In this document: positions 1-64,000 of the stretch, piece after piece
How the letters are laid out: every line of letters begins with the position of its first letter
How positions within the stretch are numbered: position 1 is the stretch's first letter
Assembly (NCBI RefSeq): GCF_024346315.1
Contig: NZ_JAGQCS010000003.1
Location: 124,001 to 188,000, forward strand
From: Cyanobium sp. ATX 6F1
Lineage (GTDB): Bacteria; Cyanobacteriota; Cyanobacteriia; PCC-6307; Cyanobiaceae
Reading direction: 5' to 3'
DNA length: 64,000 nucleotides
The notes under the pieces: model-generated
Database searches by the model: none
What the model was told of the DNA's origin: nothing
The model's input: the letters and a program-made list of their open reading frames with translations, nothing else
Translations under genes and position numbers: made by a program

Positions 1-559
1 TGTCGTAGCGGTTGGCCCGCTCCGGGGTCAGCTCGCCGTAGCCGAAATCCACGTGGCCGTCGTGGCCGATGCCGATGAAGGCCCGCTGGCGGGAGGCGGT
101 GCGGTTGCGGCCGCGCCAGACCCGCTCCCCCAGCTTGAGATCGCCCAGGGGCACGGTGATCTCCCGGCCGCTCTCGTTCACGTGCCGCTCGTACATCGGC
201 CCGGAGATGTAGGCCAGGGCCGAGCTGTCGGCGAAGGCCTCCTGTTCGCGGTCCCAGCCCTCGAGCACGTCGATGCGCACCCGGCGTGGGTCGAAATCGA
301 GGGCGAAGGCCTCCTTGTCAGGCTTGTAGCGGAAGGCCCCACCGCCCCCGACGGGGTTCCGTTGGCTGCTCGCGGCGGGCTTGTCCGTCGGCAGTGGCGG
401 GGCGATCGCGATCAATCCCAGCAGGGCGGCCAGGGGCAGGCCGATCACCAGCCAACGCTTGCGGACCCGTGCGCGGCGCCGTGCCGCGCCCGCCGTTTGC
501 CGACTCTGATCCGAAGCGTGGGCCGAGGCGTGTTCCGGTGAGCGGAGCTGCCGCGTCAA
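1..559 (-). CDS. Membrane-anchored extracytoplasmic protein, 3' part outside the window
   Basis: The gene reads leftward off the window edge, so the C-terminus is missing. From a TTG at 557-559, which overlaps the GST stop as TTGA, it encodes a basic Ala/Arg-rich N-terminus, one hydrophobic segment (about residues 34-50, WLVIGLPLAALLGLIAIA), and a soluble domain with the stretch FIGIGHDGHVDFGYGEL. The topology suggests a periplasmic domain on a single N-terminal anchor. A phosphodiester-glycosidase-like (DUF2233) fold came to mind from that stretch but I cannot confirm it. It probably shares a transcript with the upstream GST gene. Confidence 0.55.
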   Translation of the reverse strand, partial: MTRQLRSPEHASAHASDQSRQTAGAARRRARVRKRWLVIGLPLAALLGLIAIAPPLPTDKPAASSQRNPVGGGGAFRYKPDKEAFALDFDPRRVRIDVLEGWDREQEAFADSSALAYISGPMYERHVNESGREITVPLGDLKLGERVWRGRNRTASRQRAFIGIGHDGHVDFGYGELTPERANRYD

Positions 560-1134
560 GTCATCACCTTGAGATAGGCCGGCCGCTCCCGGGTGGCGGC
601 GATGCGGGCGGCCACGTGGGGATAGGGGCTCAGGTCGAGTTGCGGGAAAAACACCGGCAGGTAGGCCAGGTGCGACTCCAGGGCGCAGTCAGCCACGCCC
701 CAGGCCTCCCCGACCAGGGGGGTGCCCGCCGCCAGCAGCCGATCGAGCACCCCCATCAGCCGTGGAAATTCCGTTTCCCTGTTGCTGGTCACAAACAGGG
801 CCGAGGACAGCGTGGCGTTGGCGAACAGCACCCACTGCTCCGCCAGGGCCCGCTGCTCGGGGCTGGCGAATTCGTGGCCGTAACGGTCGGCAAGGTAGAG
901 CAGGATCGCGCCGCTCTCGAACAGCTGCAGCCGACCGCCTGCTGCTCCAACGGCGGCGTCATCGACGAGCACGGGCACCTTGCCGAAGGGGTTGAGGCTC
1001 AAGAACGGTTCCTGGCGGTGCTCACCGGCCGCCATGTCCAGCTGCTGCCAGTGGTAAGGAAGGCCCTTCTCTTCCAGGTACCAGGCGACCATCGTGGCCC
1101 GCGAACGGGCGCCGCCGTAGAGGGTGAGGCTCAT
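556..1134 (-). CDS. Glutathione S-transferase family protein
   Basis: A 192-residue protein with the two-domain GST layout. The N-terminal thioredoxin-like half starts MSLTLYGGARSRATMVAWYL and carries the SLNPFGKVPVLVDD segment, which includes the cis-proline typical of the fold. The C-terminal helical half contains LVGEAWGVADCALESHL, matching the conserved N-capping motif region. The ATG at 1134 was preferred over a longer reading because homologues begin just before this LTLYGG strand. It lies head-to-head with the AAA/polyferredoxin gene and overlaps the next minus-strand gene by 4 bases. The substrate cannot be inferred. Confidence 0.86.
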   Translation of the reverse strand: MSLTLYGGARSRATMVAWYLEEKGLPYHWQQLDMAAGEHRQEPFLSLNPFGKVPVLVDDAAVGAAGGRLQLFESGAILLYLADRYGHEFASPEQRALAEQWVLFANATLSSALFVTSNRETEFPRLMGVLDRLLAAGTPLVGEAWGVADCALESHLAYLPVFFPQLDLSPYPHVAARIAATRERPAYLKVMT

Positions 1135-1195
1135 GGCAAGAGAAGGGGCCAACCCCCATCCTGACGCCCAGAATCCCTGCATCCGGGGAGCATCG

Positions 1196-3304
1196 GTGAC
1201 GGATGACACGCTGACCGCCACAGGGGCGAGCGAACCCTTCCTGCGCCTGGCCCCCTACCTGGTGGGGCGCGCCCGTCGGGGGGTGGTGGGCAGCAGTCGC
1301 TACGCGCTGGCCCTGCGGGACACCCTGCGCCAGGCAGCCAGCGATCCCACCGCCCGCGCCGTGCTGCTCTCCGGGGAACCGGGCCTGGAAAAAGACAACC
1401 TGGCGGCACTGATCCATTTCGGCTCCGCCGCCCGCAAGCAGCTGATGGTGCGCCTCGATGGCGGCCTGCTGCGGGGCGATGGCGTGGAGCTGTTCGGCAG
1501 CGCCAGCAGCGATGGCGAGGGTTCGCTGCTGATGAGCCTCGGGGCCGGCGCCCTGCTGATCGACAAGCTCGATCGGGTGGACACCGCCCTGTTGCCGGCG
1601 CTGCTGGAGCTGGCGCGCTCGGGCCGGTGGCGGGCGCCGGGGGAGGGGTCCAGCGAGCGGCTGTTCAGGGGCCGGGTCTTCTTCACCACCGAGTCGGCGA
1701 TGCCGGCCTTTGATCGGGTCTGCACCCTGATCCGGGTGCCGCCCCTGCGCGTGCGCCGCCAGGACCTGGGCGAATGGTTGCGCTACGGCATCCGCCAGCG
1801 CAGCCGGGTGCTGGGTTGGAGCCAGCCGCCGCTGGTGCCGGAGGCGGTGATCAAGCGGCTGCAGAGCTACGACTTTCCCAACAACCTGCGCGAGTTGGAG
1901 ATCGTGCTGGATCGGGCCCTGCGCCAGGCCCAGGCCACGCGTCCCGCCGTGCTGCCCGAAGACGTCTTCTGGACCGCCGGCCGCAGCCCGCGGTTGCGCT
2001 TCGACCTCTGGCGCTGGAAGCCAGCGCTGCGGGAGTGGATGCGTTCGCCCAGGCTCTGGAACGCGCTGCTGTTCGGCGTTGTCAGCTGGGTGTTCGTGCT
2101 CGTGAACCTCTGGCTCTGGCTCGGCCCGCAGGATCGCGCCCACAACGGTGGGCTCAATCTGTTCTGGGCCTGGTGGTGGCCCCTGATCCTGCTGGCCTAC
2201 CCGCTGGTGGGGCGGCTTTGGTGCTCCTTCTGCCCATTCATGGTCTGGGGGGAGATCGTCCAGCGGCTGGCACGGCTTCTGGGCTGGGAACCGGCCCGCT
2301 GGCCCCGGGGCAACAGCGATGCCTGGGCCTCACCCGTGCTGGCGGCCCTGTTCGCCGCGATCCTGCTCTGGGAGGAGCTGGGTGACCTGGCCAACACCGC
2401 CTGGGCCAGCAGCACCCTGCTGCTGCTGATCACCGCCGGGGCGGTACTGGGCTCGCTGAGCTTCGAGAAGCGTTTCTGGTGCCGCTTCCTCTGCCCGGTG
2501 GGGGGCATGAACGGGCTGTTCGCGAAGCTCTCGATCCTGGAGTTGCGCGCCCAGGTGGGCACCTGCAGCGGCAGCTGCAGCACCTACGCCTGCTTCAAGG
2601 GCGGTCCCGCCGACGGCGAGGGCCTGGCCACCGCCGGCTGTCCGCTGGGCACCCACCCGGCCCACCTGGCCGATAACCGCAACTGCGTGCTTTGCCTCAC
2701 CTGCGCCCAGGCCTGCCCGCATCGCTCGGTGCAACTGAGCCTGCGGCCCCCCGCCGCCGACCTGCACAAGGAGATGGCGCCCCCGGTCGGTGAGCCGGGC
2801 CTGATGCTGGTGCTCGCGGGCGGAGTCTGCCTGCACCATTGGCAGCGGCTGCTGGGCTGGTTGCCCCTGGCGCCGGAAAGCCTGCAGACCGGCCCCTGGC
2901 TGCCGCGGCTGGCCTTCGCCGGCCTCGCCCTGGCGCTGCCGGCCCTCCTGCAGCTGCTGCTGGCTCCGCTGGTGCCATGGGAGCGGCGCAAGCTGGCCCT
3001 CTACGGCCTGTTGCCCCTGCTCTGGGGGCTGATGCTGGCCCGCTTTCTGCCCCTGGGGATGGCCGAAGCCGGCCAACTGCTGCCCGTGACGTTCTCGCCC
3101 CTGGGGGATTGGGCGGGCCAGCTTCCCGCCTGGAGCGCCGATCCGCACGTGATCGGCTTCTGCCAGTCCGTGGCCCTGCTCACCGGGGTGTTGGGCTCCC
3201 TGGCGCTGCTGCGGCGCTTGCTGCCGGTGGCCCGGGCCTTCTGGTGGGGCTCGGCGGCGGCGCTGCTGCTGGGGGCCTCGGGCCGTTGGCTGGTGGCTCA
3301 GTAG
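1196..3304 (+). CDS. Fusion of a degenerate sigma54-activator-type AAA domain with a membrane polyferredoxin
   Basis: A protein of about 702 residues from the GTG at 1196; an ATG at 1124 would add 24 residues overlapping the GST start. Residues 1-270 resemble the AAA domain of NtrC-type activators, ending in FPNNLRELEIVLDRAL. The Walker A is altered (GEPGLEKD), the Walker B glutamate is replaced (LLIDKLD), and the GAFTGA sigma54-contact loop is absent. No helix-turn-helix follows. Instead come several membrane segments and a NapH/NosR-like iron-sulfur part: CSFCP, CRFLCP, a CSGSC cluster, then CVLCLTCAQACPH, a classic 4Fe-4S ligand set. More membrane helices follow. Cyanobacteria generally lack sigma54, so a redox or scaffold role is more likely than transcription activation; that is inference. 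Confidence 0.85.
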   Translation: MTDDTLTATGASEPFLRLAPYLVGRARRGVVGSSRYALALRDTLRQAASDPTARAVLLSGEPGLEKDNLAALIHFGSAARKQLMVRLDGGLLRGDGVELFGSASSDGEGSLLMSLGAGALLIDKLDRVDTALLPALLELARSGRWRAPGEGSSERLFRGRVFFTTESAMPAFDRVCTLIRVPPLRVRRQDLGEWLRYGIRQRSRVLGWSQPPLVPEAVIKRLQSYDFPNNLRELEIVLDRALRQAQATRPAVLPEDVFWTAGRSPRLRFDLWRWKPALREWMRSPRLWNALLFGVVSWVFVLVNLWLWLGPQDRAHNGGLNLFWAWWWPLILLAYPLVGRLWCSFCPFMVWGEIVQRLARLLGWEPARWPRGNSDAWASPVLAALFAAILLWEELGDLANTAWASSTLLLLITAGAVLGSLSFEKRFWCRFLCPVGGMNGLFAKLSILELRAQVGTCSGSCSTYACFKGGPADGEGLATAGCPLGTHPAHLADNRNCVLCLTCAQACPHRSVQLSLRPPAADLHKEMAPPVGEPGLMLVLAGGVCLHHWQRLLGWLPLAPESLQTGPWLPRLAFAGLALALPALLQLLLAPLVPWERRKLALYGLLPLLWGLMLARFLPLGMAEAGQLLPVTFSPLGDWAGQLPAWSADPHVIGFCQSVALLTGVLGSLALLRRLLPVARAFWWGSAAALLLGASGRWLVAQ

Positions 3305-3594
3305 CTGCGGCAGAGCCGGGCGATGTCGGAGTCTCGGTAGAGGGGCCGGCTGCCGTCGGGGGCGCCGGGATCCAGCTTCTGGTTTTTGGTGAGCAGGTTG
3401 GCCTCGCCGAGGCGGTTGCCCAGCTGGATGTGCTCCAGACCGCTGCTGCTGCGCCAGCGCAGGCAGGTCTGCAGGTTGGCGTCGGCCCGGGCGGCGCTGG
3501 CTGCGCACAGCGCCCCGGCGAGCAGGGCTGGGGCGATCAGGGCTGCGGGCACCCAGGGTCTTGGGCCGTGCCTGGGTCGGGGGAGTTGTGCCAT
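3298..3594 (-). CDS. Small secreted protein, function unknown
   Basis: A 98-residue product starting MAQLPRPRHG, followed by a hydrophobic stretch (AALIAPALLAGALCAASAA) and a likely signal-peptidase site near ARADANLQ. The mature part of about 65 residues has two cysteines (TCLRW and LCRSY), which could form a disulfide. The start at 3594 was chosen over an upstream in-frame start because the signal peptide begins there. Its stop overlaps the tail of the convergent polyferredoxin gene. No family recognised. Confidence 0.68.
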   Translation of the reverse strand: MAQLPRPRHGPRPWVPAALIAPALLAGALCAASAARADANLQTCLRWRSSSGLEHIQLGNRLGEANLLTKNQKLDPGAPDGSRPLYRDSDIARLCRSY

Positions 3595-3659
3595 CGCCCC
3601 ATCCTGGCCAGCGGCAGGGCCACGGCAGGGATAATCAGCACATCGCGGCAACCCCATTG

Positions 3660-3740
3660 ATGACCATCGCCCTGTTGATCGCCCTGGCCGGTTCGCTGGT
3701 GCTGATGGGCTTCATCGTGCGCCGGCTGGAGCGCGGCTGA
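3660..3740 (+). CDS. Possible 26-residue single-span membrane peptide
   Basis: ATG at 3660 opens 26 codons: a continuous hydrophobic segment (IALLIALAGSLVLMGFIV) followed by a basic tail RRLERG and a TGA. The shape is that of the tiny single-helix subunits of cyanobacterial photosystem, cytochrome b6f or NDH-1 complexes, but the sequence is not one I can assign. There is no clear Shine-Dalgarno. It lies alone between a divergent secreted-protein gene and the next small plus-strand ORF. A chance ORF cannot be excluded. Confidence 0.35.
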   Translation: MTIALLIALAGSLVLMGFIVRRLERG

Positions 3741-3818
3741 CGGATTCAGCCCATGGCTGTGGATGAAGGGGTCGGCTTCAAGTGCCTGGGCTTTTTCTAG
3801 CGTGGTGGTGATCCCTGA

Positions 3819-3998
3819 ATGGGCTTTGCCATGCACACCCACGACCTGGAGAACCACGACAACCTCTACGCCGATGAGGGAATGACCCTGATCGGTGAAA
3901 CCAACCTTGATGCCCAGAACCATGCCCTGCTGGCCATCGGCGCCATGGTGGGCCTGCTCACCCTGTTGGGGAGCTATCTGATCGTTTATGCCGACTGA
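3819..3998 (+). CDS. Small membrane protein, 59 residues, unknown
   Basis: Reading from ATG 3819 (or ATG 3831, four codons later) gives a hydrophilic His/Asp/Glu-rich N-terminus (MHTHDLENHDNLYADEGM), then ETNLDAQNHALLAIGAMVGL leading into one membrane span and the end IVYAD. The E..N..NH..L.AIG pattern faintly recalls the helix of high-light-inducible proteins, but the required ExxNxRxAM motif is absent, so I do not call it one. Codon usage looks like real coding. It ends six bases before the convergent nadA stop. Confidence 0.6.
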   Translation: MGFAMHTHDLENHDNLYADEGMTLIGETNLDAQNHALLAIGAMVGLLTLLGSYLIVYAD

Positions 3999-4004
3999 AT
4001 CGGC

Positions 4005-4973
4005 TCAACGGCTCATCGCCAGCATCCGCTCGATCGGTGCGAGCGCCCGCAAACGCAGGGCTTCGTCGAGTTCGATCGCCGGGGAGAGGGTCTCCAGGCA
4101 GCGCCAGAGTTTCTCAAGGGTGTTGAGCCGCATGTAGGGGCAGGCATTGCAGCTGCAGCCATCGGCGCCGGGCACTTCAAAGAATGGCTTGTGGGGCACG
4201 CGGCCACGCATGCGGTGCAGGATCCCCGGCTCGGTCAGCACGATGAAGCTGCTGGCCCCGCTGGTTTCGGCCCGCTGCAGCAACTTGCTGGTGGATCCGA
4301 TGAAATCGGCCAGATCCAGCAGGTGCTGCTGACATTCCGGGTGGGCGATCACCTCCGCCTCGGGGTGCTCCAGCTTCAGGCGCAGCAATGCCTCTTCGCT
4401 GAAGGCTTCGTGCACCAGGCAGCTGCCGGGCCAGAGGGTGAGCTCGCGGCCGCTGTTGCGCGCCACCCAGCGACCCAGGTTCTGGTCGGGGGCGAACAGG
4501 ATCGGCCGATCGGCGGGCAGCTGACGCACCAGCTCGACGGCGTTGCTGCTGGTGCAGATCAGGTCGCTCTGGGCCTTCACCGCCGCCGAACAATTGATGT
4601 AGCTCACCACGATGTGGTCCGGGTGCTGGGCGCGGAAGGCGGCAAAGCCGTCGGCGGGGCAGGCGTCCGCCAGGGAGCAGCCCGCCTCCAGATCCGGCAG
4701 CACCACGGTCTTGCTGGGATTGAGGATCTTGGCGGTTTCGGCCATGAAGTGAACGCCGCAGAAGGCGATCACATCGGCGTCGGTGCTGGCGGCCCGGCGG
4801 GCCAGTTCCAGGGAGTCGCCCACCAGGTCGGCGATGTCCTGAATCTCGGGCGACTGGTAGTAGTGCGCCAGGATCACGGCGTTGCGGCGCTTCCGCAGCC
4901 CATCGATGGCCGCTGTCAGATCGGCGGGGGGCCGCGCGGCGATGGCTGCCGTCAGTACCAAGGTCGACCTCAA
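4005..4973 (-). CDS. nadA: Quinolinate synthase A
   Basis: Condenses iminoaspartate with dihydroxyacetone phosphate to quinolinate in de novo NAD synthesis; a cytoplasmic 4Fe-4S enzyme. The 322-residue product has the family hallmarks [14 protein letters not shown] near residue 36, [13 protein letters not shown] (Cys99), [26 protein letters not shown] (Cys185), HPECQQ and CSCNACPYM (Cys278). Cys99, Cys185 and Cys278 sit where the three cluster ligands are expected. The start is a TTG at 4973. A 34-base gap separates it from the divergent phosphoesterase gene, so their promoters must overlap. Confidence 0.97.
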
Positions 4974-5007
4974 TTAGGCCAGGATGACCCCAGCCTAGGA
5001 AAACGGG

Positions 5008-5892
5008 TTGCCCGTCCAACGCCTCGCCATCGCCGGAGACCTGCATGGGCAGTGGGATGGCAGCGATGTCGAGCTGCTGGCCCAGTTGGCGCCCGATGCC
5101 CTGCTGGTGGTCGGTGACCTCCACAACGGCCAGCAACGCATCGCCGCCAGCCTCGGCAAACTTTCCCTGCCGTTGGCCTGCATCCTCGGCAACCACGACA
5201 CTGGCCGCGATGCTAGCGGCCGCACTCTGCAGCGCCAGCTTGACCATCTGGGGGATCGACACTGCGGCTGGGGGCGTTGCCAGCTGAATCCGCCCGGCCT
5301 GGCCGTGGTGGGGGGCCGCCCCTGCAGCCCCGGGGGCGGCTACCACCTCTCCGATCCGGTGCGGGCGATCTGGGGGCCCGTGAGCCGGGAGGAGTCCACC
5401 GAGAGGATCCTCTCGGCGGCCCTCGCCGCCCCGCTGGAGGCGCCTCTGGTGTTTCTGAGCCATGCCGGCCCCAGCGGGCTGGGGAGTCTGGCCACCGACC
5501 TCTGCGGCCGTGATTGGAAGAGCCCCGCCCGCGACTGGGGTGATCAGGATCTGTCCGAGGCGATTGCCCAGGTGCGCCGCCATCGCCCCCTGCCGCTGGT
5601 GGTCTTCGGCCACATGCACCACCGCCTCTGGCTGGGCCAGGGGGAGCGCCGCAGTTTCCAGATCGATCGGGGCGGCACCGCTTACCTCAATGCGGCCTCG
5701 GTACCCCGCCACGGCACCGATGAGCAGGGGCGGCGGTTGCGGCACTTCTCCTGGGTCGAACTCAGTGATGGCGCCCTGCTGCATGCCAGCCACCGCTGGT
5801 ATGGGCTCGATGGCCGGCTTCTCTACCAGCAGCGGCTCTACCAGCGGGCGCCCCATCCAGAACCAGCCCTTCAAGCCGCGGTGCGGTGCTGA
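5008..5892 (+). CDS. Calcineurin-like metallophosphoesterase (cyanobacterial TIGR04168-like)
   Basis: A 294-residue soluble protein with the dimetal phosphoesterase motifs in order: IAGDLHGQW (D-x-H), LLVVGDLHNGQ (GD), ILGNHDTG (GNHD), FLSHAGPSG, and VVFGHMHHRL (GHxH). It starts with TTG at 5008. The last codons overlap the GTG start of the downstream glycosyltransferase-like gene by 7 bases, so the two are probably translationally coupled. The substrate is unknown; the coupling hints at a phosphorylated sugar or nucleotide-sugar context, but that is inference. Confidence 0.88.
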   Translation: MPVQRLAIAGDLHGQWDGSDVELLAQLAPDALLVVGDLHNGQQRIAASLGKLSLPLACILGNHDTGRDASGRTLQRQLDHLGDRHCGWGRCQLNPPGLAVVGGRPCSPGGGYHLSDPVRAIWGPVSREESTERILSAALAAPLEAPLVFLSHAGPSGLGSLATDLCGRDWKSPARDWGDQDLSEAIAQVRRHRPLPLVVFGHMHHRLWLGQGERRSFQIDRGGTAYLNAASVPRHGTDEQGRRLRHFSWVELSDGALLHASHRWYGLDGRLLYQQRLYQRAPHPEPALQAAVRC

Positions 5893-7028
5893 TCTACGCC
5901 TGCGTGAGCGGCCATGGGTTTGGCCACGGCTCACGCACCGCTTCGGTGCTCATTGCCCTGCGCGCGCTTCGGCCCGATTGGCACCTGGTGGTTTCCTCCA
6001 CCCTGCCGGAGGCGTTCCTGACCACGGCCCTGGAGGCGGCCCGGGCCATCCCCGGTGCCGGGCGGATCGGGCGCCGCCTCTGCCGCTGGGATGTGGGGGT
6101 GGTGCAGGCCGATGCCCTCGGGGCCGATGCACCGGCCACCCTGGTGGCCCTCGAGGCGCTGGAACGGCAGCTGAGCGCCACACTCGCGGCGGAGGTTGCC
6201 TGGCTGAGCGATCAGGGGGAGGCGGTGCTGGTGCTGGCTGATGTGCCCCCGGCGGCGGCGCAGCTGGCCCGGGCCCTGGGGGCGCCCCTGGCCTGGCTGG
6301 CGAATTTCGGCTGGGAGGCGATCTACGGCGCCATGGGTCCCGCCTTTGCCCCCTGGGCGGAGGCGGCCCTGGGCCTCTACCGCCAGGGGGATCTGCTGCT
6401 GCGCTGCCCCCTGGCGATGCCGATGGACTGGGACCTGCCGGCGCTGGCCCTGGGGCTCACCTGCGGCACGCCGCATCTGGACGCCGGCGCCCTGCGTCGC
6501 CAGCTGGGGTTGCCGGAGGACCCAGGCCGCTGCGTGCTGGTGAGCTTCGGGGGCCTGGGCTTTCAGCTTGATCCGCAGGTTTTCGCCACCTGGGGCGAAC
6601 ACGAGTTCGTGGTGGCGGACCCAGGCTTCGATCCCGCCGCGGCGCCGGCCAACGTCCGCGCCCTGCCGGCGGGGGTGCGGCCCCTGGAGCTGATGCCGCT
6701 CTGCGACCGCCTGATCACCAAGCCCGGCTACAGCAGTTTCTGCGAAGCCCTCAGCCAGGATGTGGGCCTGCATGTGGTCCGCCGGGAGGGGTTTGCCGAG
6801 GCCGCCGTGCTCGAGCGGGCCCTGGTGCACCATGGGCGCCACCGGCTCTTGAGCCAGACGCAGCTCCAGCGGGGCGACTGGCAACTGGATCAGCCGCTGC
6901 TGGCCCCCAGCGGGCCGAGGCTGCAGAACGATGGCAGCGCTCAGGCCGCAAAAGCACTGGTGGCACTGGCCTCTGGGCAGCCAGCCATGTTGATCGGCAC
7001 AGGGACAGTTGGGCTGTCAAGCGATTGA
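5886..7028 (+). CDS. Glycosyltransferase-like protein (MurG/GT28-type fold)
   Basis: A 380-residue protein starting VLIYACVSGHGFGHGSRTAS, a glycine/histidine-rich N-terminal loop as in MurG-like GT-B enzymes. The C-terminal half contains VLVSFGGLGFQ and LITKPGYSSFCEAL, matching the nucleotide-sugar-binding E-rich segment of that fold. Related proteins sit beside sugar kinases in other bacteria and are often annotated as glycosyltransferases without a known acceptor. The GTG start overlaps the phosphoesterase stop. The last 30 residues are low in family resemblance. Transcription probably ends in the AT-rich gap that follows. Confidence 0.82.
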   Translation: MLIYACVSGHGFGHGSRTASVLIALRALRPDWHLVVSSTLPEAFLTTALEAARAIPGAGRIGRRLCRWDVGVVQADALGADAPATLVALEALERQLSATLAAEVAWLSDQGEAVLVLADVPPAAAQLARALGAPLAWLANFGWEAIYGAMGPAFAPWAEAALGLYRQGDLLLRCPLAMPMDWDLPALALGLTCGTPHLDAGALRRQLGLPEDPGRCVLVSFGGLGFQLDPQVFATWGEHEFVVADPGFDPAAAPANVRALPAGVRPLELMPLCDRLITKPGYSSFCEALSQDVGLHVVRREGFAEAAVLERALVHHGRHRLLSQTQLQRGDWQLDQPLLAPSGPRLQNDGSAQAAKALVALASGQPAMLIGTGTVGLSSD

Positions 7029-7454
7029 TCAGCAGTGCCGATGATTGAGTGAATGGGTGTTCGTGAATTCTGAACTGAATTCATGGTGCAATCCAGTGAG
7101 GGTCGTGTTTTGAATTCATTTCTGTAGTCGTGATAACAAGTGGACGGTTATTCGACTGGCACTATCAAGAACTCGTTTGGGGCGATCTTTCGACAAATTG
7201 GCGCAGTCGAATTTCTATTGCTATTGCTTCGCGATTCCTGATCGAGCCATTCAGATCTTTCCGTCTCTGCAGCTCGTCATCCAATTTCGCGTCACAGCAA
7301 CTTGATTCGCTCATCAGCCCATTCACTTCCGTTTCGTCCAATCAGATCAGATCAGCTGAGTTTTCCGCTCATTCAGCTCGTTCTCCCATTCACGTCCTGA
7401 ATCCACCCGCCCATCGATCGGATCACAAGCCATCGATTTCGGTGAATCAGTTGT
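7029..7454. other. AT-rich 426-base intergenic region, no convincing gene
   Basis: Base composition drops to roughly half GC, against about two-thirds in the surrounding genes. It contains three TGAATTC copies within 54 bases (7064-7117), a triple ATCAG run at 7341-7355 and several ATTCA-type words. The one ORF crossing it (from 7130 into the next gene) has a Ser/Arg/Ile-rich product with no domain and out-of-pattern codon use, so I do not call it. The region may hold promoter or regulatory sequence for the muramidase gene, or the remains of something deleted. Confidence 0.6.
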
Positions 7455-8243
7455 ATGGCAATGGCCGTAATGTCCTTCGAATCCGTCGGTTTGCAGCGAT
7501 CCACTCCCCCCTCAAGAGCCTCCCGAGTCCGCCAGCTGCTGGTGGGAGCCTCCCTGGCCCTGCTCAGCCTTCCGCTTGCCCTTCCCGCCCGGGCAGCCGT
7601 TGGTGACGAAGGCAATGTTCAGCTCATCGGCACCGCCACCTCCACCGCGGCCGTGCCCCGCATGTTCGCCATCACCCCGGAGAGGCGGGCCCTGCTCAAC
7701 ACGATCCGCTACGCCGAAGGCACCTGGGCCAATGGCGAAGACATCGGTTATCGGGTGATGTTTGGTGGCGGTCTCATGGATTCCCTGGAGCGCCACCCCG
7801 ACCGGGTGATCCGCAGTTCCCGCTATGCCAGCGCTGCCGCAGGCGCCTACCAGTTCATGCCCTTCACCTGGGCCATGACCAGCCGGATTCTGGGTCTGCC
7901 CGGTTTCGGGCCCTTCGCCCAGGACCAGGCAGCGCTGCTGTTGATCCAGCGCCGTGGTGCCTTGGAGCTCGCTGATCAGGGCCAGCTCACCCCCCATCTG
8001 ACCGCCCGCCTGGCGCCCGAATGGGCCTCGTTCCCAACCCTGCGCGGCAGCAGTTTTTACGGCCAGCCCGTGAAGCGCTTTGCTGATCTCAAGCGCTTCT
8101 ACGAGTGGAACCTCGCCCAGCTCCGCGGCCAGCTTGTGGCACCCCCTGAGCCGGTGGCCAGCGTGCCCCCCAGTCGCGCCTGCGCCACCAACCAGCTGGA
8201 GTGTCTGTTGGAGAGCGCCGCCCAATCCCGCAGCGGCCTCTGA
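7455..8243 (+). CDS. Secreted muramidase of the lambda-lysozyme type (GH104-like)
   Basis: After a signal peptide (RQLLVGASLALLSLPLALPA, cleavage near ARAA-VG) comes a domain that parallels bacteriophage lambda endolysin R. RRALLNTIRYAEGT aligns with the lambda helix carrying catalytic Glu19 (here Glu88). GAYQFMPFTW matches its GRYQL segment. DQAALLLIQRRGAL matches DAVALQQIKERGAL, and the domain ends KRFADLKRFYEW. Lambda R is a lytic transglycosylase leaving 1,6-anhydroMurNAc, so this enzyme probably cleaves peptidoglycan outside the membrane. About 55 Pro/Ala-rich residues follow. The first ATG at 7455 was used; ATG 7473 is equally possible. The gene stands alone after the AT-rich gap. Confidence 0.85.
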   Translation: MAMAVMSFESVGLQRSTPPSRASRVRQLLVGASLALLSLPLALPARAAVGDEGNVQLIGTATSTAAVPRMFAITPERRALLNTIRYAEGTWANGEDIGYRVMFGGGLMDSLERHPDRVIRSSRYASAAAGAYQFMPFTWAMTSRILGLPGFGPFAQDQAALLLIQRRGALELADQGQLTPHLTARLAPEWASFPTLRGSSFYGQPVKRFADLKRFYEWNLAQLRGQLVAPPEPVASVPPSRACATNQLECLLESAAQSRSGL

Positions 8244-8276
8244 GGCCACTGCTTCGGTTTCGCTCGCCGGCAACGC

Positions 8277-9140
8277 TCAGCTTTCGCTTGGCCTGCTGGT
8301 TCCGACCGTTCGCTGGGCAATCAGGTAGGCCACCACGGCCGCCGTCACGAAGCCCAGGGAGTTGCGCAGCACCGGCAGCAGCTCAGGGGTTCGGGTGATC
8401 ACAGGGCCAAGTCCCAGGGCGACGAACAGGATCCCCCACAGGGGCGAGAGCAGCAGCATCCAGGCCCAGGCGATCCGCTCCCCTGGCTTGCGCGGGAAGG
8501 CGGCGATGCCCGCCACCACGCCCCCCAGCAACGAGGAGCAGAAGGTGAGGATCCACTGCTCCCGTGGCAGGCCCGGCACCACCTGGCAGCCGCCCCGCTC
8601 CAGGCAGGTCTCCACGGCCGTCAGGGCCGCGACGATCGCTCCGTCCTCGCCGTGGTCGCGCACGTAGTACTGGTTGCCGTAGCGGGTCTGAAGTTCCACC
8701 CAGAAGGTGCGCGGCATCAGGGCGAACAGGGCATCGCCCACATTGAAATTGAGCAGGTTGCCGCCGCGGGGGTCGGCCACCACCAGCAGGCTGCGCTCAT
8801 CGAGGTTCCAGAAATCCTTCACCGCCAGTCCTGGGGTGCGCTCGTACTGGGTCAGCACCCGGAGCTTCCAGCCGTTGGCCTGCTCGAAGGCCGTGAGCTG
8901 GTCCTCGAGGCTGGCGCGCTCGGCCTCGCTCAGGGCCCGGGCCAGGTCAATCACCGGTGTGGGGTGATCCGGCAGCAGTTGGGGGTTATCGGCGGCCAGG
9001 GCAGCCGGCGTGAGCACAGGCGCCAGCAGCACCAGGGCCAGGCTCAGCAGGGCAGGGGCCACCAGGGCCATCAGGCGAGCGAGCCAGGGATGACTGGCTC
9101 GGAGGGATTGGCCCATGCGCCTGCTGCGATGATCCTGCAT
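8277..9140 (-). CDS. TPM-domain (Psb32/TLP18.3-like) membrane protein
   Basis: A 287-residue protein with an N-terminal signal or anchor (LMALVAPALLSLALVLLAPV), then a TPM domain of about 130 residues: PVIDLARALSEAERASLEDQ at its start, LRVLTQYERTPG, DERSLLVVADPRGGNLLNF and a conserved YGNQYYVRDHG stretch. Two C-terminal hydrophobic segments follow. Cyanobacterial and plant TPM proteins such as Psb32 and TLP18.3 act on the lumen side of the thylakoid in photosystem II maintenance; that role here is by family. Starts at codon 1, 9 or 24 all preserve the signal peptide. It is divergent from the methyltransferase gene. Confidence 0.85.
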   Translation of the reverse strand: MQDHRSRRMGQSLRASHPWLARLMALVAPALLSLALVLLAPVLTPAALAADNPQLLPDHPTPVIDLARALSEAERASLEDQLTAFEQANGWKLRVLTQYERTPGLAVKDFWNLDERSLLVVADPRGGNLLNFNVGDALFALMPRTFWVELQTRYGNQYYVRDHGEDGAIVAALTAVETCLERGGCQVVPGLPREQWILTFCSSLLGGVVAGIAAFPRKPGERIAWAWMLLLSPLWGILFVALGLGPVITRTPELLPVLRNSLGFVTAAVVAYLIAQRTVGTSRPSES

Positions 9141-9241
9141 TCTCTCTGACCCCCCTGCCCGAGCGCGTCCCCCCCGAGGGCACCACCGAGGAGACCGTCC
9201 CGGACTGGCTGCGCCAGCGTCTGACCGCAGCCGGTTCGGAC

Positions 9242-10366
9242 GTGCCCTTCAGCTCCTACATGGCCTGGGTGCTCCACGATCCGGAGCACGGGGCCTACGG
9301 CGCTGGCAGGTTGCGGATCGGCCCCGGGGGTGATTTTGCCACCGCGCCCTCCCTGGGGCCGGCCTTCGCTGAACTGCTGGCCCCCCAACTGGCCGACTGG
9401 CTGGAGGGTCTGGCCCGGGCGGTGCCAACTGGACCCCTGGCCCTGGTGGAGGCGGGACCCGGCGAGGGCCAGCTGGCCCTGGATCTTGCGGGCGCGCTGG
9501 CCCAGCGCTGGCCGGGCTTGACGGAGCGGCTGGAGCTTGTGCTGGTGGAGCCCAATCCAGGCATGGCCAGCCGCCAGCGCCAGCGGCTGGCGGCCTGCCC
9601 GCTGCCGGTGCGCTGGAGCTCCTTCGAGCAGTTGGCGGAGCGGCCCGTACGCGGGGTGGTGCTGGCCCATGAGGTGCTCGACGCCCTGGCGGTGGAGCGC
9701 TTTGAGCACCACCAGGGCCACTGGTGCCGCCAGCGGGTGCGGCTTGCCGGCGGCGGCCTGGAGCTGCTGGCGTCCGAACCCCTCAGCCCCGTTGAGCTGG
9801 AAGCCCTGGCCGATCTGGGCCTTGCCGAGCCGGGCGCCGGGCGCCCCGAGGGTTGGTGCAGTGAGTTGCACAGCGGCCTGGGCCCCTGGATGGCCGGCTG
9901 CGGGTCCGCCCTGGCCAGCGGTTGGTTGCTGGTGATCGATTACGCCCTGGAGGCCTGGCGTTACTACGCGCCCGCGCGCTCGGCCGGCACCTTGATGGCC
10001 TACCGGGGCCAGCGCGCCCAGGCCGATCCCCTGCTGGATCCAGGCGCCTGGGACCTCACCGCCCACCTCTGCACCGACAGCCTCGAGCGGGCGGCGCTGG
10101 GAGCCGGATGGCAGCCCCTGGGCCAATGCCGCCAGGGGGAAGCGCTGTTGGCGCTGGGGTTGGCCCAGGCCCTCCACGGCCTATCCACAGCTGATGAAGG
10201 CCTGGCCTTGGCCGAGCGCCTGGCTCGACGGGAGGCGCTGCTGCGGCTGGTGGATCCCGCCGCCCTGGGGGACTTCCGCTGGCTGGCCTATGGCCGAGAC
10301 CTGCCTGCGGAGCGCGACTCCCAGTCGGCCCCGCCGTTGTTTCTGCGGGAGCCGCCCCTCAGCTGA
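9242..10366 (+). CDS. MidA/NDUFAF7-like class I SAM-dependent methyltransferase
   Basis: A 374-residue reading from GTG 9242 with family hallmarks [53 protein letters not shown] (SAM-binding motif I), [14 protein letters not shown] and a C-terminal [20 protein letters not shown]. The mitochondrial relative NDUFAF7 methylates a complex I arginine; a cyanobacterial NDH-1 role is only analogy. The reading frame stays open upstream and encodes [13 protein letters not shown], which resembles the usual N-terminus of the family, yet there is no ATG, GTG or TTG there; only CTG at 9146 and 9155. The true start may be upstream. It overlaps the convergent aroB by 8 bases. Confidence 0.87.
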
Positions 10367-11477
10367 ACGAGCTCAGCACCTGACGGATCAGGGCAGGGTC
10401 CACATCATCGCGGATCTCGACCTGGCCGATCGCCGTGGGCAGCACGAAGCGCACCTGTCCGTCGCGCACCTTCTTGTCGCTCTGCAAGCTGCTGAGCACG
10501 GCTTCTGGATCCAGGCGCGGCAAGGCGAGGGGCAGCCCCGCCTTGGCGATCAGGGCCCGTTGGCGTTCCTGATCAGCGTGGCTCCAGAGGCCCGAGGCCA
10601 CGGCGATGGCGCCGGCCGCCAGCATCCCCAGCCCCACGGCTTCCCCGTGCCGGAAGGTGCCGTAGCCGCTGAGGTTTTCGATCGCATGGCCGAGGGTGTG
10701 GCCGTAGTTGAGGACCGCCCGCAGACCGCCTTCCCGCTCATCGGCGGCCACCACCCGGGCCTTGGCGGCGGCGGAGCGCTCCAGCAGCCGCTGGAGCAGG
10801 GCGGGCTCGACGGCCTCCAGTCGGGAGAGGTCGGTAGCCGCCTCCAACTCGCTGAACAGCTCCGGATCGCCGATCACCCCGTACTTGATCACCTCCGCCA
10901 TGCCCGAGCGGAATTCCCGCTCCGGCAGGGTGGCGAGGGTGCCTGTGTCGATCAGCACCAGGCGGGGCTGATGGAAGGCGCCGATCAGGTTCTTGCCGCC
11001 GGGGTGGTTCACCCCGGTCTTGCCGCCGATGGCCGCATCCACCATCGCCAGCAAGGTGGTGGGCACCTGCACCACGGCGATGCCCCGCAGCCAGGTGGCG
11101 GCGGCAAATCCCGCCATGTCGCCCACCACGCCGCCGCCTAAGGCGACGATCGCCGAGCTGCGCTCCAGATGGGCGCCAAAGGCGGCGTCGTGGATCAGCC
11201 CCACGGTGGCGGGGGTTTTCTGCTCCTCGCCGGCCTCCACCACTGTGGTGCTCACCTGGAAGCCGGCCCGCTCGAGGCTGGCGCGCACCGGATCGCCGTA
11301 GAAGCCCTCCACCAGCGGATTGCTCACCAGCAGCACCTTGGTGCCCACCTTCAGGCCCGCTTCCGCCATCCGGGCACCCAGCTGATCCAGCCCCCCGGCC
11401 CCCAGATGGATCGGGTAGGGGTTGGCCGCCAGGGCCACGGGGATCGTGCGCAGGGGGGCGGAGGCGGTGCGGGTCAC
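10359..11477 (-). CDS. aroB: 3-dehydroquinate synthase
   Basis: Second step of the shikimate pathway (DAHP to 3-dehydroquinate), NAD- and Zn-dependent. The 372-residue length is typical. Visible motifs are [20 protein letters not shown] (nucleotide-binding glycine loop), [30 protein letters not shown] and [11 protein letters not shown], which holds metal-ligand histidine. The start is GTG at 11477 and overlaps the mscS stop as GTGA, so it is the last gene of a binding-protein/mscS/aroB run. Pairing aroB with transport genes is unexpected but the overlap is clear. Confidence 0.97.
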
Positions 11478-12748
11478 GGACGTTCGGGGCTGGTCGCTTG
11501 CGGGCCAGTCTGCTCACGCCCTGGCGGCCATTGGTGCTCCGCTTGCGGGTGCAGCACCAGTTGCGGGAAGGGAATCTCGATGCCCTGCTGCTTGAAGCCA
11601 TGCCAGATGGCGTTAGCGACCTCGCTGCAGATGCCGACGTTGTCCATCGGAGCGTCGATCCAGAAGCGCACGGCGTAATTGATCGAGGAGTCGCCGTAGC
11701 TCAGCAACAGCCCCTTGGGCGCCGGGTCGGCCAGCACGCGGCTGCAACCGCTGGCGGTGGCCTCCAGCAGCCCGATCACCGCCTCCGGATCCTGGTGGTA
11801 GGCCGCCGATACCAGCACCTGGCTGCGGCGCAGGCTGTCGCTGCCGGTGTAGGTGGTGGTGGTAGTGGTGAAGAAGGTCTGGTTGGGGATCACCAGCTCG
11901 GCGTTGTCACGGTTGCGCCAGAGCACCGCCGCCCGCAGCCCCAGGCTGCGCACCTCGCAGGAGTCGCCGTCGATGATCAGCACCTCCCCGGGGCGAACGG
12001 ACCCCTCCACCAGGAGCCACAGGCCACTGACGAAGTTGGAGAACACCTCCTTGATGCCGAAGCCCAGGCCCACCGAGAGGCCCCCGGCGATGGCCAGGAT
12101 CGCGTTGCCTCTGATTCCCAGGTGATCAATCACCAGCAGGATGCCGAAGCCCACCAGCAGGTAGCGGATCATCAGCTCCATCGCCCGCCGGCCGCTCTCG
12201 CTGATGCCGATGCTGCGCTGCACCACCCACGCCAGCCAGATCGCCGGCAGTCCCGAGGCGGTGACGAGCAGATACAGGGTGGCCGTGGCCGCAAACAGTT
12301 GCCCCAGATTGATCGGGGCTCCGAAGAAGACACCCAGGGGAATCACGCCGAGGTCGTTGACGCTGTCGAGCCGCCGGATCAAGCCCAGGGCGGCGGCGAT
12401 GAAGAAGGCCGGCTTGATCACCTGGGTGTACAGGCTCTGTACCACGCGCCGCTCCAACCGCCGCAGCAGCAGCACCCGCAGCACCTCCAGCAGGATCCAG
12501 AGCGCCTGAAGCCCGGCGAAGAACAGCACCAGGCCGAAGGGTTGGCCCAGCAGCGCCAGCAGGGCGGCCAGGAGCAGGATCAGCGCCAGCTTGAGCAGAT
12601 CGAACTGGATGATCGAGCGCCGCCAGCGGGGCAGCAGGGCCAGATGCAGGGAGATCACGATCCCCAGCCAGCCCGCCAGCTGCAGCACCACCGAGAGGCG
12701 CTGCAGGTAGCCGAACCAGCCGCTGATCTCGTAGAGGAACTGGTTCAT
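11474..12748 (-). CDS. Mechanosensitive channel of the MscS family
   Basis: A 424-residue membrane protein with several N-terminal helices, then the MscS pore and beta domain: [28 protein letters not shown], with the glycine/alanine pore helix just before it ([15 protein letters not shown]), then [24 protein letters not shown], the signature loop of the cytoplasmic beta domain. The extra N-terminal helices make it longer than E. coli MscS (286 residues). It presumably releases small osmolytes on hypo-osmotic shock. Start and stop each overlap a neighbour by 4 bases, so it is in one operon with the solute-binding protein and aroB. Confidence 0.92.
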
Positions 12749-14031
12749 GGGCGCTGGGCCAGGCGCTGCGTCAGCATCTCGATCGCCTGGGGGCCATCGG
12801 CGGCGCCGAAGATCATTGAGGTGAGCACCTCACGGAGCAGGGCCTCGCGCGGATCCCCCTCGATCAGGTTGACGTTGAAGAGGTCGTAGGCCTGCGACTG
12901 GGCCATGCCCTTCTCCAGGGCAGCCAGCACCCGGGAGCTGGTGACCGGCACATTCACATAGCGGTTCACCGGCAGGGCATCGTCGCTGCTCAAGGTGGCG
13001 GCCCGCTGCACCAGGGGATTGACGCTGAACTCCGCCAGGGCCTGGCTGATGCGGCGCTGCTCCGGGCTGGAGTCCCGTCCGAAGGCCCAGACCCGCAGCC
13101 GGGCGATCGGACTGGCCTGCCCCTCGGGCCCCGATGGCAGCGGGGCCACCCCGAGCCGTGGGCCCATCTCCCTCTGCAGGCGCGCCAGATGGCGGCTGCG
13201 GCAGGCGATCCAGGCCAGATCCCCCTTGACCAGAGCGCCCAGCAGATCGTCGGTGCTGCCGTAGAAGGTGACCCGTTGCTGGTCACTGGCCTGGTCAAGC
13301 CAGCTGAGCCAGCGCAGCAGCCCCGCTCGATCGGCGGGAAGCAGCTTGGCCGGTGTGACCGAGGTCTTCTCCGGGGCCAGCAGGCGTTGCAGGGCCGTGG
13401 TCGCCCCGAGGCCGCCGGCGCTCCAGTAGAGGTCGACCGGTTCAAGGGACAGTCCGATCGGGATGCCCCGGGCGCTGACCTTCAACAACTCCTCAAGGGT
13501 CTGGGGAGCCTTTTTCAGCACTTTGCGGTCGTAGCAAGCCACCTGGGGCTGGCTGAAAACGGGGAGCGCCGCCCAGCCTCCCTTGGTCCGGAAGCCGCGC
13601 AGCATCGTTGGCTCCACCTGGGAGCTGACGGCCTGCGGCAGCTGCACCGTCCGGGTCATGCCGGCGCTGTGCATGGCCAGGGCCGAGCTGCCGTTCACCA
13701 GCATCAGGTCGGGGCCCAGACCCGTGCGGTCGCGACGGGTGACCTCAGCCTGCACCTGGGTTTCAGGGAAGAACAGCAGCTGCACCCCCACCTTCGGATG
13801 GATCAGCCGGAAATCCTTGATGAATTGGCCCAGCTGGGAACGGAGGTGTCCGTCCGGCCCTTGTTTGGTCTGGTTACCGGAGCTGAGACCGATGTAGAGG
13901 TACACCGTTCCCGCCAGCTCACCGCTGCCTGGGCTGTTTGGGGCCGAGCAGGCCGCCAGGGCCAAGGGCACCACCAGGGCCGCCATGGCACGGGTGAAGC
14001 GGCTGAGCTGGATCTGTCGGGGGGCGTTCAC
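12745..14031 (-). CDS. ABC transporter solute-binding lipoprotein, carbohydrate/osmolyte type
   Basis: From the GTG at 14031 the 428-residue product has a lipoprotein signal (MAALVVPLALAACSAP, lipobox LAAC) followed by a cluster-B/UgpB-like binding fold: HPKVGVQLLFFPETQVQAEV, GLGPDLMLVNGS, GGWAALPVFSQPQVACYDRK and DLAWIACRSRH. An upstream ATG at 14073 would overlap the divergent permease start by 2 bases and bury the signal peptide, so the shorter form is preferred. It lies back-to-back with its likely permease. The ligand is not evident; sugars or glucosylglycerol-like compounds are the usual substrates of this class. Confidence 0.87.
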   Translation of the reverse strand: MNAPRQIQLSRFTRAMAALVVPLALAACSAPNSPGSGELAGTVYLYIGLSSGNQTKQGPDGHLRSQLGQFIKDFRLIHPKVGVQLLFFPETQVQAEVTRRDRTGLGPDLMLVNGSSALAMHSAGMTRTVQLPQAVSSQVEPTMLRGFRTKGGWAALPVFSQPQVACYDRKVLKKAPQTLEELLKVSARGIPIGLSLEPVDLYWSAGGLGATTALQRLLAPEKTSVTPAKLLPADRAGLLRWLSWLDQASDQQRVTFYGSTDDLLGALVKGDLAWIACRSRHLARLQREMGPRLGVAPLPSGPEGQASPIARLRVWAFGRDSSPEQRRISQALAEFSVNPLVQRAATLSSDDALPVNRYVNVPVTSSRVLAALEKGMAQSQAYDLFNVNLIEGDPREALLREVLTSMIFGAADGPQAIEMLTQRLAQRP

Positions 14032-14071
14032 GCCGTCAGGGTAGATAGCCTGCCCGAAGTCGTCTTTTCCC

Positions 14072-14953
14072 ATGGCCCCGGCCCGAGCCACCCTCACCGC
14101 CTGGGGTTTTCTGGCTCCGGGCCTGGTGCTGATCGGTCTCTCGGTGCTGCTCCCGGCGCTGATGGCGCTGGTGATGAGCTTCAGCCAGAGCGGTCTCGAT
14201 GTGAGCGAGCCCCTGCGGTTCGTGGGCCTGGCCAACCTTCGCCGGCTGGCCCACGACCCGATGTTCTTCCGGGTGCTGGGAACAACGTTCCTCTATCTGG
14301 TCGGGGTGGTGCCGCCGATCGTGCTCGGTTCCCTCGCCCTGGCGGTGCTGGTCAACCGACAGCTCCCCGGCATTCATCTGTTTCGTGGGGCCTTCTACAC
14401 ACCCGTGCTGGTGTCGATCGTGGTGGCGGCGATCGCTTTCCGTTGGCTCTACGCCGAAAACGGTCTCCTCAACGGCTGGCTCAGCGCCCTGCTGGGGGAG
14501 CGCTTCCATCCGATCGGTTTTCTCAGCGATCCACGTCTGGCCCTGCCCTCGGTGATGCTGGTGACCCTCTGGAAGGGTCTGGGCTATTTCATGGTGATCT
14601 TCCTGGCGGGCCTCCAGGGCATCTCTCCGGAGTTGTACGAAGCCGCCTCCCTCGATGGCAGCGAGGGTTGGCGCCGCCACCTGGACATCACCCTGCCGTT
14701 GCTGCGCCCCTACATCACCCTGGTGGCGGTGATCTCGGCGATTTCGGCCACCAAGGTGTTCGAGGAGGTTTTCCTGATGACCCAAGGCGGCCCGGCCGAT
14801 GGCACCCGAACCCTCGTCTATTACGTCTACGACCAGGCGTTCTCCGAATTGGAGATCAGCTATGCCTGCACCGTTGGGCTTGCCCTGTTCGTGATCGTTC
14901 TGCTGCTGAGCCTGGTGCGTTTCCTGGCCGCAGGAGAGAAGGGGCTCACCTGA
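14072..14953 (+). CDS. ABC transporter permease, sugar type (MalF/UgpA-like)
   Basis: A 293-residue, six-helix inner-membrane permease. The N-terminus AWGFLAPGLVLIGLSVLLPA and the cytoplasmic EAA loop (EAASLDGSEGWRRHLDITLP) identify the binding-protein-dependent carbohydrate family. Later FLMTQGGPADGTRTLVYYVY is characteristic of the MalF-side subunit. A matching second permease and the ATPase are not in the window, so the transporter must be completed by genes elsewhere or use a shared ATPase. It is transcribed away from the solute-binding gene, an uncommon arrangement for this class. Confidence 0.93.
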   Translation: MAPARATLTAWGFLAPGLVLIGLSVLLPALMALVMSFSQSGLDVSEPLRFVGLANLRRLAHDPMFFRVLGTTFLYLVGVVPPIVLGSLALAVLVNRQLPGIHLFRGAFYTPVLVSIVVAAIAFRWLYAENGLLNGWLSALLGERFHPIGFLSDPRLALPSVMLVTLWKGLGYFMVIFLAGLQGISPELYEAASLDGSEGWRRHLDITLPLLRPYITLVAVISAISATKVFEEVFLMTQGGPADGTRTLVYYVYDQAFSELEISYACTVGLALFVIVLLLSLVRFLAAGEKGLT

Positions 14954-14955
14954 TG

Positions 14956-14984
14956 CCAGGGGCCAGGGCCCAGGAGGCCAGGGG
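14956..14984. repeat. Short imperfect CCAGGG tandem repeat
   Basis: Four near-copies of CCAGGGG/CCAGGGC/CCAGGAGG lie end to end just after the permease stop, in the 103-base gap before purK. No hairpin with a T-run is present. It is probably slippage-derived low-complexity sequence. Confidence 0.45.
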
Positions 14985-15056
14985 CGTGGGTCAGGGGAGT
15001 GAGCGGCATCGGATGGCAAGCTGGGCCACTTCAAGCGTGGCGACTGAGGTGGGGCG

Positions 15057-16304
15057 TTGAGCGCTGAATCCGGCACCCCATCCAGCGATCCAGTGTTCCA
15101 TGCCCCCGTGGCCATCGGGATTGTGGGGGGCGGCCAGCTGGCCCTGATGCTCGCCGAGGCCGCCGCCGAACTGGGGGTGGAGCTGCATGTGCAGACCCCC
15201 TCGGCGGACGATCCTGCCGCCGCCCTGGCGGCTGTCGTGGTGCAGGCCGATTGCGGGGATGCGGCGGCGACCCGCCGGCTGGGGGCGCACTGCCGGGCGA
15301 TCAGCTTCGAGAACGAATGGGTGGACCTGGAGGCCCTGGCCCCCCTGGCGGCCGAGGGTCTGGTGTTTCGCCCCAGCCTGGCGGCGCTGGAGCCCCTGGT
15401 GAACAAGCGTCGTCAGCGGGAGCTGCTGGAACGCCTGCATCTGCCTTCCCCCCGCTGGCTGCCGTTGGAGCGCCTGATCGAACCCCTGCCGTTGGAAGAC
15501 ATCCCCCCACCGATCACCGCCGACCCAGTGGAGCCGCGGCCGGTCTTCGACCTTGGCTTTCCATTGATGGCGAAGGCCTCCACCGGTGGCTACGACGGCA
15601 AGGGCACCCTGGTGATCCCTGATCCCGCGGCACTGGAGGAGTTGCTGGAGCGGGTGGATCCCACCGAGTGGATCCTCGAGGAGTTCGTCAGCTTCGACCA
15701 GGAGCTTGCCCTGGTGGCCTGCCGGGATGGCCAGGGTCAGGTGGCCTGGTTCCCCTTGGCCCGCACCCATCAGCACCAGCACGTGTGCGACTGGGTGCTG
15801 GCACCCGCCTCGGTGGACCAGGCTGTTGAGGCCCTGGCCCGCAATGTGGCCGCTTCGATCCTGGCCAGCCTCGACTATGTCGGTGTGCTCTCGATCGAGT
15901 TCTTCTATGGGCCGGGTGGACTGGTGGTGAACGAGCTGGCGCCTCGCACCCACAATTCCGGCCACTTCACGATCGAGGCCTGCCGGACCAGTCAGTTCGC
16001 CCAGCAGGTGCGAATCGTCAGCGGTGACAACGTGGCAGACATCGACTTCGATGGGCCCGGAGCCCTGATGGTCAACCTGCTCGGCATCGAGCAGAGCGCA
16101 GAAGAGGAGGCCGAGCGGCGAACGGCCCTGGCGATGCTGAACGGTGCCCACCTGCACTGGTACGGGAAGCGGGAGCCCAGGCCCGGGCGCAAGCTGGGGC
16201 ACCTGACCGTGCTGCTGCAGGCCGCCACCCCGGCCGAACTGGAGCTCGAGGCCGATCGGCGTTTGGCGGAGATTCGTTCGATCTGGCCCTTGCCTCCAGC
16301 TTAA
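15057..16304 (+). CDS. purK: N5-carboxyaminoimidazole ribonucleotide synthase
   Basis: ATP-grasp enzyme that carboxylates AIR with bicarbonate in purine synthesis. The 415-residue product shows IGIVGGGQLALMLAEAAAEL at the N-terminus, ISFENEWVDLEAL, FPLMAKASTGGYDGKGTLVI (ATP-grasp lysine/glycine loop), WILEEFVSFDQELALV and the strongly conserved NELAPRTHNSGHFTIEAC. The start is TTG at 15057, with no better in-frame codon. It is slightly longer than the usual 360-390 residues because of an insertion near residues 140-170. The gap after it may contain a structured RNA. Confidence 0.96.
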   Translation: MSAESGTPSSDPVFHAPVAIGIVGGGQLALMLAEAAAELGVELHVQTPSADDPAAALAAVVVQADCGDAAATRRLGAHCRAISFENEWVDLEALAPLAAEGLVFRPSLAALEPLVNKRRQRELLERLHLPSPRWLPLERLIEPLPLEDIPPPITADPVEPRPVFDLGFPLMAKASTGGYDGKGTLVIPDPAALEELLERVDPTEWILEEFVSFDQELALVACRDGQGQVAWFPLARTHQHQHVCDWVLAPASVDQAVEALARNVAASILASLDYVGVLSIEFFYGPGGLVVNELAPRTHNSGHFTIEACRTSQFAQQVRIVSGDNVADIDFDGPGALMVNLLGIEQSAEEEAERRTALAMLNGAHLHWYGKREPRPGRKLGHLTVLLQAATPAELELEADRRLAEIRSIWPLPPA

Positions 16305-16321
16305 GCCCCCTAGGATGTGCT

Positions 16322-16555
16322 CGGACTGCTGTGTTGGTCACTGCCTTCTACAGTTTTCTGATCTGACTCCCTTTTCGACTTGGGGGGTCTGTCGCGACGG
16401 CGACGTAGGCCGGCCTTGAGCCGGAAACGAAACCCCGCTTTGACCCCCCTTCTGGTTCATCCAGGTCGGAATCTGGGGCAGAACGGCATGGCGGTCCACC
16501 CCTTTCTTGAATCAGCCCGCAGAAGGTGCCTGATGGGCCGCTACCTGACAGCGCT
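16322..16555 (+). ncRNA. Candidate structured RNA downstream of purK, possibly 6S RNA
   Basis: The 310-base gap between purK and the J-protein gene has no coding support but many nested complementary segments. From outside in: GCTGT 16328-16332 with ACAGC 16548-16552; CCTTCT 16344-16349 with AGAAGG 16521-16526; CTGAT 16358-16362 with ATCAG 16511-16515. A perfect 8-bp stem GGGGGGTC 16382-16389 / GACCCCCC 16442-16449 encloses two hairpins (16391-16404 and 16410-16424). A -10-like TAGGAT sits at 16311-16316. A long rod with internal bubbles fits 6S RNA, which I recall lying next to purK in cyanobacteria, but that recollection and the ends given here are unverified. Confidence 0.4.
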
Positions 16556-16614
16556 GATCGCTTCGCAGCCACCCCACTAAGGTCGTAGGCACGTGCTGCA
16601 GGCATGATTCGCTG

Positions 16615-17241
16615 ATGCCGACCAGCCGTTCGAAGCTCCGCTCCGAGCGATTCCGCTACGGCTGGATCAGTCTGCTGATCGGGGCGCTGCTCACCGTTCT
16701 GATCGTGGCCAACGCGGCGCACGAACGGCGCGTGGGCAACACCCAGATTGCTGATGACAGCCTGTGGATGCTCTGGTCACCGGCCATCTTTGCCGTGGCG
16801 GGGGTGGTGTTCATCGCTCGGGGACTGGCGCTCGAGAACTCCCTCAAGCACCTACCCACTTTCAGGCGGCCCCGGCGGCCGCAGTTGTTCAAGCCTCGGC
16901 CGAAGGCTGATCCCCCTTCCGAGCGAGGCCGCAGGCGGCAAGCCAAGCCGGCCGCCGCCCGAGCAGAAACGGCCGAAGCGGAGGCCACTGAAGCGGCATC
17001 CAGAAGCTCACCTCCCCCGGCGGCGGCGCCAGAGGCAAGGGAGATTCCCCTTGATGATCGTTACCGCCAGGCCTGCGCGGAATTGGGGGTCGAGCCCGGC
17101 ACCGATTGGATGGTGATTCGGGCAATCTGGCGCCGAAAGCTCCAGAGCTGGCACCCCGACCAGGGGGGAGACCACGAGGTCTGGTTGCGCAAGACCGCCG
17201 CCTACACCCTGCTCGAGGCCTGGGAACAGTTCAAGGCCTGA
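16615..17241 (+). CDS. Membrane-anchored J-domain-like protein
   Basis: A 208-residue protein. Two membrane spans (about residues 18-36 and 57-73) are followed by a basic, Pro/Ala/Glu-rich linker of roughly 60 residues and a C-terminal J-like domain: RQACAELGVEPGTDWMVIRA, then WRRKLQSWHPDQGG with the HPD tripeptide needed to stimulate DnaK, and a closing AYTLLEAWEQF helix. This would recruit a DnaK to the membrane. The helix before HPD carries several Trp and the domain is short, so J activity is an inference from HPD plus layout. Confidence 0.75.
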   Translation: MPTSRSKLRSERFRYGWISLLIGALLTVLIVANAAHERRVGNTQIADDSLWMLWSPAIFAVAGVVFIARGLALENSLKHLPTFRRPRRPQLFKPRPKADPPSERGRRRQAKPAAARAETAEAEATEAASRSSPPPAAAPEAREIPLDDRYRQACAELGVEPGTDWMVIRAIWRRKLQSWHPDQGGDHEVWLRKTAAYTLLEAWEQFKA

Positions 17242-17305
17242 GCCGTTGGCAGGTTGATGGCCATCGACCGCAGGCCCGGTTGGACCGTTGCCTGTGCGCA
17301 GAGGA

Positions 17306-19132
17306 TCAGGCCTTGATCACCTGATCTCGCCCCTGGCGTTTGGCCTCAAGCAGGGCCAGATCACTGCGGATCAGCAGGGATTCGCTGGTGTCTTCCTCCC
17401 GGCGCCACTCCGCCACCCCCAGGCTGATCGTGATCTTCACCATGCCCTTTTCAGCGGGGATGCGCACGTCCTTGACCATGGCGCGGATGGACTCGGCCAC
17501 CCGCAGGCCGGCGCTGATGGTGGAGCCGAAGAGCAGCACAACGAATTCCTCCCCCCCGGTGCGGCAGAGCATGTCGGTTCCGCGCAGCCGCGAGCGCACC
17601 ACCTCCACCAGGGCGACCAGCACCTGATCACCCACGTCGTGGCCGTAGGTGTCGTTGACGGTCTTGAAGAAATCGATGTCCATGGCGATGGCACAGATCC
17701 CGGCTCCAGAGCGTTTGCCGCGCAGGATCTCTTCGTTGAGGCGACGGAACAATTCGCGGCGGTTGAAGCAGCCGGTCAAGGGATCAATCGTGGTGAGCCG
17801 CTCCAATTCCTGCTCCCTGGCTTCCAGGGCCTTGTTGGTGCTCTGCAGGCTGTTGGTCAGTCGATTGATGTCTTCGCCACGCTGGTTCACGATCAGCGCG
17901 AGGTCCTGAAGTTCAGTCACCAGGGAGAGCTTCAGCTCGGGCAGGTGTTGCGTGTTGAGAGGCCCACCACTGCCGATGTCGATCAAGGGGCTGAGCATCA
18001 GTGTGAACTGGTTGTCGATGAAGCGTGCAAATACCTCACTGAGGAAGGAGCCAAGTATCAGAATCCAAGCCAGAGTGCCAAGGAAGCGGGCACTGGCCAT
18101 TTGCAATTCGAGCACATTGTTGGCGGCAGTTTCCACCACGAAAACAGTGAACTCCTTGACCACACCATTGATCTCATAGGCGTTGAAGCTCTGCCTGCGG
18201 GCCCAGTAGCTCTGCACCCACCGCTTCATCTCCGGCATCGGTTGGCGCGGGGAGATCAGTTGAAGTCCATCAGCCCTGGCTGTGCTCAAAACAGGTTGCT
18301 TGTAGTCGCTGCGAAGATCCTTGAACAGTTCTCGATTGGAGCTGTAATGAACTCCTTCGTTTGAGTTCACTTCAAAGTTGATATCGTGCTGTGTACTGAT
18401 CGGATTATCGACCAAGCGCTCATTGCTTTTCACATTCTTGATGATTACATCCGAGGCAATATTGAGCCTCTCCAGGACACCGTCCTGAACGCTGCTCACC
18501 AGTTCGTGGCTGCTCATCACCGTGATGATCAGGCTCGGCACGGCAATCGACAGAAAGGTGATCGCCAGAATCAGATCTTTTAAGGAGAGTCCCCGTTCCT
18601 CGCCCACGGGAGCCATGGTCTTGATCGCCAAAAAGATGGCAAAAGCGATCGCGGTGTTGAGCACCCCATTCACCCCCTGCTTGAGGGCGGCCAGGGTCGT
18701 GTTCGCCAGGTCGATGCCGATCACCTGGTGGTACAGCAGGAACACCAGCGGGGCCCCCAGCACCAGCCAGTAGAGAACGTCGCCCACCACGACATGGCCA
18801 TAGCGGCTGTGGCCGTCCCGTCGCAGGATCGTGTTCACCGCCACGGTGAGCCAGATGATTTCGGCGGTGAAAGTGAGCACGGCCCAGCCGTGGCCCCACA
18901 ACGTGATCGTGGCAAGGGAGGCGATCACAGCGATCGGGATCGCCCGCCCCCCCCCACCCAGCAGCAACACCAGCACCGGAACAATGGAGCCGAGCAGCAG
19001 ATGAACGCCGAATAGCAGCGGAATCGGCTGAAGGTTGAGGCCGAAACTCACCAATCCCAGGACCACCACCAGCAGCAACTGGCCTGGCGCCGTGCGCCAG
19101 CGATTGGGTGGATGGGGTGGGCTCGTTGCCAT
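17306..19132 (-). CDS. Membrane diguanylate cyclase (GGDEF)
   Basis: Makes cyclic di-GMP from two GTP. The 608-residue product has about seven N-terminal membrane spans, a large extracytoplasmic sensor-like segment (about residues 220-340), another span, a helical linker (SLQSTNKALEAREQELERL) and a GGDEF domain starting TIDPLTGCFNRREL. The active site is GGEEF (about 526-530). An RGTD lies exactly five residues before it, a complete RxxD inhibitory site, so product feedback is expected. The ATG at 19132 is preferred to an upstream start. It is the only GGDEF protein here and complements the HD-GYP and PilZ genes 12 kb away. Confidence 0.93.
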   Translation of the reverse strand: MATSPPHPPNRWRTAPGQLLLVVVLGLVSFGLNLQPIPLLFGVHLLLGSIVPVLVLLLGGGGRAIPIAVIASLATITLWGHGWAVLTFTAEIIWLTVAVNTILRRDGHSRYGHVVVGDVLYWLVLGAPLVFLLYHQVIGIDLANTTLAALKQGVNGVLNTAIAFAIFLAIKTMAPVGEERGLSLKDLILAITFLSIAVPSLIITVMSSHELVSSVQDGVLERLNIASDVIIKNVKSNERLVDNPISTQHDINFEVNSNEGVHYSSNRELFKDLRSDYKQPVLSTARADGLQLISPRQPMPEMKRWVQSYWARRQSFNAYEINGVVKEFTVFVVETAANNVLELQMASARFLGTLAWILILGSFLSEVFARFIDNQFTLMLSPLIDIGSGGPLNTQHLPELKLSLVTELQDLALIVNQRGEDINRLTNSLQSTNKALEAREQELERLTTIDPLTGCFNRRELFRRLNEEILRGKRSGAGICAIAMDIDFFKTVNDTYGHDVGDQVLVALVEVVRSRLRGTDMLCRTGGEEFVVLLFGSTISAGLRVAESIRAMVKDVRIPAEKGMVKITISLGVAEWRREEDTSESLLIRSDLALLEAKRQGRDQVIKA

Positions 19133-19234
19133 GGTTCTGCCGGGAGGCCGAGCCGACCCGTGGGGACGTTCCAGCAAGTACCTGTTTTAGCGGATGATCT
19201 CTTGACTGACTGGGGCTGTTGTTGTCCTTCTCCG

Positions 19235-19516
19235 CTAGGGCCGGTTCAACAGCCGAGCCAGGCCTTCCTCCAACTGCTCGGCGCTCCAGGAGCCGATCAC
19301 GAACACTTCCTGGGCTGAATGACCGCGGCGGGCGATGAGCTTGTGGCCCCCTTGAATCGTTGTTGAAACCCGAAGTCGCAACTGATCCGAGCGTCCCTTC
19401 ACCCGAGCGATCACGGCAGGGGTGATCGTGTCGATGCCCGGTTCGGAGGCCAAGGCCTTGAGCACCGGGATGAGACCCTCGATGTAGGTGCTGTGGGTGA
19501 TCACCACCCGCCCCAT
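19235..19516 (-). CDS. Small conserved protein, DUF2103-like
   Basis: A 93-residue basic protein: GRVVITHSTYIEGLIPVLKA, then TITPAVIARVKGRSDQLRLR, TIQGGHKLIARRGHSAQEVF and VIGSWSAEQLEEGLARLL. The pattern matches small cyanobacterial proteins I recall as DUF2103 (described as predicted metal-binding), but the assignment is from memory. Histidines at HST, GGHK and RGHS are the likely conserved polar sites. It stands alone between the diguanylate cyclase and a divergent short gene. Role unknown. Confidence 0.66.
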   Translation of the reverse strand: MGRVVITHSTYIEGLIPVLKALASEPGIDTITPAVIARVKGRSDQLRLRVSTTIQGGHKLIARRGHSAQEVFVIGSWSAEQLEEGLARLLNRP

Positions 19517-19578
19517 TGGTTTGCCTCAGCAGGCTCCCAGCCTAGAAAGTCTGCCAACATGGTTCCCCCTGCCGCACC

Positions 19579-19926
19579 GTGATGCCTGCAGATGGCCAGG
19601 GTTCAGCCGATCACTCTCCAGCCGACCGCCCGAGCACCGGTCCTGGCGCTGCTGAGCAAGATCCAGCGAAGCGGCGTTCCGAAGGCCCCAGGAGTTGCGC
19701 TGATGTTGCAGGAACGCTCGATCGGCGGGCCATTGCCGAGCGCCTCAGCAACGTTCTGGGAGTGCCCGTGGAGGTGGTGAGCCGTCGGGACCCCGTGCGT
19801 CATCGCGTCAGTGGTCTGGCGGTCTGCTCCGGGAAGGTGCTGAGCTACGTCATCGATGCCCAGGCCCGCACCGTGGCCACCCGCAACTTGCTTCAGCTCA
19901 CCCGCCGCAGCCGCGAGGCGGCTTAG
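19579..19926 (+). CDS. Hypothetical protein, 115 residues
   Basis: A GTG at 19579 (ATG at 19582) starts a product whose first 45 residues are low-complexity and probably disordered. The C-terminal 65 residues look structured: [39 protein letters not shown] and [17 protein letters not shown]. The second half has the codon and residue pattern of a real protein; the exact start is uncertain. It overlaps the clpS stop by 4 bases on the opposite strand. No family recognised. Confidence 0.58.
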
Positions 19927-20228
19927 GCCCGCTCGAGGGGGGCCATGGTCAGTCCCTCCAGGCTGAGTTGCTGGTGGTACAGCTCGGCCTGCTCCATCGG
20001 CCCGCTCCACACCACCGCCGACCCCTGGGAATCAATCCTCTGGGCCAGTTTCCAGGCCTGGTCGGGCCCCATGGCGGGGATGTAGCGCACGAGGCAGTCG
20101 ACCACGTGCTGGAAGGTGTTGACGTCGTCATCCAGCACCACCACGTTGTAGGTGGGGTAGGGCTCCTGCAGTCGGCGGCGCTCCAGCACCGGTTGGCCGC
20201 GGCTGGGGGAGGCGCTCTGCTGGATCAT
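19923..20228 (-). CDS. clpS: ATP-dependent Clp protease adaptor ClpS
   Basis: N-recognin that delivers N-degron substrates to ClpC/ClpP. The 101-residue product has a flexible N-terminus, then [20 protein letters not shown], the conserved DDxxNT/H region that forms the N-degron pocket, and a C-terminal [19 protein letters not shown] that matches the ClpC-contact strand. The length is normal. It points away from petN, with which it shares a 63-base upstream region. A clpP gene lies 2.6 kb away. Confidence 0.94.
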
Positions 20229-20235
20229 GACTCGG

Positions 20236-20264
20236 TTCGCACCGCCACCAAGCCTAGGTACAAT
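20236..20264 (+). promoter_or_regulatory. Possible sigma70-type promoter of petN
   Basis: TACAAT at 20259-20264 is a good -10 match, with a weak TTCGCA -35 at 20236-20241 and a 17-base spacer. It lies 27 bases before the petN ATG, in the short gap shared with divergent clpS. Confidence 0.4.
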
Positions 20265-20291
20265 GGCAAGGTTGATCGATCCGATGGCGCC

Positions 20292-20393
20292 ATGTTGATC
20301 TCCCTGGGCTGGGCTTCTCTGGCGGCGGTGTTCACCCTCTCGATTGCCTTCGTGGTCTGGGGCCGCAACGGTGACGGCAGCATCAATTTCTGA
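20292..20393 (+). CDS. petN: Cytochrome b6f complex subunit PetN (PetVIII)
   Basis: A 33-residue single-helix subunit: [20 protein letters not shown] followed by [13 protein letters not shown]. The GW..L...FT.SI..VVWGRNG pattern is the conserved PetN sequence. PetN is needed for assembly and stability of the thylakoid cytochrome b6f complex. The ATG at 20292 is fixed by homology; the frame continues upstream only by chance. A second small membrane-protein gene follows 39 bases downstream. Confidence 0.96.
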
Positions 20394-20432
20394 GTTTCGC
20401 CAACGAGGGCTGCGCCCGCATCGAGGATGCCG

Positions 20433-20579
20433 ATGAGCGAGCTGCAGTTCAACACAGTTCTCGCCAGCCTGGCCGCCCTTCTGCTGATCTTTGTCAGCGG
20501 TGGCGTGATCTACCTCTCCACGGTCGAGTGGCGTGACCGGCGCCGCCGCAATCGCCCTGATGCCAAGCGGCGCTCCTGA
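20433..20579 (+). CDS. Small single-span membrane protein downstream of petN
   Basis: Forty-eight residues from ATG 20433 (an in-frame ATG at 20427 would add two): a short acidic/polar N-terminus, one membrane helix (VLASLAALLLIFVSGGVIYL) and a strongly basic tail WRDRRRRNRPDAKRRS. By the positive-inside rule the tail is cytoplasmic. It follows petN closely and precedes the 466-residue gene by 8 bases, so all three may share a transcript. I do not recognise the family; a small photosynthetic-complex or assembly factor is possible. Confidence 0.65.
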   Translation: MSELQFNTVLASLAALLLIFVSGGVIYLSTVEWRDRRRRNRPDAKRRS

Positions 20580-20587
20580 GGCCCGCC

Positions 20588-21988
20588 ATGGTTCAACCCT
20601 CGGTGGCCGGCCTGGCCGGCCGCCTCCGTCGTTCCTCTCCGCCTTTTCCCGCCGCCCTCACGGCCACGGTCACGGCACTGCTGCTGTTGGCTCCGGGACT
20701 TTGGCTCGGCCATCACCCCCGTCCCCAGGCCCAGGGTCTGGAGCGGATCCTGGGCGCTGCGGCCTTGCTGCAGAGCTTTCCGGCCGATGCGCGGCGCCCG
20801 GCCCCAGGGCTGTGGGTCCAGCGCCTGGGACCTGATGCGTCCCGGCGGCTCTGGAAGCGGCAGCGGGGCAATTGGTGGCAGTTCTGGGGGCGCCATGGCG
20901 ACGAAGGGCTCTACCTGGTTCTGCCCGCCGACAGCTTCAGGGCCGCCGCCGTTGAGGTTCCCGCCGGCAGTTTGCGCGTGGATGATCTGGTGGTGCTGGC
21001 CCCGGACCCGCTGGCGGCCGGCTTGCTCAAGGAACCCCTGGCCTTGAAACGACGCCAGCCCCGGGGCCTGGAGCAACGCTGCGTGGGCGAGTTGCAGAGC
21101 CAGCAAGCCGTCTACTGGACCGACACGGCCCTGGGACAGATGCTGGGGCCACTGTCCTCGCTGCTGCAAAGCTTTCAGCAAGGCTGCCTGCAACTTGGCG
21201 GTCAGGGCGCCACGCTCAGCTGGCAAGGGGAGACCTCCTCCGCCCCTGGCCTCGGGAGTCGCCAGCCGGCCCCCCTGGGCGCGATCCAACCACCCGCCCC
21301 CCTGGCGGAGAACCTGTTGCTCGAGATTCGCGGCGAGCGGCTTGATCTACTGCTGGCGGATCTGCTCAATCGCCAGATGATCCGTGAGCCCCTGGCCAGT
21401 CGCTATGGCATCGGCGATCGCCAGCTGACCCTGCTGCGGGGCACGCCGTTCCTGTTGCGCCTCAAACCCCAGGCCACAGGTCCGTTCCAGGCCTCCCTTG
21501 AACTGCAGCTGGCCGTGGGGGACCAACGCTCCCAATGGGCGGCACTGCTGGCCCCGCTGCGCAAGGCACTGCTTGATCAGGGGCTCGGGGAGTCCAGCCC
21601 CCAGATCCGCTCCGCCAGCAGCCCGTCGGTGCTGCCCACCAGTTCCTGGAAGCGGGATGACGGCACGGTGGTGGGGGGCTGGCGCTGGCTGAGCCCGGCG
21701 ACGAGCCGTCAGCCCCAACTGCTGTTTTTCCTGGGCCCCGAACCAGCGCTGGCTGGAAGCAGCCTCCCCTGGCCTGATGCCCGGCCCCAGGGTGACGTGG
21801 CTCTGGACCTTCGTCTCCGCCCCGCCGCCCTGGAGGCCCTGGGCCTGCTGCCCGCGGATCTGCCGCTGCTGGTGCGCCGTTCTGATCAGTTGAGCCTGAT
21901 CAGCGGCGCTGTGGGAGGGGTTGGCCGTGGCGGCGGCCGCTCAGCCAGCCTCAGCGGCTCTCTGCGGCTGCCGTCTCGCTTTCGCTGA
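20588..21988 (+). CDS. Conserved-looking hypothetical exported protein
   Basis: A 466-residue protein with an N-terminal hydrophobic segment (PAALTATVTALLLLAPGLWL) acting as anchor or signal, then a globular region containing repeated L-rich helices and WWQFWGRHGDEGLYLVLP, LLLEIRGERLDLLLADLLNR and PQGDVALDLRLRPAALEALG. The layout recalls cyanobacterial DUF3352-type periplasmic proteins, but the motifs do not fit well enough to claim it. The 3' end overlaps the convergent thf1 gene by 38 bases, so the last residues (Gly/Ser/Arg-rich) may be poorly conserved. Confidence 0.75.
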   Translation: MVQPSVAGLAGRLRRSSPPFPAALTATVTALLLLAPGLWLGHHPRPQAQGLERILGAAALLQSFPADARRPAPGLWVQRLGPDASRRLWKRQRGNWWQFWGRHGDEGLYLVLPADSFRAAAVEVPAGSLRVDDLVVLAPDPLAAGLLKEPLALKRRQPRGLEQRCVGELQSQQAVYWTDTALGQMLGPLSSLLQSFQQGCLQLGGQGATLSWQGETSSAPGLGSRQPAPLGAIQPPAPLAENLLLEIRGERLDLLLADLLNRQMIREPLASRYGIGDRQLTLLRGTPFLLRLKPQATGPFQASLELQLAVGDQRSQWAALLAPLRKALLDQGLGESSPQIRSASSPSVLPTSSWKRDDGTVVGGWRWLSPATSRQPQLLFFLGPEPALAGSSLPWPDARPQGDVALDLRLRPAALEALGLLPADLPLLVRRSDQLSLISGAVGGVGRGGGRSASLSGSLRLPSRFR

Positions 21989-22727
21989 TATCCTCTCCCG
22001 CAGGGGCTTCAGCTGCGTTCGAGGTGCCTGTGGGGCCATCGGCGAGATCAGGGAGTTCCGCTTCGGCGCTGGCGGCCCGTTCACGGCGGCGGCGCTCGGC
22101 GGCCAGGGTCTCCTCCATCATTTCCACCGCCTGGGCCATGCGCTCAAGGTTGGAGCTGTAGAGCCCCAGATCCTTATCGACACGGCCACGGATCAGGCCC
22201 ATCGCTTCGGCCACCCCGTGGGCTGCCTGGCGCAGGGCTTCCGGCTCCAGAGCCTCAGACCCCTTGGCCTGCTCCAGCAGGCTGAGCAGCCCCACGGCCA
22301 CCAGACGTGAGTAGTGAAAATCCGGCCTCTGAATACTGGCGAGGGCGCTCCCCAGCGGCTCGGGGGCCCCTTCCCCCTGGTGATCCAGCCATGAGGTCAC
22401 CGTTTCCAGGTCGTGGTCACCGATGGCCGCCACCGCCGCCTGCCGCTGCCGGCGCAGGTGGCTGGCGTCGAAGCCGGAGGAGGCGCAGATGGCCTGAAAC
22501 AGGGGTTCCATCTGTTCCGGGGGGCGGTACCCCCGGGCGAATTCGTCGAACACCTGGACCAGCCCGGAGGCGAACAGGGCATCCGGCTGGAATCCCTTCT
22601 GGTGGCTGAGCAGATGCAGCTCCACCAGCAACTCATCGACGAGACGCCGGTAGAGGGGAGCAATCACATGGGGGAAGGCGCCATGGAAGGCGCGCTTGCT
22701 GTCGGACACGGTGAGACTTGCGCTCAC
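21951..22727 (-). CDS. thf1: Thf1/Psb29, thylakoid formation and photosystem II biogenesis protein
   Basis: The N-terminus [20 protein letters not shown] and [20 protein letters not shown], then FALASGLV-like [14 protein letters not shown], are the recognisable Thf1 signature. The C-terminal half is helical, ending with a predicted coiled coil ([21 protein letters not shown]) and an Ala/Glu tail. In cyanobacteria and plants Thf1 binds and stabilises FtsH complexes that degrade damaged photosystem II. It starts with GTG at 22727, divergent from clpP and 0.75 kb from the end of ftsH, which fits its known partner. Confidence 0.94.
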
Positions 22728-22805
22728 ACTTCTCGGGCTAGTGGTTGTTGGACCCTAGCGCTCACGGGGCTCGTTAGGATCGATCCTGCTGTTGCCTCCC
22801 TGCCC

Positions 22806-23396
22806 ATGATCCCGATCGTGATCGAAGAGTCCGGCCGGGGCGAGCGCGCGTTCGACATCTACTCACGGCTGCTCCGGGAGCGGATCATCTTCCTGGGGGA
22901 ACCGGTCACCGCTGAGTCGGCGAACCGGATCGTGGCCCAGCTGCTGTTCCTTGAGGCGGAAGACCCCGACAAGGACATCTTCCTCTACATCAATTCACCC
23001 GGCGGCTCCGTCTACGACGGCCTGGGCATCTTCGACACCATGCAGCACATCAAGCCTGATGTGCAGACCGTCTGCGTCGGCCTGGCGGCCAGCATGGGTG
23101 CTTTCCTGCTCAATGCCGGTGCCAAGGGCAAGCGCAGCAGCCTGCACCACTCGCGGATCATGATCCACCAACCCCTGGGTGGGGCCCGCGGCCAGGCCAG
23201 CGACATCCGCATCCAGGCCGATGAAATTCTTTATCTCAAGGACAAGCTCAACAGGGAGCTATCCGAGCGCACCGGCCAGGACCTGGAGCGCATCCAACAG
23301 GACACGGACCGGGATTTCTTCATGTCTCCCCATGAAGCTCAGGCCTACGGTCTGATCGACAAGGTGATCGAAAAGCGGCCGATCCGCCCGGTCTGA
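22806..23396 (+). CDS. clpP: ATP-dependent Clp protease proteolytic subunit
   Basis: A 196-residue serine protease subunit with all catalytic residues: Ser96 in [10 protein letters not shown], His121 in [10 protein letters not shown] and an Asp near 172 ([10 protein letters not shown]). [19 protein letters not shown] is the oxyanion and ring-contact segment. Cyanobacteria carry several ClpP paralogues and a ClpR; intact residues show this one is active. The ATG at 22806 gives the normal length. It is divergent from thf1 and convergent with ftsH, with a strong hairpin between them. Confidence 0.96.
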
Positions 23397-23416
23397 GCAG
23401 CAAATTCAAATAATCT

Positions 23417-23449
23417 AAAGAACGTTCAACATTGAATTGAACGTTCTTT
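23417..23449. terminator. Bidirectional terminator between clpP and ftsH
   Basis: A perfect 13-bp inverted repeat, AAAGAACGTTCAA with TTGAACGTTCTTT, is separated by a 7-base loop. The A/T ends of the stem give T-rich tails in both directions. It sits in the 81-base gap between the convergent clpP and ftsH stops, the expected place for a shared terminator. Confidence 0.82.
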
Positions 23450-23477
23450 ATTGAAAGGTTTTGTGCTTCTTACAGGC

Positions 23478-25421
<1,944 letters not shown>

Positions 25422-25486
25422 GGAGAGGGCTGATTTTGCTGAACTTTAAGAGCCCCTCCGCCGCCGCTGTGGTGGGCTGGTCTCGA

Positions 25487-25813
25487 TCAGCTCCGCAGTC
25501 CGCCCACCACTTCGCCACTGACACTCTCTTCAAGGCTGGGGGCTTCGCTCTCCGGTGCTTCGATCGTCAGATCCACCGCCTCGAGGGATTCCAGCAGGCT
25601 GGGCCCTCCCAGGTCGTAGGTCCAGATTTCCACCACGCAGCCTTCGGGTGCATTGAAGCTCAGCAGTTCGAAGGGAAAGACCACCCGTTCCAGGTAGAAC
25701 TCCTGGGGCCCGCAGCAGCGGATGATCACCATGCGGTCGCTGGAGTTGCGATAACCGCACGAAAGCAGCGCCAAGGGATGATCCTCATCAGGGTTCGACC
25801 ATCTAGCCACCAA
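25487..25813 (-). CDS. DUF1830 domain protein
   Basis: A 108-residue protein, TTG start at 25813 (GTG 25810 possible), with the cyanobacterial DUF1830 pattern: LLSCGYRNSSDRMVIIRCCG, FYLERVVFPFELLSFNAPEG and VVEIWTYDL. An acidic C-terminal tail of about 30 residues follows. The family is nearly restricted to cyanobacteria and has no assigned function. The gene is upstream of and in the same direction as ftsH. Confidence 0.8.
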   Translation of the reverse strand: MVARWSNPDEDHPLALLSCGYRNSSDRMVIIRCCGPQEFYLERVVFPFELLSFNAPEGCVVEIWTYDLGGPSLLESLEAVDLTIEAPESEAPSLEESVSGEVVGGLRS

Positions 25814-25911
25814 GGCTGAACATGCTTGGTGACGAGTTTGACGGTTTCAACTTCTTAAGGGTTTCTCAAGGGATTCCGGCAGCGCGGCGTCACACCAGGC
25901 CCGAGCTCCGA

Positions 25912-27144
25912 TCAGAGGCTGCGCAGAGCCGTGATCGGATCCAGCCGGGCCGCCCGGCGGGCGGGCACCACACCGAAGAACAGGCCGATCGATCCGGAAA
26001 GCCCGACGGTGAACAGAACACTGCCGGCACTGATTGCCGCGGGCAGCGCCGTGAAACGGCTGACGCCAGCTATGGCCGTCAGGCCCACCGCGCTGCCGAT
26101 GACCCCACCGAGGACCGCCAGCACCAAGGACTCCACCAGGAACTGCAGCAGCACATCGCTGCTGCGCGCCCCCACCGCCTTGCGCAACCCGATCTCCTCG
26201 GTGCGTTCGCTCACCGATACCAACATGATGTTCATGATTCCAATACCGCCCACCAGCAGCGACACCCCACCGATGGCCGCCAGCATCAGGGTCAGGCCGC
26301 CGGTGATGGTGCCCACGATCGCCAGGGCGTCCTTTTGAGAACGTACGGCGAAGTCGTCTTCGCGAAGAATCTTGTGCCGCTGGCGCAGCAGGTTGGTGAT
26401 CTGAAATTTGGCCGCGTTGGTGCTGGCTTCGTCGCGGGCTTCCACACTGATGAAACTCAGGGTCACCCCGAAGCTGGGGTCGCGGCCACTGAGCTTGCTC
26501 ACCATGGTGGTGAGAGGGATGTAAGCGGCCTCATCGGGGTTGGAGCCGAAGGCGCCACCTTTTGGCGCCATGACGCCGATCACCTCGAAGGCCTGATCGC
26601 GGATGCGGATGCTGCGGCCGATGGAGGAGCCTCCGGAGGGCAGCAGCTTGTCGCGGAGATCGGGGCCGATCACGGCCACGTTGCGGGCCGACTGAAGGTC
26701 TTTCTCAGTCAGGAATCGGCCTTGGGCGACGTCGAAACGCCGCACACTCAGGAAATCAGGGGTGATTCCGGAAATGGTGGCATTGGCGGTGTTGGAGCCG
26801 GCCTGCACCACCTCGTTGAGGGTCACCTGCGGTGCCACCCGCCGAATGCTCGGCACCTGCTGGGCAATCGCCTCCGCGTCTTCCAACACCAGGGTCTTGG
26901 GGGTGTCGATCCCCTGGCGGCGCGTGTCGTTGTTGCCGGGCACGATGAACAGCACGTTCGCGCCAAGGGTGTTGAGCTGACCCTCAGCCAGGTTCTGGGC
27001 CCCGGTGCCCACCCCCACCAAGGTGATCACCGAGGCGTTGCCGATCACGATGCCCAGCATGGTGAGCAGGCTTCGCAGCCGATTGGCCCTCAGGGTGCTG
27101 AGGGCCATGGACACCGTTTCCCGCAGGGGGAGTTGGACGGCCAC
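25912..27144 (-). CDS. MacB-like ABC transporter permease
   Basis: A 410-residue permease with the MacB/FtsX topology: one N-terminal span (LLTMLGIVIGNASVITLVGV), a large periplasmic domain (about residues 50-270) and three C-terminal spans containing GGIGIMNIMLVSVSERTEEI and IGLRKAVGARSSDVLLQFL, the family signature. Such permeases use ATP for mechanical work across the envelope, such as export or lipoprotein transfer. No ATPase gene adjoins. It starts with GTG three bases after the pyk stop, so it is probably co-transcribed with pyk. Confidence 0.91.
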   Translation of the reverse strand: MAVQLPLRETVSMALSTLRANRLRSLLTMLGIVIGNASVITLVGVGTGAQNLAEGQLNTLGANVLFIVPGNNDTRRQGIDTPKTLVLEDAEAIAQQVPSIRRVAPQVTLNEVVQAGSNTANATISGITPDFLSVRRFDVAQGRFLTEKDLQSARNVAVIGPDLRDKLLPSGGSSIGRSIRIRDQAFEVIGVMAPKGGAFGSNPDEAAYIPLTTMVSKLSGRDPSFGVTLSFISVEARDEASTNAAKFQITNLLRQRHKILREDDFAVRSQKDALAIVGTITGGLTLMLAAIGGVSLLVGGIGIMNIMLVSVSERTEEIGLRKAVGARSSDVLLQFLVESLVLAVLGGVIGSAVGLTAIAGVSRFTALPAAISAGSVLFTVGLSGSIGLFFGVVPARRAARLDPITALRSL

Positions 27145-27147
27145 GGG

Positions 27148-28599
27148 CTAGGCCCAGGTGGCGCTGTTGTCCGACGCGACGATGCCCACCTTGACCAGAT
27201 CGGTGGAGCCGCTGACGCCGGTAAGGGTGCCGGCGGTCTGAACCACCAGATCCCCTTCCTGCAGCAGGCCCAGGTCCTGCGCCACATCCATGGCCTGGGA
27301 GAAGGTGCCGCTGGTGGAGTCCTGGGCGAGGATCAACAACGGGTTCACCCCCCAGACAAGCTGCAATTGCCGCGCCACTTTCTCCTCACTGGTGATCGCC
27401 AGGATCGGGGTGGCCGGCCGGAACTTACTCACATTACGGGCGGTGGAGCCGCTCTTGGTGAGGGGCAGGATCGCCGCCGCACCGAGCTGGCGGGCGATGC
27501 TGCTGACGGCCTGGCTGATGGCATTGGGAATGGTGCTGGCGATGTGACTGTCGAGGGTGCGCAGGGGGTAATCACGCTCGATTCTCCGGGCGATCTGGGC
27601 CATGGTCGCCACCGCCTCCACCGGGTAGTCGCCGACGGCGGTCTCGTTGGAGAGCATCACGGCGTCGGTGCCATCGAGGATGGCGTTGGCCACATCGCTC
27701 ACCTCGGCGCGGGTGGGCCGGGGGCAGCTCGCCATGCTGTCGAGCATCTGGGTTGCCGTGATGATCGGGATCCCCAGGCTGTTGGACTTGCGGATCAGTT
27801 CCTTCTGCAGCAGCGGCACCTCTTCGGCGGGCATCTCCACCCCCAGATCGCCCCGGGCCACCATCACGCCGTCACAGAGCGGGAGGATCGCGTCGATCTG
27901 ATCGATCGCTTCGAATTTCTCGATCTTGGCGATCACCGGGGTGGTGTGGCCATGGCTGCGGATCAGATCACGGATCTCCTCCATGTCGGAGGGATTGCGC
28001 ACGAAGCTGAGTGCCACCCAGTCCACGCCCTGGGCCAGACCGAAGGCCAGATCCTCACGATCCTTGGGGGTCATCGCCCGGATCGAGAGCTGAACGTCGG
28101 GGAAGTTGACGCCTTTGTTATTGGAGAGCACCCCGCCAACGGTGACGCGGCAGTGGAGTGTCTGCTGGGGCTGGTCGATCGACTCCACCACCATTTCCAC
28201 CCGGCCGTCATCGAGGAGGATCCGGCAGCCTTCCACCACTTCTTCGGCCAGCTTGTCGTAGGTGACCGTGGCAATCGACTGGTTGCAGGCCACCTCACGG
28301 GAGGTGAGGCTGAAAGGGTCGCCGCTGGCCAGGGTGATCGGGCCGGATTCGAAGCGCCCCAGGCGGATCTTCGGGCCCTGGAGATCCTGAAGGATGCCGA
28401 TATGGATCCCCAGCTCGGCCGCCACCTGGCGGATGGTGACGATCCGGGCCGCGTGGTCGGCGTGGTCGCCATGGGAGAAGTTCAGCCGGAAGGTGGTGGC
28501 GCCCGCCAGAACCAGTTGCTTGAGCCGCTCGGCGGACTCGGTGGCGGGGCCGATGGTGGCCACGATCTTTGTGCGCCGCGTCAGATCGGGCTGGGCCAT
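27148..28599 (-). CDS. pyk: Pyruvate kinase
   Basis: Converts phosphoenolpyruvate and ADP to pyruvate and ATP, the last step of glycolysis. The 483-residue product shows TRRTKIVATIGPATES at the start, TTFRLNFSHGDHADH, GVMVARGDLGVEMPAEEVPL, IITATQMLDSM and a complete C-terminal domain (FRPATPILAITSEEKVARQL). There is no extra C-terminal PEP-utilizer domain as seen in some cyanobacterial enzymes. ATG 28599 is preferred over TTG 28611. The gene is divergent from the MazG-like gene and directly precedes the MacB-like permease. Confidence 0.97.
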   Translation of the reverse strand: MAQPDLTRRTKIVATIGPATESAERLKQLVLAGATTFRLNFSHGDHADHAARIVTIRQVAAELGIHIGILQDLQGPKIRLGRFESGPITLASGDPFSLTSREVACNQSIATVTYDKLAEEVVEGCRILLDDGRVEMVVESIDQPQQTLHCRVTVGGVLSNNKGVNFPDVQLSIRAMTPKDREDLAFGLAQGVDWVALSFVRNPSDMEEIRDLIRSHGHTTPVIAKIEKFEAIDQIDAILPLCDGVMVARGDLGVEMPAEEVPLLQKELIRKSNSLGIPIITATQMLDSMASCPRPTRAEVSDVANAILDGTDAVMLSNETAVGDYPVEAVATMAQIARRIERDYPLRTLDSHIASTIPNAISQAVSSIARQLGAAAILPLTKSGSTARNVSKFRPATPILAITSEEKVARQLQLVWGVNPLLILAQDSTSGTFSQAMDVAQDLGLLQEGDLVVQTAGTLTGVSGSTDLVKVGIVASDNSATWA

Positions 28600-28664
28600 C
28601 AGAAGGGCCAAAGGATTTTGCGGAAACTACCATCCGGCGAGGCCTTTGCTGCCATCACCTCCCT

Positions 28665-28994
28665 ATGGATCTTGACGCCTATCAGCGCCAGGCGCGCCAG
28701 ACCGCCCGTTACCCCGAGGTGGGCTCCAACCCCATCTACCCCACCCTCGGCCTTTGCGGTGAGGCGGGTGAGGTGGCCGATAAGGTCAAGAAGGTGCTGC
28801 GGGATCGACAGGGGGTGTTCGATGCCTCGGTGCTCGACGGACTCAAGCTGGAGCTGGGGGATGTCCTTTGGTATGTGGCCCAATTGGCGAGCGAGCTGGG
28901 CTTCAGCCTCGAGGAGATCGGCCAGGCCAACCTGAGCAAACTGGCCGATCGCGCCGCCCGCGACGCCATCTCCGGTAGCGGCGATCACCGTTGA
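28665..28994 (+). CDS. MazG-like nucleotide pyrophosphohydrolase
   Basis: A 109-residue all-alpha NTP-PPase: MDLDAYQRQARQTARYP, then LGLCGEAGEVADKVKKVLRD with the EExxE/D-type metal-binding helix and LKLELGDVLWYVAQLASELG with the second acidic pair. These proteins hydrolyse noncanonical nucleoside triphosphates. The single-domain size fits the MazG-like rather than the two-domain MazG form. The ATG at 28665 was chosen because the domain starts there, although the frame opens earlier. It lies 9 bases upstream of the HD-GYP start region. Confidence 0.89.
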   Translation: MDLDAYQRQARQTARYPEVGSNPIYPTLGLCGEAGEVADKVKKVLRDRQGVFDASVLDGLKLELGDVLWYVAQLASELGFSLEEIGQANLSKLADRAARDAISGSGDHR

Positions 28995-29003
28995 CACTTA
29001 GGA

Positions 29004-29738
29004 TTGGCACTACGTATTGATTTCTTGGAACCGCTGCTGGCGCTCCCCTCTGAGCGAGGTTTCGATGTCCTCGGAGGACTCGAAGGTACGTTATGCGCCC
29101 TGTTGGCGGTCCTGGAAGCGCGCGACAGCGTCACCTACGTTCATTCGCAGCGGATGGCGGATCTTTCAGCCGCCCTCGCGATCGAACTAGGGCTCAATTC
29201 CCAGGATGCTTTGAGCATCCGTGTTGGAGCATTACTCCACGACATCGGCATGATCGCCCTTCCCATCGACATCCTCAGCAAGCCCCGGGAATTGTCGATC
29301 TCTGAACTCGCCGCCGTCACCGGCCATCCCCTCACCGGCTATGCGGTGCTGCGCAACATCCCCCTGCCGCTGTCGATGAACCTGGCCGTGCTCCAGCACC
29401 ATGAGCGGCTCGACGGCAGTGGCTATCCCCATGGGCTCAAGGGCCAGGCCATCTGCCAGGCCGCCCGCATCCTGGCGGTGGCCGACACGGTGGAGGCGAT
29501 GGTCAGCGAGCGGCCCTATCGGGACGCCCCAGGCCTGGACGCGGCGCTTGATTTGATCGAACAGGGGAAACATCGATTGTTCGATTCCAAAGTGGTCGAA
29601 GCCTGCTGTCGGCTCTTCCTCGATAAGGACTATGCCTTCCCGGAATCGTTTCCCTCCTACCTGAATCCGGAATCGTCGGATTCGAGCAATTCCGCTGGCG
29701 AGCGCGCCAGTGGCGGGGCAGAGCGGCCCCTGTTCTGA
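29004..29738 (+). CDS. HD-GYP domain cyclic-di-GMP phosphodiesterase
   Basis: A 244-residue protein that is almost entirely an HD-GYP domain. HSQRMADLSAALAIELG, VGALLHDIGMIALP (His79-Asp80), GHPLTGYAVLR and HHERLDGSGYPHGL (132-145) are the metal-site and GYP motifs, all intact, so hydrolysis of c-di-GMP to pGpG or GMP is likely. No receiver or membrane domain is attached. The start is uncertain: TTG 29004 or TTG 29025. A perfect TTGACA at 28991 would suit a promoter for the later start. A secreted-protein gene follows after 8 bases. Confidence 0.89.
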   Translation: MALRIDFLEPLLALPSERGFDVLGGLEGTLCALLAVLEARDSVTYVHSQRMADLSAALAIELGLNSQDALSIRVGALLHDIGMIALPIDILSKPRELSISELAAVTGHPLTGYAVLRNIPLPLSMNLAVLQHHERLDGSGYPHGLKGQAICQAARILAVADTVEAMVSERPYRDAPGLDAALDLIEQGKHRLFDSKVVEACCRLFLDKDYAFPESFPSYLNPESSDSSNSAGERASGGAERPLF

Positions 29739-29746
29739 TCGACCCC

Positions 29747-30295
29747 ATGCTCTCGGTCGCCCCCGCCGCGCTCCTGGCCCGCCTCAGGAGCTTGCACCTG
29801 TCCACCCTGGCTTGGCTGGTGACCCTGAGCCTTGTCTTGATGGTGGTCCTGGGGCAGGCGGCGCCAGTGGCTGCCGCCGATCTCCGGGTGAGCGGTGTCA
29901 CCCTGGAGCCTTGTCCGGCCAACGATGTGGGGACCCAGCCGGAGCTTCGCCGCGAGACGGAGGCCCGCTGTTATGCCCTGCGCGGGCAGGTGTTCAACCC
30001 AGGCTCTCGCCCGGTGGTCGACACCGATGTCTTTGCCTTGATCCTTGATGCCAGCGGCGAACCCGTGCTGCCCAACCGCTCACGGGTGGGCTCCATCGGT
30101 GATGTGCCCCCCGGCGAATCGGAATTCGCCCTGCGGCTGGCGGTGCCCCCTGGCACCCCGGGGCCGTTCCGCTTCAGCAACGTCAAAGCCCGGGGTTTCA
30201 GCGCCCCGGTGCGCCGCAGGGCGGGCGCCGATGATGAGCTGCTGCCGCTCGAGGAGCAGCTGATGGGCGGAGCGATCGAGGCTCCACCGACTTAG
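29747..30295 (+). CDS. Secreted protein of unknown function
   Basis: A 182-residue protein with a strong signal peptide (LAWLVTLSLVLMVVLGQAAP, probable site VAAA-DLRV). The mature part looks beta-rich: LRVSGVTLEPCPANDVG, RCYALRGQVFNPGSRPVVDT, then VPPGESEFALRLAVPP and FRFSNVKARGFSA. This alternation resembles small Ig-like FxLYD-type domains, but that is only a fold guess. Two cysteines may form a disulfide. It begins 8 bases after the HD-GYP stop and may be in its operon. Confidence 0.7.
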   Translation: MLSVAPAALLARLRSLHLSTLAWLVTLSLVLMVVLGQAAPVAAADLRVSGVTLEPCPANDVGTQPELRRETEARCYALRGQVFNPGSRPVVDTDVFALILDASGEPVLPNRSRVGSIGDVPPGESEFALRLAVPPGTPGPFRFSNVKARGFSAPVRRRAGADDELLPLEEQLMGGAIEAPPT

Positions 30296-30673
30296 TTGTG
30301 ATTGGCCAGGAGACTGTTCAGCTGACGATTCGCGCTGAGCCCGTCAGGCTCAGCAGGTCCTTGAAGCCAATCAAAGCGATGCAACCTTCGCTGCCGCACT
30401 CCCGGCCAAGGCGTTGCTTAGTTCGTGGTGAGGCCCTTGTCCAGGCACAGTTCCCAGGCTGGATCCAGCTGTGCCGATCACAAGTCGAAAGCTCTGGCGC
30501 AGAACCACAACCAGCGCAGCTCAACGATGCAGTTGGAACGGGCGCGCCTTAAATCCAAGGAGGCCCGACATCATCTGATGTGCCCTTGCGCAAGGCCTTC
30601 TGGGGGCAAATAATGACGGAGAGGATCTTGAGAGCAGGATGGACCATCAAGATTTGACCATCGGTTGGTCCCC
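30296..30673. other. 378-base intergenic region before the PilZ gene
   Basis: Apart from the hairpin at 30334-30354 there are only short palindromes, including CTTGCGCAAG and ACATCATCTGATGT near 30570-30600. Short ORFs cross it on both strands but none has domain-like sequence or codon bias matching the neighbours. No tRNA, terminator with a T-run or known RNA was seen. Confidence 0.5.
30334..30354 (+). terminator. Hairpin after the secreted-protein gene, weak terminator candidate
   Basis: GCTGAGCC and GGCTCAGC form a perfect 8-bp stem around a 5-base loop, 38 bases beyond the stop at 30295. There is no T-run after it, so intrinsic termination is doubtful; a 3'-end stabilising hairpin is the alternative. 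Confidence 0.35.
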
Positions 30674-31066
30674 ATGACTGATTCCAGTCAGCGCCACCCA
30701 AGGCGTCACAAGCGCAATCCGATGCCCAGTTCAGTGGGCCTGGCTTATGAGTTCCATCTCCAAAGAGGTGGGGTTCATCACGGAGAGGTCTGGGACCTCA
30801 GTGCCGGTGGAGCTTGCCTGACCCTGCCTGGCAGGAAGCTCATTCAGATCGATTCGCCGGGGTTGCTGTTCATTCAACATCCCTTTCAGCATGAAGGCGT
30901 GAAACTTCTGGCTCATGCATGCTGGACGCAGTCCAGTTCAAGCATCACCTTTTTTGGACTGGTCTTCAGCGAAGGTCCTCTGAAAAAGGGCACTTTCCTC
31001 GATGATTACATGCGCGGATCCTGGGTGGATCGCATGGCTGTTCGTCAACTCGATCAGGCGGCTTGA
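30674..31066 (+). CDS. PilZ domain cyclic-di-GMP-binding protein
   Basis: A 130-residue single-domain protein. RRHKR at residues 10-14 supplies the RxxxR motif, and DLSAGGACL supplies D/NxSxxG; together these are the c-di-GMP ligands of PilZ domains. VGLAYEFHLQRGGVHHGEVW and ITFFGLVFSEG complete the beta barrel. PilZ proteins convey c-di-GMP levels to motility, secretion or cellulose synthesis machinery. ATG 30674 is favoured over TTG 30665. It stands alone, about 0.9 kb from the HD-GYP gene. Confidence 0.82.
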   Translation: MTDSSQRHPRRHKRNPMPSSVGLAYEFHLQRGGVHHGEVWDLSAGGACLTLPGRKLIQIDSPGLLFIQHPFQHEGVKLLAHACWTQSSSSITFFGLVFSEGPLKKGTFLDDYMRGSWVDRMAVRQLDQAA

Positions 31067-31176
31067 ATCTCAGCCGCTGATGAGGAAAGGGTCGATGTCA
31101 AAGACTTTGCTATCCACAGAACGGGGGGAGCCCCATCCTGCGGCTCGCGGCTGGGCAGCCTGATCGGACATGAGAA

Positions 31177-31467
31177 CTAGCCGAGGCCGCCGCCGATCAG
31201 GGAGGCACTCAGCCCCCCCAACAAGGACTGCGCCACGTTGAGGGCAATGAAGGCGATGATCGCCGAGAGATCAAGTCCCCCCAGGGGCGGGATCAGGCCC
31301 CGGAACGCATTCAAGTAAGGGTCGGTGATCGAGCTCACCGTCGAGAGCACCGGGTTGCTCCAATCGAGATTCGGGAACCAACTGAGCAGTACCCGAACCA
31401 AGAGGATCAAGGTGTAGATGCTCAATGTCTGGGCCAGCACGTTGAGCAAAAGGCTCAGGGCTTCCAT
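31177..31467 (-). CDS. YggT family membrane protein
   Basis: A 96-residue two-span protein: LSIYTLILLVRVLLSWFPNL and DPYLNAFRGLIPPLGGLDLSAI are the YggT signature, and the C-terminal span is ALNVAQSLLGGLSASLI. YggT proteins are widespread in cyanobacteria and chloroplasts (YlmG/CCB3), where relatives affect nucleoid distribution and cytochrome b6f haem attachment. The start was set at ATG 31467, since upstream residues are not conserved. It follows scpB after 26 bases on the same strand. Confidence 0.89.
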   Translation of the reverse strand: MEALSLLLNVLAQTLSIYTLILLVRVLLSWFPNLDWSNPVLSTVSSITDPYLNAFRGLIPPLGGLDLSAIIAFIALNVAQSLLGGLSASLIGGGLG

Positions 31468-31493
31468 GGGGCGCGATCCAATGTCATCCGACT

Positions 31494-32096
31494 CTATGCA
31501 GCCTTCGCCCAATCGTGCAGGCCCTCAAGCCTTTCCTGGACGGCTTCGGCGTCCAGGGTCTGGGGTTGGCCCTGTTCAGCGGACACCGAGGCTTCTGGGG
31601 CCGCAGGGGCCTGGCCTTTGGGGTCGTCGGCCTTGATGGCGAAGGTGCGGTGAAATTTTTCGCTCAATGTGAGCCAGGAGGAGCGACCGTCGCTCTGCCG
31701 ACGGCGCTCGATGAACCCCTGGGCCAGCAGCTCCTTGATGTGGTCGTAGGCCCCAGAGCCCCTGAGTTCCACCAGCTCCGATTGCAGCAGGCGTTTCTTG
31801 AGGGCGATCGTGGCCAGGGTGCGCAGGGAGGCGGTGGAGAGATCCACCGGCAGCAGGTTCTGCACCAGATCCCCGAGGCTTTCGCGCAGCTGCAGGCTGA
31901 AGCGCGGGCCCTCCTGGCGGATCTCCAGGGCCGTGTCCCGGTGGGCGTAGTCGGCCATCAAGGTGATCAGGGCCAGCTCCACGTCCCCACGGCCGACGCC
32001 GGCGATCTCCGCCAGTTCCCCGGGGCTCAACGGTCGCCCCTTCAGATAGAGGATCGCCTCGAGGTGGGCCGGGAGGGAGAGGAATTCGCTGGGCAT
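31494..32096 (-). CDS. scpB: Segregation and condensation protein B
   Basis: Subunit of the SMC-ScpAB condensin. The 200-residue product has the winged-helix pair: HLEAILYLKGRPLSPGELAE, LRESLGDLVQNLLPVDLSTA, LRTLATIALKKRLLQSELVE, then LRGSGAYDHIKELLAQGFIE and SSWLTLSEKFHRTF. A Glu/Ala-rich tail extends about 45 residues. It lies between ilvA and yggT, all on the minus strand, with a 49-base gap after ilvA. The scpA and smc genes are not in the window. Confidence 0.93.
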   Translation of the reverse strand: MPSEFLSLPAHLEAILYLKGRPLSPGELAEIAGVGRGDVELALITLMADYAHRDTALEIRQEGPRFSLQLRESLGDLVQNLLPVDLSTASLRTLATIALKKRLLQSELVELRGSGAYDHIKELLAQGFIERRRQSDGRSSWLTLSEKFHRTFAIKADDPKGQAPAAPEASVSAEQGQPQTLDAEAVQERLEGLHDWAKAA

Positions 32097-32145
32097 GGGT
32101 CAGCGCCAGCAGGGCTGGTCCGCACCGTACCGCAGGCGAACCGAC

Positions 32146-33711
32146 TCAGGCCAGTGCGGGCCTGGGCGCGGAGTTCGGTCCGAGGAACAACCGGTAGGCG
32201 GGGTTGTTGGTCTCATCCCAGTGGCGGTAGGCGAGGCCCTCCAGGAAGCTGCCCCAGGCCTGGCGATCCAGGGCGCTCACCTGCACTCCCACCACGATCC
32301 GGCCCACATCCGCACCGTGGTTGCGGTAATGGAAAATGCTGATCGTCCAGTTGGGGTGCAGGGCGTTGACGAAGGCCATCAGGGCCCCGGGTCGCTCAGG
32401 GAACTCAAAACGGTAAAGAAGTTCCTGGACCTGCCCACCTGCGGAGCCTGCCCCCTCCGCCACCGGCAACCGGCCCCCCACCATGTGGCGCAGGTGCAGC
32501 TTGGCCAGTTCGTTGCCGCTCAGGTCGAGGCAGGGGAACCCGGCTGCCTCCAGCTCCGCCGCCAGGCGTTGGTTGTCGTCGTGGCCCTTGATCTGCACCC
32601 CCATGAAGATGTGGGCGGTCCGGGAATCGGCCATGCGATAGCTGAATTCCGTGAGACTGCGGGAACCCAGCACCTCGCAGAGGCGCCTCAGGCTGCCGGG
32701 CTGCTCGGGGATTTCCACCGCCAGCATGGCCTCGCGTTCCTCCCCCAGCTCGGCCCGTTCGGCCACGAAGCGCAGGCGGTCGAAGTTCATGTTGGCGCCA
32801 CAGGCCACGGCCACCAGGGTCTTGCCCAAGAGCCCCCGCCGCAGCACATCCGCCTTCAGCCCCGCCACCGACAGGGCACCGGCGGGTTCGAGGATCGAAC
32901 GGGTGTCTTCAAAGACGTCCTTGATGGCTGCGCAGATCTCATCGGTGTTCACCGTCACCATGGCGTCCACGTACTTCTGGGCCAGGGCGAAGGTGTGCTC
33001 CCCCACCCGGTGAACGGCCACGCCATCGGCGAACAGGCCCACCTGCTCAAGACTGACCCGCTCGCCCGCCGCCAGGGAGCGGGTCATGGCATCGGCGTCG
33101 ACGGGTTCCACCCCGATCACCTCCACCTGGGGCCAGAGGCTTTTCACATAGGCGGCGATGCCGGCGATCAGCCCGCCGCCGCCCACAGCCACGTAGATGG
33201 CATCGGGGGGGGTGGAGCACTGGCGAAGAATTTCCAGCCCAATCGTGCCCTGGCCGGCGATCACCTCGGGGTCATCGAAGGGGTGGATGAAGCTGAGGCC
33301 TCGCTCCAGCTCCAGGCGCCTGGCCTCGGTGTAGGCCGCGTCATAGGTGTCGCCGTGCAGCACCACCTCGGCGCCGCGGGCGGCCACGGAACGCACCTTC
33401 ATTTCCGGTGTGGTGACCGGCATCACGATCACGGCCGTGCAGCCGAGTTTCTGGGCCGCCAGGGCCACCCCCTGGGCATGGTTGCCGGCGCTGGCGGCAA
33501 TCACACCCCGGGCGCGCTCGGTCGCCGAGAGGCCCACCATCTTGTTGTAGGCGCCGCGCAGCTTGAACGAGAAGACCGGCTGGAGGTCTTCCCGTTTCAG
33601 CAGCACCTTGTTGGCCAGTCGGGCGGAGAGGTTGGGGGCGGGATCGAGGGGAGATTCGATCGCCACGTCGTAGACCCTGGCCCTCAGGATCCGCTGCAGG
33701 TAGTCGCTCAT
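32146..33711 (-). CDS. ilvA: Threonine ammonia-lyase, biosynthetic
   Basis: PLP enzyme converting threonine to 2-oxobutyrate, first step of isoleucine synthesis. The 521-residue product has the PLP lysine motif [14 protein letters not shown], the phosphate-binding [15 protein letters not shown], and two C-terminal ACT-like domains ([16 protein letters not shown] and [15 protein letters not shown]), which bind isoleucine and valine in the allosteric form. ATG 33711 was selected because homologues begin MSDYLQRIL. It is divergent from dxs with a 104-base gap. Confidence 0.97.
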
Positions 33712-33815
33712 CACGCCAGTGTGCCAAGGGCCCGTCACTCCCTCTCGAAACGGTGACTCTTGCTCCCGAGGCCCCTGAGAGAGGCCCTAGATTGACTGAA
33801 TCGGAACGGTCGCGC

Positions 33816-35726
33816 ATGCATCTCAGTGAGCTGAGCCATCCGAATCAGTTGCATGGGCTCAGCGTTGCTGAACTCGAGGCGATCGCCCGCCAGATTCGCG
33901 AGAAACATCTGGAGGTGGTCTCCACCAGCGGCGGTCACCTGGGCCCTGGTCTGGGGGTGGTGGAGCTCACCTTGGCCCTCTACCAAACCCTTGACCTCGA
34001 CCACGACCGGGTGGTCTGGGATGTGGGGCACCAGGCTTACCCCCACAAGCTGATCACCGGCCGCTACAACCAATTCCACACCCTGCGCCAGCGCTCGGGT
34101 GTGGCGGGCTATCTCAAACGCTCCGAGAGTCGTTTCGATCATTTCGGCGCCGGCCACGCCTCCACCAGCATTTCGGCCGCCCTGGGCATGGCCCTGGCCC
34201 GCGACCGCCGGGGCGAGGAGTTCAAGTGCGTGGCTGTGATCGGCGATGGGGCCCTCACCGGCGGCATGGCCCTCGAGGCGATCAACCACGCCGGTCACCT
34301 GCCCCACACCAGGTTGCTGGTGGTCCTCAACGACAACGACATGTCGATCAGCCCACCGGTGGGGGCCCTTTCCACTTACCTCAACCGCATGCGGCTGAGT
34401 CCGCCGGTGCAATTCCTCTCCGGGAACGCCGAGGAGGCGATCAAGCACCTTCCCTTCCTGCACGGGGAGCTCCCCAGCGAGCTCAAGACCCTCAAAGAGA
34501 GCATGAAGCGGTTAGCGGTGCCGAAGGTTGGCGCGGTGTTCGAGGAGCTGGGCTTCACCTACATGGGCCCGATCGATGGTCACAACATCGCCGAGATGGT
34601 GCGCACCTTCCAGGCGGCCCATCGCAGCGAGGGGCCGGTGCTGGTGCATGTGGCCACCACCAAGGGCAAGGGCTACCCCTACGCCGAGGCCGATCAGGTG
34701 GGCTACCACGCCCAGTCGGCCTTCGATCTGAAAACCGGCAAGGCCTTCCCCTCCAGCAAGCCCAAGCCCCCGAGCTACAGCAAGGTCTTCGGCCAGACCC
34801 TGGTCAAGATCTGCGAGCAGGACCCCACTGTGGTCGGCATCACCGCCGCCATGGCCACCGGCACGGGCCTCGATCTGCTGGAGAAGTCCCTGCCGAAGCA
34901 GTACTTCGACGTGGGCATCGCCGAGCAGCACGCCGTCACCATGGCCGCCGGCATGGCCACCGCCGGCCTCAAGCCCGTGGTGGCGATCTACAGCACCTTC
35001 CTGCAGCGTGCTTTCGACCAGCTCATCCACGATGTGGGGATTCAGAAGCTGCCGGTCACCTTCGTGCTCGATCGGGCGGGCATCGTCGGGGCCGATGGCC
35101 CCACCCACCAGGGCCAGTACGACATCAGCTACCTGCGGGCCATCCCCAACTTCACGGTCATGGCCCCCAAGGACGAGGCCGAGCTGCAGCGCATGTTGGT
35201 GACGTCCATTCAGCACAGCGGCCCCTGCGCGATCCGCTTCCCCCGCGGCGAGGGCGAAGGGGTTCCGCTCATGGAGGAGGGTTGGGAGCCCCTGGAGATC
35301 GGCCGGGCTGAGCAGCTCGCCGATGGTGATGATCTCTTGATCGTGGCCTACGGGTCCATGGTGGCGCCGGCCATGGCCACTGCTGGGCTCCTCCAGGAGC
35401 AGGGGGTGAGGGCCTCGGTGATCAATGCCCGTTTCCTGCGGCCCCTCGATGAGGCCCTGATCGCTCCCATGGCCCGGCGCATCGGTCGGCTGGTGACCAT
35501 GGAAGAAGGCGCCCTGGCCGGTGGTTTCGGTGCCGCGGTGGTGGAGGCTCTCAGTGATCTGGAGGTGCTTGTGCCCACCTTGCGCATCGGTATCCCTGAT
35601 CAACTCGTCGACCACGCCAGCCCGGACCAGAGCAAGCAGGCCCTGGGGCTCACACCGCCGCAGATGGCCGACCGCATCCTGGAGCGCTTCGGGGCCGCAA
35701 TCCGCCGTCAGCCTCTCGCCGTTTGA
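33816..35726 (+). CDS. dxs: 1-deoxy-D-xylulose-5-phosphate synthase
   Basis: Thiamine-diphosphate enzyme that joins pyruvate and glyceraldehyde 3-phosphate, the entry and main control step of the MEP isoprenoid pathway. The 636-residue product shows [51 protein letters not shown] (the ThDP motif GDG...N) and [10 protein letters not shown]-like [20 protein letters not shown]. Homology favours ATG 33816 ([16 protein letters not shown]) over an upstream GTG. The stop overlaps the start of the next gene, a geranylgeranyl-reductase-like flavoprotein, so the two are coupled. Confidence 0.97.
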
Positions 35727-36934
35727 ACCTGGCTCCAGCGTTCCGCTGCCAGGTGCTGGTGGTGGGATCCGGACCAGGGGGAGCTGATCTGGCCCGGCGC
35801 CTGGCCCGTGCCCAGGTGGAGGTGTTGCTGGTGGACCGCTTGCCGGACCTCAGCCAGGCGGCCTTCAGCAGCGCCGCCCTCCCCCTGGCGGCCATCGAAC
35901 GGCTGGAGCTTCCGGCCCAGGTGGTGGCGAGTCGCTGGAGCCAGTGGCAGCTGCTGGGGCCTGGAGAGCAGCGGCGCGGATGGGCTTCCGATCGTCCTTT
36001 GGGGGTGGTGCTGGAGTTCGGCGCCCTGCGCCAGTGGCTCGCGGATGAAGCCCGCGGCTGGGGCGCTGATCTGCTGCTGGGAGCCACCGCCCAGGGCTGC
36101 CAGCCCGTCGCCGCCGGGATGTGCACGCGCCTGCGTCTCCCTGGAGGAGGCCGCACCGAGGTGATCAGTGATTGGGTGGTCGATGCCACCGGTCAGGAGC
36201 GAGGGCTGATCGGCGATCCAGCCCCCGGCCGCGATCCACTGGTGGAGGGGCTGGGGGTGGAGTGGCTGATTGAGCTGCCACCGGAACGCTGGCAGCCCTG
36301 GGCCGATCGGCTCAGCTTCTGCCTCGGCTCCGACTGGGTTCCCCAGGGCTACGGCTGGGTGTTTCCAATGCAACCGGGCCAGCTCAAGGTGGGTGTGTGC
36401 CGCTTGATGGATCCGGCGAGCCCCCAGCCGGCCCTGGGGCCCTTGTTGGCGCGGCTGATCAGCCGATTGGGCCTGGGCGACCACCGGGTGCTGGATCGCC
36501 ATGGCGGCCTGATCCGCAGCACCATCGGCCGCCGGGAGAGCCATCGTCGCGGCCGTCTGATGGCCCTGGGGGATGCCGTCAGCACCGCCAATCTGTTGGG
36601 GGGCGAGGGCATTCGCCACGCCATGACCAGCAGCCAGGTGCTGGCGCCGTTGCTGGCCGAGGCCCTGCGGCACCCGACTCGGGCCGACCATCTGATGGAT
36701 CTCTATCCGAAACGCCTGCGCCGGGCCCTGGGCTGGCGCTGGGGTCTGAGCGGCCGCCTGGCGCGACGCACCTGGCTGGGCCTGAGGAATTCCCAGGCCG
36801 ACCGGCGTCTCGACGGGCTGCTGAGGGGTCTTGAACGCAAAAACAGGGCAGAGGATCTCTCTGCCCTGCTGTTTGATTACCGCTTCGAGCGCTATGGGCT
36901 GCGGGCGCTGCCTGATCTATTGGGCTGGCGCTGA
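35723..36934 (+). CDS. FAD-dependent oxidoreductase of the geranylgeranyl reductase superfamily
   Basis: A 403-residue flavoprotein. The N-terminal [20 protein letters not shown] is a Rossmann FAD motif, [18 protein letters not shown] matches the YGW(I/V)FP segment of ChlP-type reductases, and [19 protein letters not shown] is the second FAD contact. It differs from ChlP in its middle part, so the substrate (phytol precursor, carotenoid or quinone) is open. The TTG start at 35723 overlaps the dxs stop by 4 bases (TTGA), implying coupled translation and an isoprenoid role. Confidence 0.85.
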
Positions 36935-36955
36935 GGCCAGCCGGGGAGCCCGGAT

Positions 36956-37213
36956 TCAGAGCACGCCGCGGGCGGCCAGGCCCTGGATGGCGCCAATGCC
37001 GAAGATGTGCCCCAGGCTGGTGGTGGCCAGCAGAGAAGCGTGGCTCATGCCGCCGAAGAAGGCGGAGTTGGGCAGTTTGGCGCCCACGTTGGGTTGCTGG
37101 ATGGTGGCCTTGCCGATGCCGATCGCGATCACGTTGGCGACGATCATCACCAGGGCCACTTTCGGCGACCAGGAAAGCGAGGCGGGGGCGATAGCCAGGA
37201 GAGGTGTGATCAT
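36956..37213 (-). CDS. psaK: Photosystem I reaction centre subunit PsaK
   Basis: An 85-residue, two-helix thylakoid protein: KVALVMIVANVIAIGIGKAT for the first helix, QQPNVGAKLPNSAFFGGMSH for the stromal loop, then ASLLATTSLGHIFGIGAIQG for the second helix. The loop and GHxxGxGxIQGL end are characteristic. PsaK sits at the trimer periphery and influences state transitions and antenna coupling. Start at ATG 37213; the 66 bases upstream must hold its promoter, behind the GluR0-like gene. Confidence 0.94.
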   Translation of the reverse strand: MITPLLAIAPASLSWSPKVALVMIVANVIAIGIGKATIQQPNVGAKLPNSAFFGGMSHASLLATTSLGHIFGIGAIQGLAARGVL

Positions 37214-37279
37214 GGATTGGGGAGCGACGCCCCATCTTCCGGGTCTTCCCCAGCGTGGTGAAGCGCGCTTAAGACTTGT

Positions 37280-38407
37280 TCATCGCCCAGGAGCACTTCC
37301 GGCCGGTGCGATGGCGCTGCGGCGCAGGTTGGCCACGGCGCCGCTCCCCTTGAGCGCGCTGATCGCCAGGTCGATGCGGTCGGTGATCGACCCTGGGAGC
37401 TCCGGGCTGTAGGCAAAGGCCTGAGACTCGGGACGGATGCCCCGCATCACCAACTCGAGACGGCTCCGATCCAGTCCCTGGAGCACATACTCCAATTGCA
37501 GGTCGTCGGCCAGTACGGCATCGGCGAGCCCGCCCGTGATCAGTCGCCCTGCATCGCTCACCCGCGACAGGGGCACGATCCTGATCGTTGGCTGGGCACC
37601 GAGTTGATTGATCTCCACCAGGAGTTGCTCACTAATGCTGCCGGGCCGGGCCGCCACCCGTTTGCCTCCCAGATCCCGAAACGTGCGGATGGTCCCGTCA
37701 CCGGCCGAAAGGGGGGCACGCACGACGTTCACGGTGACATAGCTCACCAGCAGCGAGGCCGCGACGATGCGGATCAGATAACTCAGCAGCACCAAACTGT
37801 GGCCCCTCGTGGTGGTGGCCACGGTGTTGGTGCCGGGCCCGGTGGCCAGGATCTGGAAATCCTTGGCGAAACTGCGCCGCCATCCCCTGCGTTTGGTTTC
37901 GGGGTTGGACCGGTGCCCTTCGACCCACCACAGGGCCACGGTGACAAGCAGGATGGCCGCCAGAAAACCACCCAGAAGCTGCAGGAGGTCCGGCGCCAAC
38001 AGGGCGGCCGCGATCGCCTGGCCGAGGGCCAGTCGATCGCGGCGCACCAGCAACGACTGGCCACCTTCCTGGATCGGCAAGCTGAAGCGGTAGCGCTTGA
38101 GCCGTTCTGAGGAGATGTTCAGACAGCCCACGGCCACATCGATGACACCGCGATCGGTGGCCTGCAGCAGGGCCGCAGTGGAGGGCCAGGCGCTGAACAC
38201 GTACGGCAGGCCTTCTCGGCTTGCCAGCTGTTGCCACAACTCCACCGCGAACCCCTTCCAGACGTCGTCCTGCCTGTAGCTGCAGGGCTGGGAGCCATCG
38301 GTCACCCCCACGCGCAGCACTGAGGCGGCCCCCGCGCCCGTGCCCGCTGGGGTCAGCATCAGCCCCGTGGCCGTCAGGGCCACCACCAAGCAGCGAAGGC
38401 GGTTCAT
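37280..38407 (-). CDS. GluR0-like ligand-gated channel or receptor, filter motif missing
   Basis: A 375-residue protein with a signal peptide and a binding domain of the SBP_bac_3 fold split by a membrane part, as in ionotropic glutamate receptors. Half one is LRVGVTDGSQPCSYRQDDVW to YRFSLPIQEGGQSLLVRR, then a span (LLGGFLAAILLVTVALWWVE), a pore-like loop and span (SLVLLSYLIRIVAASLLVSY), then half two with FRDLGGKRVAARPGSISEQL. GluR0 of Synechocystis has a K-channel-like TVGYGD filter; here the loop reads ATGPGTNTVATTTRG, so K selectivity is unlikely. The start is ATG 38407. Confidence 0.8.
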   Translation of the reverse strand: MNRLRCLVVALTATGLMLTPAGTGAGAASVLRVGVTDGSQPCSYRQDDVWKGFAVELWQQLASREGLPYVFSAWPSTAALLQATDRGVIDVAVGCLNISSERLKRYRFSLPIQEGGQSLLVRRDRLALGQAIAAALLAPDLLQLLGGFLAAILLVTVALWWVEGHRSNPETKRRGWRRSFAKDFQILATGPGTNTVATTTRGHSLVLLSYLIRIVAASLLVSYVTVNVVRAPLSAGDGTIRTFRDLGGKRVAARPGSISEQLLVEINQLGAQPTIRIVPLSRVSDAGRLITGGLADAVLADDLQLEYVLQGLDRSRLELVMRGIRPESQAFAYSPELPGSITDRIDLAISALKGSGAVANLRRSAIAPAGSAPGR

Positions 38408-38414
38408 GGATCGA

Positions 38415-38732
38415 TCAGGATTTGGCGCGGGCACTGAACCCCAGCAGCACCAGCAGGTTGCTGAGGGTCAAAAAGGCCTCAGCCCCGCCATGGAGGGGGT
38501 CCACATCGGCCAGCTGGGCGCCGTACGTCTGCTGGGCCACCACGGCGGCCACGATCGTGACCGCCACGAACACCAGGGTCATCTGAAAGCCCCGCAGGGC
38601 CAGGGGCGGAAAGCGGCCGCTGCGGCTGGCCCACCACAGGAACGCCAGGTAGGGCACCAGGGAGAGCACGAACAGCGGGGCTGGATCGAAGCGGGCCCAG
38701 TCGCGCAGCAGGCCGCTGAGAAGCTCATTCAT
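38415..38732 (-). CDS. DUF3593 family membrane protein
   Basis: A 105-residue protein with three hydrophobic segments: LFVLSLVPYLAFLWWASRSG, RGFQMTLVFVAVTIVAAVVA and AEAFLTLSNLLVLLGFSARA. The pattern matches DUF3593, a small cyanobacterial and plastid-related family that typically neighbours DUF2499, as here. Its ATG overlaps the DUF2499 stop by 4 bases, so the two are co-translated. The LADVDPLHGGAEAFLTLSN segment before the last helix looks conserved. Function unknown. Confidence 0.82.
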   Translation of the reverse strand: MNELLSGLLRDWARFDPAPLFVLSLVPYLAFLWWASRSGRFPPLALRGFQMTLVFVAVTIVAAVVAQQTYGAQLADVDPLHGGAEAFLTLSNLLVLLGFSARAKS

Positions 38733-39019
38733 CGGGTCCGCATCAGCTGCCAGGCGGCACCGGCCATGGCCCCATTGCCCACCAAGGTGGTGGCCGCCTG
38801 GAACACCACCAGCCCCTGGAGTTCGGCGGCGTTGTCGAACAGGTGCCAGGTGCAGGCGGCCATGGCGCTGACCAGGGCCGGCACCATCGCCAGGGCCAGC
38901 CAGGTCCACTCAGGTTCCTGACGCTGACGCCCCCAGTGCTGCACCGCCAGCATCGCCAGGGCCCACTCCAGCACCGAAGTGATGTGGATCCACCAGGTGG
39001 GTACCGAAAGGGCGTGCAT
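38729..39019 (-). CDS. DUF2499 family membrane protein
   Basis: A 96-residue, three-span protein starting MHALSVPTWWIHITSVLEWA, followed by WLALAMVPALVSAMAACTWH and a final LVVFQAATTLVGNGAMAGAA. This is the DUF2499 signature, related to plastid Ycf49. It forms a two-gene unit with DUF3593. An in-frame start at 39031 would add four residues. Conservation of the pair in cyanobacteria points to a shared thylakoid or envelope role, not yet assigned. Confidence 0.83.
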   Translation of the reverse strand: MHALSVPTWWIHITSVLEWALAMLAVQHWGRQRQEPEWTWLALAMVPALVSAMAACTWHLFDNAAELQGLVVFQAATTLVGNGAMAGAAWQLMRTR

Positions 39020-39099
39020 GGTGCCCCGCACCGACCGTGGTTCGTAATGTACGGAGCCGGAGGGGCTGCTGCGGCCCCGGCTTTGATGCGCCCCTGTTG

Positions 39100-40146
39100 A
39101 TGCGGCCCCTGCTCTGTGGCTATTACGGCGAGCACAACCTTGGCGATGACGCCCTGCTGGCGGCCCTGCTGGCCCAGCTTCCGCCCGATCAGCGGCCCCT
39201 GGTCACCGCCCACGACCAGGCCCAGGTGCAATCCCGCTTCGGGGTGGACACCTGCCCCCGCCGCCGCCTGAGGGCGGTGTTGTCAGCCCTGAGCGGTTGC
39301 GATGCCCTGGTGCTTGGCGGTGGCAGCCTGCTCCAGGACGCCACCAGTTTCCGGAGCCTCGTCTATTACGCGTTGCTGATCGCGGCCGCCCGCCTGCGGG
39401 GACGGCCCGTGCTGCTCTGGGCGCAGGGGTTGGGCCCGCTCCATCGGCGCTGCAGCCGCCTGCTGGTGCGGCTGGTGTTGCCCCTCGCCTCGGGGATCAG
39501 CTGGCGCGATCCTGCCTCGGCGGCCCTGGCGGCCCGCTGGGGGGTGCGCGCCGCCAGCGGCAGCGACCCGGTCTGGGCGCTGCCCCTCGGCCAGTGGCAG
39601 GGGGACGGTGGACCGATCCTGCTCTGCTGGCGATTCAGCCCGCTGCTGGAGAAAGCCCAGTGGCGCCGGCTGCTGGAGGCCCTCGACCAGCTGGCGGAGC
39701 AGGCGGATCGGCCGGTGCACTGGCTTCCCTTTCATCAGGATCAGGACGCTGCTCTGCTGGAGGAGCTGAAGCGCAGGGACTGGCTGCCGCCGGCGCTGGC
39801 CCGCCGGAGCCAAACCGTGATGGCGGGCAGCCCGGCTGAGGCCATGGCGCTGTTCGAGGGGGCGTCGCTGGTGATTGCGATGCGTCTCCATGCCCTGATC
39901 CTGGCGGCTCTCTCGGGGGCCCCCACTGCCGCCCTCAGCTATGACCCCAAGGTGCGGTCGGCCGCCGATGGATTTGATTGCCCCTGTTTGGATCTCGATG
40001 GTCCCTTGCAGGTCGTTGAGCTGCTGGGCCGGTGGCAACCGCTGCTGGATCGGCCCACGGATCCGGCCCGGATCGAGACCCTGCGCCAGGCCACTGCCGT
40101 GCACCAGCAGTTGCTCCTCGAGGGCCTGCCCCCATCGGCGCCCTGA
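39100..40146 (+). CDS. csaB: Polysaccharide pyruvyl transferase CsaB
   Basis: A 348-residue GT-B-like protein that would add pyruvate ketals from PEP to a cell-wall or surface glycan. Motifs: LCGYYGEHNLGDDALLAALL at the N-terminus, ALVLGGGSLLQDATSFRSLV, RPVLLWAQGLGPL, SGISWRDPAS and MRLHALILAALSGAPTAALS near the C-terminus. The ATG at 39100 is used; the upstream in-frame part is not conserved in type. An 82-base gap separates it from the desaturase gene, so co-transcription is possible but not evident. Confidence 0.91.
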   Translation: MRPLLCGYYGEHNLGDDALLAALLAQLPPDQRPLVTAHDQAQVQSRFGVDTCPRRRLRAVLSALSGCDALVLGGGSLLQDATSFRSLVYYALLIAAARLRGRPVLLWAQGLGPLHRRCSRLLVRLVLPLASGISWRDPASAALAARWGVRAASGSDPVWALPLGQWQGDGGPILLCWRFSPLLEKAQWRRLLEALDQLAEQADRPVHWLPFHQDQDAALLEELKRRDWLPPALARRSQTVMAGSPAEAMALFEGASLVIAMRLHALILAALSGAPTAALSYDPKVRSAADGFDCPCLDLDGPLQVVELLGRWQPLLDRPTDPARIETLRQATAVHQQLLLEGLPPSAP

Positions 40147-40228
40147 GCCCCGCCCAGAGCCCAACCCATGGGCGCCATTGGTGATGATGCTTACCAAAGG
40201 CCCCCCGGCGCTCTGGTGAACTGTCCTC

Positions 40229-41191
40229 ATGACGCGCACCGTTTCCGTACCTGAACCCCTGACCCCGGCCGGCTCCCTGCTGAACAAGGAGCAGCTGGCC
40301 CAACTCAACGTGGGCAGCAATGGCGCCGCCGCCGTGCGGGCCGCCAGCCATCTGGCCTTCATCGTTGTGGCGGGCCTGCTCTGGGGCCAGGTCGGCCTCC
40401 CCCTGCCCCTGCGTTTGATCGCTCTTGTGGCCCTGGGGGTGGGCCTGGCCACCTGCTTCGCGCCGATGCACGAATGCGGCCACCGCACCGCCTTCGCCGA
40501 TCGTCGCCTCAACGACGGCGCCGCCTGGCTGGCGGGGCTGCTGAGCTTCTACAACGCCACCTTCTACCGCCGCTACCACCAGTGGCACCACCGCTACACC
40601 CACCTCCCTGGGCTCGACCCGGAGCTGGAGGATCCTGCGCCCACCAGCCTCTGGGGCTACGTGCTCGAGATCAGCGGCTGGAACTGGTGGACCGGCAAGC
40701 TCCGCAGCCACGGTCGCCAGTTGCTGGGGGCCGATCTCTCGGCCATGCCGTACCTGAGCCCTGAGGTGATCCCCCAGGTGCGCCGCTCGGTGCGCTGGCA
40801 GTTTGCCGTCTATGGCGCCCTGGCCCTGCTCTCGCTGCCGGGAGGCAATGGTTTTCTGCTCTGGTACTGGCTGCTGCCGCTGCTGGTGGGTCAGCCGTTC
40901 CTGCGGTTCCTGTTGCTGGCCGAGCACGGGGGCTGCAGCTTCGATCGCGACGGCACCACCAACACCCGCACCACACTCACCCTGGCGCCCGTGCGCTGGC
41001 TGATGTGGAACATGCCCTTCCATGCCGAGCACCACCTCTATCCCTCGCTGCCGTTCCACGCCCTGCCGGCGGCCCACGTACTCATCGGTCCCCACCTGAA
41101 ACACCTGGACCGGGGCTATCTGGCGGTGCACCGCTGGTTACTCGGCCGTTTGCCCAGCCTCGGCTTGCCTGGATCGGGCGTCCAGGCGTGA
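40229..41191 (+). CDS. Membrane di-iron fatty acid desaturase
   Basis: A 320-residue integral membrane desaturase with the three histidine boxes: HECGHRT, HQWHHRYTH and HAEHHLYP, enough to bind two irons. Helices flank the boxes in the usual 2+2 arrangement. The substrate may be an acyl lipid or a carotenoid or ketone; box spacing resembles the fatty-acid group. The TGA stop overlaps the GTG start of the MetX-like hydrolase (GTGA), so the two are translationally coupled, which suggests they act on one pathway. Confidence 0.92.
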   Translation: MTRTVSVPEPLTPAGSLLNKEQLAQLNVGSNGAAAVRAASHLAFIVVAGLLWGQVGLPLPLRLIALVALGVGLATCFAPMHECGHRTAFADRRLNDGAAWLAGLLSFYNATFYRRYHQWHHRYTHLPGLDPELEDPAPTSLWGYVLEISGWNWWTGKLRSHGRQLLGADLSAMPYLSPEVIPQVRRSVRWQFAVYGALALLSLPGGNGFLLWYWLLPLLVGQPFLRFLLLAEHGGCSFDRDGTTNTRTTLTLAPVRWLMWNMPFHAEHHLYPSLPFHALPAAHVLIGPHLKHLDRGYLAVHRWLLGRLPSLGLPGSGVQA

Positions 41192-42207
41192 GTGTCAGCT
41201 CCGGCAGCTTTGCCCTCGGTGACGTTGAGCTCCAGTGCGGCCGCACGATCCCGCAGGCCCAGCTGAGCTACTGCAGCTTCGGCACCCTGAACGGAGAACG
41301 CAGCAACGCCGTGCTGTATCCCACCTCCTACGGCGCCCATCCCGGTGACATCGATTGGGTGGTGGGGCCGGTGCTGAATCCGGATCGTCACTTCATTGTG
41401 ATCGTCAACATGCTGGGCAACGGGCTGTCCAGCAGCCCAAGCGATGGGGTCATGGGCCTGGCGGAAACCGGATGGGTGGTCTCCCACCGCGACAATGTGA
41501 GCGCCCAACGGCGCCTGCTGAGGGAGCAGTTCGGGATTGAGCGGCTGGCGATGATCTACGGCTGGTCCATGGGGGCCCAGCAGGGCTACCAATGGGCGGT
41601 GGACCATCCCGAGGCGGTGGAGAGGCTCTGCTGCCTCTGCGGCACGGCCCGCACCTCCCCCCACAACCAGCTGTTCCTGCTCAGCCTGCGCCAGGCCCTC
41701 ACCGCCGATCCCCACTGGACGGGTGAGGGCTTCGATGGCGAACCGCTCCAGGGGCTATGCACCTTTGCCCTGATCTATGCCAGCTGGGCCGCCAGCCAGC
41801 GTTTCTACGGCGAAGGCCATCACCTGGCGGAAGGTCCGATCAGCCTGGGCGACTACGTCGAGACCCGCTGGCTGCCCGCCTACCGGCGCCATGACCCCCG
41901 CAACCTGATCGCCATGCTCGACACCTGGCTCGCCCATGACGTGGCCGCTGGAGCGCCCCACCAGGGCGATCTGGCCGCCGCCCTGGGCTCAATCCGTGCC
42001 CGCACCGCCGTGGTGGCCGGCCGTCACGACCTCTATTTCACGGTGGATGACATGGCCACCGAGGCGGCCCTGATCCCCGGCGCCCAGTTCGAGGTGATCG
42101 AGTCGGTGCTGGGCCACCGGGCCGGCAACCCCCGCGACAGCCCGCCTGAGCAGGCCCAGCTGCGGGCGGCCGTGGAGCGGCTGTGGGCTCTGCCCTCACC
42201 GCTCTGA
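41188..42207 (+). CDS. Alpha/beta hydrolase of the homoserine acetyltransferase (MetX-like) family
   Basis: A 339-residue alpha/beta hydrolase. LSYCSFGTLNGERSNAVLYP and FIVIVNMLGNGLSSSPSD are the MetX-type strand/loop region; GWSMGAQQGYQWAVDHPEAV has the nucleophile elbow (G-W-S-M-G, Ser as nucleophile). AVVAGRHDLYFTVDDM supplies the Asp, and SVLGHRAGNP the His. The elbow differs from classical MetX (GGSLGG), and the protein lies among lipid-like genes, so an acyl transfer or ester hydrolysis other than homoserine acetylation is possible. GTG start within the desaturase stop. Confidence 0.86.
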   Translation: MSVSSGSFALGDVELQCGRTIPQAQLSYCSFGTLNGERSNAVLYPTSYGAHPGDIDWVVGPVLNPDRHFIVIVNMLGNGLSSSPSDGVMGLAETGWVVSHRDNVSAQRRLLREQFGIERLAMIYGWSMGAQQGYQWAVDHPEAVERLCCLCGTARTSPHNQLFLLSLRQALTADPHWTGEGFDGEPLQGLCTFALIYASWAASQRFYGEGHHLAEGPISLGDYVETRWLPAYRRHDPRNLIAMLDTWLAHDVAAGAPHQGDLAAALGSIRARTAVVAGRHDLYFTVDDMATEAALIPGAQFEVIESVLGHRAGNPRDSPPEQAQLRAAVERLWALPSPL

Positions 42208-42246
42208 GCTTTTTCCCCTTTCCTTCATCTCCGCCGCTTTTCCGTC

Positions 42247-43545
42247 ATGAGCCTTCAGGCCTACGCCCACACCAACGGCATCGCCCACTTCCTGGTGTCG
42301 TTCACCGATTTGTTCGGGGTGCAGCGGGCCAAGTTGGTGCCCGCCAGCGCCATGGCGGCGATGGAGCGCGGTGGGGCCGGTTTTGCGGGCTTCGCCGCCT
42401 GGCTGGATCTCTCCCCCGCCGATGGCGATGTGCTCGCCATCCCGGATCCCAGCAGCCTGATGCCCCTGCCCTGGCAGCCGGATGTGGCCTGGGTGGCGGG
42501 TGATCTGGCGCTCGATGGGGTGGCGATGGAGCAATCGCCGCGCCAGGTGCTCAAGCGACAGCTGGAGCGGGCCGAACGGCTGGGCTTCAGCCTCCGCAGT
42601 GGCGTGGAGGCTGAGTTCTTTCTGCTCGATTCCAGCGGCGAGGCCCTCCTCGATGCGGGCGATCGCCAGAGCAAGCCCTGCTACGACCAGCTGGCGCTGA
42701 TGCGTCAGCTGCCTTTGGTGGCCGAATTACTGGGGTCGATGGAGACCCTCGGATGGGGGCCCTATCAGGCCGACCACGAGGATGCCAACGGCCAGTTCGA
42801 GCTGAACTGGACCTTCGACCACGGCCTGGTCACGGCCGATCGCCACGCCTTCTTCAAGGTGATGGTGAAGACCCTGGCGGAGCGCCATGGGGGCCGGGCG
42901 ACGTTCATGCCCAAGCCCTTCGGTGGCCTCACCGGCAACGGCTGCCACTGCCACATCTCCCTTTGGGATGCCCAGGGCCGCAACCTGTTCCATGACCCGG
43001 CCGGTGAACTGGGGCTCTCGGCCCTGGCCTACCACTTCCTGGCGGGCCTGATGGATCATTCCCCCGCCCTCAGCTGTCTCACCAACCCCACGGTCAACAG
43101 TTACCGCCGCCTGGCGGCGCCCCCCACCAGCTCCGGCGCCACCTGGTCGCCGGGGGGCATCAGCTACAGCGGCAACAACCGCACCCACATGGTGCGCATC
43201 CCCGATGACCAGCGCCTGGAGCTGCGCCTGCCCGATGGGGCCGCCAACCCCTACCTGCTGCAGGCGGTGATCCTGGCGGCAGGCCTCGATGGCATCGAGC
43301 GCCAGCTGGATCCAGGCCCCCGCTCCGACAACGACAGCTACGCCGACCCCGGCGCCGGCCCCGTGCAGCGCCCCCTGCCCGGCAACCTCGGAGAAGCCCT
43401 GGCGGCCTTCGCCGCCGACGGCCGCCTGCGCCAGAGCCTCGGTGAACCCTTCTGCCGGGCCTACGAGCGTCTGCGGGGGCGCCAGTGGCAGCAGTTCAAC
43501 AGTGAGGTCAGCTCCTTGGAGCGGGAGCACACCCTCGATTGTTGA
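42247..43545 (+). CDS. Glutamine synthetase-like ligase (GlnT / gamma-glutamylamide synthetase type)
   Basis: A 432-residue GS-fold enzyme with the catalytic motifs: SGVEAEFFLLD (ExE metal site), DANGQFELNW, GNGCHCHISLWD (GS motif GxGxHxH), NPTVNSYRRLAAP and RLELRLPDGAANPYLLQAVI. It is shorter than GlnA and lacks the usual adenylylation loop, fitting the GlnT group that includes gamma-glutamylmethylamide synthetases. The amine it joins to glutamate is unknown. The downstream GT2 start overlaps its stop, tying the two together. Confidence 0.91.
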   Translation: MSLQAYAHTNGIAHFLVSFTDLFGVQRAKLVPASAMAAMERGGAGFAGFAAWLDLSPADGDVLAIPDPSSLMPLPWQPDVAWVAGDLALDGVAMEQSPRQVLKRQLERAERLGFSLRSGVEAEFFLLDSSGEALLDAGDRQSKPCYDQLALMRQLPLVAELLGSMETLGWGPYQADHEDANGQFELNWTFDHGLVTADRHAFFKVMVKTLAERHGGRATFMPKPFGGLTGNGCHCHISLWDAQGRNLFHDPAGELGLSALAYHFLAGLMDHSPALSCLTNPTVNSYRRLAAPPTSSGATWSPGGISYSGNNRTHMVRIPDDQRLELRLPDGAANPYLLQAVILAAGLDGIERQLDPGPRSDNDSYADPGAGPVQRPLPGNLGEALAAFAADGRLRQSLGEPFCRAYERLRGRQWQQFNSEVSSLEREHTLDC

Positions 43546-44756
43546 TTCAAATTCTTGAGCCTCTCGGTTGGTCGGCTGCCCTGGGGCTGGCCCTGCTTCT
43601 GCTTCTGCTGGAAATTCGCTTTGGCAACGCCCCACGCCTCCAGGCCCTGCCGGCCGAGGGCACCACTGAGCCGGCTGTGCAATGCGGAACCTTCCTGCGC
43701 GTCGTTGTACCGGTGTTCAACGAACGGGACAATGTCGTTGATTGCCTCGAAGCCATTCTTGCCAACCGGGATCCCGGTCTGCCCTGGGAGTTGGTGGTGA
43801 TGGACGACGGTTCCAGCGATGGCACCGTTGATCTGGCCTCCGAAGCGATCCGCCTGCGTACGGAGCCTCTTCCCCTGGTGCGGATCCTTGAGGCTGGACC
43901 CCGTCCCCCAGGGGAGCGCTGGTGTGGCAAGAACTGGCCCGCCAGCAGGGCGGCGGCGTTGCCTTGGCCCCCCGGAGATCCCTCCGGCCAGTGGTTGCTG
44001 TTCCTGGACGCCGATGTGCGCCTGGATCCCGAGGCCCTGGCGGCTGCTCTCTTTGAGGCTTCAGGTTCAGCCGGAGCCCTGGGGGAGAGGTCGGGCGCCG
44101 ATCTGCTCACCCTGGCACCTCGGCTCGTCTGTGGCTGCCTGGCCGAGTGGCTGGTGCAGCCGATTGTGGCCAGCCTGCTCGGTCTGGCATTTTCGTTGGA
44201 AGAGAGCAACGATCCCTCCGAGACCACCGCCTTCGCGGCTGGCCCCTTCATGCTGTTTCGTCGCAGGGCCTATGAGGCGATCGGTGGCCATGGCGCCGTG
44301 GCCGCAGAGGTGGTTGAAGACCTGGCCCTGGCCAGGGCGATCAAGACCAGCGGCCACCGGCTGCGCTATCTGATCGGTACCGAGCTGGTGGCGGTGCGGA
44401 TGTACCGCAACCTGGCGGCCCTCTGGGAGGGCTGGACCAAGAACTGGTACCTGGGCCTTGATCGCAACCCCGCCGCAGCCCTTGGCAGTGCGGGACTGGT
44501 GCTGCTGTTGTACACGGTGCCCTGGGCGCTCCTTCCCCTGACCGTGATGGACCCTGCCCTGGCGGCACCCTGTGGCCTCGCGATCGCCCTGCAACTGTCC
44601 TTGCGCGTTTGGAGCCGGCTCCGTTTCGGCACACCGATCACCTACTGGTGGCTTGCCGCCCTGGGGGGGCTGCTGATCGCCCTGATTGTGCCGGCCTCGA
44701 TCTGGAAGACGGTCACGGGTCGGGGCTGGACCTGGCGGGGCCGCTCCCTGGCCTGA
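43539..44756 (+). CDS. Family 2 glycosyltransferase, membrane-attached
   Basis: A 405-residue protein: N-terminal hydrophobic segment, then a GT-A domain with RVVVPVFNERDNVVDCLEAI, LVVMDDGSSDGTVDLA, WLLFLDADVRLDPEALAAAL (DxD) and a C-terminal FMLFRRRAYEAIGGHGAVAA plus EVVEDLALARAIK (the ED catalytic base). Two or three C-terminal spans follow (LGSAGLVLLLYTVPWALLPL). The acceptor is unknown. The start is TTG 43539, overlapping the GS-like stop; it is the last of four coupled or close plus-strand genes. Confidence 0.89.
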   Translation: MLIQILEPLGWSAALGLALLLLLLEIRFGNAPRLQALPAEGTTEPAVQCGTFLRVVVPVFNERDNVVDCLEAILANRDPGLPWELVVMDDGSSDGTVDLASEAIRLRTEPLPLVRILEAGPRPPGERWCGKNWPASRAAALPWPPGDPSGQWLLFLDADVRLDPEALAAALFEASGSAGALGERSGADLLTLAPRLVCGCLAEWLVQPIVASLLGLAFSLEESNDPSETTAFAAGPFMLFRRRAYEAIGGHGAVAAEVVEDLALARAIKTSGHRLRYLIGTELVAVRMYRNLAALWEGWTKNWYLGLDRNPAAALGSAGLVLLLYTVPWALLPLTVMDPALAAPCGLAIALQLSLRVWSRLRFGTPITYWWLAALGGLLIALIVPASIWKTVTGRGWTWRGRSLA

Positions 44757-44768
44757 ACTCGGCGGAGC

Positions 44769-45695
44769 TCAGCCCACCAGCTGGCCGCTGCGATCGAGCA
44801 CAGCCCGGTCGATCGAGCTGCCGCTGCTGTCCCAGGCCTGGATCTCGAGCTGGTTCCCACGGGCACTCAGCTCCGCGAAGCTGTGCACGCTGATCGCCCG
44901 GGCCGTGTTCCCATTGGGGTTCACATCGCGCAGGTAGGCCCCGCCGCCGCCGACCACCAGGTAGGTGGTGCCGGCGATCGGCTTGGTGCGCTCGTAGTTG
45001 TGGTCATGGCCGTTGATGTAGAGCTGCACGCCGTGGCGGCGGAACAGGGGGCCGAGTCGAGCCTGGGCCGCCCCGTCGTTGCCGTAGTAGCCCGAGGAAT
45101 AGATCGGGTGGTGGCCGACCACCACTTTCCAGGGAGCGGCGCTGGCGGCCAGGGCCTGCTGGAGCCAGGGCAACTGGCGGCCCCAGTCGGCGTTGACATT
45201 GGTGTCGAGCATGAAGAACTCCACCGGCCCCCGGCGCAGGTTGTACCAGCGGCCCTTCATCCCGAAGGGCGGATAGGCCACCTGGGGATTGCCGTTGCCG
45301 GTGCGGATGTCGTGGTTGCCGAGCACCGCATGGAAGGGCACACCGGCCTCCAAAAGAGATTTGTAGGGGATGGTGAACATGTCCTTGATCTGGGCGATGT
45401 CACCGTTCGGGTAAATGTTGTCGCCGCCGAGCACCACCAGATCCACCGGCCGCTGGCGGTGCACCGCCGCCATCCGGGCCCCCACGGCCCGCTGCGCCGA
45501 GTTGCCGCCGCCGGTATCAGCCACGGCGAGCCAGCGCAGTTCAGCGGCGCTGGAGCTGGAGTCTGTGGGCGCACCAACCGGGATCGCCAGGGCGTCCTCG
45601 CTGCCGGCGCCTCGCCGCAGCAGCAGCCCAGCGGTCAGCCCGCCGCCCAGGAGCAGCCGCAAAAGGTTTCGGCGGCTGATGAGCCTGGGTTCCAC
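44769..45695 (-). CDS. Exported metallophosphoesterase, purple acid phosphatase-like
   Basis: A 308-residue protein with a twin-arginine type leader (SRRNLLRLLLGGGLTAGLLL) and the phosphoesterase motifs AVADTGGGN, VVLGGDNIYPNGD, AVLGNHDIRTGNGN, VVVGHHPIYSSG and YINGHDHNYERTK. The combination is that of purple-acid-phosphatase-like enzymes folded before export. It probably releases phosphate from organic esters in the periplasm or outside. GTG start at 45695. It follows prxQ on the same strand after 53 bases. Confidence 0.88.
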   Translation of the reverse strand: MEPRLISRRNLLRLLLGGGLTAGLLLRRGAGSEDALAIPVGAPTDSSSSAAELRWLAVADTGGGNSAQRAVGARMAAVHRQRPVDLVVLGGDNIYPNGDIAQIKDMFTIPYKSLLEAGVPFHAVLGNHDIRTGNGNPQVAYPPFGMKGRWYNLRRGPVEFFMLDTNVNADWGRQLPWLQQALAASAAPWKVVVGHHPIYSSGYYGNDGAAQARLGPLFRRHGVQLYINGHDHNYERTKPIAGTTYLVVGGGGAYLRDVNPNGNTARAISVHSFAELSARGNQLEIQAWDSSGSSIDRAVLDRSGQLVG

Positions 45696-45748
45696 GCGAT
45701 GAGTGCAGGGGCCTCCACGCTATCGGTGTGGACTGGCGGGCGATCCGC

Positions 45749-46309
45749 TCAGCTATTGGCCTGCAGTTGCTGGAGGGCAGCGAGCACCTCCTGGCTGTGG
45801 CCGCTGGGCCGCACCGCCCGCCAGCTGGCCCGCAGCACCCCTTGGGGATCAATCAGAAAGGTGTGGCGCTGGGAGAAGGGGGCGATCCAGCTGCCGTAGG
45901 CCGAGCTCAGCGTTCCGCCAGGGTCGGACAGCAGGGGGTAGGCGAGCTTCTCACTGCCGCAGAAGGCGGCATGGGAGTCGGGGTCATCGGCGCTGACGCC
46001 CACCACCTCAGCGCCTGCGGCATGGAAGGCCGCCAGATCCCGCTGGAAACCACGGGCTTCGAGCGTGCAACCGGAGGTGAAATCCTTGGGGTAGAAGTAG
46101 AGAACCAGCCAGCGGCCGGCGAACTCCCCCAAGCTCCTGTGGGCCTCCACCGCCTCACCGGCCTCGGGCACCACTCCGGCCAGGTCAAAGTCGGGGGCTG
46201 GTTGATCCAGCTCCGGCCATAGGCCGCCAAGGGAAAGGGCCTGCGGCGGAAACGCCAGCAGGCCCAGGGTGGTGAGGCCGAGGCTGCCAAGCAGCTGACG
46301 ACGGTTCAT
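45749..46309 (-). CDS. Peroxiredoxin Q/BCP with an export-like leader
   Basis: A 186-residue thiol peroxidase. The leader MNRRQLLGSLGLTTLGLLAF looks like a Tat or Sec signal, so it may act in lumen or periplasm. The peroxidatic cysteine is in YFYPKDFTSGCTLEARGFQR; the second cysteine of classical BCP (CTxEAC) is replaced by Gly, leaving another Cys at AAFCGSEKLAYPLLSD. It is thus either a 1-Cys type or uses that other Cys to resolve. Upstream of rpmB is the divergence point; it reads in the same direction as rpmB and htpG. Confidence 0.9.
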   Translation of the reverse strand: MNRRQLLGSLGLTTLGLLAFPPQALSLGGLWPELDQPAPDFDLAGVVPEAGEAVEAHRSLGEFAGRWLVLYFYPKDFTSGCTLEARGFQRDLAAFHAAGAEVVGVSADDPDSHAAFCGSEKLAYPLLSDPGGTLSSAYGSWIAPFSQRHTFLIDPQGVLRASWRAVRPSGHSQEVLAALQQLQANS

Positions 46310-46351
46310 GGCGTTCAGATCAGGCGAGATGCCGATGGCAGCCGGCGCTGC

Positions 46352-46588
46352 TCAGATCTTGGCGAGGTTGATGCCCAGCTCCTTGGCGTAGGCACCCAGG
46401 CCCTTCTTCTGGATGGTGCGCAGGGTGCGGGTGGCAACCCGCAGCTTCACCCAACGGTTGCCCTCGGCCCACCAGAGGCGGCGTTCCTGCAGGTTCACCT
46501 GCTGGAGTTTCTTGGTGCGCACGTGGGAATGGCTGACAGCCATGCCGTTGTTGGCGCGCTTGCCGGTGAGCTGACAAACCCGGGACAT
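46352..46588 (-). CDS. rpmB: 50S ribosomal protein L28
   Basis: A 78-residue basic protein: [20 protein letters not shown] with the L28 signature C..TGK....G..VSH, then [20 protein letters not shown] and [20 protein letters not shown]. The length and N-terminus are standard. Only the first Cys of the zinc-type form remains. The promoter is probably in the 100-base gap toward htpG, where a TAAGAT word reads on the minus strand. It is followed 42 bases later by the peroxiredoxin gene. Confidence 0.97.
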
Positions 46589-46688
46589 GACTTCAACCGA
46601 TACAACTGGACTGGGCAGAAAAACCCGAACTGGGATCTTAACAACTGACCGGCGGGGCCTCTGGGCCCGTCGTTGGGGCCAGGGGCGC

Positions 46689-48674
46689 TTAGAAGCCCCG
46701 TTCCATCAGCCGGCCCATCAGATCGGCGCTGCGTTGCTGGAAGCCCGCCAGTTGGTTGGGCTCCAGGCCCCCCACCGCCAGGCGGGCCAGTTCGTAGATG
46801 TGGCGGCCCAGGTCATCGGCCAGCTGCTGGCTGGGGGAGCTGCCGCCGCTGCCCGTGAGCACGGCGCCGCTGGAGAGCTTGAGCAGGCCGGCCACCAGCG
46901 GGTGACGGCGATTGACCACCAGCACGTGGTGCTCGGGCAGGCCAGGCAGACGCTGCTCCATCAGGGCGCCGATGTCGTTGAGGCGGCGCATCTGCTCCGG
47001 CAGCAGGATCAGGGCCGCCGGGGCCGTCTCGCCCTTGAGGGCCTGCACCTGGATGGTCACCTTGTCGTTGGCCAGGGCCGCTTTGAACAGATCGCGCAGC
47101 TTCTCGGAGCCCTCCTTGCCTTCGGCATCGGCCAGCTCGCTGTCCTGCTCCTGGATGCTGCTGTCGAGCTCGGCGTCCACCCGCTGGAACTTGAGCTCGT
47201 TGTGGCGGTCTTCCAGCCAGGGGATGAACTGGGCGTCAATCACCGTGTCCGCCAGGAGCACCTCGGCCCCCTGGCCCTTCCAGAGCGCCAGGGCACCGGC
47301 CTGGCCCGCCTCATCGGTGCAGTAAAGGATGCGCTGGGCGTTGGCCTCAGGGAGCCGGCTGCGGTAGCCGGCCAGGGTGGTGTAGGCCTTGCCGCGGCCG
47401 TCCGGGATCGGATCGATGGGCTGGTCCGCCTGATCGGCCCAGGCATCGCCTGTGCTGTCTGGGGCGCCTTCGGCGTCGCCGCTGGCCTCGGGCTGGGCGG
47501 GCTGTTCCTGCAGCGGAGCGGTGGTGCCGAACAGCACAAGATCCGCCACCTGCTCGGCGAATTTGTCGTCTTCCAGGGCGCCGATCTTGATGAACGGGGC
47601 CAGGCCCTCCCAGATCTCGGCGTAGCGCCTGGGATCATCGCGGTGCAGCTCCTTGAGCCGGTCACCCACCTTCTTGGCCACGAAACCGCCGATTGAGCGC
47701 ACCCGGCGGTCGGTCTGCAGGGCGCTGCGGCTCACGTTGAGCGGGATGTCGGGGGAATCGATCACGCCGCGCAGGGGGAGCAGGTAGCGGGGCACCACCT
47801 CCTTGATCGAATCGCTGACGAACACCTGATTGCAATACAGACGGATCTCGCCCTTCTCCCAGTCACCGCGCCCGGTGAGTTTGGGGAAAAACAGGATGCC
47901 CTGCAGGGTGTAGGGGTAGTCGGTGTTCAGGTGCACCCAGAGCAGTGGGTCCCCCTGGAATGGGTAGAGGTAGCGGTAGAGCTCGATGTAGTCGTTGTCA
48001 GTGAGGTCGCGGGGGCTCTGGCGCCACGGAGCCAGGCGCTTGTTGACGGTTTCCCCCTCGAGCTGCACCTCCACGGGCATGAAGTCGCAGTAGGTGGTGA
48101 TCAAGGCGCGGATCCGGGCCGGCTCGATGTACTCCAGCTCCTCCTCCTGCAGGTGCAGGATCACGTCGGTGCCCGCTGCGCTGCGCTCGCCCGCATCGAG
48201 GCTGAAGTTGGGGGAGCCGTCGCAGCTCCAGCGCACGGCCTCGGCGCCTGGTTTGGCGCTCAGGCTCACCAACTCCACCCGGGCGGCCACCATGAAACTG
48301 GAGTAGAAGCCCAGGCCGAAGTGGCCGATGATCGCGTCGTCTTCGCGCTTGTACTTCTCGAGGAACTCCTCGGCGCTGGAGAAAGCTACCTGGTTGATGT
48401 AACGCTTCACCTCATCGGCGCTCATGCCGATGCCGTTGTCGCTGATGGTGAGCGTCTTCGCCTCGCGATCGATGCTGATGGCGATGCGGCCCTCATCGCC
48501 CTCGCTGCAGTCGCCGGCCATGGCGGCCATGCGCCGCTTGCTGATCGCATCCATCCCGTTGCTCACCAGCTCCCGCAGGAACACCTCATGGCCCGAATAG
48601 ACGGCCTTTTTGATGATCGGGAAGATGTTCTCGGTGTGGATCTGGATCTGACCCTGTTCCTGGAGAACGGCCAT
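46689..48674 (-). CDS. htpG: Molecular chaperone HtpG (Hsp90)
   Basis: A 661-residue Hsp90: [20 protein letters not shown]-type N-terminus (here [19 protein letters not shown]), [17 protein letters not shown], the GHKL ATP site [15 protein letters not shown] and [20 protein letters not shown], then middle-domain [20 protein letters not shown]. The C-terminal domain includes the usual Leu-rich dimer helix. In cyanobacteria HtpG helps phycobilisome linker stability and acclimation to heat or oxidative stress. A 120-base gap separates it from the ferredoxin gene upstream. Confidence 0.97.
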
Positions 48675-48797
48675 GGCTGCAGCGTTTCCGCTCTGTGGTG
48701 AGGCGACCTTACGGAGCGGCCGCGCTGGCGCTCAAGGGCGGCCAGGGACGGGTCACCGAACCACCCCCGTGACCACCCGCGGTCGGCCTCGGCCGCC

Positions 48798-49022
48798 TCA
48801 GCCCCGGCGCTGCAGCTGCGGTTGTTCCTCGGGCACGATCGCCCCCTCCACCGGACACACCTGCAAGCAGATGCCGCAGTCGATGCAGGTGTCGAAATCG
48901 ATCCAGAAAAAGCCCGTCCCCTTGCGGTTGGCGCCACTGCCGGGGTGGATGCAGGCCACCGGGCAGGCGTCCACGCAGTCGGCCACACCCTCGCAGACAT
49001 CGGTGAGGATCGTGTGGGCCAT
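48798..49022 (-). CDS. Small 2[4Fe-4S]/[3Fe-4S][4Fe-4S] ferredoxin
   Basis: A 74-residue bacterial-type ferredoxin: MAHTILTDVCEGVADCVDAC opens with a CxxxxxCxxxCP-like set, and TCIDCGICLQVCPVEGAI is a full CxxCxxCxxxCP cluster. Between them is a WIDFDTCIDCG turn. The first set (CEGVADCVDACPVACI) matches 7Fe or 8Fe ferredoxins common in cyanobacteria. Electron partners are unknown. It lies between hisZ and htpG on the minus strand, 25 bases after hisZ. Confidence 0.92.
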   Translation of the reverse strand: MAHTILTDVCEGVADCVDACPVACIHPGSGANRKGTGFFWIDFDTCIDCGICLQVCPVEGAIVPEEQPQLQRRG

Positions 49023-49047
49023 GAACAGACGGCAAAGGCCGTCGATC

Positions 49048-50220
49048 CTAGGCAGCCAGCCAGAGCGCTGAACGGGCCCCCCGGGAGGCCGCCAGCCGTT
49101 CGGCCTCCGCCTGGCTCGGGCAGGGTTCGCTCAGCAGTTCGGCCGCCGTGCCTTCGCTGTGAAGCTGCTGCAGCCGGTCGAGGGCGGCGCTCAGCAGGTC
49201 GGCATCGGCGTAGGCCACCAGCAGCGGGCCGCCGGCGCTGGGCTCAGGGCCATGGCCCGTCAGCAATTCGCGGATGTCCTCGATCTGGAAACTGAAGCCC
49301 ACCCCCGCGGCCGGGCTGCCCCCGAAACGACTCACCAGGGCGTCGTAGCGGCCACCGCTGGCGATCGCCACCGGCGCTTCGGTGCCGCGGCAGACCAGCT
49401 GGAGCACCAGCCCGTCATAGAGATCGAACTGAGGCTGGAAGCTGGGGTCGAGCTGCAGGCACACCCCGAGCCGTTCCGCCATCGGAGCGATGCTGCCGAT
49501 CACAGCGCCCAGATCCCTGAGCAGCGGACTGGGCCCCAGCAGTTGCTCCAGTTGGTAGAGCACCGCCGTGGGCTCCCCCCGCAGGCGCATGAGCTGCTGC
49601 AGGGCCTGGCGGTCGCTCGCCTCGAGCGGCAGGGCCGCCAGGGCGAGGGGATCGAAGCCGGTCAGGGCTTTGCGGGCGGCGGTGCGCTGCTCGGCTGGGA
49701 CGCGCGCCAGCAGGGTCGTGAGCAGGCCATGGTGGCCCAGCAGCAGCCGGGATTGATGGCGCTCGTCAAGGCCCAGGGCTTCGATGCAGGCCAGCAGCAG
49801 CCTCAGCAGTTCGGCATCGGCGGCGGCGGCGGCAACCCCCAGCAGTTCCACGCCGCTCTGCAGCTGTTCCTGCACCCGCTGGCTGCCGGAATCGCCGATG
49901 AAGCTGCGGAAGGTGGCGCCGCTGGCCCAGAGGCGCAGGGGCCGGGGCCGGCCCGCCAGCCGAGTGGAGGCGGCACGGGCGATCGAGGCGGTCATCTCCG
50001 GACGCAGCCCCAGGGGCTCGTCGCTCACCAGCCGCACCACCTCCCGGCCATCGATGGCGCCGCCCGCCGCGAAGGTTTCGAGCCGCTCGATGCTGGGGGG
50101 GGCCACCTCCTGGTACCCCCACAAGCGGTAGACCGCCGCGAGCCGCTCGCGCAGGCGGCGGTTGCCATCCACCTCCCATGGGTTGAGATCCCTGGCTCCG
50201 GCGGCAGGTTGCAGGGCCAT
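49048..50220 (-). CDS. hisZ: ATP phosphoribosyltransferase regulatory subunit
   Basis: A 390-residue protein related to class II aminoacyl-tRNA synthetases, which activates short-form HisG. It has class II motifs such as GYQEVAPPSIERLETF, VRLVSDEPLGLRPEMTASIA (motif 2) and LWASGATFRSF, plus VAIASGGRYDALVSRFGGSP near the C-terminus (motif 3). It lacks a tRNA-anticodon domain, which distinguishes it from HisS. It starts at ATG 50220, 33 bases after the inositol phosphatase stop. It is in the middle of the minus-strand run. Confidence 0.94.
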   Translation of the reverse strand: MALQPAAGARDLNPWEVDGNRRLRERLAAVYRLWGYQEVAPPSIERLETFAAGGAIDGREVVRLVSDEPLGLRPEMTASIARAASTRLAGRPRPLRLWASGATFRSFIGDSGSQRVQEQLQSGVELLGVAAAAADAELLRLLLACIEALGLDERHQSRLLLGHHGLLTTLLARVPAEQRTAARKALTGFDPLALAALPLEASDRQALQQLMRLRGEPTAVLYQLEQLLGPSPLLRDLGAVIGSIAPMAERLGVCLQLDPSFQPQFDLYDGLVLQLVCRGTEAPVAIASGGRYDALVSRFGGSPAAGVGFSFQIEDIRELLTGHGPEPSAGGPLLVAYADADLLSAALDRLQQLHSEGTAAELLSEPCPSQAEAERLAASRGARSALWLAA

Positions 50221-50253
50221 GGGACAAGGGGGAGGGGGGCTGTGTTGGCGATC

Positions 50254-51129
50254 CTATGGAGCGTCCAGTTCCGGGGCGCCGAAGCTGGCCCCGTCCAGGG
50301 GTCTGATGGCGGAAAGCCCCTCCACCAGGGCTCTATGGAGCCCTGGGGCGCAGGCGATCAGGCGGCCTTCGCCCAGCTCCAGGGGGCTGCCGTCGTAGCG
50401 GCTGACGATGCCGCCGGCCTGCTCCACCAGCGCCACTCCGGCGGCGAGGTCCCAGGGGGAGAGGCCGCGCTCCCAGTAGCCATCAAGACGCCCGGCGGCC
50501 ACGTAGGCCAGATCGAGGGCGGCGGCACCGGCCCGGCGTACGCCGCGGCTGCGGTGGGTGAACCAGCAGAACTCGGCGTAGTTGTTGTCCAGCCGTGTGT
50601 GCCGGTCGTAGGCGAAGCCCGTGGCCAGCAGGGACGACCCCAGTTCTTCGCAACCGCTCACCGCCAGGCGGTTGTCGTTGCACCATGCCCCCAGGCCCGG
50701 GGCGGCCCAGAAGAACTGCTCCAGGGCCGGGGCCGCCAGGGCCCCCAACAGGGGCTGACCCCTCCAGGTGAGACCTACCGAGGTGGCGAAAAAGGGGAAG
50801 CCGTGGGCGAAGTTGGTGGTGCCATCGAGGGGATCAACGCACCACTGTAGATCGCTTTTCAACGCGCTTTGGCCGGTTTCTTCCGCGAGTACCCCCAGTT
50901 CAGGGGTCTGGGCGCTCAGTAACTCCAGAACGGCCGTCTCGGCGGCCTCATCGGCTTCGGTGACCAGATCCCCGGCCCGGCCCTTCTCACGGATGCGCTC
51001 CAGCCGGCCGAGGTGCTCCCGAAGGGCCAGCGAACCTGCCTGGGCGGCGGCGCGGGCCACCTCCGCCAGGCGCTCGATTTCCAGTGCCGTCAGTCCCGCC
51101 GCTGCAGCGGCCTGATCTGAAAGTCTCAT
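50254..51129 (-). CDS. Inositol monophosphatase family protein
   Basis: A 291-residue Li-sensitive phosphatase fold: DLVTEADEAAETAVLELLSA and VLAEETGQSAL (metal site E), WCVDPLDGTTNFAHGFPFFA (DPxDGT), and the C-terminal SPWDLAAGVALVEQAGGIVS (WDxAAG). Substrates in the family include inositol-1-phosphate, fructose-1,6-bisphosphate and PAP, which the motifs do not separate. The ATG overlaps the stop of the ferredoxin gene upstream (ATGA), so they are translationally coupled. Confidence 0.93.
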   Translation of the reverse strand: MRLSDQAAAAAGLTALEIERLAEVARAAAQAGSLALREHLGRLERIREKGRAGDLVTEADEAAETAVLELLSAQTPELGVLAEETGQSALKSDLQWCVDPLDGTTNFAHGFPFFATSVGLTWRGQPLLGALAAPALEQFFWAAPGLGAWCNDNRLAVSGCEELGSSLLATGFAYDRHTRLDNNYAEFCWFTHRSRGVRRAGAAALDLAYVAAGRLDGYWERGLSPWDLAAGVALVEQAGGIVSRYDGSPLELGEGRLIACAPGLHRALVEGLSAIRPLDGASFGAPELDAP

Positions 51130-51509
51130 TCGTCGTCGAGGGGCAGGCCGGCCCGCACCTTGCCCCGGCCGAAATGGCGCCCGAACTGGAGCTCGTAGAC
51201 CTCGTCTTCGTCGGTGGTCTCCACCTCCAGGGGGCCCAGGGCCCTGGCCACGCAGAGCAGGCCGTAGCCCCTGTTGCGCAGCGCCTGGGAGATGCCGAGT
51301 GACTCCCGCTGGTCGATGCTGCCGCTGAGCACCCGCACCGCGCAGGCGGTGCAGCAGCCGTTACGGCAGCTGAAGGGCAGCGGTTCGCCCTGGGACTCGA
51401 AGCTGCGCAGGATGTACTCCCCTTCCGGCACCTCCAGCACAATCGTGCGCCCGGCCTGGCGGTGATGCACGGTGATCGGGAATCGCCGCACGGTCTGGAC
51501 CTCGAACAT
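51126..51509 (-). CDS. Plant-type [2Fe-2S] ferredoxin
   Basis: A 127-residue ferredoxin: the cluster ligands are in SFSCRNGCCTACAVRVLSGS, where C-x4-C-x2-C is nearly met (C-RNG-CC-TA-C), and the fourth in GYGLLCVARALG. Hydrophobic strand FPITVHHRQAGRTIVLEVPE leads it. It is longer than PetF (about 97) because of a C-terminal extension with acidic DEDEVYELQFG. The role is probably specialised electron transfer. ATG 51509 is the natural start; upstream in-frame residues lie on the tRNA. It overlaps the inositol phosphatase start. Confidence 0.9.
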   Translation of the reverse strand: MFEVQTVRRFPITVHHRQAGRTIVLEVPEGEYILRSFESQGEPLPFSCRNGCCTACAVRVLSGSIDQRESLGISQALRNRGYGLLCVARALGPLEVETTDEDEVYELQFGRHFGRGKVRAGLPLDDE

Positions 51510-51586
51510 GGGCTGGGAAGCGCCGATGGCGCCCGAGTGGTGAGAAGGCCTGCTGCTAGATTGCCTTCTGCCCCATTTAAGCCCCT

Positions 51587-51673
51587 GGAGAGGTGGCCGA
51601 GTGGTCGAAGGCGCAGCACTGGAAATGCTGTATAGGGGCAACTCTATCGAGGGTTCGAATCCCTCCCTCTCCG
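51587..51673 (+). tRNA. tRNA-Ser, anticodon GGA
   Basis: An 87-base type II tRNA. The acceptor GGAGAGG 51587-51593 pairs with CCTCTCC 51666-51672, with discriminator G at 51673. The anticodon stem-loop contains ACTGGAAATGC with anticodon GGA, reading UCC and UCU. The long variable arm (between the anticodon stem and GGTTCGAATCC T-loop) is typical of serine tRNAs. CCA is not encoded. A strong terminator follows. Confidence 0.97.
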
Positions 51674-51676
51674 TTG

Positions 51677-51704
51677 AAAACCGGCCCAAGGGCCGGTTTT
51701 TTTT
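51677..51704 (+). terminator. Intrinsic terminator of tRNA-Ser
   Basis: AAAACCGGCCC and GGGCCGGTTTT form an 11-bp stem around a two-base turn (end pairs probably open), followed by a T-run to 51704. It starts three bases after the tRNA, a classic intrinsic terminator. The following 260 bases up to pstB contain no gene I can support. Confidence 0.87.
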
Positions 51705-51965
51705 ATGGCGATCACTGTTGGCATCCGGGCCAAGGGTGGAGCCTGTTGAAGGCTGGAACTTGGCCCCATGGGTATCAAGGAGAGCGGCGTCTTGTTGCGC
51801 CTTCATGATCACCGCAGCCCGATCATCAAGAGCCGTTGATGAATCGCGACTGTTGTGAGTGGCTTTAAGTTATTGATTGTGCCCTGGCCTCTGTCAGCTT
51901 CCCTGGATGGCCGATCAGCGCTCATCTCGCCTGCCTGGCCTGGTCATCGGTAGGACGCGGGGCCG

Positions 51966-52784
51966 TCAGCCGAAGCGGCCGCTGACGTAGTCCAGGGTGG
52001 CTTGCTGGGCGGGGGAGTTGAAGATCGCTTCCGTTTCGGCGAACTCCACCAGATAACCGATCTTGCCGCTGCCGCCTTCCACCGCTTCGGCGTTGAAGAA
52101 GGCCGTTTGATCCGACACACGCACGGCCTGCTGCATGTTGTGGGTCACGATCACAATCGTGTAGTTCTTCTTGAGCTCGTGCATCATCTCCTCGATCTTC
52201 AAGGTGGAAATCGGATCAAGGGCCGAGCAGGGTTCATCCATCAGAATCACTTCGGGCTCTACGGAAATCGCCCGGGCGATGCAGAGACGCTGTTGCTGGC
52301 CGCCGGAGAGGGAATAGCCACTCTCTTTGAGCTTGTCCTTGGTTTCATCCCAGATCGCCGCTTTGCGCAGGGAACGCTCCACCAGTTCGTCCATGTCGCC
52401 GCGGTAGCCATGGATGCGGGCGCCGAAGGCGATGTTTTCGTAGATCGATTTGGGGAAGGGGTTCGGACGCTGAAACACCATGCCGATGCGCCGCCGCACC
52501 TCGACGGGATCGACGTTGGGGGCATAGAGATCGTGGCCCTCGAACACCACTCGGCCCTTGAGGCTGCAACCCTCGATCAGATCATTCATGCGGTTGAGAC
52601 CGCGCAGCACCGTCGATTTCCCGCAGCCTGAGGGCCCGATGAAGGCCGTCACCTGGCCCTTGGGGATCTCCATGAAGACGTTGCGCACGGCCTCGAAGCT
52701 GCCGTAACTGATCGAGACGTTCTCCAGGGACATGCAGATGTCCGAATTGGCCGTCGACTGGGGGCTGAGGGAGGTGGCGGTCAT
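51966..52784 (-). CDS. pstB: Phosphate ABC transporter ATP-binding protein
   Basis: A 272-residue ATPase: Walker [10 protein letters not shown] (50-58), ABC signature LSGGQQQRL (159-167), Walker [13 protein letters not shown] and the switch-His loop [16 protein letters not shown]. The N-terminus includes [20 protein letters not shown] and the PstB-type [20 protein letters not shown], which assigns it to phosphate import. It is the last gene of the pstC-pstA-pstB unit, 47 bases after pstA. No phoU or pstS gene adjoins. Confidence 0.97.
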
Positions 52785-52831
52785 GACACAGAGGAATGGA
52801 AGTGTGGGGAGCGGTGAACGGGGAGCGGCCT

Positions 52832-53734
52832 TTAGGTTGAGGAGGCGAAGCGGCTCAACCAGCGGGCAAGCAGATTGGCCGCCAGGATCAGGACCACCAG
52901 CACGAAGGAAGCAGCCCAGGCCAGGGCGTTCTGGGCCTCGTAAGGCATGATCGCGAAGTTGAAGATCAGCACCGACATGGTGGCGATCGGCTTGAGCAGA
53001 CCCTCAGCCCAGAAGGGAGAGAACAGGGCCGTGAAGATCAACGGAGCGGTTTCACCCGCCGCCCTGGCAATGCCCAGCACCACACCGGTGGCAATCGGGG
53101 TGAAGGCAGTGGGCAGGGTGATCCGGGTGATGGTGACGAACTTGGAAGCACCCACGCCGATGGCGCCCATGCGCAGCTCCTGGGGCACCAGCTTGAGGCC
53201 CTCGTCGGTGGTCTTGATCACCGTGGGCAGCATCAGTACCGAGAGAGCAATGCCTCCGGCCACAGCGCTGTAACTCTCGCCGAAGAGGATTCGGGTCGAG
53301 ACGATCAGGCCGTAGATGAACACCCCGCAGATGATCGAGGGCACGCCAGCCAGCACGTTGGTGCCGAAACGCACGAAGCTCTGGAACCAGCCGCCCTTGG
53401 AGTACTCCGCCAGGTAGATCCCACCGCCGACGCCGACAGGAATGGCGATCAACGAGGCCACCAGGGTGACCAGGAAGGTGCCGAGGATGGCGTTGCCGAT
53501 GCCGCCGCCCTCGGTGCCGGGGGCGGGAGGGAGCTGCGTGAGCAGACCAATGCTGATAAGTGAGCCGCCTTTGATCAGCACGTACAAAAGCACCAGCACC
53601 AGAGGCAAAACGGCGATCAGGGAGAACAGGCCGGTGAGAAAGGTGAAAAAGAGGTTCCAGCGGTTGCGCCCGAGTTCTGGCTGCTTGTGCAGCGACTGCC
53701 GGTCGAACAGCTTTTCGGTGGAGGCGTAGGCCAT
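52832..53734 (-). CDS. pstA: Phosphate ABC transporter permease PstA
   Basis: A 300-residue, six-span permease: [20 protein letters not shown] at the N-terminus, [40 protein letters not shown] and the EAA-type coupling loop around [40 protein letters not shown] is typical of PstA. ATG 53734 is used, eight bases after the pstC stop. PstA pairs with PstC to form the channel of the high-affinity phosphate importer. Confidence 0.96.
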
Positions 53735-53742
53735 GGGTTGGT

Positions 53743-54696
53743 TCAGTACTTCAGGCTGAGGCGTTTGACGACCCACTGGGCAAAGATGTTCACCACCAAG
53801 GTGAGCACCATCAGCACCAGGGCCGCGTACATCAAGGAGGAGACCTGGGAACCGTCGGCTTCACCGAACTGGTTCGCCAACATTGAGGCGATTGTGTTGC
53901 CCGGAGCCAGCAACGAGACGCTGAAGTTGTTGGAATTGCCGATGATCATCGTCACCGCCATGGTTTCACCCATGGCCCGCCCGAGGGCCAGCATCACGCC
54001 ACCGGTGATGCCCGACACCGCCGCTGGAAGGATCACCTGAAGAATCGCCCCCCAGCGGGTGGTGCCGATGCCGTAGGCCGCCTGACGCAGCTCAGGAGGC
54101 ACCTGATTGAGAGAATCCCTGGAGATCGCCGTGATGATCGGCAGGATCATCACCACCAGAATCAGGACCGCCGGTGCCATGCCAGGGCCCTGGGGCTGGG
54201 TGCTGAAGATCGGTAGCCAACCAAGGGCGTCATAGAGCCAGGTCAGCAGGGGCCGCAGGAAGGGCTCCATCACGAAGATGGCCCAGAGGCCGAGCACCAC
54301 CGATGGAATCGCCGCCAGCAACTCCACCATCAGCCCGATCAGGGTGCGGAGTTTGAGTGGAATCAGGTTCTCGGTGATGAAGATCGCCGTTCCCACCCCA
54401 AGGGGCACGGCAATCAGCAGCGAGAGCAGGGAGCTGACGATCGTGCCGTAGATGGCCGTGAACGCCCCGTATTCCTCCTTGACGGGGTTCCAGGCGGAGT
54501 TCACCAGAAAGCCGAGACCGAATTGCTTGATGGCTTCCTCGGAACCATGCATCACGGTGAGCAGGATTCCCAGCAGCACGATCGCCACCAGGGAAGCCAG
54601 CACGATCACCAGTTGGCGGAAGCCGAGATCGAGGAGTTTTTCGCTGGGGGGCCTGCGCTTCAGCGTGAACAGGTCCCCGTTCGAACTGATCGTCAT
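53743..54696 (-). CDS. pstC: Phosphate ABC transporter permease PstC
   Basis: A 317-residue permease with six spans. LVIVLASLVAIVLLGILLTV, FTAIYGTIVSSLLSLLIAVP and GLWAIFVMEPF precede the coupling loop (LRQAAYGIGTTRWGAILQVI) and LALGRAMGETMAVTMIIGNS, the PstC pattern. It is the first gene of the pst unit; the divergent gap to dnaK (141 bases) contains a Pho-box-like element. Regulation by phosphate is expected for the operon. Confidence 0.96.
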   Translation of the reverse strand: MTISSNGDLFTLKRRPPSEKLLDLGFRQLVIVLASLVAIVLLGILLTVMHGSEEAIKQFGLGFLVNSAWNPVKEEYGAFTAIYGTIVSSLLSLLIAVPLGVGTAIFITENLIPLKLRTLIGLMVELLAAIPSVVLGLWAIFVMEPFLRPLLTWLYDALGWLPIFSTQPQGPGMAPAVLILVVMILPIITAISRDSLNQVPPELRQAAYGIGTTRWGAILQVILPAAVSGITGGVMLALGRAMGETMAVTMIIGNSNNFSVSLLAPGNTIASMLANQFGEADGSQVSSLMYAALVLMVLTLVVNIFAQWVVKRLSLKY

Positions 54697-54743
54697 GCAA
54701 ACTCAGCTTTCAGCCGAAACCTAGGTGTGGCAGGCATCGCCCG

Positions 54744-54762
54744 TCACTAAGAATCGATTAAG
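54744..54762 (-). promoter_or_regulatory. Pho-box-like direct repeat upstream of pstC
   Basis: On the minus strand CTTAATCG, a 3-base spacer ATT and CTTAGTGA form two direct 8-base units at 11-base spacing. The cyanobacterial Pho-box consists of repeated (C/T)TTAA(C/T)(C/T)(A/T) units with 3-base spacers, so the fit is partial: two units rather than three, with mismatches. It lies 48 bases before the pstC ATG, a usual place for PhoB (SphR) binding. Confidence 0.45.
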
Positions 54763-54837
54763 GCCTCCCCTTGGGGGCGGCCGCTGGCCCCGTTACCTTG
54801 GGTGCTCCGTTGGCGGATTCCTGGGGCGGCGGGTTGT

Positions 54838-56928
54838 ATGGGGCGAATCGTCGGCATCGACCTGGGCACCACCAATTCGGTGGTGGCGGTTCTTGAAGGT
54901 GGCCGGCCGCAGGTGATTGCCAATGCCGAGGGGGGGCGCACCACCCCCTCGGTGGTGGGCTTCAGCCGTGATCAGGACCTGCTGGTGGGCCAACTGGCCC
55001 GCCGCCAGATGGTGCTGAACCCCCGCAACACCTTTGCCAATCTGAAGCGGTTCGTGGGCCGCAACTGGAGCGAACTGGAGGAGGGCAGCCTATCGGTGCC
55101 CTACACCGTGCGGGCCAACGACCAGGGCAATGTGCGGGTGGTCTGCCCGGCCACCGAGCGGGAGTATGCCCCCGAGGAGCTGGTGGCCAGCGTGCTGCGC
55201 AAGCTCGTCGATGACGCCTCCACCTACCTCGGCGAGCCGGTGGAGGCGGCGGTGATCACCGTTCCGGCCTATTTCGACGACGCCCAGCGCCAGGCGACCC
55301 GCGATGCCGGCCGGCTGGCGGGGATCAGCGTCGAGCGCATCCTCAACGAGCCCACGGCCGCCGCCCTGGCCTATGGCTTCGACCGCAGCACGGTCAAACG
55401 GGTGCTGGTGTTCGACCTGGGGGGCGGCACCTTCGATGTCTCGGTGCTGCGGATCGCCAATGGCGTCTTTGATGTCAAGGCCACCAGCGGCGACACCCAG
55501 CTGGGGGGCAATGACTGGGACCGGCGCGTCGTCGACTGGCTGGCGGAGGCGTTTCTGGCCGAGCACAGCATCGATCTGCGCCGGGACCGCCAGGCCCTGC
55601 AGCGGCTCACCGAGGCGGCCGAAAAGGCCAAGCAGGAGCTCTCCGGCGTCACCAGCACCCCGATTTCCCTGCCCTTCATCACCACCGGCCCGGAGGGTCC
55701 GCTGCACATCGAGACCACCTTGGAGCGGCGGGTCTTCGAGGGGCTCTGCCCCGACCTGCTCGACCGCTTGCTGCGGCCCGTGCAACGCGCTCTGCGGGAT
55801 TCAGCCCTGGCCGCTGAGGACATCGACGATGTGGTGCTGGTGGGGGGCAGCACGCGCATGCCGATGGTGCAGGAGATGGTGCGCACCTTGATCCCCCTGG
55901 AGCCCTGCCAGTCGGTGAACCCCGATGAGGTGGTGGCGATCGGCGCGGCCGTTCAGGCCGGCATCCTCACCGGCGAGCTCCGCGATCTGATGCTCAACGA
56001 TGTCACCCCTCTCTCGCTTGGATTGGAGACCATCGGCGGGGTGATGAAGGTGCTGATTCCGCGCAACACCCCGATCCCGGTGCGGAAATCGGATCTGTTC
56101 AGCACCTCGGAGGCCAACCAGAGCTCCGTGGAGGTGCATGTGCTCCAGGGGGAGCGCCAGATGGCCGAGGGCAACAAGTCGCTCGGCCGATTCCGGCTGG
56201 CGGGCATCCCTCCGGCCCCTCGGGGCGTTCCCCAGGTGCAGGTCTCCTTCGACATCGACGCCAATGGTCTGCTGCAGGTGTCGGCCACCGATCGCACCAC
56301 CGGCCGGCAGCAGAGCGTCTCGATTCAGGGGGGCTCCAACCTCAGCGAAGAGGAGATTGCCACCCTGCTTGAGGAGGCGGAGCGCAAGGCCGGGGAAGAC
56401 CGCCGCAAGCGCGTGGAGATCGACCGCCGCAACCGGGCCCAGACCCTGGTGGCCCAGGCGGAGCGGCGGCTCCGGGACGCCGCCCTGGAGCTGGGGCCCT
56501 ACGGCGCCGAACGTCAGCAGCGGGCGGTGGAGATGGCCCTGAGGGAGGTTCATGATCTGCTCGCTCCAGGCGATGCCGCTGACCTGCAGGACCTGGACCT
56601 GGCGGTGAGTCAGCTGCAGGAGGCGATCTATGGGCTCAATCGGCGCCTGAGCAACGAACGCAAGCAGGAATCCAATCCGCTGCAGGGCCTCAAGAACACA
56701 CTGGGCTCTCTCAAGGACGAGCTGTTCTCCGACGACGAGTGGGATGACTGGGATCGCCCTGGCGGTTCCCCCCGCTATGGCCGCGACCCCTGGTTGGAGC
56801 CCTCCTACGGCCGGGAGCGCACACCGGCAGCGCCCCGCCGCTACGAACGCGACGCCCCCGCGCGCCGCACCAGTGCGCCCCTGCCCCTCAGCCGCTCCTA
56901 TGACGACGACCCCTGGTCGGAGGTCTGA
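54838..56928 (+). CDS. dnaK: DnaK-family chaperone with a long divergent C-terminus
   Basis: A 696-residue Hsp70: MGRIVGIDLGTTNSVVAVLE, then ILNEPTAAALAYGFDRST, VFDLGGGTFDVSVLRIANG and VVLVGGSTRMPMVQEMVRTL are the nucleotide-domain motifs, and NDVTPLSLGLETIGGVMKVL opens the substrate domain. The C-terminal 60 residues are Arg/Pro/Tyr/Asp-rich and end DDDPWSEV rather than EEVD, as in cyanobacterial non-canonical DnaK paralogues. ATG 54838 is preferred; the frame runs on upstream by chance. It leads an operon with dnaJ, DUF3110 and murQ. Confidence 0.95.
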   Translation: MGRIVGIDLGTTNSVVAVLEGGRPQVIANAEGGRTTPSVVGFSRDQDLLVGQLARRQMVLNPRNTFANLKRFVGRNWSELEEGSLSVPYTVRANDQGNVRVVCPATEREYAPEELVASVLRKLVDDASTYLGEPVEAAVITVPAYFDDAQRQATRDAGRLAGISVERILNEPTAAALAYGFDRSTVKRVLVFDLGGGTFDVSVLRIANGVFDVKATSGDTQLGGNDWDRRVVDWLAEAFLAEHSIDLRRDRQALQRLTEAAEKAKQELSGVTSTPISLPFITTGPEGPLHIETTLERRVFEGLCPDLLDRLLRPVQRALRDSALAAEDIDDVVLVGGSTRMPMVQEMVRTLIPLEPCQSVNPDEVVAIGAAVQAGILTGELRDLMLNDVTPLSLGLETIGGVMKVLIPRNTPIPVRKSDLFSTSEANQSSVEVHVLQGERQMAEGNKSLGRFRLAGIPPAPRGVPQVQVSFDIDANGLLQVSATDRTTGRQQSVSIQGGSNLSEEEIATLLEEAERKAGEDRRKRVEIDRRNRAQTLVAQAERRLRDAALELGPYGAERQQRAVEMALREVHDLLAPGDAADLQDLDLAVSQLQEAIYGLNRRLSNERKQESNPLQGLKNTLGSLKDELFSDDEWDDWDRPGGSPRYGRDPWLEPSYGRERTPAAPRRYERDAPARRTSAPLPLSRSYDDDPWSEV

Positions 56929-56933
56929 GCAGC

Positions 56934-57866
56934 GTGACCCGCAGCAGCACCACCGCCGGCTCGGATTACTGGGCGGTGCTGGGCCTGGAGCCCGGTGCCG
57001 ATGGCCCCACCCTCAAACGCGCCTTCCGTCAGTTGGCCCGTCGCTGGCATCCGGATCTCAACGGCAACGATCCGGTGGCCGAGGAGCGTTTCAAGCTTCT
57101 CAATGAGGCCTATGCGGTGCTCACCGATCCGAAGCGGCGCCAGGCCTTTGAGCTGGGCTTCGATCCGGCCTCGGGCGCTGCCGCTGACCCCTTCGCCACG
57201 GGATTCCCCGACTTCGACACCTACCTGGACACCCTGTTTGGCCGCCGCCGCGAGCCGGAGCCTGAACCTCCCGCAACGGCGGCAGCGGCCTGGGAGCAGG
57301 GGGCCCCAGACCTGGAGCAGGCCGCCCCTGGCTCGGTCACCCCTTCCCCGGCGCCGCCAGCGCCGGTGCAGGCAGCCTCCGACCAGGAATCCCTGGTGGA
57401 GCTCACCCCGGAGCAGGCCCTGGCGGGCGAACGGATCGAACTGGTGCTCAGTGATGGCACCACCGTGGAGGTCTGGACGCCTCCGCTGGCGGGGGATGGC
57501 TGGCGCCTGCGGCTTGCGGGGGTGACCCCCGGGGGCGGTGATCATTTCCTGCAGCTCCGGGTGCGCACCGCCGAGGGCCTGCGCATCGACGGCCTGCGGG
57601 TGACCTTCCCCCTGGAGTTGATGCCGGCCGATGCCGCCCTGGGTTGTTCGGTGGTGGTGCCCACCCTGGCCGGGCCGGTGAAGCTGCGCGTGCCGCCCGG
57701 CTCCTCCAGTGGGCGTTTGCTGCGCCTGCGTGGCCGGGGCCTGGAGCTGGATCAGCAGCGGGGCGATCAACTGGTGGAGATCCGGATCATGGTGCCCGAC
57801 GAGCTCAGCGAGGCCGAGGAAGCCCTCTACCGCAGGCTTCAGCAGCTCGGCCATGAACTGGAGTGA
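56934..57866 (+). CDS. dnaJ: DnaJ-type co-chaperone without zinc fingers
   Basis: A 310-residue type II J-protein. The J-domain DYWAVLGLEPGADGPTLKRA, FRQLARRWHPDLNGNDPVAE carries HPD. It is followed by an aromatic/Gly region (FATGFPDFDTYLDTLFG), a Pro/Ala-rich linker of about 60 residues, and a C-terminal substrate domain (LTPEQALAGERIELVLSDGT to LRVPPGSSSGRLLRLRGRGL). No CxxCxGxG zinc repeats. The GTG start is five bases after the dnaK stop, so it is the obvious partner of that DnaK. Confidence 0.94.
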   Translation: MTRSSTTAGSDYWAVLGLEPGADGPTLKRAFRQLARRWHPDLNGNDPVAEERFKLLNEAYAVLTDPKRRQAFELGFDPASGAAADPFATGFPDFDTYLDTLFGRRREPEPEPPATAAAAWEQGAPDLEQAAPGSVTPSPAPPAPVQAASDQESLVELTPEQALAGERIELVLSDGTTVEVWTPPLAGDGWRLRLAGVTPGGGDHFLQLRVRTAEGLRIDGLRVTFPLELMPADAALGCSVVVPTLAGPVKLRVPPGSSSGRLLRLRGRGLELDQQRGDQLVEIRIMVPDELSEAEEALYRRLQQLGHELE

Positions 57867-57897
57867 GAAACTGTCAGTCGCGCTTCATCTCCGCTCG

Positions 57898-58320
57898 ATG
57901 CCGGTTCATGTGCTCCTCTTCGACGCCGGCAGCGAAAACGAGGGAATCCATTCCCTGGAGCTGAACGGCACCACGGTGGTGCTCCTGTTCGAGGATCGCG
58001 ATGACGCCGAGCGTTACGCCGGCCTGCTGGAAGCCCAGGATTTCCCCACCCCCTCCGTCGAGGCCCTCGACCGTGAGGAGATGGAGCTGTTCTGCGCTGA
58101 ATCGGGCTACCAGGCGCGGGTGGTGCCCAGCGGTTTTCTGCCCCAGTCGGCGGAGGATCGGCTGTTGATCGCCCCTCCTGAAGCCAACATGGATGTCTCG
58201 AGCTGGCAGGAGCAGGCCGATCGTTCAGGGGAAGGGGACCCTCGCTCCCCAGGGGAGTCGCTCAGTTCCGGCGATCCAGAACTCGAAAACTTCCGCCGCC
58301 GGCTGGAGGGCTTGCTGTGA
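57898..58320 (+). CDS. DUF3110 domain protein
   Basis: A 140-residue protein: MPVHVLLFDAGSENEGIHSL, LNGTTVVLLFEDRDDAERYA and LLEAQDFPTPSVEALDREEM are the DUF3110 core (about residues 1-90). The C-terminal 45 residues are Ser/Glu/Asp-rich and probably disordered. DUF3110 is a cyanobacterial/plastid family of unknown function. Its position, 31 bases after dnaJ and overlapping the murQ start by 4 bases (GTGA), places it in the chaperone/murQ operon. Confidence 0.84.
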   Translation: MPVHVLLFDAGSENEGIHSLELNGTTVVLLFEDRDDAERYAGLLEAQDFPTPSVEALDREEMELFCAESGYQARVVPSGFLPQSAEDRLLIAPPEANMDVSSWQEQADRSGEGDPRSPGESLSSGDPELENFRRRLEGLL

Positions 58321-59246
58321 GCGCCCTCACCAGCCCAGCGTCCGATCGCGGCGCCTTGCTCACCGAGCAGCCCAATCCCGCCAGCGCCGAACTCGATCAG
58401 CTGGCCACCGCTGCGCTGGTGCAGCTGTTCTGCGACGAGGACCGGCGGCCCCAGCAGGCGGTGGCCGCCGCTGCCCCCCAGCTGACCCAGGCGATCGATG
58501 CCATCAGCGCTCGCCTCGGCCATGGGGGCCGCTTGTTCTACCTCGGTGCCGGCACCTCGGGGCGCCTGGGGGTGCTGGATGCGGCCGAGTGTCCGCCCAC
58601 GTTCTGCTCGCCGCCGGAGCTCGTGCAGGGGGTGCTGGCCGGGGGGGCAGCGGCCCTGCTGCGCAGCTCCGAGGGCCTCGAAGACCTGCGGGAGGCCGGC
58701 CGCGCCGATCTGCTTGAGCGCGGGTTTTCGGAAGCAGATGCCCTGGTGGGGATCGCTGCCGGGGGCACCACCCCCTACGTGCTCGGGGCCCTGGAGCTGG
58801 CGCAGGAGCTCGGCGCCCTGGCGATTGCCCTGGCCTGCGTCCCGGCCGACCAGGCACCGATGCCCTGCGACATCGACATCCGTCTCTTGACGGGCCCCGA
58901 GCTGCTCACCGGCTCCACCCGGCTCAAGGCCGGCACCGCCACAAAAATGGCGCTCAATATCCTCTCCACGGGAGTGATGGTGCGCCTGGGCAAGGTGCAC
59001 GGCAACCGCATGGTCGATGTGGCCGTCACCAACAGCAAGCTGGAAGACCGGGCCCTGCGCATCCTGCGGGATCTGGCCGGAGTGGAGCGCCCAGAGGGCA
59101 CCAGGTTGCTGGAGGAATCGGGGGGTTCGGTGAAGCGGGCGTTGCTGATGGCCCAGCGGGGGGTGTCGGCCACCGAGGCCGCTTCCCGACTGGAGCAATC
59201 GGGCGGCCGGTTGCGGGAGGCACTTCGGCTCAACGCTGCTCGGTAG
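58317..59246 (+). CDS. murQ: N-acetylmuramic acid 6-phosphate etherase
   Basis: Cleaves the lactyl ether of MurNAc-6-phosphate in peptidoglycan recycling. The 309-residue product has the SIS domain: [20 protein letters not shown] (phosphosugar loop), [20 protein letters not shown], and [20 protein letters not shown], then [20 protein letters not shown] and [20 protein letters not shown], the family signature. A UBA-like helix pair ends it. The GTG start overlaps the DUF3110 stop. It overlaps the convergent mtnP by 17 bases. Confidence 0.96.
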
Positions 59247-60156
59247 CCACCGCTCCCCAGTAGGGGGTGGTGAACAGGTCGAGCTTGGCCCGCGTGCTGG
59301 CGGGCACCTGCTCCTTGGGGGTCATCAGGGCGTGGCGCAGGGCCTGGTGGGCGCTGCTCAGGGGGCGTTGGGCGGCGATGCGCTCGGCCGCCGTTTTGAT
59401 GATGTCCTGGGCCAGGGCCGCATTGGCCCGGAGGTTGTCGATCACCATCTCCACGCTCACGGCGTCGTGATCGGCATGCCAGCAGTCGTAGTCGGTGGCC
59501 ATGGCCAGGGTGGTGTAGGCGATCTCCGCCTCCCGCGCCAGGCGCGCTTCGGTGTGGTTGGTCATGCCGATCACCGCGCAGTCGAGGCTCTGATAAAAGC
59601 GCGATTCAGCCCGGGTGGAGAAGGCCGGGCCTTCCATGCACAGGTAGGTGCCGCCCCGGTGCAGACGGCGCCCTTCGGGCATCAGGCTGTCGGCCACATC
59701 GGCCAGCAGGCGGCTGAGGGCGGGGCAGAAGGGATCGGCAAAGCCCACGTGGGCCACGGCCCCCTCCCCGAAAAACGTCAGGGGCCGCTGGTGGGTGCGG
59801 TCGATGAATTGATCGGGCACCACCATGTCCAGGGGGCGCACCTCCTCGAGCAGCGAGCCCACGGCGGAGCAGGAGACGATCCAGCGCACCCCGAGCGAGC
59901 GCAGGGCCCAGATGTTGGCCCGGTAGGGCACCTCCGTGGGGGTGAAGGTGTGGTGGCGGCCATGGCGAGCCAGGAACACCACCTCCAGATCGCCGATCCG
60001 ACCCAGGCGCAGGGCATCGGAGGGAGCGCCGAAGGGGGTCTCCACCTGCAGCTCCTGGATGTCTTCGAGCCCCTCCATGGCATAGAGACCGCTGCCGCCC
60101 AGCACGCCGAGACGGGCGGTGGCCAGATCGAGGCCGGTGGGGCTGCTCATTGCCAT
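59230..60156 (-). CDS. mtnP: 5'-methylthioadenosine phosphorylase
   Basis: A 308-residue PNP-family enzyme acting on methylthioadenosine from polyamine and AHL-type metabolism. [60 protein letters not shown] and [20 protein letters not shown] are the phosphate/ribose site motifs, and [20 protein letters not shown] is the MTAP signature (N-H/T-E region). ATG 60156 (MAMSSPTG) is used; 60150 is an alternative. It lies convergent to murQ and divergent from the cyclophilin gene. Confidence 0.95.
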
Positions 60157-60219
60157 CGTGATCGTGCGCGACCGTTCTACCCGAGCGGATACAGTCCGCC
60201 TTTCCCTCCCCCCTTGCCC

Positions 60220-60660
60220 GTGACCAAAGCCCTGATGGACACCGATGCCGGCACCGTCGAACTGGAGCTGTTCGACGCCGACGCCCCCGGCACCGTGGCC
60301 AACTTCGTCAAGTTGGCCAACGACGGCTACTACGACGGCCTGGCCTTCCACCGGGTGATCGGTGGGTTCATGGCCCAGGGCGGCTGCCCCAACACCCGCG
60401 CCGGGGCCAAGGGCGCGCCGGGCACCGGCGGCCCCGGCTACACGATTCCCTGTGAGATCAACAGCCGCAAGCACCAGGCCGGCTCCCTCTCGATGGCCCA
60501 CGCCGGCAAGAACACCGGCGGCAGTCAGTTCTTCCTCTGCCATGACGCCCAGCCCCACCTCGATGGGGTGCACACGGTGTTCGGCCAGGCGGCCAACGTG
60601 GATGTGGTGCTGGCGATTCAGAAGGGCACCAAGATCAACAAGGTGACGATCAGTGCCTGA
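60220..60660 (+). CDS. Cyclophilin-type peptidyl-prolyl isomerase
   Basis: A 146-residue cytoplasmic PPIase: [40 protein letters not shown] (catalytic Arg in FHRVI..FMxQGG), [40 protein letters not shown] (SQFF..). All active-site residues visible. No signal peptide. GTG 60220 was selected; TTG 60214 and ATG 60235 are possible. The 53-base gap to the convergent ribBA has no clear terminator. Confidence 0.94.
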
Positions 60661-60713
60661 TCCGGCTGCTGTGACACCGCTGCGCTGACCCTCTGGCTCT
60701 GGCCCTCTGGGCC

Positions 60714-62306
60714 TCAGCTCCAGCGCAGCAGGGAGCCTGGCTGCAGCCGCAGCCTGGGATGGTCCTGCCGCAGTTCAACCAGGGGCCGCAGCTCGGCCTC
60801 CAGGGTGACGCTGGGGTGGGCACTGCGCTGGGCATCGGGTGCCAGCAGCAGGCTGACCGCCTGGGTACCGGGCCAGCGGGCCAGGGTCTGGAGGCCTTCA
60901 CCCAGGCGCTCCAGGGGCAGGTCTCCAGCGGCGTCGATCGCTCCGTTCACTCCCTTGGCTTCCATCGAACCTGTCAGCGGTCCCAGCAGCACCGCGAGCT
61001 CGGGCTGGTCCAACAGGGCCAGCAGGCGCGGATGTTCCTCCAGTTGGATCCCCAGCTGGAGCTGCTGGGCCCACTGCTGCAAGCTCTGCCAGAGCTCGGT
61101 GCGCTGCGCTTCGGATCCCCGCCAGGCCAGCACCACCGAGGGGCCCCGGGGGGCGTCCAGCAGATGGCCCAGCTTGTCTTGCTTGGTCTGGAGGTAGCCG
61201 GCGTTGTATTCGCCCGCTTCGATCACCAGTGGCACCCGGTCTTCCACCTGCAGGCCGTAACCGCCCAGGCCGGCGATCTTGCGGGGGTTGTTGGTGATCA
61301 GGCGCAACCGCTGCACCCCCAGGTCGCTGAGGATCTGGGCGCCGATGCCGTAGTTGCGCAGGTCAGCGCCGAAGCCCAGGCGCTCGTTGGCTTCCACCGT
61401 GTCGAGGCCGCCGTCCTGGAGGCTGTAGGCGCGCAGCTTGTTGATCAGGCCGATGCCGCGGCCCTCCTGGCGGAGGTAGATCACCAGCCCCTCGCCGGCC
61501 GCTTCGATCATGCGCAGGGCCGCCTCCAGCTGGGGACGGCAGTCGCAGCGCAGGGAGCCGAAGGCATCGCCGGTGAGGCACTCGGAGTGCACGCGGACCA
61601 GCACCGGGCCGCTGGCGGTTTCGGGCTGGCCTTTGACGATGGCGATGTGCTCGCTGCCATCGAGTTCGTTGCGGAAGCCGATCGCCCGGAAGCTGCCGAA
61701 GCTGCTGGGTAGGCGAGCTTCCGCCAACCGTCTGACGAAGCGCTCGGTGTCGAGGCGGTAGCGGATCAGGTCGGCGATGCTGATCAGCCGCAGGCCGTGC
61801 TGGCGGGCATAGTCCGCCAGCTGGGGCAGGCGGGCCATGGACCCGTCGGGGTTCTGGATCTCGCAGATCACCCCGGAGGGATAGAGCCCCGCCAGGCGGG
61901 CCAGATCCACGGCCGCCTCGGTGTGGCCGGCGCGTTTGAGCACACCCCCCTGGCGGGCGCGCAGGGGAAAGACGTGTCCGGGCCGGCGCAGGTCGCCGGG
62001 GCGGCTGCCCGAGTGGATCGCCACCTGGATCGTGCGCGCCCGATCCTCCGCTGAGATGCCTGTGCTGACGCCGTTTTCAGGGCCGGCATCGACGCTGACG
62101 GTGAAGGCGGTCTGGTTGCTGTCGGTGTTGCGGTCCACCATCAGCGGCAGATCGAGGGCGTCGAGCCGCTCGCCCTCCATCGCCAGGCAGATCAGGCCGC
62201 GGGCTTCGGTGGCCATGAAATTGATCTGGGCTGGTGTCGCGAACTGGGCGGCACAGATCAGGTCGCCCTCGTTTTCCCGGTTCTCATCGTCGACGACCAC
62301 GACCAT
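60714..62306 (-). CDS. ribBA: Bifunctional DHBP synthase / GTP cyclohydrolase II
   Basis: Makes two riboflavin precursors. RibB part: [40 protein letters not shown] and [20 protein letters not shown]. RibA part: [20 protein letters not shown] (zinc cysteines), [20 protein letters not shown] and [21 protein letters not shown] further 150 residues form an extra C-terminal domain seen in cyanobacterial forms. Homologues begin about 16 residues earlier ([15 protein letters not shown] is encoded upstream in frame), but there is no ATG, GTG or TTG between a TGA at 62384 and 62306; CTG 62375 or another non-AUG codon may be the real start. Confidence 0.95.
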
Positions 62307-62452
62307 GTCGCCGTTGCGGATGGCGGCAAGGCCATCGGCGATGGAATCGAAGCGGATCGCAGCGAGCTGGCTCAGGGCAGGTCAGGCCGATGGCCCTGGT
62401 TCAATCCACTTTTATAGAGCCCGGTACGATCTGGCGTTCCCGTTCCACTGGC

Positions 62453-63547
62453 ATGGCGAGCCCATCCGCACCCGATCCCAGCGCGGCCGTGCGGGGTGTG
62501 GCGGTCATCGGGGCCACGGGGTATGGGGGCCTTCAGACCGTGCGGCTGCTCCAGGACCATCCCGCCCTGGCGGTGACGTTCCTGGGGGGCGAGCGCAGTT
62601 CGGGCAAGCGCTGGAGCGAGCTGGTGCCGTTCCTTCCCCTTGCCGAGGATCTGGTGATCCAGCGTCCCGATCCGGAGGCGATCGCCGCCGCCGCTGACCT
62701 GGCGGTGCTCAGCCTGCCCAATGGCCTGGCCTCCACGCTCGTGCCCGATCTGCTGGAGCGGGGCGTCAAGGTGGTCGACCTCTCCGCCGACTACCGCTAC
62801 CGCTCCCTGGCCCAGTGGAAGGAGGTGTATGCCAGTGAGGCCCGCCAATTTCCACGCTCCGATGAGGCGCTCTGTCAGGAGGCCGCCTATGGGCTGGTGG
62901 AGTGGGAGGCCGAACGCATCGCCAAAGCCCGCCTGGTGGCCGCTCCCGGTTGCTTTCCCACCGCCAGCCTGCTGGCCCTGTTGCCCTTCCTGCAGCAAGG
63001 TCTGATCGAGGCCAGTGGCATCGTGATCGACGCCAAGACAGGCACCTCCGGCGGTGGCCGCGCCGCCAAGGAAAATCTGCTCCTGGCGGAGGCCTCCGAG
63101 GCCGTGGTTCCCTACGGCGTGCTGGGCCATCGCCACACCAGTGAGATTGAGCAGGCGGCCAGTCAGGCCCTGGGGCGTTCCATCCAGCTCCAGTTCACCC
63201 CCCACCTGATGCCGATGGTGCGTGGGCTCCTGGCCACGGTCTACGGCCGCCTGCGGGATCCTGGCCTCACGGCCGAAGACTGCACCACCTTGCTGAAGGC
63301 GGCTTACCGCCACAGCCCCTGCGTGGACGTGCTGCCGGTGGGCACCTATCCCTCCACCAAGTGGGTGCGCCAGACCAACCGCGCCCTGCTGTCGGTGCAG
63401 GTGGATTCCCGCAACGGTCAGTTGATCGTGATGAGCGCCATCGACAACCTGATCAAGGGCCAGGCGGGCCAGGGCGTGCAGTGCCTGAATCTGCTGGCGG
63501 GCCTGGGCGCCACCACCGGCCTGCCGCTGCTGCCCTTCTACCCCTGA
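62453..63547 (+). CDS. argC: N-acetyl-gamma-glutamyl-phosphate reductase
   Basis: Third step of arginine synthesis, NADPH-dependent. A 364-residue product with VAVIGATGYGGLQTVRLLQD (Rossmann loop), VVDLSADYRYRSLAQWKEVY, VAAPGCFPTASLLALLPFLQ (catalytic Cys in GCFPT), IDAKTGTSGGGRAAKENLLL and LLSVQVDSRNGQLIVMSAID. ATG 62453 is used, although ATG 62390 is also in frame. It overlaps the convergent purN by 10 bases. The divergent ribBA region shares its upstream DNA. Confidence 0.96.
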   Translation: MASPSAPDPSAAVRGVAVIGATGYGGLQTVRLLQDHPALAVTFLGGERSSGKRWSELVPFLPLAEDLVIQRPDPEAIAAAADLAVLSLPNGLASTLVPDLLERGVKVVDLSADYRYRSLAQWKEVYASEARQFPRSDEALCQEAAYGLVEWEAERIAKARLVAAPGCFPTASLLALLPFLQQGLIEASGIVIDAKTGTSGGGRAAKENLLLAEASEAVVPYGVLGHRHTSEIEQAASQALGRSIQLQFTPHLMPMVRGLLATVYGRLRDPGLTAEDCTTLLKAAYRHSPCVDVLPVGTYPSTKWVRQTNRALLSVQVDSRNGQLIVMSAIDNLIKGQAGQGVQCLNLLAGLGATTGLPLLPFYP

Positions 63548-64000
63548 TCGAATCGGGCCGTCCGCTCCAGCCGCTGGGCGGCCAGGGCGACCGCCAGGGG
63601 CAGGATCCGGTGCTCCTGCCGTTGGATCCTGGCCGCCAGCCGCCCATGGTCGTCATCGCTGAGCACGGGCACGGCCGCCTGGGCCAGGATCGGCCCCGCA
63701 TCCACCTCCGCCGTGACCAGGTGGGCGCTGCAGCCGCTCAGGGCGACCCCGGCCGCCAGGGCCTGGCCGACGGCATCCAGGCCGCGGAAGCTGGGCAGCA
63801 GGGAGGGGTGGATGTTCACCAGGCGCTGGGGGTAGGCGTCAATCAGGGCGGGCGTGACGATCCGCATCCAGCCGGCCATCACCACCAAATCCACGCGGGC
63901 ACCTTCAAAGGCCTTGACGAGGGCCTGGTCCAGGTCGGCGCGGCTGCTGTGGAGGCGATGGTCGCGCAGTTGCCAGGGCACCTGCAGGCGCGTGGCGCGG
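63538..64000 (-). CDS. purN: Phosphoribosylglycinamide formyltransferase, 5' part outside the window
   Basis: Transfers formyl from 10-formyl-THF to GAR in purine synthesis. The visible C-terminal 154 or so residues include VDLVVMAGWMRIVTPALIDA, QRLVNIHPSLLPSFRGLDAV (HPSLLP...G, catalytic His region) and SGCSAHLVTAEVDAGPILAQ (the GARFT signature with Asp). The frame is open to the window edge with no start, so the N-terminal half-domain with the phosphate loop lies beyond 64000. The stop overlaps argC. A GTG at 63981 is internal. Confidence 0.94.
   Translation of the reverse strand, partial: RATRLQVPWQLRDHRLHSSRADLDQALVKAFEGARVDLVVMAGWMRIVTPALIDAYPQRLVNIHPSLLPSFRGLDAVGQALAAGVALSGCSAHLVTAEVDAGPILAQAAVPVLSDDDHGRLAARIQRQEHRILPLAVALAAQRLERTARFDQG

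Follow-up and report, generated by a model that had tools for sequence, protein, structure and literature searches.

Our analysis identifies positions 16320-16501 on the forward strand of the window, meaning the whole 64,000-nucleotide stretch of DNA that was analysed, as an ordinary picocyanobacterial 6S RNA gene in its known location next to purK. What is established for this locus is its identity as 6S RNA, its fold, its presence in a single copy, its conservation, its position next to purK and a -10 box that is conserved as well. We are almost certain of the fuller reading, in which a single 6S gene of the ssaA/yfr7 type, with a promoter of its own at the purK end, would yield an RNA of about 180 nt that acts as a bubble-mimicking decoy for RNA polymerase until pRNA synthesis sets it free. 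For cyanobacterial 6S RNA, the location, the size and the fold were all known before, which makes the organism of the window one more example. The features of the locus are as follows.

15057-16304, forward: purK, 5-(carboxyamino)imidazole ribonucleotide synthase; stop codon TAA at 16302-16304, start codon assigned mechanically and uncertain
16311-16316, forward: TAGGAT, putative -10 hexamer of the 6S promoter, with the TAG in frame with purK
16320-16501, forward: 6S RNA (ssaA / yfr7 type), RF00013 match
16072-16341, reverse: open reading frame of at least 60 aa overlapping the 6S RNA
16348-16722, reverse: open reading frame of at least 60 aa overlapping the 6S RNA
16380-16580, forward: open reading frame of at least 60 aa overlapping the 6S RNA

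The 6S RNA and its fold

The Rfam 6S model RF00013 matches this stretch with 98.8 bits (E 1.3e-18) against a cut-off of 46.4, and the 182 nt matched align to positions 1-187 of the 187 in the model, that is, over its full length; a first-pass annotation made from the raw sequence had correctly named the RNA. It had also recognized a structured RNA of about 230 nt, of which the structure stands but the length does not, as the RNA is about 180 nt long, inside the usual 6S length of about 180-200 nt, and the 3' end had been set about 50 nt too far. In the flanks of 30 family loci, compared by eye, only a short pyrimidine/T run is common past approximately 16501-16506. The first base likely lies at about 16322-16323, judging from the spacing to the -10 hexamer, and both ends of the RNA are to be taken as predicted. 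The possibility of a 6S RNA elsewhere in the genome, raised in the first-pass annotation, was checked with RF00013 at E up to 10, and no second match was found in the 2.96 Mb of this assembly (17 contigs, 99.98% complete). The only other Rfam match in the window at the gathering cut-off is a tRNA, classed as tRNA-Ser.

The core at 16320-16501 folds with -80.4 kcal/mol (z -3.33), a stability equalled by none of 200 shuffles. Its antisense strand, too, is more stable than its shuffles on average, to a lesser degree than the sense strand (z -2.21, 3 of 200 shuffles), and the longer interval 16322-16555 gives a z of -1.90 (9 of 200 shuffles), which is weaker because the final 50 nt or so contribute little. 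The elements of the fold, all on the forward strand, are listed below.

16323-16336, forward: closing stem (helix 1), 5' arm, pairing with 16484-16497
16484-16497, forward: closing stem (helix 1), 3' arm, outermost helix
16354-16367, forward: predicted pRNA template, placed by alignment with what we take to be the E. coli start site
16365-16381, forward: central bubble, 5' strand, from the Rfam structure line
16382-16389, forward: inner G/C stem (helix 5), 5' arm, GGGGGGTC, pairing with 16442-16449
16442-16449, forward: inner G/C stem (helix 5), 3' arm, GACCCCCC, a perfect match to the 5' arm
16450-16462, forward: central bubble, 3' strand, from the Rfam structure line

Covariation was assessed in an alignment, A1, of 22 family sequences including the window's own, for which the RNAalifold consensus has 50 pairs. 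This alignment and the model R1, built from the same 22 sequences, represent 22 of the first 30 family loci, eight (L008, L012, L016, L017, L021, L023, L026 and L030) having been omitted for thinning by no fixed criterion and before sequence comparison. Standard pairs fill 98.1% of the cells compared with 93.2% in shuffles, a percentage helped by construction because the structure came from the same alignment. Two-sided changes occur in 19 of the 50 pairs, against 6.2 in shuffles, with 0 of 500 shuffles as high, and none of the five measures computed was reached by any of the 500. Related sequences can outscore shuffles, and the two-sided changes are stronger evidence than the percentage paired. 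When the pairing partners were slid by 1-3 columns as a control, pairing fell to 38-48% and the two-sided pairs to 2-6. The covariance support in relatives that the first-pass annotation had proposed to look for is hence strong.

The architecture expected of a 6S RNA, comprising a long closing stem, a central bubble and a bulged apical stem, is present and backed by covariation. Helix 1 has 14 pairs, six with two-sided changes and 99.0% of cells paired, and the eight pairs of helix 5 include five with two-sided changes, with 94.3% of cells paired (5.7% unpaired). Helix 5 surrounds two hairpins and is itself enclosed by the outer helices, which confirms the perfect stem around hairpins described in the first-pass annotation. 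The open bubble is taken from the Rfam structure: in the single-sequence fold it is partly closed, and the RNAalifold consensus places short helices inside 16365-16381 and a CTGG...CCAG hairpin within 16450-16462. The latter, helix 9, is invariant in all 22 sequences and is thus uninformative for or against its pairing.

Conservation beside purK and competing readings

Matches to RF00013 above the cut-off were found in 135 of 151 sampled genomes of the family, the window's own included, representing 48 of 59 genera, and among the genomes with a completeness of 90% or more and a contamination of 5% or less, 92 of 94 have such a match. In a sample of the phylum that again includes the genome studied here, 102 of 117 match at E 0.01, 56 of these above the cut-off. 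The 16 family genomes where no 6S match was found include 14 that are less than 90% complete, and a renewed search of five of the 16 (RF00013 at E up to 10, and R1, whose empty result carries no weight in itself, as it was run with no positive control) found none. Of the two more complete genomes, G149 has only a remote purK-like match (31%, E 9.9e-18), which makes an assembly gap likely there. The other, G025, is 95% complete in 20 contigs. It carries a purK of 51% identity, but scanning and reading the sequence that follows (L053, after 2649) revealed no 6S RNA, and none was found elsewhere in the genome; loss is possible, and so is a fault in assembly or binning. In G118, a genome with 4% contamination, a further and partial 6S match lies at a contig edge (C4:12-126) and is perhaps foreign or split sequence.

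The upstream neighbour is called as purK by NCBIfam NF004679 (E 6e-121) and TIGR01161 (E 9.1e-107), with Pfam ATP-grasp and PurK_C domains, and ends 15 nt before the 6S model start on the same strand. The purK-adjacent location stated in the first-pass annotation holds well beyond the window: all 65 family loci compared, which come from 48 genera, have purK immediately upstream of the 6S RNA and on its strand. They were chosen from the 135 matching genomes as the 30 best-scoring plus a single representative of each of the other 35 genera. Elsewhere in the same class or phylum, purK lies directly upstream in 20 of 27 loci, with gaps of 22-133 nt; these loci are the best-scoring of 99 matching non-family genomes, two of an original 29 besides the window's own (G017 and G010) having been dropped as members of the same family. 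The remaining seven of the 27 (among L060-L087) have a 6S match and no purK match in the upstream 1.5 kb, and the link to purK therefore seems not to be universal in the phylum.

Searching 26 further loci with R1 located a 6S RNA in 22, in each case just after purK. These include all 21 named purK loci, from records titled Synechococcus, Vulcanococcus, Cyanobium or with broader cyanobacterial names, and the same-genus locus L052 (genome G051). R1 found no match at the purK or purK-like loci L053-L056, whose genomes were already among those with no 6S match. At least three of the contigs tested are, judged by their length, training rows of R1, and the test is thus only partly independent.

Downstream, the next open reading frame (16615-17241, forward, 208 aa) weakly resembles a J-domain towards its end (Pfam DnaJ, E 0.03, 14.9 bits against a cut-off of 27.8), and tblastn (E 1e-4) gave no match to it in the 1.5-kb flanks of the 29 other best-scoring family loci, one of which contains an N-run. 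Beyond it, 17306-19177 (reverse) encodes a putative diguanylate cyclase (GGDEF, TIGR00254, E 1.8e-47) with a long N-terminal part that by eye looks membrane-embedded.

With a model start just 15 nt past the purK stop, possible read-through from purK, and no terminator found by an intrinsic terminator search, including between purK and the 6S RNA, the structure could in principle be a cis-acting 3' UTR or an attenuator or terminator of the purK mRNA that gives no separate RNA. We regard this as very improbable, as the match is to a trans-acting RNA family over its full length, a -10 hexamer stands immediately ahead of the RNA in 65 of 65 family loci, the seven outside-family loci described above retain the 6S RNA with no purK match upstream, and in relatives the RNA gives distinct signals on Northern blots and its 5' ends have been mapped (PMC1242208, available part).

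A small protein gene, either the antisense 124-aa frame at 16348-16722 or the sense 66-aa frame at 16380-16580, is to our minds less probable still. Both frames are open, and opposite-strand frames at this place have been annotated as genes in MIT 9313 and WH 8102, but their expression was not detected in that work (PMC1242208, available part); moreover, the changes seen in relatives keep base pairs, and neither frame has a Pfam match at E 0.001. That scan covered 16348-16722 (reverse) and 16380-16580 (forward, minus its first residue). The third frame, 16072-16341 (reverse), overlaps the 6S RNA by 22 bases and is mostly antisense to purK. The first-pass annotation had called the stretch non-coding on either strand, which agrees with the scan of the two overlapping frames, though we acknowledge that such a claim rests on absence of evidence. 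A separate 6S RNA remains our reading of the locus.

Proposed mode of action and known 6S systems

A promoter of its own at the far end of purK would drive the 6S gene and give a product of about 180 nt. This RNA is expected to fold as a long rod whose central bubble would imitate a melted (open) promoter, and, by virtue of its family membership, to occupy RNA polymerase carrying the housekeeping sigma factor (sigma-A) as a decoy. Copying of a bubble strand by the polymerase into a short pRNA would then release the 6S RNA. The template position given above depends on our assumption as to where the E. coli 6S pRNA starts; from it the window's template would yield a pRNA 5'-GUCAGAUCAGAAAA, beginning 5'-GUCAGAUC, and the corresponding template sequence of the E. 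coli RNA presumably differs. On the 5' side of the bubble, 64 of the 65 family loci carry the block TCTGATCTGACTC unchanged. It is by analogy with relatives that we propose that the RNA is transcribed, binds the polymerase and templates pRNA, and that it may have a role on leaving nitrogen starvation.

The closest of these comparisons is Yfr7, which the available part of PMC1242208 places downstream of purK, as it does the 6Sa RNAs of PCC 6301 and PCC 6803. Northern analysis in that work gave a single Yfr7 signal of 175-185 nt in each of four marine Synechococcus strains and four Prochlorococcus strains of the low-light type; high-light Prochlorococcus gave two, at about 200 and 300 nt, from which it appears that transcript size varies in relatives. 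The window resembles the Yfr7 loci, as far as that source extends, in having purK upstream on the same strand, a size comparable to the approximately 175-185 nt of Synechococcus, a bubble with a closing stem, and opposite-strand frames; unlike them, it has a 15-nt gap between the purK stop and the model start and a J-domain-like next frame. The Synechocystis 6S RNA (PMC5721685) belongs to the same RNA family and lies directly downstream of purK according to PMC1242208. In the available part of PMC5721685, in vitro binding to E. coli RNA polymerase, inhibition of transcription and templating of pRNA are attributed to it (citing that paper's ref. 28), and its deletion is reported to slow recovery from nitrogen starvation and the recruitment of SigA. 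The authors argue there that trapping of inactive RNAP-SigA is not the main mode in nitrogen starvation and that 6S RNA aids SigA recruitment in recovery, which suggests that its role may differ from that in E. coli. The E. coli 6S RNA (ssrS) belongs to the same model, RF00013, that the window's RNA matches over its full length. Its neighbourhood differs, the adjacent frame being ygfE, although its distal promoter P2 lies inside that frame and thus likewise in a neighbouring gene (PMC2662882, available part).

The -10 box and the purK stop codon

The first-pass annotation had noted a -10-like TAGGAT six bases ahead of the proposed start; the hexamer is present, with a spacing to 16322 of five bases rather than six. 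A TANNNT motif stands just ahead of the 6S RNA in every one of the 65 family loci, and in 64 of them it starts between -8 and -10 relative to the model start, compared with a background of 60 in 2640 equally wide stretches, mostly within purK, of the first 30 loci. A generic sigma-70 promoter scan returned nothing at the locus, and no recognizable -35 box was seen.

By a strict count, which excludes L116 with its hexamer at -15, the purK stop codon forms the first bases of the 6S -10 hexamer in 41 of the 65 family loci. The shared stop is TAA in 27, TAG in 14 and TGA in none, and the sixth base is T in all 41, compared with T at the same position in 4 of the 24 family loci whose purK stop is elsewhere and in 4 of 20 such loci outside the family. 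Sharing was also seen in 16 of the 22 R1-matched loci, which partly repeat the same genomes, and in 0 of 20 loci outside the family, where the -10 box lies apart from the purK stop. As relatives are non-independent, these counts of sharing are not counts of events.

In the window, the TAG of the hexamer (16311-16313) lies in the purK frame two codons past the TAA at 16302-16304, starting nine bases later, and the hexamer is in frame with purK in 55 of the 65 family loci, the shared ones included. The simplest history would be that purK acquired an earlier stop and that its old one persists as the -10 box. We favor, with some reservation, the broader proposal that in this family the purK stop doubles as the start of the -10 box (TAA or TAG followed by NNT), limiting the choice of stop and perhaps coupling purK to the 6S RNA, with the window in a derived state; given a shared stop and -10 box, selection on the promoter would limit the choice of purK stop codon and fix the end of purK. 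No mention of such sharing was found in the available parts of PMC1242208 and PMC2662882 or in open literature listings, subscription papers being outside this scope.

In summary, the analysis pinpoints a global transcription regulator in the genome of Cyanobium sp. ATX 6F1. If the proposal of a shared stop codon is true, transcription of purK could interfere or be coordinated with the output of 6S RNA, and the window would represent a derived state in which a new TAA arose nine bases earlier and the old in-frame TAG was retained for the promoter. A stop codon shared with a -10 box would be a neat case of how small genomes are compacted, and one that is simple to test.
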